From positions 1 to 36,776 of the forward strand of contig DYJH01000016.1 of NCBI GenBank assembly GCA_020723255.1: a stretch of DNA of 36,776 bases, read 5' to 3'. The stretch's first letter is position 1, and each line of letters begins with the position of its first letter. This stretch comes from Desulfonema limicola. Lineage in GTDB: Bacteria; Desulfobacterota; Desulfobacteria; Desulfobacterales; RPRI01. A model generated the notes under the pieces. The model saw only the letters and a program-made list of their open reading frames with translations. It was not told where the DNA came from and did not search any database. A program made the position numbers and the translations under genes. Shown piece by piece: positions 1 to 36,776 of this stretch.

Positions 1-174
1 GGCTTTCAAATTACGATAGAATCCATTGACCAGCTTCAAGTTTCTTAGGAGTCCCCATTTTCCCTTCGATTATCAAGGCATCAACTTGAATCGTTGTATA
101 AGGCAACCTGAGCCGTTGTCGTATCGTCAGTCAGGAGGGTTTGTAGAAATTGTCTTGGATTGGTTTGGTTGGGG

Positions 175-459
175 TCAAACCTTGATTTGTGATTTAAGCA
201 TTATATATTGATTCCGAAGACCTTTTTCCACCGAAAGCCTGCTTGTCATCATCTTAACACGCTGACTGACAGCCGAATATGTCAATCCGAAACGAGTTCC
301 GATTTCCCTGTTTGAAACCAGTCCTGTTTTCCAAAATAAATAAATCAGCAAATCACGTTTGTCTTTATTATCCGCACCAATCCTTTTTGCTGTATAGGCG
401 GATTTCATATTTAACCCCAGAATCTTTGAAATGGTATTAAAGGGGACATAGGGACGCCC
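175..459 (-). pseudogene. C-terminal remnant of a REP-associated (IS200/Y1-type) transposase
   Basis: The minus-strand frame from 459 to 175 encodes about 95 residues with no credible start near its open end; the first ATG is at 408. The readable part carries a DnaA-like helix-turn-helix segment (TGLVSNREIGTRFGLTYSAV) and ends in SQIKV. That arrangement is typical of the C-terminus of REP-associated tyrosine (Y1, HUH) transposases in deltaproteobacteria. The N-terminal catalytic HUH/Tyr domain should lie at higher coordinates, but that DNA is an inverted repeat and non-coding sequence, and the frame runs into the repeat at about 442-459. I read it as a 5'-deleted transposase left behind by an IS or REP element. 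The family assignment rests on pattern memory of the C-terminal motif and was not checked by alignment. Confidence 0.55.
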
Positions 460-557
460 TTAACATTTTAACTTTCTTTTATAACTTATTGTATTATCAA
501 TTAATATATCTACCAGCAAAGTAATAAATTTTAAAAGTTAAGGGTGTTTCTGTTCCC
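442..557. repeat. Imperfect inverted repeat flanking an AT-rich core
   Basis: The left arm at 442-470 (ggggacatagggacgccc, then ttaac) is matched by the reverse complement of 531-557 (gggaacagaaacaccc, then ttaac). The two arms share the run cccttaac followed by T/A-rich sequence. The about 60 bases between them are AT-rich with no gene. The arms resemble the subterminal palindromes at ends of IS200/REP-type elements, which fits the adjacent transposase remnant. Confidence 0.5.
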
Positions 558-849
558 ACTACTAACTGCAAAATCTTTAAACCTAACAGCATCCCGGATT
601 CCGACCTTGTTAAATATCCAATTTATTTTCATAGCCAGTTAACTGTTCGATGTTAATAATGCCTATTCCAATTCAGGTTTTGAAGAAATTCACAATAAAT
701 GGTGGCTTTGTAAAAATGCCCCAAATCGTTATACCGGACTTTATAAGCCTGCCCCGCCAAGCTCCAACTGGTAGTGTCAACAACCACTTGATATAACTGG
801 ATACCAGCTTTCACAGGTATGACGAAAAGCGATGTTTTTAAAGATCTAA
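558..849. other. Gene-free stretch with REP-like hairpin and repeat-derived open frame
   Basis: There is no convincing gene here. A minus-strand frame with no start codon stays open from about 840 to its stop at 653 and reads, for example, SLAGQAYKVRYNDLGHFY. It begins inside a REP-like sequence at 798-826 that has 5-bp arms ATACC (801-805) and GGTAT (816-820). The phrase VIPVKAGIQ in its translation is the signature of the common 'gtcatacctgtgaaagctggtatcc' type of dispersed repeat, so this looks like intergenic repeat DNA and not a protein gene. Confidence 0.4.
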
Positions 850-2946
850 CTACTTCTTTGCAAGTTCATTCAATACAAATGTCAATGGTCTGTTTTCTTC
901 ACACTTTTCAATATATCTTATAGGGCCTGGTTTCCGGTAGTCATCTTCGCCGGGATAGGCGCCAAGCCACTTTTCCCGAAGCTCTTTTAAGATCCTGAAA
1001 CATGGCGAGTTCACATCAACGAGAGTTTTTTCCAAAACAAGATCGAGTTTTCCTTTTCTTTCTTCAATGCGCATAAGAGGCGCTATCGGAATGCCTATCG
1101 GTTCCCATTTTTCAAATTCTTTTTCGAGGTTCTTTATGGCCGCCATTTGGCCGGTTGAGCCGTTTGCTATAAGGCTGAATGCTGTCAAGCCTAAATTATA
1201 CGCATAAACGCAATCAAAACCGCAGGGATCATTTCCTCTGCCGTCGTAACCAAAGAAATGCAACTGGGTTTTAAAACTGGGTATGGATTTTTTGTAGATT
1301 TTTTCCACCGGACCCGGGATTTTATCCCCATCCCTAATAATGCCGTCTTTGTTAAGCGCCTGGTTCAAGGTTTTAACTGAAGTTATAGAATCTTTCATTA
1401 TCAGAAAATCTTCCCCGAAGTTATCGAAGAGCACCGGACCTAAAATATCCGGATATAGATTTTCCTTCTCAAGAGTTTTATAGAAATAGCTTTTCGGTAT
1501 TCCGATTTTATACTGTCCTTTTTCTTTCAGTATCTTAAGGTAATCCTTTACAAGACCCATAAGTACTTTATCTGTTTCAACCTGGGAAAACTGGAAATTG
1601 CCATGACTGTCTCTTTCTGTAAGAAGACCTTCCTGAAAAAAAGCCGGAATGTCATTAAACAGATCATCGTCTCTCGTGTTCCAGATAGTAAAAATTCCCT
1701 CTTCCCGAGAAGCTTTTGCCAATCTGCGCAGATATTCCAGTTTATCTTCAAGAACAGGAAAGTCACTGTGAAAATCTGTATCATGGGTTGAATTATATTT
1801 GGCGATAATAGTATTAAGTTTTATAATAAAAATTTGAATTTCATTTATAAATTCAAGAACACCTTCCGGTATGACAATTACGCCGTAGTTTTTCCCGACA
1901 GCGGCTCTTCGCACTATTCCGTCACAAATTACACGGGACAGATGGCGCAAGGTCATCCCAAATGCGGTATAATCGGTGGTTCCTTCCTTCTTTGCTTTTT
2001 CCAATCTTCGCATATCCACATAGTCGGCAAGATCCTCGCCTATAAGGGTTATATTGGCGTGGGTCTGGAGCGCAACTTCCAATGCAAGATGGCTTGCTAC
2101 TCTTCCCATGACTTTACATATATGCCAATATTTGACATCCGAACAGCTGTCGGTGCACAGATTGCTTACCGAATTTGAAAAAGATAGCGCTGCCGTATGA
2201 AATCCGAAAGAAATTGCACATAATACCGAGCCGTTTGCATCTCTTACCTGAATATCCCCATCAATTGTTTTGGGAACTCCTATGATCTGAACGCCGTCTT
2301 TATACATCTCCTGGGCAAGAAATGCGGCATTCGTGTTCGAATCATCACCTCCGACAATCACAAGTGCATCCAGTTTCAATTTACTGCAAGTCTCTTTTGA
2401 AAGTGACATTTTACCCTTGGAATCAATTTTTGTCCGGCCTGTTTTTATCATGCCGAATCCTCCAAGATTCCTGTGGGCATTCACAATGTCATCTTTCAGT
2501 TCAACATGTTCATTTTCGATAATCCCATCAGGGCCAAGCAAAAAGCCGTATATTGAACTCTCAGGGTTTGCTTTTTTTGCCGCATCATATAGCCCTGCTA
2601 TTACATTATGACCTCCCGGCGCCGGTCCCCCAGAAAACACGATTCCTATATTGCGTTTTTTGCAATATTTCTTTCTGAAAAGCTCATCAGCAGAGCTTAC
2701 GCCTTTTATGATCTGAACCTTGTTTCCTATAATGTCAGGCAGCCGTTTCTTCGCTTCTATATGAGTATCAAATTTATAATCATTCGTTTCCTCTGTTTTG
2801 GTAAATTCATTCAGAAATACATTACATACCGCCGGCTTGTAATTTCTCCTTGCAATCAGTTCATTGCTAACATTGCTTACAACCTGCTGAACGGCGGTGT
2901 TTTCTTCAATAAGCTGCGTAACATCGGCATTTTCTTCGCTTTGCAT
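850..2946 (-). CDS. pfp: Diphosphate--fructose-6-phosphate 1-phosphotransferase (PPi-dependent phosphofructokinase), long form
   Basis: The 698-residue product should phosphorylate fructose 6-phosphate with pyrophosphate in the cytoplasm. The reaction is reversible, serves both glycolysis and gluconeogenesis, and saves ATP in anaerobes. Visible motifs are the phosphate-binding GGPAPGGHN at residues 106-114, GGDDSNT at 199-205 (the Asp-rich form expected for PPi rather than ATP), and the catalytic loop PKTIDGD at 225-231. A long C-terminal part follows, as in plant/spirochaete-type long PFPs. About 95 residues precede the first nucleotide-fold strand, which makes the protein longer than the usual 540-620 residue relatives. 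The ATG at 2946 has a GGAGG six bases upstream (2951-2955). The gene is divergent from the ACT-domain gene. The 3' end lies next to the repeat-rich left edge. Confidence 0.93.
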   Translation of the reverse strand: MQSEENADVTQLIEENTAVQQVVSNVSNELIARRNYKPAVCNVFLNEFTKTEETNDYKFDTHIEAKKRLPDIIGNKVQIIKGVSSADELFRKKYCKKRNIGIVFSGGPAPGGHNVIAGLYDAAKKANPESSIYGFLLGPDGIIENEHVELKDDIVNAHRNLGGFGMIKTGRTKIDSKGKMSLSKETCSKLKLDALVIVGGDDSNTNAAFLAQEMYKDGVQIIGVPKTIDGDIQVRDANGSVLCAISFGFHTAALSFSNSVSNLCTDSCSDVKYWHICKVMGRVASHLALEVALQTHANITLIGEDLADYVDMRRLEKAKKEGTTDYTAFGMTLRHLSRVICDGIVRRAAVGKNYGVIVIPEGVLEFINEIQIFIIKLNTIIAKYNSTHDTDFHSDFPVLEDKLEYLRRLAKASREEGIFTIWNTRDDDLFNDIPAFFQEGLLTERDSHGNFQFSQVETDKVLMGLVKDYLKILKEKGQYKIGIPKSYFYKTLEKENLYPDILGPVLFDNFGEDFLIMKDSITSVKTLNQALNKDGIIRDGDKIPGPVEKIYKKSIPSFKTQLHFFGYDGRGNDPCGFDCVYAYNLGLTAFSLIANGSTGQMAAIKNLEKEFEKWEPIGIPIAPLMRIEERKGKLDLVLEKTLVDVNSPCFRILKELREKWLGAYPGEDDYRKPGPIRYIEKCEENRPLTFVLNELAKK

Positions 2947-2990
2947 AGATGCCTCCAGAAAAAATGTTAAATAAATATATTATTAATGAT

Positions 2991-3019
2991 TTATAAATTA
3001 TGGCAAATAGTTATGTCAA
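2991..3019 (-). promoter_or_regulatory. Putative sigma70-type promoter of pfp
   Basis: On the minus strand a consensus TTGACA (-35, 3019-3014) is followed after exactly 17 bases by TTATAA (-10, 2996-2991). This lies about 45 bases upstream of the pfp start codon. Hexamers and spacing are seen directly; activity is inferred. Confidence 0.5.
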
Positions 3020-3070
3020 GATTATTTACAATATGGACCCGGGGTAACAGCATTTGGGCCGAACGAAACC

Positions 3071-3099
3071 TTTACACAATTTCCATTTTAGTTTATACC
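3071..3099 (+). promoter_or_regulatory. Weak putative promoter of the ACT-domain gene
   Basis: TTTACA (3071-3076), a 17-base spacer and TATACC (3094-3099) lie 38 bases upstream of the TTG start. The -10 is a poor match, so this is only a candidate. Confidence 0.3.
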
Positions 3100-3136
3100 T
3101 TAATATAGTTCAAATTACCAGCAAAAGGAGATTTAG

Positions 3137-3574
3137 TTGAAACTAAAACAGGTTGCCGTTAATATTGAAAACTCGCAGGGCCGATTGTTTGAGGTAATTC
3201 GGATGCTTGGAAATGCAGGGGTAAATCTAAGAGCCCTTAACCTTGTAGATACAGGAGAATTTGGAATCCTGCGGCTTATCGTTTCCGATATAGCCAAAAC
3301 CCGACGCATACTTATGGAAAAGCAGCTGCCTGCTATGGTAGATAATGTTGTTGGCGCTGAGATTGAGGACAAACCGGGCCAACTTGCTGCGCTTCTTGAA
3401 CCTTTGCAGAATGCCGGAGTTCGTGTGGTTTATATGTATAACTATATCGGTTTTTCATCCGGGAAAACCATAATGATTTTCCGTTTCAGTGACAATGATA
3501 AGGCAATTGAAATTTTACATGAAAGCGGAATAAAGCTGATTGATGCCGAAGCGCTTGGAATTTATAAAGAATGA
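3137..3574 (+). CDS. Tandem ACT-domain regulatory protein
   Basis: This small 145-residue protein is made of two ACT domains (about residues 1-68 and 69-140) and nothing else. ACT domains bind amino acids or similar ligands, usually for allosteric control, and a stand-alone pair suggests a ligand sensor or regulatory subunit. Each half shows the ACT start pattern: NSQGRLFEVIRMLGNAGVN in the first, then DKPGQLAALLEPLQNAGV in the second. The start is TTG at 3137, chosen because AAAGGAG (3124-3130) sits six bases upstream; no ATG is nearby. Close relatives in sulfate reducers often sit beside phenylacetate-CoA ligase genes, but no such gene is present here, so the partner is unknown. It is convergent with nspC, 28 bases away. 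Confidence 0.8.
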   Translation: MKLKQVAVNIENSQGRLFEVIRMLGNAGVNLRALNLVDTGEFGILRLIVSDIAKTRRILMEKQLPAMVDNVVGAEIEDKPGQLAALLEPLQNAGVRVVYMYNYIGFSSGKTIMIFRFSDNDKAIEILHESGIKLIDAEALGIYKE

Positions 3575-3602
3575 TTGGGTTGTAAGAGGACTTTGCAGTT
3601 TT

Positions 3603-4757
3603 TCAGGAAAGTCTGTTCTTATAATCTTCATATCCGAATTTTTTTATTATCTGAATATCTCCTGTTTTCTTTCTAATCGCAATAGATGGTAAGCTAATTC
3701 CGTTGAAAGTGTTGTTTTTAACCATTGTATAATGAGCCATATCCTCAAATACTATTTTCGAACCTATCTTCAGAGGTTCAGGAAAAGAATAGTCTCCTAT
3801 TATATCTCCTGCAAGACATGTTGCGCCGCCCAGTCTATAAGTGTGTTTGAATTCTCCAGATGTGCCTGCTCCTTTTATAACCGGCCTGTAAGGCATTTCG
3901 AGAACATCAGGCATATGCGCAGCAGCCGATGTATCGAGTATAGCGATATTCATTTTGTTATAAATAATATCAATAACTGACGCTTCCAGAACACCTGCAT
4001 TGAGCGCTATGGCTTCTCCCGGCTCAAGATAAACTTCTATCGGATACTGTTTTTTAAAATCATTAATCAGATTGCATAACAGATCTATGTCGTAATCTTC
4101 TCTGGTTATGTGATGGCCGCCTCCGAAGTTTATCCATTTTAATCTGGCGAAAAATATTCCGAATTTGTCTTCCACTACCTTTAATGTACGTAAAAGAGAA
4201 TCAGAATTAAGCTCACAAAGATTGTGAAAATGAATGCCTGAAATACCGTCCAGCTCATTTTCTTCAAAATTATTCCTTGTCGTTCCCAGCCTCGAAAACT
4301 GACAACATGGATCGTAAAGTGCTATTTTAACTTCCGAATGTTCCGGGTTTATTCTTATGCCGCACATTATCTTTTTTTTACTTCCGGCGACAGTTGCTTT
4401 AAAGCGTTTCCACTGTGAAAAAGAGTTAAAAACGATATGGTCAGCGTAATTTAATAATTCGTCAAATTCCGAATCACTGTATGCCGGAGAACATACATGC
4501 ACTTCCCGGCCGAATTCTTCGTACCCCAATCTTGCTTCATCTATAGAGCTTGCAGATATGCCGCAAAGATATTGTCGTATCAGCGGGAAAACGCTGAACA
4601 TGGCAAATCCTTTAAGAGCCATGATAATCTTTGAACCGGTTCGTTTTTGAACCGAGTCAAGAATTTTTAAATTCCTCAAAAGAGCTTCTTCTTCTAAGAT
4701 ATAACATGGTGTATGTGTATTAGGCTTCGATAATTTTTTCAATCCACGGCAGTCCAT
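3603..4757 (-). CDS. nspC: Carboxynorspermidine decarboxylase
   Basis: This PLP enzyme of the alanine-racemase-fold decarboxylase family removes the carboxyl group from carboxynorspermidine or carboxyspermidine to give norspermidine or spermidine. Visible features are the PLP lysine in IMALKGF (about residue 49 from the ATG used here), the GGGHHITREDYD phosphate-binding loop, EPGEA, and the C-terminal CLAGDIIGDY containing the active-site Cys from the partner subunit. The start is uncertain. The frame is open back to a TTG at 4793, but the family begins close to the PCYIL strand, so ATG 4757 (GGAG a few bases upstream) or TTG 4742 is more likely. With 4757 the gene overlaps the upstream dehydrogenase by 38 bases, implying translational coupling. 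It is the last gene of the minus-strand operon. Confidence 0.88.
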   Translation of the reverse strand: MDCRGLKKLSKPNTHTPCYILEEEALLRNLKILDSVQKRTGSKIIMALKGFAMFSVFPLIRQYLCGISASSIDEARLGYEEFGREVHVCSPAYSDSEFDELLNYADHIVFNSFSQWKRFKATVAGSKKKIMCGIRINPEHSEVKIALYDPCCQFSRLGTTRNNFEENELDGISGIHFHNLCELNSDSLLRTLKVVEDKFGIFFARLKWINFGGGHHITREDYDIDLLCNLINDFKKQYPIEVYLEPGEAIALNAGVLEASVIDIIYNKMNIAILDTSAAAHMPDVLEMPYRPVIKGAGTSGEFKHTYRLGGATCLAGDIIGDYSFPEPLKIGSKIVFEDMAHYTMVKNNTFNGISLPSIAIRKKTGDIQIIKKFGYEDYKNRLS

Positions 4758-5901
4758 GCACTCCAAGTTTTTCCATGAAAGGAGAAGGATCAAATTCTTC
4801 TACATTGAACACTCCTTTTCCTTTCCATTTTCCGGTTAGCATCATGATCGCTCCTATCATGGCAGGCACGCCGGTGGTATAAGATATTGCCTGGGCTTTA
4901 ATTTCCCTGTAGCATTCGGCATGATCACAGACATTATAAATATAATATTTTCTTAGCTTGCCGTCTTTTATGCCCTCAATCATACAGCCTATGCATGTTT
5001 TGCCTTTGTAGTTTTGCGCAAGGGATGAGGGCTCGGGAAGAAGTACTTTTAAAAACTTTAACGGGACAATTTTGCATCCCTCAAAATCAACAGGGTCTAT
5101 TCTTGTCATGCCGACATTTTCAAGCACTCTGAGATGGGTCAGATATTCTTTTGAAAAAGTCATCCAGAATCTGATGCGCTTTATACCGGGTATGTTTTTA
5201 ATAAGCGACTCAAGTTCTTCATGGTACATGAGATACATATCTTTATGTCCTATTTCTGGAAAATCAAAAGTCTTAAAGACAGAAAGAGGATCGGTTTCAA
5301 CCCACATCCCGTTTTCATAATACTTGCCTCTGGCTGAAACTTCTCTAATATTTATCTCAGGGTTAAAGTTAGTGGCAAAAGGATGGCCGTGATCACCGGC
5401 ATTACAGTCCATTATGTCAATATAATGAATTTCATCAAAATGATTATTAGCGGCATGGGCGCAAAAAATGTTTGTGACTCCAGGATCGAATCCGCATCCG
5501 AGAAGCGCCATTATCCCCTTTTCCTTGAATCTTTCATGATAATCCCACTGCCATTTGTAGCAGAATTTGGCTTCATCCGGCGGCTCATAATTTGCAGTAT
5601 CAAGGTAGTCAACTCCGGTTTCAAGGCAGGCGTCCATTATTGTCAGATCCTGATAAGGAAGAGCCGTGTTTATAATAAGGTCAGGCGATACTTTTTTTAT
5701 CAGTTCAACCAGTTCTGTTGTGTTATCAGCATCGACCCTTGCTGTTTCTACAGGTCTTGAAATCTGTTGTTTTATTTTCTCACATTTATCGATTGTTCTG
5801 CTGGCAAGTACTATTCTTGAAAAAACATCCGGAACCTGGGCGCATTTATGGGTTACGACACCACCGACTCCGCCTGCACCGATTATAAGAACACTGCTCA
5901 T
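4720..5901 (-). CDS. Carboxynorspermidine dehydrogenase/synthase (saccharopine dehydrogenase family)
   Basis: The 393-residue NADPH-dependent enzyme should reductively condense L-aspartate 4-semialdehyde with a diamine (1,3-diaminopropane or putrescine) to carboxynorspermidine or carboxyspermidine. It opens with a Rossmann GxGGVGG motif (VLIIGAGGVGGVV, residues 4-16) and contains the family's LLGCGFDPGVTNIF segment and a C-terminal TTGVPAMIGAIMMLTGKW block. These match the Lys1-like CANSDH group rather than true saccharopine dehydrogenase. Its job is fixed by context: nspC follows and overlaps it, and asd, supplier of the aldehyde substrate, lies three genes upstream in the same run. Only 12 bases separate it from folE2. 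Which diamine is used cannot be read from the sequence. Confidence 0.88.
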   Translation of the reverse strand: MSSVLIIGAGGVGGVVTHKCAQVPDVFSRIVLASRTIDKCEKIKQQISRPVETARVDADNTTELVELIKKVSPDLIINTALPYQDLTIMDACLETGVDYLDTANYEPPDEAKFCYKWQWDYHERFKEKGIMALLGCGFDPGVTNIFCAHAANNHFDEIHYIDIMDCNAGDHGHPFATNFNPEINIREVSARGKYYENGMWVETDPLSVFKTFDFPEIGHKDMYLMYHEELESLIKNIPGIKRIRFWMTFSKEYLTHLRVLENVGMTRIDPVDFEGCKIVPLKFLKVLLPEPSSLAQNYKGKTCIGCMIEGIKDGKLRKYYIYNVCDHAECYREIKAQAISYTTGVPAMIGAIMMLTGKWKGKGVFNVEEFDPSPFMEKLGVHGLPWIEKIIEA

Positions 5902-5913
5902 CCTACTTTTCCT

Positions 5914-6687
5914 TTAATCACTTGCAATGTGGGCGTAAGCATTATGATTATGAATGGATTCAAAGTTTTCAGCGCTTACCGAAAACCAGATTATATTGTC
6001 ATCTTTTTTTATTTTTTCGGCGATATCACGAACAATATCTTCCACAAATTTAGGATTGGAAAAAGCTTTTTCTGTTACATGTTTCTCATCGACTCGCTTT
6101 AAGACCGAAAAAACATCGCTGGAAGCTGAACCCTCAACTAGCTCGATCATGTCTTCCATCCAGATAAATTTTTTAAATCTTGTGGAAAGCCTTACTTCTC
6201 CTCTCTGGTTGTGCGCTCCGATTTCGCTTATTTCCTTTGAGCAGGGGCATACGGATGATATGGGAACGACAACTTCTGATACAATATCGATTTTATCGTC
6301 AGGATTACTGGAGCCTATGATTCGGCAGGTATAATCCATAAGGCCTGGAGCATTGCTTACAGGGGCTTTTTTTTCTATAAAATAAGGAAATGTAACTTCG
6401 ATATGTGCAGATTCTGCATTCAGATGTTTTTTCATCTGATTTAATATGGCTGCAATTTTTTTTAATGATACTTCTGCATGGCGGAATAGATGAAGGAGCT
6501 CAATAAAACGGCTCATATGAGTTCCCTTGTATTTATGAGGCAAATCTACGAACATATCGATTGTCGCAACCGTATTCTGGACCCTGTTCTGCCGGTCAAG
6601 AACCGTGATTGGATAACGGATGTTTTTTATACCAACCTTGTTGATCGATATGTTCCTGTAATCCCGCTGACTTTGAACATCTTTCAT
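5914..6687 (-). CDS. folE2: GTP cyclohydrolase FolE2 (type IB)
   Basis: The 257-residue product converts GTP to 7,8-dihydroneopterin triphosphate, the first step of tetrahydrofolate (and possibly queuosine) synthesis. It belongs to the type IB group, which is unrelated in sequence to FolE and less strict about zinc. It shows the FolE2 landmarks GTHMSRFIELL (55-65), APGLMDYTC (113-121), SSVCPCSKEIS with C147 and C149, and GAHNQRG (157-163). The metal-binding Cys/His set is intact. The ATG overlaps the stop of rpoZ in an ATGA, so the two are translationally coupled. Confidence 0.93.
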   Translation of the reverse strand: MKDVQSQRDYRNISINKVGIKNIRYPITVLDRQNRVQNTVATIDMFVDLPHKYKGTHMSRFIELLHLFRHAEVSLKKIAAILNQMKKHLNAESAHIEVTFPYFIEKKAPVSNAPGLMDYTCRIIGSSNPDDKIDIVSEVVVPISSVCPCSKEISEIGAHNQRGEVRLSTRFKKFIWMEDMIELVEGSASSDVFSVLKRVDEKHVTEKAFSNPKFVEDIVRDIAEKIKKDDNIIWFSVSAENFESIHNHNAYAHIASD

Positions 6688-6923
6688 TTTTTATTATCTA
6701 TATTGCCGGTATCAATTTTCTTATCTTCTTGTTTATCTTTTTTAATAACAATTTTACCTGCGGCGATTTCCCTCAGCGCAATAACAATATCCTCATTTTT
6801 TGGTGCGCTAACAAGATATTCAGAGCCTTCCCGAATCTGCCTGACTCTTTTTGCTACCATGTTTACAAGTAAAAAACGGTTCTGTACTCTTTTCATACAA
6901 TCTTCAATTGTTATTCTTGCCAC
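6684..6923 (-). CDS. rpoZ: DNA-directed RNA polymerase omega subunit
   Basis: This 79-residue omega subunit assists assembly of the beta' subunit and can contribute to ppGpp binding. The core ARITIEDCMKRVQNRFLLVN...VAKRVRQI and the ALREIAAGKI stretch are typical of omega; a Lys/Asp-rich tail follows. The frame extends upstream to a GTG at 6944, but that has no ribosome binding site. GTG 6923 is preferred because GGAGG (6931-6935) lies seven bases upstream and the family begins with M-A-R-I-T. The stop overlaps the folE2 start by four bases. It sits between greA and folE2 in the same transcription run. Confidence 0.92.
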   Translation of the reverse strand: MARITIEDCMKRVQNRFLLVNMVAKRVRQIREGSEYLVSAPKNEDIVIALREIAAGKIVIKKDKQEDKKIDTGNIDNKK

Positions 6924-6962
6924 AATATAACCTCCGTATGCCACAAATATATTAGAATAAAC

Positions 6963-7430
6963 TTATGATATTTCAACCAGTTCATAAAATCTTTTTCCGC
7001 CTGGCGCCTGAATCATAATTTCTTCCCCCGATTTTTTACCTATAATAGCCATCCCAAGAGGAGAAGATATGGATATACGTCCCTTTTCAATATCGGATTC
7101 ATCCGGACCTACAAGCTGATACACTATGCTTTCTCCTGTGTCTATATTTTCAAGAACTACGTTGCAGCCAAAAACAGCCCGCTCTTTTGACAGCGAATCA
7201 GGATCAATCACATCCGCATTTCCGATTTTATAACTAAGCTCGCCTATCCGGCATTCCAGGTATGCCTGGCGGTCTTTGGCGGCGGCAAACTCAGCATTTT
7301 CGGAAAGATCACCGTGTGCTCTTGCTTCCTCAATGGCTTTTATGTTTTTAGGTCTTTCAACTTTTTTTAAGTGCTCAAGCTCTTTTTTTAAAGATTCATA
7401 ACCTTCTTTTGTAATGGGTATTCGTTCCAA
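6963..7430 (-). CDS. greA: Transcription elongation factor GreA
   Basis: The 155-residue product rescues backtracked RNA polymerase by stimulating RNA cleavage. The N-terminal coiled coil (about 1-75) carries the acidic tip GDLSENAEFAAAK at 40-52, whose Asp41 and Glu44 are the functional residues, and the C-terminal FKBP-like domain ends GGKRFYELVEIS. The length matches the family (about 158). The start is TTG at 7430, supported by AGGAG seven bases upstream. It lies 39 bases before rpoZ. Confidence 0.95.
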   Translation of the reverse strand: MERIPITKEGYESLKKELEHLKKVERPKNIKAIEEARAHGDLSENAEFAAAKDRQAYLECRIGELSYKIGNADVIDPDSLSKERAVFGCNVVLENIDTGESIVYQLVGPDESDIEKGRISISSPLGMAIIGKKSGEEIMIQAPGGKRFYELVEIS

Positions 7431-7475
7431 CTTTACACTCCTGATCTTTCATATTTGCAACACTATATTCATTTA

Positions 7476-8498
7476 TCATAAATACTTATCCGCAAGAATT
7501 TCTGCAATCTGAACGGCATTGGTTGCCGCCCCTTTGCGGATGTTATCAGCGACAATCCACATGTTTATACCGTTTGGAATTGATTCGTCCTGCCTGATAC
7601 GCCCAACCATAGTAAGATCCTGACCGGCTGCATCTGTCTGGAGAGGATAAATATTGTTCTTAACATCATCAACCAGTTTAACTCCGGGGGCGTTTTCAAG
7701 CAATTTTTTGACCTCGCCGGCAGAGATAAATTTTTCTGTCTCAATATTGACGGATTCAGCATGACCGAAAAAAACCGGAACTCTTACGGTTGTAGCCGTA
7801 ACGCCGATAGTATTGTCTTCCATAATCTTTCTGGTTTCATTTAGCATTTTCATTTCTTCTTTAGTATAGCCGTTATCGAGAAAAACATCAATGTGAGGAA
7901 GACAATTAAACGCTATTCTGTGCGGATAAACATTCTTTTTATAGTCAAGAAAGTTTATCATGGCCCGTGTCTGATCAAACAGCTCATCAATAGCCTTTTT
8001 CCCGGTACCTGAAACAGCCTGGTATGTTGAGACAACTATTCTTTTGATTCCGCACTTTTTCTTGATCGGGTTTAAAGCAACTACCATCTGAATTGTAGAA
8101 CAATTCGGGTTTGCAATAATACCCTTCTTTTTATAATCTGCTATGGCATGAGGATTGACTTCCGGAACCACAAGCGGAACATCGGCATCCATCCGCCAAG
8201 CGCTGGAATTATCAACTACCACACATCCGCTATTTGCTGCAATCGGCGAAAAGTTAAGGCTTGTTCCTCCGCCTGCTGAAAACAGAGCAATATCTATCCC
8301 CTCGAAAGAATCTTCAGTAAGTTCTTCAACAGGGACAGAATCGCCCTTAAACCGCAACATACGGCCAACCGAACGGCTTGAAGCTAAAAGCTTAATCGAC
8401 TTTACCGGAAAATTTCTCTCTTCAAGGCATTCTATCATCTGGTTCCCAACGGCGCCTGTAGCCCCGGCTACTGCAACATTATATTTTCTTTGAGACAT
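7476..8498 (-). CDS. asd: Aspartate-semialdehyde dehydrogenase
   Basis: The 340-residue NADPH-dependent enzyme reduces aspartyl-4-phosphate to aspartate 4-semialdehyde, the branch point to lysine/diaminopimelate, threonine and methionine. In this operon the same aldehyde is also the substrate of the carboxynorspermidine dehydrogenase. Seen: Rossmann motif GATGAVG at residues 12-18, catalytic Cys133 in ANPNCSTIQ, and the substrate loop PHRIAFNCLPHID. The start ATG at 8498 gives the normal N-terminus. A repeat-rich 50-base gap separates it from leuB. Confidence 0.95.
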   Translation of the reverse strand: MSQRKYNVAVAGATGAVGNQMIECLEERNFPVKSIKLLASSRSVGRMLRFKGDSVPVEELTEDSFEGIDIALFSAGGGTSLNFSPIAANSGCVVVDNSSAWRMDADVPLVVPEVNPHAIADYKKKGIIANPNCSTIQMVVALNPIKKKCGIKRIVVSTYQAVSGTGKKAIDELFDQTRAMINFLDYKKNVYPHRIAFNCLPHIDVFLDNGYTKEEMKMLNETRKIMEDNTIGVTATTVRVPVFFGHAESVNIETEKFISAGEVKKLLENAPGVKLVDDVKNNIYPLQTDAAGQDLTMVGRIRQDESIPNGINMWIVADNIRKGAATNAVQIAEILADKYL

Positions 8499-8530
8499 TG
8501 TATTTTTCCTTTAAATCAGGTTCAGGGTTT

Positions 8531-8576
8531 ACGGTTCACAGTTAACCGTCAACATCCGTGGGCCGTGAACTGTGAA
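8531..8576. repeat. Palindromic repeat spanning the leuB 3' end
   Basis: TTCACAGTT (8535-8543) and AACTGTGAA (8568-8576) form an inverted repeat, and ACGGTT/AACCGT (8531-8536, 8544-8549) form a second, nested hairpin. The sequence is a run of 'ttcac agtt cac gg' units that both terminates leuB and fills the leuB-asd spacer. Confidence 0.6.
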
Positions 8577-9640
8577 TTCATAATAATATATTCTTTTACA
8601 AGATTTCCGACTTCACTTGTAGTATAGCCCATTTTTCCGGCAGCCACATCTTTTATATCATCACGAAGGACCTTTCTGACCGCATTTTCAATTATGACAG
8701 CGGCTTCTTCTTCTCCAAGTGTTTCAAGCATGACTTGAGCAGCCAGAATCGCTGCTATCGGATTTATAATCTGTTTGCCGGTATATTTCGGAGCGGAACC
8801 GCCTATGGGTTCGAACATTGATACTCCGGAAGGATTAATATTGGCTCCTGCGGCTATACCCATGCCCCCCTGAATCATGGCGGCAAGATCCGTAATTATA
8901 TCACCGAACATATTATCTGTAACAATTACATCAAACCATTCCGGATTTTTTACCATCCACATGCAGATGGCATCAACATTGGCATAATCGGTTTTGATAT
9001 CAGGATACTCCTTTGCGACCTCATTAAAAGTGCGCTCCCAGAGATCAAAAGCATAGGTCAATACATTCGTTTTACCGCAAAGAGTTAGTTTTTTCTCCTT
9101 GTTTCTTTTGCGGCAGTACTCAAATGCATACCGTACACATCTTTCAACGCCTTTACGGGTGTTAATCGATTCCTGAATAGCAACCTCATCAGGAGTATCC
9201 TTCTTGAGAAAGCCGCCTGCTCCGGTGTAGAGTCCCTCGGTGTTTTCACGAACAACCACAAAATCTATATCTTCCGGCCCTTTATTTTTAATGGGAGTTT
9301 CAACACCTTCATAAAGCCTGACAGGTCTTAGATTTATATATTGATCAAAACGGAATCTTAAGTTTAACAGTATCCCCTTCTCAAGAATTCCGGGTTTAAC
9401 ATCAGGATGGCCGATTGCGCCAAGATACATGGCGTCGTTTTGGGATAAAGACTCAATAATGCTATCTGTCAGAAGTTCCCCCGTATCCAGATAATGATCT
9501 CCTCCCAAATTATAATTATGATAAGAAAGTTTAAATCCGCATTTTAAGGAAACCGTATCCAATACTTTGATCCCTTCCGCCACTACTTCAGGCCCGGTGC
9601 CGTCGCCGGGTATAACAGCTATTTTGTATTCCTTTGTCAT
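8549..9640 (-). CDS. leuB: 3-Isopropylmalate dehydrogenase (isocitrate/isopropylmalate dehydrogenase family)
   Basis: The 363-residue beta-decarboxylating dehydrogenase probably oxidises 3-isopropylmalate with NAD+ in leucine synthesis. Seen: VIPGDGTGPEV near the N-terminus, LRFRFDQYINLRPVRL (substrate arginines), VVRENTEGLYTG, and the metal site TDNMFGDIITDLAAMIQGG. The RFDQYINLRPVRL wording also resembles the D-malate/tartrate dehydrogenase branch, so substrate is assigned mainly from company with asd and the psd-pssA genes, a neighbourhood usual for leucine genes in deltaproteobacteria. The open frame begins at 9706 inside pssA; ATG 9640 with GGTGA five bases upstream is preferred and removes the overlap. 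The last residues (NSQFTAHGC) come from a palindromic repeat. Confidence 0.82.
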   Translation of the reverse strand: MTKEYKIAVIPGDGTGPEVVAEGIKVLDTVSLKCGFKLSYHNYNLGGDHYLDTGELLTDSIIESLSQNDAMYLGAIGHPDVKPGILEKGILLNLRFRFDQYINLRPVRLYEGVETPIKNKGPEDIDFVVVRENTEGLYTGAGGFLKKDTPDEVAIQESINTRKGVERCVRYAFEYCRKRNKEKKLTLCGKTNVLTYAFDLWERTFNEVAKEYPDIKTDYANVDAICMWMVKNPEWFDVIVTDNMFGDIITDLAAMIQGGMGIAAGANINPSGVSMFEPIGGSAPKYTGKQIINPIAAILAAQVMLETLGEEEAAVIIENAVRKVLRDDIKDVAAGKMGYTTSEVGNLVKEYIIMNSQFTAHGC

Positions 9641-9659
9641 CATTTCACCGTGATAAATA

Positions 9660-10439
9660 TCATTTTCCGACGTTTTCTGCAGGTTCTCTGATTTCAGATT
9701 TGTCAAGTTTCAAGTTTTTAAAGTAATGCAATGTTGTAAGAGGCCCTGAAAATAAATAAGCAACACCAAGGAAGAAAAGAGCTATCGATGGTTCTGCCGC
9801 AATAAAAATCAAAACGAGAACAATTGTAACCAAAGCATAAAAATTTGTTCGCCTTAATAGTTTTGATTTCTTGAAACTGTAGTATTTTAAAGGGCTAACC
9901 ATCAAAAAAGAAAGAATAAAAAGCATAACCAGCATCAGCGCCGGATGATTGTCTGCACTTACATCAAGCCTTGCAAACAAAAGCACTGTAGCAGCATTCA
10001 TCCCGGCGCCGGCAGGTATGGGAAGTCCTACAAAATAATCACTGCTTATTACACCGGCCTGTGTATTGAAACGGGCTAATCTTAAAGCGCCACAGGCCGT
10101 GAAAAGGAATGCCACAAGCCACCCCAGTCTTCCATAAGGCTTAAGAGCCCAAAGAAACATCATTATTCCGGGAGCAACACCAAAAGAAATAAGGTCTGTA
10201 AGAGAATCATATTCCATCCCGAATTTACTTGTGGTTTTTGTGGCCCTGGCAATTTTGCCGTCTAAAATATCAAATAGAATACCGATTATAATTAATGCTG
10301 CTGCCGTAGAGAATTTACCTTCTATCGACGAGATAATCGCATAAAAGCCGAACAGAAGATTTACGGATGTAAATAAATTCGGTAAAACATAAATGCCTTT
10401 TCTTGGTTTGATTTTTTCGAACTTTTTATTTTTTCTCAT
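9660..10439 (-). CDS. pssA: CDP-diacylglycerol--serine O-phosphatidyltransferase
   Basis: The 259-residue membrane enzyme makes phosphatidylserine from CDP-diacylglycerol and serine. It carries the complete CDP-alcohol phosphotransferase signature DG(x2)AR(x8)G(x3)D(x3)D: D60, G61, A64, R65, G74, D78, D82. Several hydrophobic segments run through the chain (for example residues 27-58 and 165-180). A Lys/Arg-rich N-terminus (MRKNKKFEKIKPRK) is cytoplasmic. The start overlaps the psd stop as ATGA, so product and next enzyme are co-translated. The last about 10 residues are polar and variable. Confidence 0.93.
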   Translation of the reverse strand: MRKNKKFEKIKPRKGIYVLPNLFTSVNLLFGFYAIISSIEGKFSTAAALIIIGILFDILDGKIARATKTTSKFGMEYDSLTDLISFGVAPGIMMFLWALKPYGRLGWLVAFLFTACGALRLARFNTQAGVISSDYFVGLPIPAGAGMNAATVLLFARLDVSADNHPALMLVMLFILSFLMVSPLKYYSFKKSKLLRRTNFYALVTIVLVLIFIAAEPSIALFFLGVAYLFSGPLTTLHYFKNLKLDKSEIREPAENVGK

Positions 10440-11104
10440 GTCAGATATCCTAATATGCCTGAGCCTGCCTTAATTTTGTTCCCAACTGTGACACAAATTT
10501 TTGAGTCGGCAGGAAGATAAACATCAAGACGGGATCCGAAACAAATCATGCCGAAGCGTTCCCCTCTTTTTACAATATCTCCATATTTTAATCTGCATAT
10601 AATTCTTCTTGCAATAAGTCCTGCAATCTGGACTGCACAGATCTTTTTTCCTTTTTCCGTTTCAATTAAAACCGCATTATGTTCATTTTCCTTTGAGGCC
10701 TTATCAAGACTAGCATTAAAGAATTTCCCCGGAAAGTAGCTTATGTTTAATACCTTTCCTTCATGCGGAATACGATTAACATGAACATTAAACACCGACA
10801 TAAATATGCTTATTTTAATGCATTCTTCATTAATAAAAGAGCTTTTGGCCAACCTGTCAACAATAATCACTTTTCCGTCAGCAGGAGATACCACTGCTCC
10901 TTCTTCAATAGGCGCCGCTCTCTCCGGATCACGGAAAAACCAGCAAATAAATAAAGTGACTGCAAAAGATATCGCAGCAAGCATAAAAATTCCTGCCAGA
11001 GCAAAAACAACAGTCGCAAAACCCGCTGCAATTACAAAATAATAACCTGGCGCTGCAATAGGAAATGCAGGTTTACTATCAGATTCGTTCTTTTTGTGGT
11101 TCAT
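10436..11104 (-). CDS. psd: Phosphatidylserine decarboxylase, short (archaeal-like) type
   Basis: The 222-residue proenzyme decarboxylates phosphatidylserine to phosphatidylethanolamine. Self-cleavage should occur between Gly190 and Ser191 in CFGSRLD, turning Ser into the pyruvoyl group; this form has FGS instead of the LGST of the long enzymes. Two hydrophobic segments at about 20-54 anchor it in the membrane, and the conserved SPADGKV and FNVHVNRIPHEG blocks follow. The frame is open to a TTG at 11170, but those extra residues are translated REP-like hairpin DNA, so ATG 11104 is chosen. It is the first gene of the long minus-strand operon. Confidence 0.92.
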   Translation of the reverse strand: MNHKKNESDSKPAFPIAAPGYYFVIAAGFATVVFALAGIFMLAAISFAVTLFICWFFRDPERAAPIEEGAVVSPADGKVIIVDRLAKSSFINEECIKISIFMSVFNVHVNRIPHEGKVLNISYFPGKFFNASLDKASKENEHNAVLIETEKGKKICAVQIAGLIARRIICRLKYGDIVKRGERFGMICFGSRLDVYLPADSKICVTVGNKIKAGSGILGYLT

Positions 11105-11125
11105 GCAATATTTAGTTCCCCAACC

Positions 11126-11152
11126 GTCATGCCGGATCATGTCCAGCATGAC
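11126..11152. repeat. REP-like hairpin upstream of psd
   Basis: GTCATGCCGGA and TCCAGCATGAC are complementary over 11 bp with one mismatch around a five-base loop (TCATG). This is the common 'gtcatgccggatcatgtccggcatgac' intergenic repeat type, located 22 bases upstream of the psd start. Confidence 0.7.
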
Positions 11153-11621
11153 GAAATAGGAATTTTCCAACTTCCAATGAAGTCATTTTTATGAATTTTA
11201 TATAACTTAATGATATTCATTAATTATCAATATTCAGCCAGACTCTGGCAGGTATTCCCTGTTTCCCTCCACCTTGAGGGGGAGGGTTGGGGGGGGGGTG
11301 GAAAAAAATGAATAATCGGGCTCTTATTTCCCCTCACCCTGGCCCTCTCCCACAAGGGGAGAGGGAAGACATTGGATAATGTCATCCGGCATCTTATTGT
11401 TCCTTTCATAATAGGACGCCGATACGGTGTAAAATTGCTTCTTACGAGTCCATCAAAACTGATTCTCACCAAAACATAAAGAGATTGCTATGCCTGCTGT
11501 AAAAATTATTATCCATTTTATTATTAAAAATCGATATGTTGCAGGCGCAATCTCATTTTGCATACATAATTTATTTTCATGTCTTTTATATCAAAATAAA
11601 TCACATGCTGTCAAATATAAG
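11153..11621. repeat. Gene-free interval with GC-rich dispersed repeat
   Basis: No gene is recognised between psd and mltG. At 11262-11370 lies a dispersed repeat of 'ccctc acc / ccctctccc' units: CCCTCTCCC (11343-11351) pairs with GGGAGAGGG (11357-11365) around a short loop, and a tract of ten G occurs at 11289-11298. The translation of this block (PLPLWERARVRG, PPPPQPSPSRWRE) is the usual false ORF made by this repeat type. A related copy is at 20190-20277. Confidence 0.6.
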
Positions 11622-12656
11622 TTATTTTCTCAACTGGTATTTCTTGACAGCATCATTGTGCTCGCTAAATTTTGTTGAAAAAAAATGCGTGCCGTCATTT
11701 TTTGAAACAAAAAAAAGATAAGGAGATTTTGCCGGATAAAGAGCGGCTTCTATCGATTCATATCCGGGGCTGGCTATCGGCCCAGGCGGAAGACTATCTA
11801 TGAAATATGTATTATAAGGTGTTGACGTTAAAAGATCTTTTTGTGTAATATCGCCGTTAAAATTTTTAATTCCGTATATCACCGTCGGATCAGATTCAAG
11901 TTTCATACCTGATTTAAGCCTGTTATGAAATACAGCTGAAATGTACGGGCGTTCATAAGGAGAAGCGGTTTCTTTTTCAATTATTGACGCTAGTGTAATA
12001 ATTTCGTTGATAGAAAATCCAAGCTCTTTTGCTCGTTGTCCCCATTTGTTTGAAAAAACAGACCAGAACTTATCTGTCATTGTGGAAATTATGCTTTCAA
12101 TAGTATCACCTTTTGAGAAAAAATATGTATCAGGATATAAATACCCCTCAAATGTTTCAGCTTCAATCTTCTTTTCATGCACAAATGAAGGATCTGATGC
12201 AATTTTCAAGAATTCTTCCTTAGATCCAAAACCTGTCCCTGAAACAACACCGGCAATCTGCTGCAAGTTATATCCTTCCGGCACAGTAATCCTATGAAGA
12301 TATACTTTTCCTTTTATCATTGTATCAAGTATTAAAGCAGGCGGCATCGAAGAAGAAAGGGCATATTCTCCTGTCTTTATCATTTTATCATATCTTTTTA
12401 ATCGGGCAAACAACCTGAACTTTAATGGATGCTTGATAATACCGGCTTCTTTAAGGCTTTGTATGGTCTTTTTAAAACCTTCGCCTCTTTCCACAACAAC
12501 GAATTTCAATGATCCATCTGTGCCGGCAGGCCTGTTTGCATAGTTCATGATATCAAATGCAAAAAGCGACACTATCATGATAAGCACAGTAACCAGCAGC
12601 AAAGCGGCTTTTATATATTTTTTCAAATTTTTACCATTGAGAAACCAAAGTCCCAC
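11622..12656 (-). CDS. mltG: Endolytic transglycosylase MltG (YceG-like)
   Basis: The 344-residue single-pass inner-membrane enzyme cleaves nascent peptidoglycan strands in the periplasm. A transmembrane helix at about 13-35 is followed by a LysM-like region (50-120: VVVERGEGFKKTIQSLKEAGII) and the YceG catalytic domain with LASIIEKET, catalytic Glu227, then MKLESDPTVIYG, STPYNTY and LPPGPIASPG. The start is GTG 12656, with GAGG upstream inside an antitoxin-gene remnant, so the initiation region seems to have been rebuilt by a rearrangement; a TTG at 12626 is the alternative. The gene stands alone, 517 bases upstream of psd. Confidence 0.92.
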   Translation of the reverse strand: MGLWFLNGKNLKKYIKAALLLVTVLIMIVSLFAFDIMNYANRPAGTDGSLKFVVVERGEGFKKTIQSLKEAGIIKHPLKFRLFARLKRYDKMIKTGEYALSSSMPPALILDTMIKGKVYLHRITVPEGYNLQQIAGVVSGTGFGSKEEFLKIASDPSFVHEKKIEAETFEGYLYPDTYFFSKGDTIESIISTMTDKFWSVFSNKWGQRAKELGFSINEIITLASIIEKETASPYERPYISAVFHNRLKSGMKLESDPTVIYGIKNFNGDITQKDLLTSTPYNTYFIDSLPPGPIASPGYESIEAALYPAKSPYLFFVSKNDGTHFFSTKFSEHNDAVKKYQLRK

Positions 12657-12754
12657 ATTTTTGCCTCAAACTCATCAAACCATTCTCTCAAAACAGTTAA
12701 GTCATCCTTAGGTAACTGAGAAATTGCTTTTTCAATTTATAGTACCGTATTCAT
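12650..12754 (-). pseudogene. Remnant of a small antitoxin gene (addiction-module antidote type)
   Basis: An ATG at 12754 with a strong AGGAGGTGAG ribosome binding site starts MNTVL, then a TAA (12739-12737), then stays open as IEKAISQLPKDDLTVLREW, FDEF, EAKMWD before losing homology inside the mltG start. IEKAI-LP-DL-LREWF-EFEAK-WD is a recurring N-terminus of small antitoxins paired with RelE-like toxins in proteobacteria. Both the nonsense codon and the missing second half mark it as dead. The family call is from memory of the pattern. Confidence 0.6.
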
Positions 12755-13049
12755 CTATGCCTCACCTCCTATGGGCCTAATAAAAAATTAATATATTTAA
12801 TATTCAGAGCAGAGTACTCGGCCTGGTTGAGAACGGTCATGAGAGATTCTTTCATATCATAAGCAATACAACTCATTAGCCGAATTGTAAATGGGAAAAT
12901 AGAGTTATATTCAAGGTGTTTTGTGAACTTCTATAAAATGAGATAAATAAGAATCCTGACATATTAAAGCAACACTATAAGATCCTTATTGTTTTGGAAT
13001 CAGCATAAATTTTTTACCCTGACGAAACCGGTTAAGCGCGTCAGGAGAA
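12755..13049. other. Intergenic region with no recognised gene
   Basis: AT-rich DNA between the antitoxin remnant and the broken surface-protein gene. Apart from the remnant's ribosome binding site at 12763-12772 and the hairpin at 13018-13045, I see only short unconvincing frames. Confidence 0.4.
13007..13045 (-). terminator. Putative rho-independent terminator after the surface-protein pseudogene
   Basis: On the minus strand CCTGACG (13045-13039) and CGTCAGG (13024-13018) can pair across a 14-base loop and are followed by GTAAAAAATTT. The stem is short and the tail is A/T mixed, so it is a weak terminator candidate just downstream of the stop at 13050. Confidence 0.35.
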
Positions 13050-14219
13050 TTATTGTATCTCCCAGGCCAGATCAGCAACCGTCCCCAGGGTTTCCTTGCT
13101 CAGAACACCAATGCCGGCAGAGTTTGTTAACCAGACATTAACCTGCCCGGTCTGATTGTTTCTCCATAAAAGATCTGTGTTACTGCCGTAATTAAAGTCG
13201 CCGGTATTTATAATTTTCCAGGCCAAGTTGCTGACAGTACCCGGAGATCCGCTGGAAAGTATTCCGGTACTGCCCGGGTTCGTTAACCATACACTAACCT
13301 TTCCCGTATGATTGTTCCGCCACAATATATCATGGTTGCCGTCGCCATTAAAATCACCCCTAAACCGTTCATCATACGTGCCGGGATCTGTTCCTCTGTT
13401 GTATTCGCCAATGTTAGTCCTACCGTCTCCATCCAAATCATCCGATACGTCGTCAACAAGGGGATTCAGACCATATTCGTTTTCCCAATCATCGTGCATG
13501 CCGTCTTTATCCGTATCGGTTTCGGCTATGGCTTTCAAGATTTTGCCATAAGGTCTAATGCCGACCATGGTTTCTGCCCCATAGGCAATGCCGTTAAATC
13601 GGAAACAGGAAGTATCTTTAAAAGCCCATTAAATTCCGTCATCTGATGTCAGTGTGATGCCTTAAATCTTATAATAATTGGCAAGGCTTACGACAATAGC
13701 TGTGGTACCATAGGCAACGAAAGTATTTTTGCCGAAATCAATGCCGGTAAGATCGCTTTTAGTATCGGAGACTCTTTCAGTCCAAACTATGCCGTCCGGG
13801 GATGTTAAGATGATCCTGTCATTTCCCACAGCGACAAACGTATTGTTGCCGTAAGATACACCGTTAAGCTCAGCGGTTGTTCCGGAAACTCTTTTTGCCC
13901 ATTCAATTCCATCGGAGGAGGTTGTAATAGCGCCATTGTATCGGATGTTCCACCACAACAAAAAGGCCGGCGCCGTAAGACATATCGTTTGGTATGAAAA
14001 TATTCTCCGAAATCACTTTTATCCAGTTAACGCAGTCCGGAGATGTTAAGGCCGTTCGGCCGTTTCCAAGAGCCACAAAAGTATTATTGCCGTAAGCTAT
14101 AACGTTTATCTCAAGCTCAGTGCCTGAAGATCTCACAGTCCAGTTAGCGCCATCCGACGATGTTAACAGCACCACCCTAAACACCTCGGGACTAGCCGTC
14201 TGAGTTAAACGCCAGGGTT
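13050..14219 (-). pseudogene. Broken cell-surface protein: 'SSDG-W' propeller-like repeats, EF-hand/TSP3-like segment, FG-GAP/VCBS-like repeats
   Basis: Three consecutive minus-strand fragments in changing frames form one protein. From 14219 to 13903 and from 13961 to 13662 there are about 45-residue repeats of the kind TSSDG--W--R-SGT---L--V-YGNNTFVA-GN. A third stretch (13660-13050) continues with ITLTSDDGI, an in-frame TAA where Glu is expected, then W, FNGIAYG, an Asp-rich calcium-binding segment (DTDKDGMHDDWE, DDLDGDGRTN) and two FG-GAP-like units (GDFNGDGNHDILWRNN, GDFNYGSNTDLLWRNN). At least one frameshift (about 13945), a stop at 13662 and the TAA break it, and the 5' end with any signal peptide is missing, replaced by the antitoxin gene. 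Such proteins are normally secreted or cell-surface. Confidence 0.7.
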
Positions 14220-14438
14220 CTATCTTTCTCTTCCTTCCCGAACAATGTCCACTATTTCTTGTGTTGTGATATTTGCTTTAATTGTTGGGACATCTAAGGG
14301 CGAAGAAACTTTTTTTTCTGGAACTAGGGAGAAAGTTCTTCCGTCTTTCCTTCGGATTATAACTTTCCCTGTACTTTCTGCTTGCTCAAGAACCATAGCA
14401 AGTTTTTGTCGGGCTTCTGAATATGTATAAACTTGCAT
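14220..14438 (-). CDS. Phd/YefM-type antitoxin, apparently orphan
   Basis: The 72-residue protein opens MQVYTYSEARQKLAMVLEQA, the DNA-binding N-terminus of the Phd/YefM antitoxin family, followed by VIIRRKDGRTFSLVPE and a C-terminal toxin-binding tail TTQEIVDIVREGRER. It would neutralise a cognate toxin and repress its own operon. The ATG (14438) follows the stop of a PIN-domain remnant by one base, and the GGAGG used for initiation lies inside that remnant. Directly downstream is the 5'-truncated surface-protein pseudogene, so any toxin on that side has been lost. The reading frame itself is intact. Confidence 0.75.
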   Translation of the reverse strand: MQVYTYSEARQKLAMVLEQAESTGKVIIRRKDGRTFSLVPEKKVSSPLDVPTIKANITTQEIVDIVREGRER

Positions 14439-14439
14439 T

Positions 14440-14664
14440 TTATACCTCCATGGTTTCGACGTTGAGATTCTGAGCAGAAGTTTTTAACCTTCGATCCAAC
14501 GTCAATAATGGTGCCCTTTGCTTGACGGCACAATCTAAAAAATAGGCATCGTATGCATAAATGTTGGCCTGTTTAGACAATTTTAAGGCCGCAATAAAAT
14601 CTGGTTCAATATACCGGAGAGGGATGCGCTTAAAAATTGATATCCCTTTTTTAGCCTCTTCAAA
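14440..14664 (-). pseudogene. C-terminal fragment of a PIN-domain (VapC-like) toxin
   Basis: A minus-strand frame without a start reads IEPDFIAALKLS, then IYAYDAYFLDCAVKQRAP, LLTLDRRLKTSA and ends VETMEV. The acidic residues in AYDAYFLDCA and LLTLDRRL correspond to the third and fourth metal-binding positions of PIN ribonucleases. A stop codon (14667-14665) closes the frame upstream and no N-terminal LDTN-type motif is found in this frame, so the first half is lost. It is too short for a working nuclease. Its gene order, toxin fragment before antitoxin, is the reverse of common vapBC pairs. Confidence 0.65.
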
Positions 14665-14732
14665 TCAATCATATTAAGCCAACGGCAACTGAAACAGAAG
14701 ATTGTGCTGAATTTTTGGTCCTATAAGTTTTC

Positions 14733-15119
14733 CTATGATTCCCAAATTTTTAAATCTTTTATTCCCTGAAAGTGTTTTGTATTGAAAGTTTGCAACCATA
14801 CATCATAGCTGATGGCAATGCTTGCGATAAAAATATCTTTTATCTCAATATGTTGATGTCTTGATTGAGTATCTTTCCAAATATTGGCAGCAATTTTACC
14901 ACAGCCAAAATCAAAAGGAATAACCTCCACTTCGCTGAAAAGCATTTCCAAATCATTCTGATGGCGGACCGTTTTTGCTCCAAGATACAGTTCAAATTCA
15001 GAAATAGAAGACAAAAACAGATCATGCTTCTATATCAGTTTTATCAGCTCTGTTGAGGATTTATCTTTACTTCTCAGGTATTCAATGACGATATCTGTGT
15101 CAATCAAGATATTTTCCAC
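14733..15119 (-). pseudogene. vapC: VapC-family PIN toxin interrupted by one amber codon
   Basis: Starting at GTG 15119, which overlaps the antitoxin's end by 16 bases, the frame reads MENILIDTDIVIEYLRSKD, continues for 29 codons, meets TAG at 15032-15030, and resumes KHDLFLSSISEFELYLGAK through to the stop at 14733. The parts together are 128 codons, the normal size for VapC. The PIN acidic residues are present: Asp7 in LIDTDIV, the SSISEFELYLG helix, and KDIFIASIAIS; LQTFNTKHF takes the place of the final T-N-x-x-F motif. One base change makes the stop, so inactivation looks recent or the stop may be a sequencing error. The ribonuclease would cleave tRNA or mRNA. Confidence 0.8.
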
Positions 15120-15325
15120 TGGTTAATTATCTTCGTTCCGGCTTTAACAAGTTTTATGTCCTCTTCTGTCCAGGCATGATCATTACGGAGCAATTTTTTT
15201 AAATTCTTTTTTTTCTTCATTTTTGATATTGTTACTTCAAGTTGCTCACCTTTCTTGAAGGGCAAATTCATTAATTCCAAATATCCGCTTTTGTATATTT
15301 TAGCTTGTAACTTATGAGATAACAT
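15104..15325 (-). CDS. vapB: VapB-like antitoxin
   Basis: This 73-residue protein is placed as the antitoxin by its position directly before, and overlapping, the VapC frame. The N-terminus (HKLQAKIYKSGYLELMNLPFKKGEQLEVTI) has the short beta-strand pattern of SpoVT/AbrB- or DUF104-like antitoxins, followed by a Lys-rich stretch and a toxin-binding tail (TEEDIKLVKAGTKIINQW). ATG 15325 has GGGAGG four to five bases upstream. The gene is intact although its toxin carries a stop codon. Confidence 0.7.
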   Translation of the reverse strand: MLSHKLQAKIYKSGYLELMNLPFKKGEQLEVTISKMKKKKNLKKLLRNDHAWTEEDIKLVKAGTKIINQWKIS

Positions 15326-15509
15326 TTTACCTCCCGTCTTGATTTGCGTATCATTTCATTTTTTGTTCTAATTCTATTATTATATATTAAATATGCTCTT
15401 CCCGTCAACACCGGATAGCGAACACCAGATAGCGAATGCAGTATAAATTAATATAGTTGAAAAATTTAGAAAGTTGTATTAAATAAAGAAACTCTGTTGC
15501 TGATTTTAA

Positions 15510-15518
15510 TGATATAAT
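15510..15518 (+). promoter_or_regulatory. Putative extended -10 promoter of the AAA ATPase gene
   Basis: TGATATAAT (TGn plus a perfect TATAAT at 15513-15518) sits 22 bases before the ATG at 15540. No good -35 lies at the right distance, which fits an extended -10 promoter. Inference only. Confidence 0.4.
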
Positions 15519-15539
15519 GAAACAAGATTGAGGAATAAT

Positions 15540-16670
15540 ATGTATAAACGAATCCTTGACTTAACGAGCCTGTTGAAAAAAAAGTCGTTTTTTTTATTCG
15601 GACCTAGGGGAACCGGGAAAACGACACTCATCCAACACAGTCTTCCAGACGCTACCGTAATCGATTTGCTTGAAATTAAGACTTATCGTGAGTATTTAAA
15701 AAATCCATCTATTATTTCCGAACAAAAGTTAAAGCCGATCGTAGTTATCGATGAGGTTCAAAAACTACCGGAAATATTAGATGAGGTGCATCGTCTGATC
15801 GAATCGGAAAAATTGATGTTTCTGCTAACCGGCAGCAGCGCTCGTAAACTTAAAAGGGGAGGAGCTAATTTATTGGCAGGAAGAGCTTGGTGGGCCGAAT
15901 TGTTTCCGTTGACATCAACTGAAATTCCTGATTTTGATTTATTGACTTATCTCAACAGGGGAGGTTTGCCCTCGGTTTATCCAAGCGATGATTATGTTGA
16001 GGAATTAAGGGCATATACTGCTTTGTATTTAAAAGAAGAAATCCAGAATGAAGCATTAACTAGAAAAGTAGCCCAATTCTCAGAGTTTTTGGATTTAATG
16101 GCTCTGACCAACGGCCAAGAGATAAGCTATCAGTCCATTGCCGGAGACTGCGGTGTTTCAGCCAATTCCATAAAGAATTATATCCAGGTGCTTGAAGATA
16201 CCCTGGTGGCCTTTCAGCTAAAGGCTTTCAAAAAAACCCTTAAACGAAAAGCGATTTCCCGCTCCAAGCTCTATTTTTTTGATATCGGCGTAACAAATTC
16301 GCTGGCGAACAGGGGGCGCATCATGGAAAGTTCGGAGCTGTTTGGCAATGCTTTTGAGCATTTTATTCTGTTGGAGGTTAGGGCCTTTTTATCCTATACG
16401 AGAAAAAACACTAAAATGACCTATTGGCGATCCACATCACGGTTTGAAGTAGATCTGATCCTGGACAACCGGTGGGCAATAGAAATAAAAGGTGTTACAT
16501 CAATACAGGACAAGCACCTCAAAGGCATCAGGGCATTGAAGGAAGAAGAAAATATTCAGAATTTTGCCATTGTCAGTTGTGACCAACATGAAAGAAGAAC
16601 GCAAGACGACATTGCCATATTCCCATGGAAAGTCTTTCTGGAAAAACTATGGAATGGGAAAATCATCTGA
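15540..16670 (+). CDS. AAA ATPase with DUF4143 (PD-(D/E)xK-like) C-terminal domain
   Basis: The 376-residue protein belongs to the large AAA_14/DUF4143 family, whose exact function is not established. Seen: Walker A GPRGTGKTT at 21-29, Walker B IVVIDEVQK at 67-75, sensor-like LLTGSSARKLKRGGANLLAGRA, a winged-helix-like middle (about 180-230), and a C-terminal restriction-endonuclease-like patch with EVDLIL and AIEIKG. Members are frequent in accessory regions and are often single genes, as here, next to toxin-antitoxin modules. The frame opens at TTG 15528, but ATG 15540 is preferred with GAGGA at 15530-15534. All motifs look intact. Confidence 0.85.
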   Translation: MYKRILDLTSLLKKKSFFLFGPRGTGKTTLIQHSLPDATVIDLLEIKTYREYLKNPSIISEQKLKPIVVIDEVQKLPEILDEVHRLIESEKLMFLLTGSSARKLKRGGANLLAGRAWWAELFPLTSTEIPDFDLLTYLNRGGLPSVYPSDDYVEELRAYTALYLKEEIQNEALTRKVAQFSEFLDLMALTNGQEISYQSIAGDCGVSANSIKNYIQVLEDTLVAFQLKAFKKTLKRKAISRSKLYFFDIGVTNSLANRGRIMESSELFGNAFEHFILLEVRAFLSYTRKNTKMTYWRSTSRFEVDLILDNRWAIEIKGVTSIQDKHLKGIRALKEEENIQNFAIVSCDQHERRTQDDIAIFPWKVFLEKLWNGKII

Positions 16671-16771
16671 AAAAAAACAAATTTTGTTTTAAGTTTTAAT
16701 AACCTTGCTAATAACATTATTTAAACTTATATTCTTAAAAGAACACAAAGTGAAATACAATGCGCTATAAA

Positions 16772-16789
16772 GCAGTTTATAGTTTTTAC
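16772..16789. repeat. Small perfect hairpin in the leader of the radical SAM-kor operon
   Basis: CTATAAA and TTTATAG pair perfectly around GCAG about 17 bases before the radical SAM start. It is A/T-rich and weak, so it may be chance. Confidence 0.3.
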
Positions 16790-16805
16790 AACCGGGAATA
16801 TATAA

Positions 16806-17972
16806 ATGAAATCAGATAATAGTATAGATTCCGAATATAAAGGCTTTGAACAGGGGCCTATCCGCCCTCCCAGCGAGGCATACAGTCTTTTGATACGTAT
16901 AACAAGAAACTGTCCGTGGAACCGTTGTTCCTTTTGTCCCGTATATAAAGAATCAAAGTTTTCCATACGGCCTGTTGAGTATGTTATAAAAGATATTGAT
17001 ACTGTTCGTAAATACGTCACCAACTTACTTCAGCTTGCGGATGAAGCCCGCCAGAAAGGAAAGAAAGAAATAAGCACTGCTGACATATATGTTGATCCGA
17101 ATGAGAGCAGAGCTTTTAACGCTGCATATTACTGGCTTGCCGCCGGAATGAAATCAATATTTCTTCAGGATGCAAACAGCCTTATAATCAAACCATCCGA
17201 TCTTATAAAGATTCTTGTTCATCTGAAAGAATGCTTCCCCTGGACCGAGAGAATAACATCATATGCAAGATCGCATACTGTTGCAAGAATCAGCGATGAG
17301 GATCTTCTGGCTATAAGAATTGCCGGATTAAACAGGATACATATAGGGCTTGAATCCGGATCGGACAAAGTTCTCGAAATGGTTAAAAAAGGTGTCACAA
17401 AAGAAACGCATATAAAAGCAGGACAAAAGGCCAAAAAAGCGGGCTTTGAGCTTTCTGAATATGTTATGCCGGGTCTAGGCGGTGTAAGTTTGTCAGAAGA
17501 GCACGCTCTTGAAACAGCAGGTGCCTTAAATCAGATAAATCCGGATTTTATAAGGCTCCGCTCGCTTACAATTCCTGAAAATACAGGACTCTACGATGAC
17601 TACACAACTGGCCGGTTTGAAAAAGCCAACGATTTGGTGATGGCTAAAGAAATCCTGCTTTTTATCGAAAATCTCAATAACATTACAAGCTATATAAAAA
17701 GCGACCATATCTTAAATCTTTTTGAAGATGTTGAAGGAAAACTTCCGGAAGACAAAGAAAAAATGTTAAACATTCTTCGCACGTTTATAGATATGCGGCC
17801 TCAAGAGCAACTGAAATACCGTGTTGGAAGAAGACTTGGAATTTTTTCCCGTTTAAATGATATGAATAATTCCCAAAAGCTTGCAAAAGTCGAGAATGCT
17901 TGCATAAGCCTTGGAATAACTCCTGAAAATGTTGACAGAAATATTGATGAACTAATGCGAAGATTCGTATAG
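16806..17972 (+). CDS. Radical SAM protein with CX4CX2C cluster motif
   Basis: The 388-residue protein has the radical SAM cluster cysteines C36, C41 and C44 in RNCPWNRCSFC, so spacing is CX4CX2C in place of the usual CX3CX2C. An Elp3/MiaB-like core follows, with LNRIHIGLESGSDKVLEMVKKG (SAM-binding GLESG) and YVMPGLGG. This matches a COG1032-type family common in anaerobes whose substrate is unknown; related 'C-xNxC-FC' spacing occurs in some HemN/YgiQ-like enzymes. It lies 27 bases upstream of korD and heads the operon, which suggests a role tied to central anaerobic metabolism or cofactor handling, but nothing more specific can be said. Confidence 0.82.
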   Translation: MKSDNSIDSEYKGFEQGPIRPPSEAYSLLIRITRNCPWNRCSFCPVYKESKFSIRPVEYVIKDIDTVRKYVTNLLQLADEARQKGKKEISTADIYVDPNESRAFNAAYYWLAAGMKSIFLQDANSLIIKPSDLIKILVHLKECFPWTERITSYARSHTVARISDEDLLAIRIAGLNRIHIGLESGSDKVLEMVKKGVTKETHIKAGQKAKKAGFELSEYVMPGLGGVSLSEEHALETAGALNQINPDFIRLRSLTIPENTGLYDDYTTGRFEKANDLVMAKEILLFIENLNNITSYIKSDHILNLFEDVEGKLPEDKEKMLNILRTFIDMRPQEQLKYRVGRRLGIFSRLNDMNNSQKLAKVENACISLGITPENVDRNIDELMRRFV

Positions 17973-17999
17973 AAAGTCTATAATAGAAATCAACTTGCT

Positions 18000-18203
18000 A
18001 TGGGAAAACCTAAGCTTAAAGAACATAAGATAAACAGGCGCTGGTGTAAGGGATGTGGAATCTGTGCGCATTTCTGCCCAAAAAATGTGCTTGAGATCGA
18101 TGAAAAAGAAAAAGTAGTTGCAGCACGCCCCGAGGATTGCATTGCCTGTAAACTTTGCGAATTAAGATGCCCCGATTTGGCAATAGAAGTAATTACTAAG
18201 TAA
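18000..18203 (+). CDS. korD: 2-Oxoacid:ferredoxin oxidoreductase delta subunit (2[4Fe-4S] ferredoxin)
   Basis: The 67-residue protein has two CX2CX2CX3CP motifs: WCKGCGICAHFCP (C16, C19, C22, C26) and CIACKLCELRCP, each holding a [4Fe-4S] cluster. It is the electron-transfer subunit that carries electrons from the thiamine diphosphate site of KorB to ferredoxin. It is followed nine bases later by korA, giving the D-A-B-C order usual for 2-oxoglutarate:ferredoxin oxidoreductases of anaerobes. Confidence 0.9.
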   Translation: MGKPKLKEHKINRRWCKGCGICAHFCPKNVLEIDEKEKVVAARPEDCIACKLCELRCPDLAIEVITK

Positions 18204-18212
18204 GGCAACAGC

Positions 18213-19364
18213 ATGAATGAGAAGAATATAAAATTTGTTCAGGGAAATGAAGCCTGCGCTGAAGCTGCATTATATGCCGGGCTGAATTTTTTTGCCGGTT
18301 ATCCGATAACGCCTTCAACCGAAATTGCTGAGCTGCTTTCCGTAAGACTACCGCAGACAGGCGGCAAATTCATCCAAATGGAAGATGAAATAGCATCAAT
18401 TTGCGCAATAATCGGAGCCTCTTTAACAGGCAATAAAGTTATGACGGCAACAAGCGGCCCCGGCTTTTCTCTCATGCAGGAAGCTCTCGGTTATGCTGTA
18501 ATGGCTGAAATTCCATGCGTGATCGTAAATGTTCAGCGCGGCGGTCCTTCAACGGGCAATCCTACACATGTCAGCCAGGGCGATGTAAACCAGGCAAGAT
18601 GGGGAACTCACGGCGAGCATTCCATAATAGCGCTTACCGCTTCAAATCATCAGGATATTTTTTCTACAACCGTTGATGCTTTCAATATGGCAGAGACATA
18701 CAGAACGCCCGTTATACTACTTTTTGATGAAACCATAGCACATATGCGTGAGAGTTTGGCAGTACCGGAGAAAGGCGCTCTCGACATAGTCGACAGACTC
18801 AAGACCTCAGTAAAAAAAGGAGTGGATTTTCATCCCTATTTACCAAGAGAAGACGGACGACTTCCCATGTCTGATTTCGGAGGTATCCACAGATATAATG
18901 TAACGGGGCTTTTCCATGATATGTGGGGATTTCCTTCAAGTGATCCCAAAATAGTTCACGGCCTGCTTCGCCACCTTGTAGATAAGATAGAAAATAATGT
19001 GTATAATATTGCAAGATATAAAGAATACTTTATTGATGATGCCAGAACTGTTTTTATTTCTTACGGATCTTCAGCCAGATCGGCGCTTCATGTAGTAAAA
19101 AATAGGAGGGCGCGCGGAGAGCGTATCGGACTTCTTGAACTTCAGACCTTGTGGCCTTTTCCCGCAGCGGTTGTTAGAAAAATATGTGCTGAAGTACAAT
19201 GTGTTATTGTCGTTGAGATGAATATGGGGCAAGTCTTGCAGCAGGTAAAAATGGCTGTAGATGATCCAGGCAAGGTCTTTCTCGCAAACCGCATTGATGG
19301 AATGCTTATAACTCCTACAGACATAAGAAATATAATGAGAGTGATACAGGGCAAGGGTGTATAA
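18213..19364 (+). CDS. korA: 2-Oxoacid:acceptor oxidoreductase alpha subunit
   Basis: The 383-residue subunit carries the pyrimidine-binding and transketolase-C-like domains of ferredoxin-dependent 2-oxoacid oxidoreductases. Seen: GYPITPSTEIAELLS (30-44), MEDEIASICAIIGAS, ATSGPGFSLMQEALGYAVMAEIPCVI, and RGGPSTGNPTHVSQGD. These match KorA of 2-oxoglutarate synthase rather than the branched-chain or pyruvate enzymes, though substrate is not certain from sequence. The enzyme links 2-oxoacid decarboxylation to ferredoxin reduction, or runs in reverse to fix CO2. Only two bases separate it from korB. Confidence 0.88.
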   Translation: MNEKNIKFVQGNEACAEAALYAGLNFFAGYPITPSTEIAELLSVRLPQTGGKFIQMEDEIASICAIIGASLTGNKVMTATSGPGFSLMQEALGYAVMAEIPCVIVNVQRGGPSTGNPTHVSQGDVNQARWGTHGEHSIIALTASNHQDIFSTTVDAFNMAETYRTPVILLFDETIAHMRESLAVPEKGALDIVDRLKTSVKKGVDFHPYLPREDGRLPMSDFGGIHRYNVTGLFHDMWGFPSSDPKIVHGLLRHLVDKIENNVYNIARYKEYFIDDARTVFISYGSSARSALHVVKNRRARGERIGLLELQTLWPFPAAVVRKICAEVQCVIVVEMNMGQVLQQVKMAVDDPGKVFLANRIDGMLITPTDIRNIMRVIQGKGV

Positions 19365-19366
19365 TA

Positions 19367-20221
19367 ATGGCGGTTAAGGATTATATCAGAGAACGATTTT
19401 TCCCCCAGATGTGGTGTCCGGGTTGCGGCCACGGTATAATATTGAACGGCCTGATAAGAGCCGTGGAAGAACTTGGCATAAACAAAAATGATATTGTTAT
19501 GGTATCAGGAATAGGATGTTCCGCAAGGATTTCCGGCTATCTCGACTTTCACACAATGCATACACTCCACGGGCGAGCTCTTGCATTTGCAACCGGCATA
19601 AAGATGAGCAGGCCCGAATTGAATCTTCTTGTTCCTATGGGTGACGGCGACGCATTGGCAATAGGAGGAAATCATTTCATCCATGCGGCTCGCCGTAATA
19701 TAGACATTACTGTTATCGTCATGAACAATCGTGTTTACGGTATGACAGGCGGGCAGTTCTCTCCTCTTTCCGGTTACGGATCTCTTGCCACCACAGCGCC
19801 TTACACAAACATAGATCATCCTTTTGATGCTGTTGATATAGCTAAATCCGCAGGAGCTACTTTTGTTGCCCGCTCAACAACTTACCACATAAGGCAGTTA
19901 ACCGATTTAATAAAAAAGGCTATTACCCATAAAGGTTTTTCTGTTGTGGAAATACTTTCCCAATGCCCTACTTATTATGGCAGGAAAAACAGGGAAGGCA
20001 ACGCATATGAAATGATGGAACTTATGAAGCAAATAACAACGCCTGTGGGTTCCAAAGCAAAGAAAGAAAATCCCGATCTTGTTGAAACAGGGGTCTTTGT
20101 TGAAATAGATAAGCCCGAATATTGCGCACAGTATGAAAAAATCATCGAAAGAGCTAAGAAAGATGGACTCGTAAGAAGTCCATCAACAGGCCGAGGGCGA
20201 GTAAGCCCCGGCCTGGGGTGA
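19367..20221 (+). CDS. korB: 2-Oxoacid:acceptor oxidoreductase beta subunit (thiamine diphosphate-binding)
   Basis: The 284-residue subunit binds thiamine diphosphate. Seen: MWCPGCGHGIILNGL near the N-terminus, GIGCSARISGYLDFHTMHTLHGRA, and the TPP/Mg motif GDGDALAIGGNH...NNRVYGMTGGQ. The catalytic core ends by about residue 265 (CAQYEKIIERAKKDG). The last about 15 residues (SPSTGRGRVSPGLG) are encoded by a GC-rich repeat and are unlikely to be ancestral. Three perfect hairpins follow before korC. Function should be unaffected because the tail is surface-exposed in this family by inference. Confidence 0.88.
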   Translation: MAVKDYIRERFFPQMWCPGCGHGIILNGLIRAVEELGINKNDIVMVSGIGCSARISGYLDFHTMHTLHGRALAFATGIKMSRPELNLLVPMGDGDALAIGGNHFIHAARRNIDITVIVMNNRVYGMTGGQFSPLSGYGSLATTAPYTNIDHPFDAVDIAKSAGATFVARSTTYHIRQLTDLIKKAITHKGFSVVEILSQCPTYYGRKNREGNAYEMMELMKQITTPVGSKAKKENPDLVETGVFVEIDKPEYCAQYEKIIERAKKDGLVRSPSTGRGRVSPGLG

Positions 20222-20307
20222 GGGTGGAACCACTTGAATTTACTTCAAGTGGCGGGAGAGGGATAGCCCTCTCCCGCTGAGTAAAAAGTCGTTTTTTGAC
20301 TTTTTAC
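20190..20307. repeat. Stacked hairpin repeat block between korB and korC
   Basis: Three perfect inverted repeats follow one another: CCACTTGAA/TTCAAGTGG (20230-20238, 20244-20252), GCGGGAGAGGG/CCCTCTCCCGC (20252-20262, 20267-20277), and GTAAAAAGTC/GACTTTTTAC (20281-20290, 20298-20307). A fourth, looser GGCC...GGCC pairing lies at about 20189-20213 inside the korB end. The 'gggagaggg/ccctctccc' unit is shared with the block at 11262-11370. No T-run follows the second stem, so it is not a classic terminator; the third stem could act in processing or attenuation. Confidence 0.75.
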
Positions 20308-20333
20308 GAAAGTATCAAGAAAGGCAATTAACT

Positions 20334-20882
20334 ATGGAAAGAATAAGGATGGTTTTTTCAGGTTCAGGAGGCCAGGGAGTGATAACAGCTTCAATCATTA
20401 TTGCAGAAGCTGCTGTGCTTTATGAAAATCTTGTTGCAGTGCAGTCACAGTCATACGGAGCGGAAGCAAGAGGAGGAGCAACAAAAGCCGATGTAATAAT
20501 TTCGGATTCGGAAATAAACTTTCCGAAAGTAAATCATCCAAACCTCCTCGTCTGTCTTACGCAAGAGGCATATACCCAATTTTCACCTACAATACGCCCC
20601 GGCGGTTTCCTTATTACTGACACCCGCTATGTAAAAACCCACAACAGGGTGGCTGCGCGCCAGAGAGAACTTCCTATTTATCAGACAGTAATGGACAATA
20701 TCGGCAAACCGGTTGTATATAATATCTGTATGCTGGGTGCAGTAATATCTATTATAGATATTGTCCGGCCCGAATCCGTCATGAAAGTGCTTGAAGCAAG
20801 AATTCCTGCAAATCTTATCGATATAAATAAAAAAGCTCTTGAACTTGGAAGAAAACTTGGAGAGCCGTTTAAGGAATTATAG
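20334..20882 (+). CDS. korC: 2-Oxoacid:acceptor oxidoreductase gamma subunit
   Basis: The 182-residue catalytic gamma domain of a 2-oxoglutarate:ferredoxin oxidoreductase shows GSGGQGVITASIIIAEAA (10-27) and QSQSYGAEARGGATKADVIISD, the defining KorC/PorG motifs. It starts at ATG 20334 with AAAGG about ten bases upstream. A 112-base hairpin-rich spacer separates it from korB, in contrast to the 2-9 base gaps elsewhere in the operon. hemW follows after six bases. Confidence 0.9.
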   Translation: MERIRMVFSGSGGQGVITASIIIAEAAVLYENLVAVQSQSYGAEARGGATKADVIISDSEINFPKVNHPNLLVCLTQEAYTQFSPTIRPGGFLITDTRYVKTHNRVAARQRELPIYQTVMDNIGKPVVYNICMLGAVISIIDIVRPESVMKVLEARIPANLIDINKKALELGRKLGEPFKEL

Positions 20883-20888
20883 AAAGAA

Positions 20889-22034
20889 TTGGAATCAGAG
20901 CCTGCCGGAATATATGTTCATATCCCTTTTTGTTTAAAAAAATGTCCTTACTGTGATTTTTATTCCGTTACTGATTATTCTTTTAAAAAACAATTTATTA
21001 AAGCCCTTCTAACAGAGCTGTCTATATACAAATCATCACCATTAATCTTTGACACTATTTATATAGGCGGCGGCACGCCTTCTGTTTTAAAATCAAAAGA
21101 AATCGGGCAAATCATAGAAACAGTTTTTAAAATATTTCAAATAGCTCCGGAGCCCGAAATAACAATAGAGGTAAATCCCAAAACCATAAGCCCCGTATCA
21201 TTAAAATGTTTTAAGCAAATCGGCATAAACCGTATAAATATCGGGGTTCAGTCTTTTGCCGATAATAATCTTAAATTTCTTGGGCGGATTCATTCTGCTA
21301 AAGAAGCCAAGGCAGCTATCAGATGGGCGCGAAATGCAGGCTTTGAAAATCTTGGGTTTGACCTTATATACGGGATTCCGGGGCAGACGAAAGAATCCTG
21401 GCTTTTGGATTTAAAAACCGCTATGCAATTTGAGCCCGATCATATTTCCTGCTATATGCTTACATACGAGCCAAATACTTCTATTTATAATAATATGAAA
21501 ACCGGCTGTTTTTCACCGATGCCGGATTTTCTTGCAGGCTCTTTATTGGAACTAAATGACGGTTTTTTTGAAAACTACGGTTATATCCATTATGAAACTT
21601 CAAATTTTTCCAGCTCTGAAGAGAAGAAATCAAGACACAATACGAAATACTGGTCTGGTGCACCCTATCTCGGATTCGGCCCTTCAGCTCATTCATTCAA
21701 TGGAAGAGAAAGAAGATGGAATGTGCGAAGTGTAACAGATTACATAAAGAATATTGAATCCGGTTTGACTCCGGTAGAAAGTCAAGAAGTTCTTTCTATA
21801 GAGCAGCATATTATCGAGACCATTTTTCTTGGGTTAAGGCAAAAAGACGGGATAAACATTAAAATTTTCAATACGAAATTTGGAATAATTTTCGAAGATT
21901 TATTTAAAGAAAACATATCCGATCTTAGAGAAAAGAGGCTTATTATTTTACATAACAACCAATGCAAGCTCACAAAAAAAGGAATGCTCCTTCTCGACAG
22001 CATATGCGCCATGTTCGCCTTAAGCGATTTTTAA
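20889..22034 (+). CDS. hemW: Heme chaperone HemW (HemN-like radical SAM protein)
   Basis: The 381-residue protein has the radical SAM motif CLKKCPYC (C15, C19, C22), GGGTPS, INIGVQSF and GFDLIYGIPGQ. The motif HNTKYW, present here in RHNTKYWSGAPYLGFGPSAHSF, marks HemW heme chaperones rather than true coproporphyrinogen III dehydrogenases. It would insert heme into respiratory proteins in the cytoplasm. The start is TTG 20889; no ATG is available before the conserved VHIPFC, and the ribosome binding site is weak. It is the last gene of the radical SAM-kor operon. Confidence 0.87.
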   Translation: MESEPAGIYVHIPFCLKKCPYCDFYSVTDYSFKKQFIKALLTELSIYKSSPLIFDTIYIGGGTPSVLKSKEIGQIIETVFKIFQIAPEPEITIEVNPKTISPVSLKCFKQIGINRINIGVQSFADNNLKFLGRIHSAKEAKAAIRWARNAGFENLGFDLIYGIPGQTKESWLLDLKTAMQFEPDHISCYMLTYEPNTSIYNNMKTGCFSPMPDFLAGSLLELNDGFFENYGYIHYETSNFSSSEEKKSRHNTKYWSGAPYLGFGPSAHSFNGRERRWNVRSVTDYIKNIESGLTPVESQEVLSIEQHIIETIFLGLRQKDGINIKIFNTKFGIIFEDLFKENISDLREKRLIILHNNQCKLTKKGMLLLDSICAMFALSDF

Positions 22035-22134
22035 CTGCTTCATTATGCTTTGTCCTTACAATGTGCAATATCAAGAATATCCCAAGATTTTCATGAGGGG
22101 GGGAAAGTCAGAAATGGGTATTGATAATTGGATG

Positions 22135-23106
22135 TTATTCTTCAATAACAATTTTAAGAAATAAATTGCCTTTTATGCCATCCACTTCTTGCTGACCAAA
22201 TCCCCTCAAGCGAAGTATGCTTCCATCTGAAACACCTGCCGGCACAACAACTTTATACAGCTTTTTGTTAAATCCAAGTGAGATGCTGACAATTTTTTGT
22301 GTTCCTATTGCAGCTTCATACGGAGTGATTTGAAGTATGCCATAATAATTAGAATCGTTTCCAGCACTAACCGGTCTTATAACCTGCAACTTGTTACTTT
22401 TTCTCTTCCCTGTAATACGTCTGGTAATTCCGGTTAAGCTGGTTGCCGGCATTAATGCGGTCATTTTTATCCAGGCCATTCCGAAGATAAAACCTCCGAT
22501 ATGAGCCCACCATGCAATTCCGCCTGCTTGACCGCTGCTTCCGGCTGCATTTAAAATCTGAAGTAAAAACCAGAAAATCAGAAAGAAAAAAGCCGGTATT
22601 TCAACAATCCATGGAATTATAATTATTGGAATCAGAGTTAAAATTTTTGCGTGAGGATAAAGAATAAAATAAGCGCCCATCACACCTGCTATAGCGCCGC
22701 TTGCTCCTATGGTTGGTAAATTAGAATAAAAATTAAAATACAGATGAGTCAATCCTGATAAAAGCCCGCATGAAATATAAAATATAAGATAACGAAAAGG
22801 GCCCATACTATCCTCAATATTGTCTCCAAATATATAAAGCATCCACATATTTCCCAAAACATGCAAAATGCTTCCGTGGAGAAACATAAATGATATGAAA
22901 GAGAATATTTGTTCTGTAGCGGTAAAATTGAAGGAAATATGGGATACGGAATAACGAGCAGGAACAAGGCCGTATAAATAATCAAAATTATACAGATTCT
23001 GACCCTGTATAAGCTGTATAAGAAAGACAACTATATTAATGCTTATTATGGTGTTATTTACTACCGGATAGTGTTTGGAAGTAATTGTATCTCTAAGCGG
23101 TATCAT
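22135..23106 (-). CDS. Rhomboid intramembrane serine protease fused to a DnaJ C-terminal-like domain
   Basis: Residues 1-225 form a six-or-more-helix rhomboid: HGSILHVLGNMWML, the catalytic Ser136 in GASGAIAGVMG, and His202 in WWAHIGGFIFGM. After a basic linker (RRITGKRKSNK), residues about 252-323 (YYGILQITPYEAAIGTQKIV, YKVVVPAGVSDGSILRLRG, GNLFLKIVIEE) read like the second beta domain of DnaJ, including the PAGVSDG and G-L-V hallmarks. No J-domain or zinc-finger is present. The protein would cut membrane substrates, and the cytoplasmic tail may bind unfolded clients; that link is inference. It starts four bases inside the nadC stop (ATGA), so the pair is co-translated. Confidence 0.85.
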   Translation of the reverse strand: MIPLRDTITSKHYPVVNNTIISINIVVFLIQLIQGQNLYNFDYLYGLVPARYSVSHISFNFTATEQIFSFISFMFLHGSILHVLGNMWMLYIFGDNIEDSMGPFRYLIFYISCGLLSGLTHLYFNFYSNLPTIGASGAIAGVMGAYFILYPHAKILTLIPIIIIPWIVEIPAFFFLIFWFLLQILNAAGSSGQAGGIAWWAHIGGFIFGMAWIKMTALMPATSLTGITRRITGKRKSNKLQVIRPVSAGNDSNYYGILQITPYEAAIGTQKIVSISLGFNKKLYKVVVPAGVSDGSILRLRGFGQQEVDGIKGNLFLKIVIEE

Positions 23107-23930
23107 TGGATAATACGCATGCTCAAATCCATACTTCTTGCAGAATGAGTGAGAGCGCCGATTGAAACAATATCAACCCCGGTATCTGAAAGGGAGTTCA
23201 GATTTTCTTTTGTAACATTGCCTGAAACTTCAACTATTGCCTTTTTGTTGATCAATGACACAGCCTCTTTAATCTGGCTGATGTTCATATTGTCGAGCAT
23301 TATGATGTCAACTTTTGCATCAAGGGCTTCTTTTACTGACCGGAGGTCTGAAACTTCAACCTCAATTTTTATAAGATGAGATACTTTGCAGCGAATGAGT
23401 TCAACCGCTTTTGAAATACTACCGCAAGCAGCTATATGATTATCTTTTATCAAAACACCGTCATATAATCCTGTTCTATGGTTATATGCTCCTCCGGCTC
23501 GAACAGCGTATTTTTCCAGAACTCTCCATCCTGGTATGGTTTTACGCGTATCAACAAGACGAATTTTTTTATCGCCGAGAAGTTCAATATATGATCGGAC
23601 ATTTGAAGCGATTCCCGATAAACGCTGCATAAAGTTTAATGCTGTACGCTCACCTTTTAAAAGAACGCTGAGCTTTCCTTCAACCTCCATTACCGTCTCG
23701 CCGTTTTTTACTGAATCACCATCTTTAAAAAAAGGTTTGCAAATAACTTCCGGATCCATAAACTTAAAAACATCCCCGGCTACTTCAATGCCTGCAACGA
23801 CCAGAGGTTCTTTGGCAATAATTATGCCTTTCCCTCTGGTTTCAGGGTCAACCGTAAATTCCGTAGTGATATCACCGGATCCGATATCTTCTTCAAGTGC
23901 AATTTGAATTAGATGTTTTATTGAATGCAT
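23103..23930 (-). CDS. nadC: Nicotinate-nucleotide pyrophosphorylase (carboxylating)
   Basis: The 275-residue product converts quinolinate and PRPP to nicotinate mononucleotide, a step in NAD synthesis. Seen: EEDIGSGDITTE, RTALNFMQRLSGIA, DTRKTIPGWR, AGGAYNHRTGLYDGVLIKDNH and the phosphate-binding VSIGALTHS. Length and motifs are normal. The frame is open to TTG 23945; ATG 23930 is preferred because GGAA lies eight bases upstream and the extra residues are not conserved. nadA and nadB are not in the window. It follows valS by about 21 bases and overlaps the rhomboid gene. Confidence 0.93.
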   Translation of the reverse strand: MHSIKHLIQIALEEDIGSGDITTEFTVDPETRGKGIIIAKEPLVVAGIEVAGDVFKFMDPEVICKPFFKDGDSVKNGETVMEVEGKLSVLLKGERTALNFMQRLSGIASNVRSYIELLGDKKIRLVDTRKTIPGWRVLEKYAVRAGGAYNHRTGLYDGVLIKDNHIAACGSISKAVELIRCKVSHLIKIEVEVSDLRSVKEALDAKVDIIMLDNMNISQIKEAVSLINKKAIVEVSGNVTKENLNSLSDTGVDIVSIGALTHSARSMDLSMRIIQ

Positions 23931-23951
23931 TGTATGAGATTCCAAAAAATT

Positions 23952-26621
23952 TTATAATTCTATTTCGATACTTTTGATCTTGTCAAGGTTTGAAATAAGC
24001 TTTTGCTGCTTTTCTATTGCAACCTTATGTTTATCCTTAACTTTTTCTATTATATCATCGGGAGCTTTCTTTAAAAAATCTTCATTGTTCAGCTTTTTAA
24101 CCAGCGTTGCCGTCTCATTTTTCAGCTTTGCAATCTCTTTTTCAAGGCGTTCTTTTTCCCTGCTGAAATCGATTATTTCTTCCAGTAAAATATAAATTAC
24201 TGCATCGCCAATTACTATGGTTGCCGCTTTCTTTGGCCTTAATCCGGGCTTTTCGACTTCAATAGATTTAAGGCCTGCAAGATTGATGATAATGTCCTCG
24301 TTATCGCAAACTGTATTCCTTACAGAGTCTTTATCAGAATGCAAAATTATATTCAAAGACGCAGAAGGCGCTATATTCATTTCACCTCTTACATTTCTTA
24401 TTCCGGCAATAACGTCCATTATAATGTCCATCTTTGGCTCTGATGTCAAATCACATAGCAGGGATTTAAAGCCGCTATCGTCTGCCGGAAATACCGATTT
24501 CATAATTGAGCCTTCGGTTCCGGGAAGCTTATGCCAGATTTCTTCTGTTACAAAGGGTATGAAAGGATGCAGCAGAATAAGCACATCATGAAATACGCGC
24601 TGTAAAACACTTAAGGCAGCATCTTTTTTATCTTCTCCCTTATGACCATAAAGACATGGTTTTATGGCTTCAAGATACCAGTCACACAGCTCATGCCATA
24701 CGAATTTATAAAGGGCGCTTGCAGCATCATTAAATCTGTAACTGTCAATAGCATCCGAAACAATATCAGTCACATTTTTGAGCCTTGCAAGTATCCATTT
24801 ATCAGGAAGCGACATGTTCTCAAATTTCAGCTCAGAGTGATTTTTATTCAAATGCATGAGCGCAAAACGGGCGGCGTTCCAGAACTTGTTTACAAAATGG
24901 CGATAGCCTTCCACTCTTTTTTCCGACATCTTGATATCCCGGCCTTGAGCTGCAAATACGGCAAGTGTCATGCGGAAGGAATCGGTTCCGTATTTATCTA
25001 TGATATTTAACGGATCAATCACATTTCCTTTTGATTTGCTCATCTTCTTGCCGTCTTCATCTCTCACCAGCGCATGGACATATACATCTTTAAACGGAAC
25101 GTCATCCATAAAATGTATTCCCATCATCATCATACGCGCCACCCAGAAAAACAGGATATCAAACCCTGTGACAAGAACAGATGTAGGATAAAAGGTCTTC
25201 AGCAGCCGGGTTTCTTCCGGCCATCCCATCGTGGAAAAAGGCCATAAAGCAGAGCTGAACCATGTATCAAGAACATCGGTTTCCTGAGCAAGATTGCCGC
25301 ATCCGCATTTTGGACATGTTGATGGTGATTCCATTGCAACAACAAGATGCAGACAACTTTCACATGTCCATGCAGGTATCTGATGCCCCCACCAGATCTG
25401 GCGGGAAATGCACCAGTCTTTTATATTATTCATCCACTCATAGTAAGTAGTTGTCCATATTTCCGGCACTATTTTTGTGCTTTTATTTTTGACAGCTTCG
25501 ATTGCCTTTTGGGCAAGAGGTTTTACCTTTACAAACCACTGCTTTGATAAGTTCGGCTCAATAATTGTTTTGCACCTGTAACAGTGCCCCACATTGTGTT
25601 TTATAGGCTCAATTCTTAGCAGAAATCCCGAGTCTTCCAATGCTTTGACTAGAGCTTTCCTGCATTCAAAACGGTCAAGCCCTTCGAATTTTCCGGCTTC
25701 CGGGGTCATTTTTCCGTCATCATCTATTACCTTAATTTCAGGAAGACCGTGCCGTTTTCCTATTTCGAAGTCATTGGGATCATGGGCAGGAGTAACCTTC
25801 AACGCTCCGGTTCCAAAAGACATGTCAACATAATTATCAGTGATTATGGGCAGCTGTCTGTTTAAAATCGGAAGTATAACAGTAGATGATTTTATGTCCT
25901 GATACCTCGTATCATCAGGATGAACAGCAACACCGGTATCGCCAAGCATAGTCTCAGGCCGGGTTGTGGCAACTATAATGCCGCCCGAACCGCCGGGGAA
26001 AGGATAAAGTATATGATAAAGATGGCCGTCGATTTCCTCATATTCTACTTCAAGATCCGCTAAAGCAGTATGGCAGCGGTGGCACCAATTTATTATGTAA
26101 TTTCCGCGGTAAATAAGGCCTTCTTTATAAAGCTGAACAAAAACTTTGCGAACCGCAAGAGAAAGGCCTTCATCCATAGTGAAACGTTCCAGTTTCCAAT
26201 CACATGAGGCGCCCAGCCTTTTTAATTGATTAATAATTGCGCTGCCATATTGGTTTCGCCATTCCCAAACCGCATCTATAAATTTTTCACGCCCGAGTCT
26301 ATGCCTGTCCGTATTATCGGCGGCAAGCTTCTTTTCAACAACATTTTGTGTAGCGATTCCGGCATGGTCGGTACCCGGCATCCAAAGCACGTTATCTCCC
26401 CGCAATCTTCTGTAACGGCATAGTATATCCTGCATGGTAACATTAAGTGCATGCCCCATATGAAGCACCCCTGTCACATTAGGGGGCGGAATAACTATTG
26501 AATAACTTTTTTTATCGCTAATTTCGCTTGCCGCAAAAAGTTCTTCTTTTTCCCAGAATTCATACCAGTATTGTTCAACCCCTTTAGGTTCATAACCCTT
26601 ATCAAGCAAATTAGAACTCAT
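23952..26621 (-). CDS. valS: Valyl-tRNA synthetase
   Basis: The 889-residue class I synthetase charges tRNA-Val. The HIGH-type motif is HMGH at 54-57 (PPPNVTGVLHMGHALN), the editing CP1 domain carries TTRPETMLGDTGVAVHP, a zinc-like CESC/CPKC segment follows, and KMSKS appears at about residues 523-527. The anticodon domain and a C-terminal coiled coil (LEKEIAKLKNETATLVKKL) end the protein. Length is typical. ATG 26621 has AGAGGTG upstream. A terminator-like hairpin lies 25 bases before it. Confidence 0.97.
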   Translation of the reverse strand: MSSNLLDKGYEPKGVEQYWYEFWEKEELFAASEISDKKSYSIVIPPPNVTGVLHMGHALNVTMQDILCRYRRLRGDNVLWMPGTDHAGIATQNVVEKKLAADNTDRHRLGREKFIDAVWEWRNQYGSAIINQLKRLGASCDWKLERFTMDEGLSLAVRKVFVQLYKEGLIYRGNYIINWCHRCHTALADLEVEYEEIDGHLYHILYPFPGGSGGIIVATTRPETMLGDTGVAVHPDDTRYQDIKSSTVILPILNRQLPIITDNYVDMSFGTGALKVTPAHDPNDFEIGKRHGLPEIKVIDDDGKMTPEAGKFEGLDRFECRKALVKALEDSGFLLRIEPIKHNVGHCYRCKTIIEPNLSKQWFVKVKPLAQKAIEAVKNKSTKIVPEIWTTTYYEWMNNIKDWCISRQIWWGHQIPAWTCESCLHLVVAMESPSTCPKCGCGNLAQETDVLDTWFSSALWPFSTMGWPEETRLLKTFYPTSVLVTGFDILFFWVARMMMMGIHFMDDVPFKDVYVHALVRDEDGKKMSKSKGNVIDPLNIIDKYGTDSFRMTLAVFAAQGRDIKMSEKRVEGYRHFVNKFWNAARFALMHLNKNHSELKFENMSLPDKWILARLKNVTDIVSDAIDSYRFNDAASALYKFVWHELCDWYLEAIKPCLYGHKGEDKKDAALSVLQRVFHDVLILLHPFIPFVTEEIWHKLPGTEGSIMKSVFPADDSGFKSLLCDLTSEPKMDIIMDVIAGIRNVRGEMNIAPSASLNIILHSDKDSVRNTVCDNEDIIINLAGLKSIEVEKPGLRPKKAATIVIGDAVIYILLEEIIDFSREKERLEKEIAKLKNETATLVKKLNNEDFLKKAPDDIIEKVKDKHKVAIEKQQKLISNLDKIKSIEIEL

Positions 26622-26645
26622 AAATGAACACCTCTAAAAACAAAC

Positions 26646-26669
26646 TACCCCGCAGCAAGCTGCGGGGTA
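26646..26669 (-). terminator. Strong rho-independent terminator-like hairpin upstream of valS
   Basis: TACCCCGCAG (26646-26655) and CTGCGGGGTA (26660-26669) form a perfect 10-bp stem with a four-base loop. On the minus strand it is followed by GTTTGTTTTT, as in an intrinsic terminator, and then by the valS ribosome binding site. It would end transcription from the upstream acidic-protein gene. The 'accccgcag cttg ctgcggggt' stem is also a common dispersed element, so it may be a repeat copy. Confidence 0.7.
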
Positions 26670-26770
26670 TCCCATAATCTATAATAAGCAATTTCTCCAT
26701 GCCATAATAAAATATACATGCAGAAAAAAGCCGGCCTGATCGACGGAATATAACTTAAGAAAGATAATAA

Positions 26771-27313
26771 TTAGTCCAAATCATTTTCATTAACATGAAG
26801 AATATTTTTTAATCTGATAATTTCCTGTGTAACAGCTCTTTCGATTATCTCGATCAGAATGGCATCAATCTTATCCCCCAACATCCTCTGAACAACTCTC
26901 TCAATGGCTGCCTCAACTTGTTGAGGTGAAACCGCAAGTTTTCCTGTGTCTTCTTGAAATACTGATTCTGAATCCACTTCTTTATCTTCAATTAATCCGT
27001 CTGTGGAATCTGATCCGCTTTCAATTTCAATTTTCATTCCGAGAGAGGCTGCAAAGTCATCTTTTATATATTCATCAGAACCCATATCTTCCTCAAGATC
27101 TTTCATTACAAGATCCTGTTCTTCCTCAACAGGCTTTACTGTGCCGGCGATCTCAACAACATCGGTAAGTTCGATGATTTCATCTTCATCATCCAAATAA
27201 TCCAAGGCATTTTCCATGTCTTCAATAAGACTCTTCAACTCCGGGTCATTAAAAGATTCGTTTCCTGAAGTTTTTTGCCCGGACTTATTTTCATAGTCCA
27301 TTGCGCCCCCCAT
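26771..27313 (-). CDS. Acidic hypothetical protein with conserved helical C-terminus (PopZ-like composition)
   Basis: The 180-residue protein has no recognised enzyme domain. The first about 125 residues are strongly acidic and low-complexity (DDEDEIIELTDVVEIAG, EEEQDLVMKDLEEDMG, SDSTDGLIEDKEVDSES). The last about 50 (VEAAIERVVQRMLGDKIDAI, LIEIIERAVTQEIIRLKNIL) form amphipathic helices. This layout resembles the PopZ/DUF2497 scaffold plan and a hypothetical family often next to valS in Desulfobacterales; both are loose comparisons. It could be a polar scaffold or adaptor. Alternative start ATG 27301 follows a G-rich run; ATG 27313 is the longest form. It lies 117 bases downstream of the GIN-domain gene. 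Confidence 0.65.
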   Translation of the reverse strand: MGGAMDYENKSGQKTSGNESFNDPELKSLIEDMENALDYLDDEDEIIELTDVVEIAGTVKPVEEEQDLVMKDLEEDMGSDEYIKDDFAASLGMKIEIESGSDSTDGLIEDKEVDSESVFQEDTGKLAVSPQQVEAAIERVVQRMLGDKIDAILIEIIERAVTQEIIRLKNILHVNENDLD

Positions 27314-27430
27314 TTTTAAAAGGTTTATTCAAAATACGGGAATCAAACAAACCCCACAACTGACTGGAATCTAACACACAATATACGCAGGTGTCAAGCT
27401 GTTAAAACTTATATCGCTTTAACGCAGATG

Positions 27431-28222
27431 TTACCTTTTTATAATATCGCCTGCTCCGGAAACATTTTTAATTACTTCCCTGGGGTTTCCATAATAAGTA
27501 ATATCTCCAGCGCCGTTTATCTCAGCCTTAAGCTTTTGCGAAGCATTTACAACTGCGTTACCTGCCCCATTAACTGCAACATCAACATTTTCAGCTTTAA
27601 GTTCTTTTGCTTTAATGTCGCCTGACCCGGATACATCAATCTTCATATTCTTTGTTTTTCCGGATGCTTTTAAATCTCCAGCGCCATTTATCTCAAACTC
27701 TAAGTTATTATTATTTACACCGGAAATTGAAAGATCAACAGCACCGGATATAGATACTCTATCAATATTTTCGGCAGATACTTTAACTTCCAGTATTTTT
27801 TTGGGGCATATCGTCCTGTTTGAAGTAATTTGAAGGGTATTCCCCTTTACTCTTGTTATTATCTGAGGCAATATATTGCTGTCCCCTCTTATTTCTATGC
27901 TTTGCTTCTTTTGGCATTCGATATATACATTGAAAGCTCCATCTACTTCAACAGAGCTAAATTTAGGCACGTTTCTTTTTTCCGACTTGTCAATCCCATT
28001 TCCTTCAACACCGTTTCCGCAGCCGCTGCCGCCGGAGCGTATGACGCCTCCATCAATTGATATATTTCCTGAGCTTGCAACACCACCGTCAATTGATATA
28101 TCCTCAGAACCGCCACTACCTATATTTATGGATATTCCGCCTGCATTGATCTTTTTGACGCTCAGCAACATTATAAAAGAAATAATAAAAAGCATTAATA
28201 AGAAATATCTGTTTGATTTCAT
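27431..28222 (-). CDS. Secreted head-GIN-domain protein (DUF2807)
   Basis: The 263-residue protein begins with a signal peptide (LLMLFIISFIMLLSVKKINA, about 8-27). A Gly/Ser-rich segment with duplicated SIDGGVASSG/SIDGGVIRSG units follows. The DUF2807 (GIN) beta-helix part is recognised by FSSVEVDGAFNVYIE, repeated NGAGD and SGSGD turns, and VSGAGDI at the end. Such proteins are exported to the periplasm or cell surface, and their function is not established; they are most abundant in Bacteroidetes. ATG 28222 has GGAGG upstream. The upstream B12 radical SAM gene ends 55 bases away. Confidence 0.85.
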   Translation of the reverse strand: MKSNRYFLLMLFIISFIMLLSVKKINAGGISINIGSGGSEDISIDGGVASSGNISIDGGVIRSGGSGCGNGVEGNGIDKSEKRNVPKFSSVEVDGAFNVYIECQKKQSIEIRGDSNILPQIITRVKGNTLQITSNRTICPKKILEVKVSAENIDRVSISGAVDLSISGVNNNNLEFEINGAGDLKASGKTKNMKIDVSGSGDIKAKELKAENVDVAVNGAGNAVVNASQKLKAEINGAGDITYYGNPREVIKNVSGAGDIIKR

Positions 28223-28277
28223 ATGTCCTCCATTTTTTCTTTGTTATTATGCCCGGAAATTTTTATAGTTTTTCTGC

Positions 28278-29726
28278 TTAATTCCCCATTCGTTTGTTAC
28301 TCATAATAAACTTAATAAAATCAGGCAGATTACGCATAAATCTGGACCAACTGTCCGGAGAGCGCCACAGCATGCTTGTATATCCAAATAATGTTTTTGG
28401 CCGCATAAAGTATTTTCTATAAAATTTTCTGAAAAGCGCTTCAAGCTTTTCTCTTGTCATGCCTTTTGGTATAAAAAGAAAATTCATGCAGTCCATCTGT
28501 TCCCAATCTTCTTTGAATTCACCCAGTTCATTTATTTGCTCATATATTGGCGATCCTGGAAACGGGGTAAATTTTGCTACATTCAACTCGTCTATGGGGT
28601 TTGAAAATACATATTCCATGCTTTTATTTACAGCAGTTTCCGTTTCCCCGGGAAGCCCGATCATAAATAGCCCTTTTGTACGAATTCCCGCTTTTTTTAT
28701 CAGCCTGATTTTTTCCGACAGAAAAGACAAATCTGCATTTTGTCTGTGGCGAGACAGAAGGTTTTCATCGCCTGTTTCTATTCCAAGGCTTATCATCCAG
28801 CACCCAGCCTCTTTCAGCATTAATAGAAGATCATAATCTATATGTTCTGCTCTTACAACACAATTAAAGGATACTCCAGGCCGCCGGTTAATCATCATTT
28901 GAGCAAAATCGATAATTCTTTTCCTTTTGAATGTAAATTGATCGTCGTAAAAAATGATATGCCTGACACCAAATCTTTCATTAAGATAGCTGACATGTTC
29001 ATACATGTATTCTGCAGAGTTAAACCTAAAAGATCTGCCGAAAACCGAACGGTCACAATAACTGCATGCATAGGGGCAGCCACGGCTTGTTATACAGCTT
29101 GAAGTTGGAGCCTTTGGGTAATTAAATAACGGCGCTCTGTATGCCAAAGGAAAGCCTTCCAGCTTTTCATATGCCGGAAAAGGAAGAGAGTCAAGATCAA
29201 GACTTTTTGTTCTGCGGCCGGTAAAGCATGCCCCACCTGTTTTTTCATGGTAGATAAGACCCAAAACAGAAGAAATATTACCGTTATGATTTTCTATAAG
29301 TTCGGCAAGTGTTTCCTCGCCTTCGCCAACAACAACATAATCTATGACGGGATAATTTTCAAACAGCTTATCTTTAAGGGCTGAAACATGAGCCCCTCCG
29401 AAAACCACATTTATTTCCGGAAGAATGTTTTTTGCCAGTACAGCTATCCTTACCCCATCAAGAAAAGTTGAGGTGGTGCAGCTTAACCCTAAAAAAGCCG
29501 GCTTCTCTCTGGTTATATAATCACAGATCAGATTGTCGGAATCCGGCCTAGCGTAACAGTCAATAACAGAAGCGCAAATTTCACGTTTTTCAAGATATGC
29601 TGCCAATCCGGCAAGGCCTAACGGAGGGATAATATTTGCTATTCTTGATATATCTTTGCGGGCTGCCTCTTTTCTGTATCCCAAAGGATGAACAAGAAGA
29701 ATGTTTTTTGAATTTAAAGATGCCAA
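28278..29726 (-). CDS. B12-binding radical SAM protein (COG1032 family)
   Basis: The 482-residue protein has an N-terminal cobalamin-binding Rossmann domain (ILLVHPLGYRKEAARKD, IIPPLGLAGLAAYLEK, VVFGGAHVSALKDKL, VVVGEGEETLAEL) and a radical SAM domain with SRGCPYACSYCDRSVFG, giving the CX3CX2C cluster site, and SLGIETGDENLL. The C-terminal part resembles the DUF4070-type tails seen in Desulfobacterales. Substrates range over methylation and lipid or cofactor modification, and none can be assigned here. The start is TTG 29726 with a weak site; it follows the CsgG-like gene by 31 bases. Confidence 0.85.
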   Translation of the reverse strand: MASLNSKNILLVHPLGYRKEAARKDISRIANIIPPLGLAGLAAYLEKREICASVIDCYARPDSDNLICDYITREKPAFLGLSCTTSTFLDGVRIAVLAKNILPEINVVFGGAHVSALKDKLFENYPVIDYVVVGEGEETLAELIENHNGNISSVLGLIYHEKTGGACFTGRRTKSLDLDSLPFPAYEKLEGFPLAYRAPLFNYPKAPTSSCITSRGCPYACSYCDRSVFGRSFRFNSAEYMYEHVSYLNERFGVRHIIFYDDQFTFKRKRIIDFAQMMINRRPGVSFNCVVRAEHIDYDLLLMLKEAGCWMISLGIETGDENLLSRHRQNADLSFLSEKIRLIKKAGIRTKGLFMIGLPGETETAVNKSMEYVFSNPIDELNVAKFTPFPGSPIYEQINELGEFKEDWEQMDCMNFLFIPKGMTREKLEALFRKFYRKYFMRPKTLFGYTSMLWRSPDSWSRFMRNLPDFIKFIMSNKRMGN

Positions 29727-29757
29727 TATATATGCTCTTATATAACTTAGTAAAATC

Positions 29758-30927
29758 CTATCTGAGACGCCTCAGATTTTTAAGCGCATATTTTCTAAGC
29801 TTCCTGTTAGGCGCATTGTCTGAAACAGTTTGAAGAGTTGATCTGTACTTTGGGTACCCTGATGCTCCGAGCGCATTACAAAGCCATGCCATTGCTTCAA
29901 CATAATCCCTGTCATCGGCAGATCTGTTGTACCCTTTTAGCAATTCTTCATTAACCATATCAAGAATTCTCTGGTCATTATTATGTTGTTTTGCAATAAT
30001 TTTAGCTGCTCGTTCCTTATTGCTCAAATTTGACGATCTTAGCATACTAGTAACATCGCCGTGTTCGCTGTCCTCTTGCTTTGAAGGTTTTCCCGGTGAT
30101 AGAGCCTTTTCCAAAGCTCTATCTGTTGTTGGAGCCGGTTGTGCTACCGGTTGAAGATTTCCCAGTATGCTGCTCACAAGCTGCCCGTAAGAAATGGCGC
30201 CGGCAGATTCTTCTTTTAATATTTCACCTTCTGCGACTTTATCTCTAACAGATACGATCCTTAATTTACCTGTTTCTATCCTTTGAACGTCAATTATTGC
30301 GCCGGTTTTGGGATGCTTGATTACTTTGCCTTCTTTATAAACAGAGAAATTCATGCCTTCTTTAACACCGGCCAGCCTTCCAAGGTCAATTGTAATTTTA
30401 GAGCCCGTTCTGTTAACAATATATCCTTCCAGCGGGAAATTTTTGATTATTTTTTCAGACATCTGAACTACAAGATCCTGAAGCCTAACGGCTGCGGAGC
30501 TTTTAACATTTTCTGCTGCTATTATTGAAGCTGTTTCCACATCGATTATTCTTGCATTTATTTCAATTATATTCTGGAGCTTCATGACGGAACCGGTTAT
30601 TATAGTCTTAACTCCTAAAAACTTTCCTATTTTTGTTGCTGTAGTTGCATCAACAATGCCGGTCATGGAAAGCTTTTGTTCCTCCAGCAATTTTTTCAAT
30701 AAACCTCTTTCGATAACATCAAAACGGCCTGCTTTGACAAGAGCTGTAATAAACCATTCAGCCACAATAACTCCCATATCCTGAGTTTCAAATCCTTCAC
30801 CCTGGAGCTGAAAGTCAAGAACAGCAATTTTAGTCTTCTTGAAATCGGAAGACTCTGCGGAAAGCGGAATCTGAAACATCAACAAAACAATCGATACAAT
30901 TAATAATTCTGAAATAAATCTTCTCAT
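29758..30927 (-). CDS. CsgG-like secreted protein with C-terminal HEAT-like segment
   Basis: The 389-residue protein starts with a signal peptide (RRFISELLIVSIVLLMFQIP). Residues about 25-180 read like the CsgG/FlgO-type domain (KKTKIAVLDFQLQGEG, GVIVAEWFITALVKAGRFDV, IERGLLKKLLEEQ, LGVKTIITGSVM, INARIIDVETASI), used for outer-membrane pores or lipoprotein assembly factors. A FlgT-like beta barrel (180-260) and a disordered Pro/Ser linker follow, then a short HEAT-like tail (DYVEAMAWLCNALGASGYPK, LRKYALKNLRRL). No lipobox Cys is visible, so it is probably soluble periplasmic or outer-membrane associated. The frame reaches TTG 30954; ATG 30927 is preferred. Confidence 0.75.
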   Translation of the reverse strand: MRRFISELLIVSIVLLMFQIPLSAESSDFKKTKIAVLDFQLQGEGFETQDMGVIVAEWFITALVKAGRFDVIERGLLKKLLEEQKLSMTGIVDATTATKIGKFLGVKTIITGSVMKLQNIIEINARIIDVETASIIAAENVKSSAAVRLQDLVVQMSEKIIKNFPLEGYIVNRTGSKITIDLGRLAGVKEGMNFSVYKEGKVIKHPKTGAIIDVQRIETGKLRIVSVRDKVAEGEILKEESAGAISYGQLVSSILGNLQPVAQPAPTTDRALEKALSPGKPSKQEDSEHGDVTSMLRSSNLSNKERAAKIIAKQHNNDQRILDMVNEELLKGYNRSADDRDYVEAMAWLCNALGASGYPKYRSTLQTVSDNAPNRKLRKYALKNLRRLR

Positions 30928-31157
30928 GGGAATAGTCCGTCCACTCTGCTTCAATTTTAAGATTATAAATCAAATATCAAAACTTATATTTCGCTATAGT
31001 GTTAATCGACATATATTTACTTAATACAAAATATTATTTACTGTCAAGGAACTTAAAAAGACCTTGTGAAATAATATATAATTTGCAAGAATCAGTTTGG
31101 CGGTGATAAATATAGATATTTCTTAACCAAAAGAATGGGATAGCGTTGAGGATTATA
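30928..31157. promoter_or_regulatory. Divergent intergenic region
   Basis: This 230-base AT-rich interval separates the CsgG-like gene (minus) from the aminotransferase gene (plus) and must hold promoters for both. I see no consensus pair I would defend. Confidence 0.3.
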
Positions 31158-32303
31158 ATGCCAGGATATTTTTCCGATAATGATTTTAATGAAAATGCGA
31201 TTGAACAGGAATACCGTAAGGCTGAAAAGAAAAAAAACTTTATAAATCTTACAAGCAGCAATCCGACTCATGAAGGCCTGTTTTTCCCTTTTGATATTTT
31301 GAGAACGGCCGCAATATCATACCTTTGCCAACGAAGATATGACCCAGATCCGAAAGGACTTTATACTGCCCGTTTGTCTATATCCGATTATTACAAAAAC
31401 CGGGCGCCTTCATTTGAAATATTGCCCGATAACATTACTATCACAGCAAGCACAAGTGAATCTTACGGTCTTTTGTTTGCTCTTCTTGCAGATCCGGGAG
31501 ATAATGTACTTGCTCCGAAAATAAGCTACCCTCTGTTTGAGCATCTTGCAGCCATTCATCATTTGGAATTGTGCACTTATGAGATGGATGAAAATAACGG
31601 CTGGCGAATTAAGGAAAACAGCATCCTTTCAGAATATGATAGCCGGACACGGGCGATTATAATTGTTTCACCTCATAACCCTACAGGGATGGTTATAAAA
31701 GAACCCGTTTCCATGCTGAACAGGCTGAACATCCCGGTAATATGCGATGAGGTATTTGCAGAATTTCCATGTTCAGTTGCAAATATCCCTTCATTCGGAT
31801 GTTTGCATCCTGATCTAACTGTTTTCCATCTTAATGGAATTTCCAAGATGTTTGGCCTTCCCGATTTAAAACTCGGATGGATTGCATCAAGCGGCTCCGG
31901 TTCAAAAGATTTTCAAAAAAGACTTGATCTGTTAAACGATACTTACCTTGGTGCAAATTACATGGTACAATCAATGCTGCCCGCAATTTTTAAAAAAGGA
32001 ATGGATTTTATTAAGCAAATGAGAAAACATATTCATACGGGCATCGATCTTGCAGTCGAATTGCTTTCACAAAATACTAATATCAGAGCAACCCGTCCGG
32101 AAGGGGGGTATTATCTGTTCCCGGAAATAAAAAACTGGAAAGATGAAGAAAAGCTTGTATTGCACCTTTTAAAAAATGAAAGCATACTGGTTCACCCTGG
32201 TTATTTTTATGACTGCGATGATAAAACACACATCATGATTTCCTGCTTAACTGAAACAAAAAAACTGGCTGAAGGGCTTAAGCGCCTTATTGCCGCAATC
32301 TGA
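31158..32303 (+). CDS. PLP-dependent aminotransferase, class I/II fold
   Basis: The 381-residue fold-type I aminotransferase has SNPTHEGL near the N-terminus, SPHNPTGMV, CDEVFAEF, and the PLP lysine at residue 230 in HLNGISKMFGLPDLKLGW. An N-terminal cap and small C-terminal domain complete the fold; the substrate amino acid is not readable. The frame is open to TTG 31146, but ATG 31158 with GAGG seven bases upstream is preferred. It precedes the two benzoyl-CoA-reductase-like genes by 14 bases, so it belongs to their operon and may feed a 2-oxoacid or amino acid route into them, for example amino-acid fermentation through 2-hydroxyacyl-CoA; this is inference. Confidence 0.85.
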   Translation: MPGYFSDNDFNENAIEQEYRKAEKKKNFINLTSSNPTHEGLFFPFDILRTAAISYLCQRRYDPDPKGLYTARLSISDYYKNRAPSFEILPDNITITASTSESYGLLFALLADPGDNVLAPKISYPLFEHLAAIHHLELCTYEMDENNGWRIKENSILSEYDSRTRAIIIVSPHNPTGMVIKEPVSMLNRLNIPVICDEVFAEFPCSVANIPSFGCLHPDLTVFHLNGISKMFGLPDLKLGWIASSGSGSKDFQKRLDLLNDTYLGANYMVQSMLPAIFKKGMDFIKQMRKHIHTGIDLAVELLSQNTNIRATRPEGGYYLFPEIKNWKDEEKLVLHLLKNESILVHPGYFYDCDDKTHIMISCLTETKKLAEGLKRLIAAI

Positions 32304-32317
32304 TTTTTGAGGTTAAA

Positions 32318-33445
32318 ATGATAGAAAAGTTCAAGTGGATTTATGACAACAGGCATGAGTATGTCAGGAAGTGGAAAGAAAAGCATCCAGATCGCAAGAC
32401 AATGGGATATATATGCACATCCATGCCCGAAGAGATAATTTATGCAGCCAATGTTCTGCCGGTTAGGATATTAGGAGGACATGAATCCCAGAATATCAGC
32501 CAACAACATATGACGGGCATGTTTTGCCCTTTTTCCCGTGATGTCCTGGCGCAGGGTCTGCTGGGAAAATATGACTATCTTGATGCAATAGGCACCACTC
32601 ATACTTGCCAGCATATCTTTCAGGCATATGAAAGCTGGGTATTGCATAAAAATATAAAAAACTTCTACATCCCTACGCCAAATACTTCACAAACTCCGCA
32701 TGCTCTGCCTTATATGAGAGGACAACTGAAGCTGTTTATGGAAAAAGTTGAGAAGTGGATAGGAAGAACGATAAGTGAAAATGATCTGTGGCGCGGCATA
32801 GAACTGGTTGATACAACACGGCGGCTGATGAAACATATTTACGAAACGAGAAAGTCCGAAATTCCTCCGATATCAGGGCTTGATTCAATGCTGATGGTTG
32901 TTGCCTCTCAAATGTCCGATAAGGAAGAATTCAACAAAATATTGGAAGAAGTTATAAACAATGAACTTTCCGGCCATAAAGCTAAGGAAAAACCGGGAAT
33001 CAGGCTGATGCTGGTAGGCAGTGAGCATGATGATGTTAAATTTATTGAAATGGTGGAAAACCTTGATGCAATTATAGTGATCGATGATCACTGTACCGGC
33101 AGCCGTTATTTCTGGAATACAACTGAACAAGATACAGATGCGCTGACCGCTATAGCAAAACGATATCTTAAAAAGCCCCCCTGTCCTACCAGGGATTTTC
33201 CGGCACGCAACAGAACGGCTCACATTGTTAATTTGGCCAGAGAGTGGAATGTAGCAGGAGTGATAGAGGTTCAGCAAAAATTCTGCGATCCTCATGAGCT
33301 TGACAAGGTTGCTGTTTCCAAAGCTCTGGAAAAAGCAGGTTTTCCCATACTAAATCTTGAGGCTGATGTTATAATGCCTGTAGGGCCTTTCAGAATAAGA
33401 GTTGAAGCTTTTCTGGAAATGCTTGGTTCGGAAGAATTATTTTAG
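32318..33445 (+). CDS. 2-Hydroxyacyl-CoA dehydratase/benzoyl-CoA reductase subunit, BcrC/HgdB-like
   Basis: The 375-residue protein belongs to the HgdB/BcrC family, whose members carry an iron-sulfur cluster and reduce or dehydrate acyl-CoA substrates. Seen: TMGYICTSMPEEIIYAANVLPVRILGG with C33, the CPFSRDVLAQGLLGKYDYLDAI stretch with C70, C97 in TTHTCQHIFQAYESW, and PTPNTSQTPHALPYMRGQL. These cysteine positions and the motif wording match the smaller (BcrC) subunit closely. No ATPase activator (HgdC/BcrAD) is visible in the window. The next gene starts 16 bases later, encoding the partner subunit. Substrate could be benzoyl-CoA-like or a 2-hydroxyacyl-CoA; not certain. Confidence 0.82.
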   Translation: MIEKFKWIYDNRHEYVRKWKEKHPDRKTMGYICTSMPEEIIYAANVLPVRILGGHESQNISQQHMTGMFCPFSRDVLAQGLLGKYDYLDAIGTTHTCQHIFQAYESWVLHKNIKNFYIPTPNTSQTPHALPYMRGQLKLFMEKVEKWIGRTISENDLWRGIELVDTTRRLMKHIYETRKSEIPPISGLDSMLMVVASQMSDKEEFNKILEEVINNELSGHKAKEKPGIRLMLVGSEHDDVKFIEMVENLDAIIVIDDHCTGSRYFWNTTEQDTDALTAIAKRYLKKPPCPTRDFPARNRTAHIVNLAREWNVAGVIEVQQKFCDPHELDKVAVSKALEKAGFPILNLEADVIMPVGPFRIRVEAFLEMLGSEELF

Positions 33446-33461
33446 AAATACGGAGTACCAA

Positions 33462-34796
33462 ATGGCAAAATACAAAGCAGAACCTCTTAAGTGCTGGAAA
33501 AAGGCGAAAGAACTTAGAAATGAGGTTTACGATCAAATAGCAAAAGCAAGAGATAAAGGGAAGATGATTGTCGCCGGGGGTACGGAAAGCGCTATTTCGC
33601 TGCCTGCCGGTTTTGATATGGAGTTTTTTGGCGGAGAACCTTATGTTGCAGGTTGTGCTTTCATGGGCAAAAATGATTCCGGCAAATATATGAAATACTT
33701 TGAAGCAGCAGAGGCTGCAAAATTTCCCAGGGATCTTTGCGCTTGCATGCGGCTTAGCATAGGATCTTTACTTTGCAACAGCTATGCATTCGGGGGAGTT
33801 TATCCAAAGCCTGCATTTAATCTTCAAACCCATATATGTGATTCCCAGGGAAAGTGGTATCAGATAATGAGCGAAATGGAAGATGTGCCGTATAATGCTT
33901 TGGATTTTATACCGTATGAATGGGAAGTCGAAAACGAAAGCGAAGAGAGTAAAAATCTTAAGCATAAATATTTAAAAGACCAGATGCTGGATATAATCGA
34001 CTGGATGGAAGATATAACCGGCAAAAAATATAACGATGAAAAATTCATTAATGCTCTCAACTGGGAATGTGAATCGTCATCCCTGTGGGCGCAGTGCTGT
34101 ATTCTAAATCGCAATATTCCAGCCGTTATGGACGAGAAGATGATGCATTCTCTTTATGTTATAGCAGCTCTGATGAGGCATAAAGAAGCCTCTGTGAAGT
34201 TTTATAAAGAACTACTATACGAACTGAAGGACAGAGCAGAAAGAGGTATAGCAGCGTTGGCAGATGAACGCTTAAGATTATTATTTGACGGTATGCCACC
34301 CTGGCATTCTCTTGAAATTTACCGCTATATGGAAGAATTTGGAGGTGTTAGCATAGGGTCGAGTTTTTCATTCGGCGTATCAGGCGGATGGGCCTATGAC
34401 AGCAAACAGGATACGCGTATTCCGGCAAAACCACCGATAGAAGCGGGAGTGGAACTGAAAACAAGAGAAAATGCATGCTCCTGGTATGCGAAGTGGTTAC
34501 TTGAGACCAATACAGTATTAAGATCGCTGAGATTTTCAGGTCGTGGCAAGAACAGACATATTCTTGATCTGGCCAGGAAATGGAGAGCGGATGGAGTCTT
34601 GATTCACCTGAACCGGGGCTGTGAAGGTACAGCAATGGGACAGATGGAGATAAGAAGCTTTTTAGCGGAAAATGATATACCTGTTATCACCTTTGAAGGC
34701 AATCATGCCGATGTCCGGGATTTTGATTTGCCCCGGACACAAGCAACAATCAGCACCTTTATGGAAACACTTGGTTTAAGCAAACTTAAGAAATGA
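33462..34796 (+). CDS. 2-Hydroxyacyl-CoA dehydratase/benzoyl-CoA reductase subunit, BcrB/HgdA-like
   Basis: The 444-residue partner of the preceding subunit belongs to the same superfamily with the longer BcrB plan. Cysteines occur at C65, C93, C95 and C105 (FPRDLCACMRLSIG, SLLCNSYAFGG), plausible cluster ligands, and the C-terminal part ends DGVLIHLNRGCEGTAMGQME, as in the family. The frame is open to 33402, but ATG 33462 with GGAG six bases upstream avoids a 44-base overlap. Together the pair would form a heterodimer that needs an ATP-dependent electron activator from elsewhere, or works without one. The gene is convergent with the FAD oxidoreductase, 14 bases apart. Confidence 0.78.
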   Translation: MAKYKAEPLKCWKKAKELRNEVYDQIAKARDKGKMIVAGGTESAISLPAGFDMEFFGGEPYVAGCAFMGKNDSGKYMKYFEAAEAAKFPRDLCACMRLSIGSLLCNSYAFGGVYPKPAFNLQTHICDSQGKWYQIMSEMEDVPYNALDFIPYEWEVENESEESKNLKHKYLKDQMLDIIDWMEDITGKKYNDEKFINALNWECESSSLWAQCCILNRNIPAVMDEKMMHSLYVIAALMRHKEASVKFYKELLYELKDRAERGIAALADERLRLLFDGMPPWHSLEIYRYMEEFGGVSIGSSFSFGVSGGWAYDSKQDTRIPAKPPIEAGVELKTRENACSWYAKWLLETNTVLRSLRFSGRGKNRHILDLARKWRADGVLIHLNRGCEGTAMGQMEIRSFLAENDIPVITFEGNHADVRDFDLPRTQATISTFMETLGLSKLKK

Positions 34797-34810
34797 TGGC
34801 TTCATTTTTT

Positions 34811-36379
34811 TTATCTTATTACTTTACCAAAATCGATGCCCAGATCTTCCATGACTATCTGTATACCGGCTCTTGCACCTCCAAATACGCCGGGGCCGGG
34901 ATGCGTGCTGGCTCCGATCATATATAATTTATCTATAGGAGTACGGTAGTTGTGCCAGCCGGAAAACGGGCGGTTTCCGGACATCTGCATATTGTACGTC
35001 CCTATCTGGCATATATCGCCATTTAACATTGTGGCATTATGTCTTTCATAAAATAAAGGAGAATGAATGGCTCTTCCAAGAATATTATCACTTCCCATGT
35101 TGGTAGCAAGATTCTGAACCTGGCCCAAAATATCATCAGCAACTTCTTTTTCTATCTCATCCCATTTTTCAGGTCCGCCATTTCTTAAAGCATAAGGAGC
35201 AAATGAATAAAGATACATCGTATGCATACCTTCAGGGGCTCTTGTCGGGTCTAGTTGTGTTGCAACAAATAATGAAAAAACATCGTTTCTCGGGATTCCG
35301 TTATCAATAGATTGAAAAGCATGCTGAAATTCATACGGGTCGGAATTATGATATGCCAGCCAGTGTGATTTGAAGCCGTTCTTCCAGACCGGCGCCTCTT
35401 TTAATGCAAGATGCTGATTCAAAGCGGAAAACCCGGAATGTTTTAATGTTTTTACGTTTTGTACAAAATCATCGGGCAGTTTACTTCCCGAAACCATACC
35501 CGGAAATACCTGCTTAATGTTTAATGTGGATAAAACCGCTTTTGAGGCCTCAATCTCATCACCGCCATCAAGAATCACGCCTGTGGCCTTGCCGCCGTAA
35601 ATCTTGAATGCCTTTACAGAGCTTGAAAGTTTGATTGTGCCGCCGAATGATTCAAAACACTTTGCTAAAGCTTCGCTTAGCATACCTGAACCGCCGACCG
35701 GAAACCCGCTGCCGTATTTATGCTGCAATGGTATGAATAGAAATAGATGAAGCCCGGTGCCTTTTGTAAACGGATTGATCATTTGTTCCGCTGAAAAACG
35801 CGTCATTACAATCCGCATCTTATCGCTTTCAAACCAGTCTTCAGCAATATCCCAGGCGCTGGATAAAAGCGCCCTGATAAGTATCCTGCCCTCAGGGCTT
35901 GAATCCATCATAGCCATTGTCTGGCCGAAGGTCGGAGTGGGATTATACATTCCCATAAGCAGCATATCCAGCAACTTAAACGACCAGTCATGAAACTTGC
36001 GGTAAGCTTCAGCATCATGCTGTGAAAACTGTGCGATGCTCTCACAGGTTCTGTCTAAATCACGGTACTGTGTAATATACGAACCGTCATCAAAATTTAC
36101 CCCTGCAAATGTATCAGGAGTAATATACTTCAGCCCGAATTTTGATAACAAACCCAGTTCATCATTTTGTATTACCGGATTCGGATAAATCAGGCCATGC
36201 CAGGTAGAACAAATATCATGCTTGAATCCCGGCGCTGTTATTTCATCAGTAAATACCCCGCCGCCTACTTTGTTTCTGCTTTCTATCACACATACCTTAA
36301 CTCCGGCTTTCGCCAGATATGCGCCTGCCATTAAACCGTTATGACCGGCACCTACAATAACTACATCATATTTCCTCAT
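34811..36379 (-). CDS. FAD-dependent oxidoreductase, phytoene-desaturase-like
   Basis: The 522-residue flavoprotein has a Rossmann FAD motif at residues 5-16 (DVVIVGAGHNGL) followed by CVIESRNKVGGG, and the C-terminal FAD closing segment (MIGASTHPGPGVFGGARAGI). It is COG1233-like, related to carotenoid desaturases and isomerases, but no other carotenoid gene is nearby. ATG 36379 has AAAGGAG nine to ten bases upstream. It lies 44 bases after the DUF1329 gene on the same strand, and is convergent with the Bcr-like genes. Its substrate is unknown; a lipid or hydrophobic CoA-linked substrate is possible. Confidence 0.82.
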   Translation of the reverse strand: MRKYDVVIVGAGHNGLMAGAYLAKAGVKVCVIESRNKVGGGVFTDEITAPGFKHDICSTWHGLIYPNPVIQNDELGLLSKFGLKYITPDTFAGVNFDDGSYITQYRDLDRTCESIAQFSQHDAEAYRKFHDWSFKLLDMLLMGMYNPTPTFGQTMAMMDSSPEGRILIRALLSSAWDIAEDWFESDKMRIVMTRFSAEQMINPFTKGTGLHLFLFIPLQHKYGSGFPVGGSGMLSEALAKCFESFGGTIKLSSSVKAFKIYGGKATGVILDGGDEIEASKAVLSTLNIKQVFPGMVSGSKLPDDFVQNVKTLKHSGFSALNQHLALKEAPVWKNGFKSHWLAYHNSDPYEFQHAFQSIDNGIPRNDVFSLFVATQLDPTRAPEGMHTMYLYSFAPYALRNGGPEKWDEIEKEVADDILGQVQNLATNMGSDNILGRAIHSPLFYERHNATMLNGDICQIGTYNMQMSGNRPFSGWHNYRTPIDKLYMIGASTHPGPGVFGGARAGIQIVMEDLGIDFGKVIR

Positions 36380-36423
36380 TTTTGAAATGCTCCTTTCATT
36401 ACTCGAATAAATTATAAATAAAT

Positions 36424-36776
36424 TTACTTAGACAGCATCAAGAAATTATTCACAGTAAAAAAGCCGGGATCAAGTTTTGAAGCGGGCATATACAGAAAAT
36501 CTTCCGGGGCTGCTGATAGGTTCTCTGATGAAGCGTGTCGAGTTTTTTCATCAATAAAGAGTATAGCATCCTGGTTTCCTGTGTTGTTTTTACCGCTCGG
36601 CGCCTCACTGTAGTGCACTATAAAGGAGATCCATGTCCGAAAATCACCGGATCTTTCATATACCTCCTTGTACCATATGGTATAAGTTTCCTGATCAATA
36701 TAATTTATGTGCAACCCCCAATTATAATAAGGGTCTTTAGGCCTCTGTTCCACAACCCATACCCTTCTGGGCATAT
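36424..36776 (-). CDS. DUF1329 protein, C-terminal part (cut by window edge)
   Basis: The frame is open through the right edge, so only about 117 residues are visible. RRVWVVEQRPKDPYYNWGLH, INYIDQETYTIWYKEVYERS and GDFRTW match the C-terminus of DUF1329 proteins, which are LolA/LolB-like envelope proteins, often next to RND transporters or degradation genes. The internal ATG at 36774 is not a real start. Function is not established. It is transcribed toward and probably with the FAD oxidoreductase gene. Confidence 0.75.
   Translation of the reverse strand, partial: MPRRVWVVEQRPKDPYYNWGLHINYIDQETYTIWYKEVYERSGDFRTWISFIVHYSEAPSGKNNTGNQDAILFIDEKTRHASSENLSAAPEDFLYMPASKLDPGFFTVNNFLMLSK

Follow-up and report, generated by a model that had tools for sequence, protein, structure and literature searches.

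A Bzd-lineage, putative reductase pair with a changed acyl pocket and no adjacent activator in Desulfonema limicola

The two adjoining genes described here belong firmly, by models, structures and trees, to the Bzd-type rather than the Bcr-type lineage of class I benzoyl-CoA reductases, and several residues that hold benzoyl-CoA in the characterised enzyme are replaced in them. Enzymes of this class are oxygen-sensitive and normally dearomatise the ring of benzoate, reducing benzoyl-CoA to dienoyl-CoA at the expense of ATP. We lean towards the view that they encode a Bzd-lineage heterodimer that has lost its linked activator, has a changed acyl pocket, borrows BzdPQ in trans and acts on a different substrate. 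Judged from the sequences, the real novelty is the changed benzoyl pocket, which only alignments bring out; the lineage itself is already characterised.

The window, meaning the whole stretch of DNA analysed, is the entire contig C170 (last base 36776) of a MAG assembly (G000; 3.67 Mb, 87% complete). Its relevant features are collected in Table 1. The N gene begins 14 bp past the stop codon of an aminotransferase gene and is separated from the O gene by 16 bp, all three being co-directional. For the aminotransferase, the program-made reading frame opens at TTG 31146, and a nearby downstream ATG is the likelier start. The program-made frame of the O gene opens at TTG 33402, but translation most probably begins at ATG 33462 ('MAKYKAEPLKCW'), as in its relatives.

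Table 1. Features at the 3' end of the window
Feature	Coordinates	Strand	Basis and remarks
Class I/II PLP aminotransferase	31146..32303	+	Pfam Aminotran_1_2, 122 bits; first gene of presumed operon
BzdN-type subunit, predicted [8Fe-9S] double-cubane binder	32318..33445	+	TIGR03190; BzdN of 8s02
BzdO-type catalytic subunit, predicted to bind [4Fe-4S]-OH2 and acyl-CoA	33462..34796	+	TIGR03191; BzdO
CrtO-like FAD oxidoreductase (flavoprotein)	34811..36379	-	NCBIfam search; convergent with the pair
DUF1329 gene, C-terminal part, cut by contig end	36424..36774	-	Pfam search

Lineage and distribution

Both members of the pair match Pfam HGD-D (N, 290 bits; O, 152 bits). Their top NCBIfam models are bzdN for N (374 bits) and bzdO for O (363 bits), each score lying under the curated equivalog cut-off (453.8 for TIGR03190 and 448.6 for TIGR03191), and Bcr-type models score far lower (BcrC 106 bits, BcrB 40 bits). 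Among solved structures, the best matches are BzdN (E-value 5e-109) and BzdO (6e-97) of PDB 8s02. In the trees of both subunits the pair falls inside the Bzd clade, apart from the dehydratase-type paralogues. The Bzd clade (28 rows for N, 31 for O) has SH-aLRT support of 100 in each tree, and within it the window pair forms a single clade, again with support of 100, with its relatives from genomes G005, G007 and G189. The first-pass annotation had described a BcrC- and BcrB-like pair. Two adjoining HGD-D subunits are indeed present, but their type is Bzd, and such firm placement within a characterised clade in both trees largely removes the ground for treating the lineage as new.

The same aminotransferase-N-O trio is found in G005 and G007 (the latter represented by JAHIFE010000166.1, isolate KR11_0.1_MetaG.mb.69) at 79-86% identity to the window. 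Each of these genomes also holds a bzdNOPQ operon, and the other sampled members of the genus have neither the pair nor bzdNOPQ. Within the genus the pair thus occurs only in three genomes that also hold bzdNOPQ, though these three form one clade, so that the co-occurrence with bzdPQ may reflect shared ancestry. Wider searches in samples of the phylum, order and class (395 genomes in one, 389 in each of the two others) brought up just one more close relative, at 65-66% identity, in G189 (contig C4), a genome from another family. That relative lies in a full bzd-type operon, whereas the window pair lies outside any aromatic-degradation operon.

The pair is maintained under purifying selection. 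Comparing the three genomes gives N a dN/dS of 0.08-0.10 and O one of 0.05-0.09, against 0.04-0.08 for the canonical pair encoded on contig C35 of the same MAG, and neither internal stops nor broken frames occur in the pair across the three genomes. A decaying, functionless duplicate could explain why the pair has no activator of its own, why it is less conserved between genomes than the C35 NO pair (86-89% versus 90-96% identity) and why Tyr97 is lost in the window genome alone. The low dN/dS values (0.05-0.10), the intact frames and the retention of every cluster ligand make decay very improbable.

Other Bzd-like and HGD-D loci also came up in the survey. A separate Bzd-like subfamily (G189_C2 and G454_341; L071 8419-10926 and L120 6467-8968) aligns Ala at the ligand position Cys128 of O; its loci have PQ upstream and a conserved 308-323 aa protein downstream, and in L120 two further downstream genes resemble, by their N-termini, a glycyl-radical activase and enzyme. 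An HGD-D cluster on contig C140 of the source genome (L045 8527-14489) combines two large O-like subunits, one activator and an N-type subunit that aligns, in a remote alignment, without the usual cluster Cys. As for the lower pathway, no match to Oah (TIGR03200), the ring-opening hydrolase, scores above cut-off in G000, G005, G007, G189 or G050, four of which are 97-99% complete and among which the Bzd-type operons L038, L056, L057 and L070 are found; Oah is present in G702 and G116. An unusual lower pathway seems likely in the five genomes without such a match. Absence of Oah is not a clean marker of the Glu46 type, as G702 has both Glu46 and Oah.

Activators and neighbouring genes

It had been noted beforehand that the pair has no visible activator in the window, and this holds: there is no BcrAD_BadFG match anywhere on C170. 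Nor is an activator found close to the orthologous pair in G005 or G007. The first-pass annotation had made a puzzle of this absence, which the rest of the genome dispels. A profile search of G000 gave 26 matches to HGD-D and 15 to BcrAD_BadFG. The activator-domain matches, all on contigs other than C170, include those of a canonical bzdNOPQ operon on C35 (L038), where bzdN (481 bits), bzdO (571 bits) and bzdQ (427 bits) all exceed their cut-offs. This operon further encodes an enoyl-CoA hydratase, a ferredoxin, a BzdV-like oxidoreductase, two MaoC-like proteins, a thiolase, a hydroxyacyl-CoA dehydrogenase and a hydratase (the MaoC and ferredoxin names were read from the sequence). Contig C173 carries another Bzd-related PQ set. 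From this we infer that the activator of the pair is encoded in trans.

Genome G050 provides a possible analogue. It has two bzdNOPQ operons that share P and Q at 99% identity, while identity between their NO pairs is just 68% for N and 70% for O; one activator sequence accompanying clearly diverged catalytic pairs makes borrowing plausible by analogy. The pattern in the two operons (L053 6663-8432 and L054 6061-7830) points to recent gene conversion or to duplication of the activator alone. The G189 pair adjoins its own P and Q, and this Q is 67% identical to that of C35. A literature search on activator sharing and on MbdO gave nothing usable. On contig C160 of the source genome (L041 4195-8604), a 1469-aa protein carries two activator-type domains and is thus a fused double activase.

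The aminotransferase does lie directly upstream of the pair, as was pointed out earlier, but it also exists without it. Orthologues occur in seven of the ten genus genomes, four of which (G001, G002, G004 and G006; 65-71% identity) have no pair. Since in G004 and G006 the aminotransferase sits in the same rSAM-CsgG neighbourhood and is followed by another gene, the pair seems to have been inserted after a gene that was already in place. Given that the genus also has the aminotransferase alone, it is probably a positional neighbour only, and we do not consider its role as a functional partner supported. The cohesion of the trio in G005, where the surroundings differ, leaves that role a small chance and suggests that co-transcription may matter. 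In all five aminotransferase orthologues compared, Met takes the place of the usual Arg that a structurally known relative carries near its C-terminus (motif IMIS versus IRIS; IMISCL versus IRISYA). We take this Arg to be the substrate-carboxylate arginine of the family; the aminotransferase substrate may lack a normal alpha-carboxylate or may bind differently.

The convergent genes are present as first described, but in G005 and G007 neither the flavoprotein nor the DUF1329 gene adjoins the pair, and we reject both as partners on the grounds that the neighbourhood is not conserved. DUF1329 shows a broader association of its own. The genome (3.67 Mb) has 33 DUF1329 matches, and of 12 HGD-D loci 6 (on C7, C67, C173, C165, C198 and C170) have one within 5 kb, against about 1.4 expected (P=0.001). 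This points to a function in the envelope or in transport that is linked to these acyl-CoA pathways.

Cluster ligands, acyl pocket and proposed chemistry

For residue roles, ligands and pocket sites we follow the published structure of BzdNO (PMC11971306) and its numbering. The residue mapping, made by alignment, is fixed by homology to this solved structure, at 43-44% identity and with no gaps around the sites concerned. The N subunit of BzdNO binds the [8Fe-9S] cluster through Cys 36, 73, 100, 263, 293 and 327, all six of which are retained in the window, together with Arg53, Arg267, Ser239, Gln324 and His330; Arg290 is replaced by Lys. The O subunit retains the three Cys of the [4Fe-4S]-OH2 cluster (95, 128 and 380), Glu65, Gln124, Glu381 and Gly382, so that all nine cluster-binding Cys of the heterodimer are in place.

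The acyl side of the active site is different. Catalytic roles have been given to Glu65 and to His131, which lies beside the cluster-bound water; Tyr97, Tyr298 and Gln274 hydrogen-bond the thioester oxygen, and Leu302 packs against the ring (PMC11971306). His131 is Gln in all three genomes (window, G005 and G007), which also share Q274M, Y298F and L302V; Y97C is confined to the window genome. Nearly every one of 25 Bzd sequences carries the canonical pocket residues, as does G189. His131 is not absolute, however: MbdO, of the class I 3-methylbenzoyl-CoA reductase, has no His at the aligned position. W46E was rejected as a key change, since Glu46 also occurs in C35, G189 and G702. Because two features of that enzyme's substrate site are missing and the scores lie below the curated cut-offs, the pair ought not to be classed as a benzoyl-CoA reductase.

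Are the changes concentrated at the active site? Among 100 O-subunit positions that hardly vary across the 25 canonical sequences and are unchanged in G189a, 11 are site residues. Since its split from G189, the window's clade has altered five of the 100 (131, 274, 298, 302 and 398), and four of these five are site residues (p=0.0004), a result that rests on few positions and on a site list from one paper. The enrichment is significant only for changes after that split and not over all changes of the clade (p=0.06), and the N subunit shows no enrichment at its sites.

These observations bear on two further readings. The pair might be a second benzoyl-CoA reductase isozyme, with the substrate and product of the C35 BzdNO and with the pocket changes tolerated. 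The firm Bzd clade, the full set of ligands and the G189 relative in an operon with a CoA ligase would all fit this. Against it, the four residues are near-constant in canonical BzdO, kept in G189a and altered in all three genomes, and the pair stands outside any aromatic-degradation operon; we regard an isozyme as unlikely, if still worth keeping in mind. Alternatively, the pair and the aminotransferase might together serve the fermentation of an amino acid, which would be converted by way of a 2-oxo acid and a 2-hydroxyacyl-CoA to an enoyl-CoA; the pair would then be a 2-hydroxyacyl-CoA dehydratase. The aminotransferase 14 bp upstream and the trio kept intact in G005 agree with this scheme, and in lacking His131 and having a hydrophobic side chain at position 274 the pair recalls dehydratase-type paralogues. 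However, the N subunit has the double-cubane ligands that HadC lacks and scores 368 bits with BzdN against 122 bits with HadC, no 2-hydroxyacid dehydrogenase or CoA transferase adjoins the pair, and four genus members have the aminotransferase without it. A dehydratase is disfavoured above all because all six [8Fe-9S] ligands are retained, and we consider it quite improbable. Of the two activities suggested at the outset, an unstudied acyl-CoA reductase or a dehydratase, the former is still the best reading.

The pair very likely acts as an ATP-energised, cluster-based acyl-CoA reductase. The substrate is likely still a CoA thioester, because the CoA-contact segments named in PMC11971306 are better conserved (50-71%) than the rest (40%). 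In the mechanism we propose, electrons from ferredoxin would be energised by the ATP-hydrolysing BzdPQ from C35, or by the related pair from C173, and kept by the N subunit on its [8Fe-9S] cluster. From there they would pass to the O subunit, whose aqua-[4Fe-4S] cluster would reduce the acyl group of the CoA thioester. As four pocket, thioester or water-contact residues are replaced, the acyl-CoA is probably not benzoyl-CoA in its usual pose but another aromatic or cyclic unsaturated one. Four residues are too few to read the substrate from. It is possible, though we put it forward only tentatively, that the pair is a Birch-type reductase without His131 and most of the thioester anchors, reducing an acyl-CoA outside the range of every known class I enzyme and relying on the ATP-driven activator of another enzyme in trans.

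With Glu65 and the cluster ligands kept and His131 and most of the holding residues replaced, all under purifying selection, the pair would offer a natural test case for separating the residues that set the chemistry of enzymatic Birch reduction from those that set its substrate. It also bears on whether several catalytic pairs can share a single ATP-driven activator.

Comparison with known systems

With BzdNO of Aromatoleum sp. CIB (PDB 8s02) the pair has in common, at 43-44% identity, the nine cluster Cys, Glu65, Arg53, Arg267, His330 and the CoA-contact segments. It differs by H131Q, Q274M, Y298F, L302V, W46E, S44G, A45T and R290K, by having no adjoining bzdPQ and by its scores under the equivalog cut-offs. 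MbdNO (3-methylbenzoyl-CoA reductase, PDB 9g87) is likewise a class I aryl-CoA reductase and has no His at aligned position 131, but it is distant (100 bits for N, 67 bits for O), and MbdN lacks three of the six aligned ligands. HadBC (2-hydroxyisocaproyl-CoA dehydratase, PDB 3o3m) belongs to the same HGD-D superfamily; HadC is without the double-cubane ligands, positions 36 and 263 aligning as Pro and Ala. An N-type subunit of this kind, with a [4Fe-5S] cluster, marks the 2-hydroxyacyl-CoA dehydratases (HadBC/HgdAB); the window N subunit, with all six ligands present, does not conform to it.

The C35 operon encodes an NO pair 46-49% identical to that of the window and sharing E46, G44 and T383 with it, but this pair scores above the equivalog cut-offs, keeps H131, Q274, Y298 and L302, and has its own P, Q, ferredoxin, BzdV-like oxidoreductase and lower-pathway genes. 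The nearest counterpart found outside the genus in the genomes sampled, the G189 operon on contig C4 (L070), is 65-66% identical, falls in the same clade (support 100) and shares T45 and E46. In contrast to the window pair, it keeps the canonical pocket residues and is accompanied by P and Q, a BzdV-like oxidoreductase, an SDR, a CoA ligase, a hydroxyacyl-CoA dehydrogenase, MaoC proteins, a thiolase and two enoyl-CoA hydratases.
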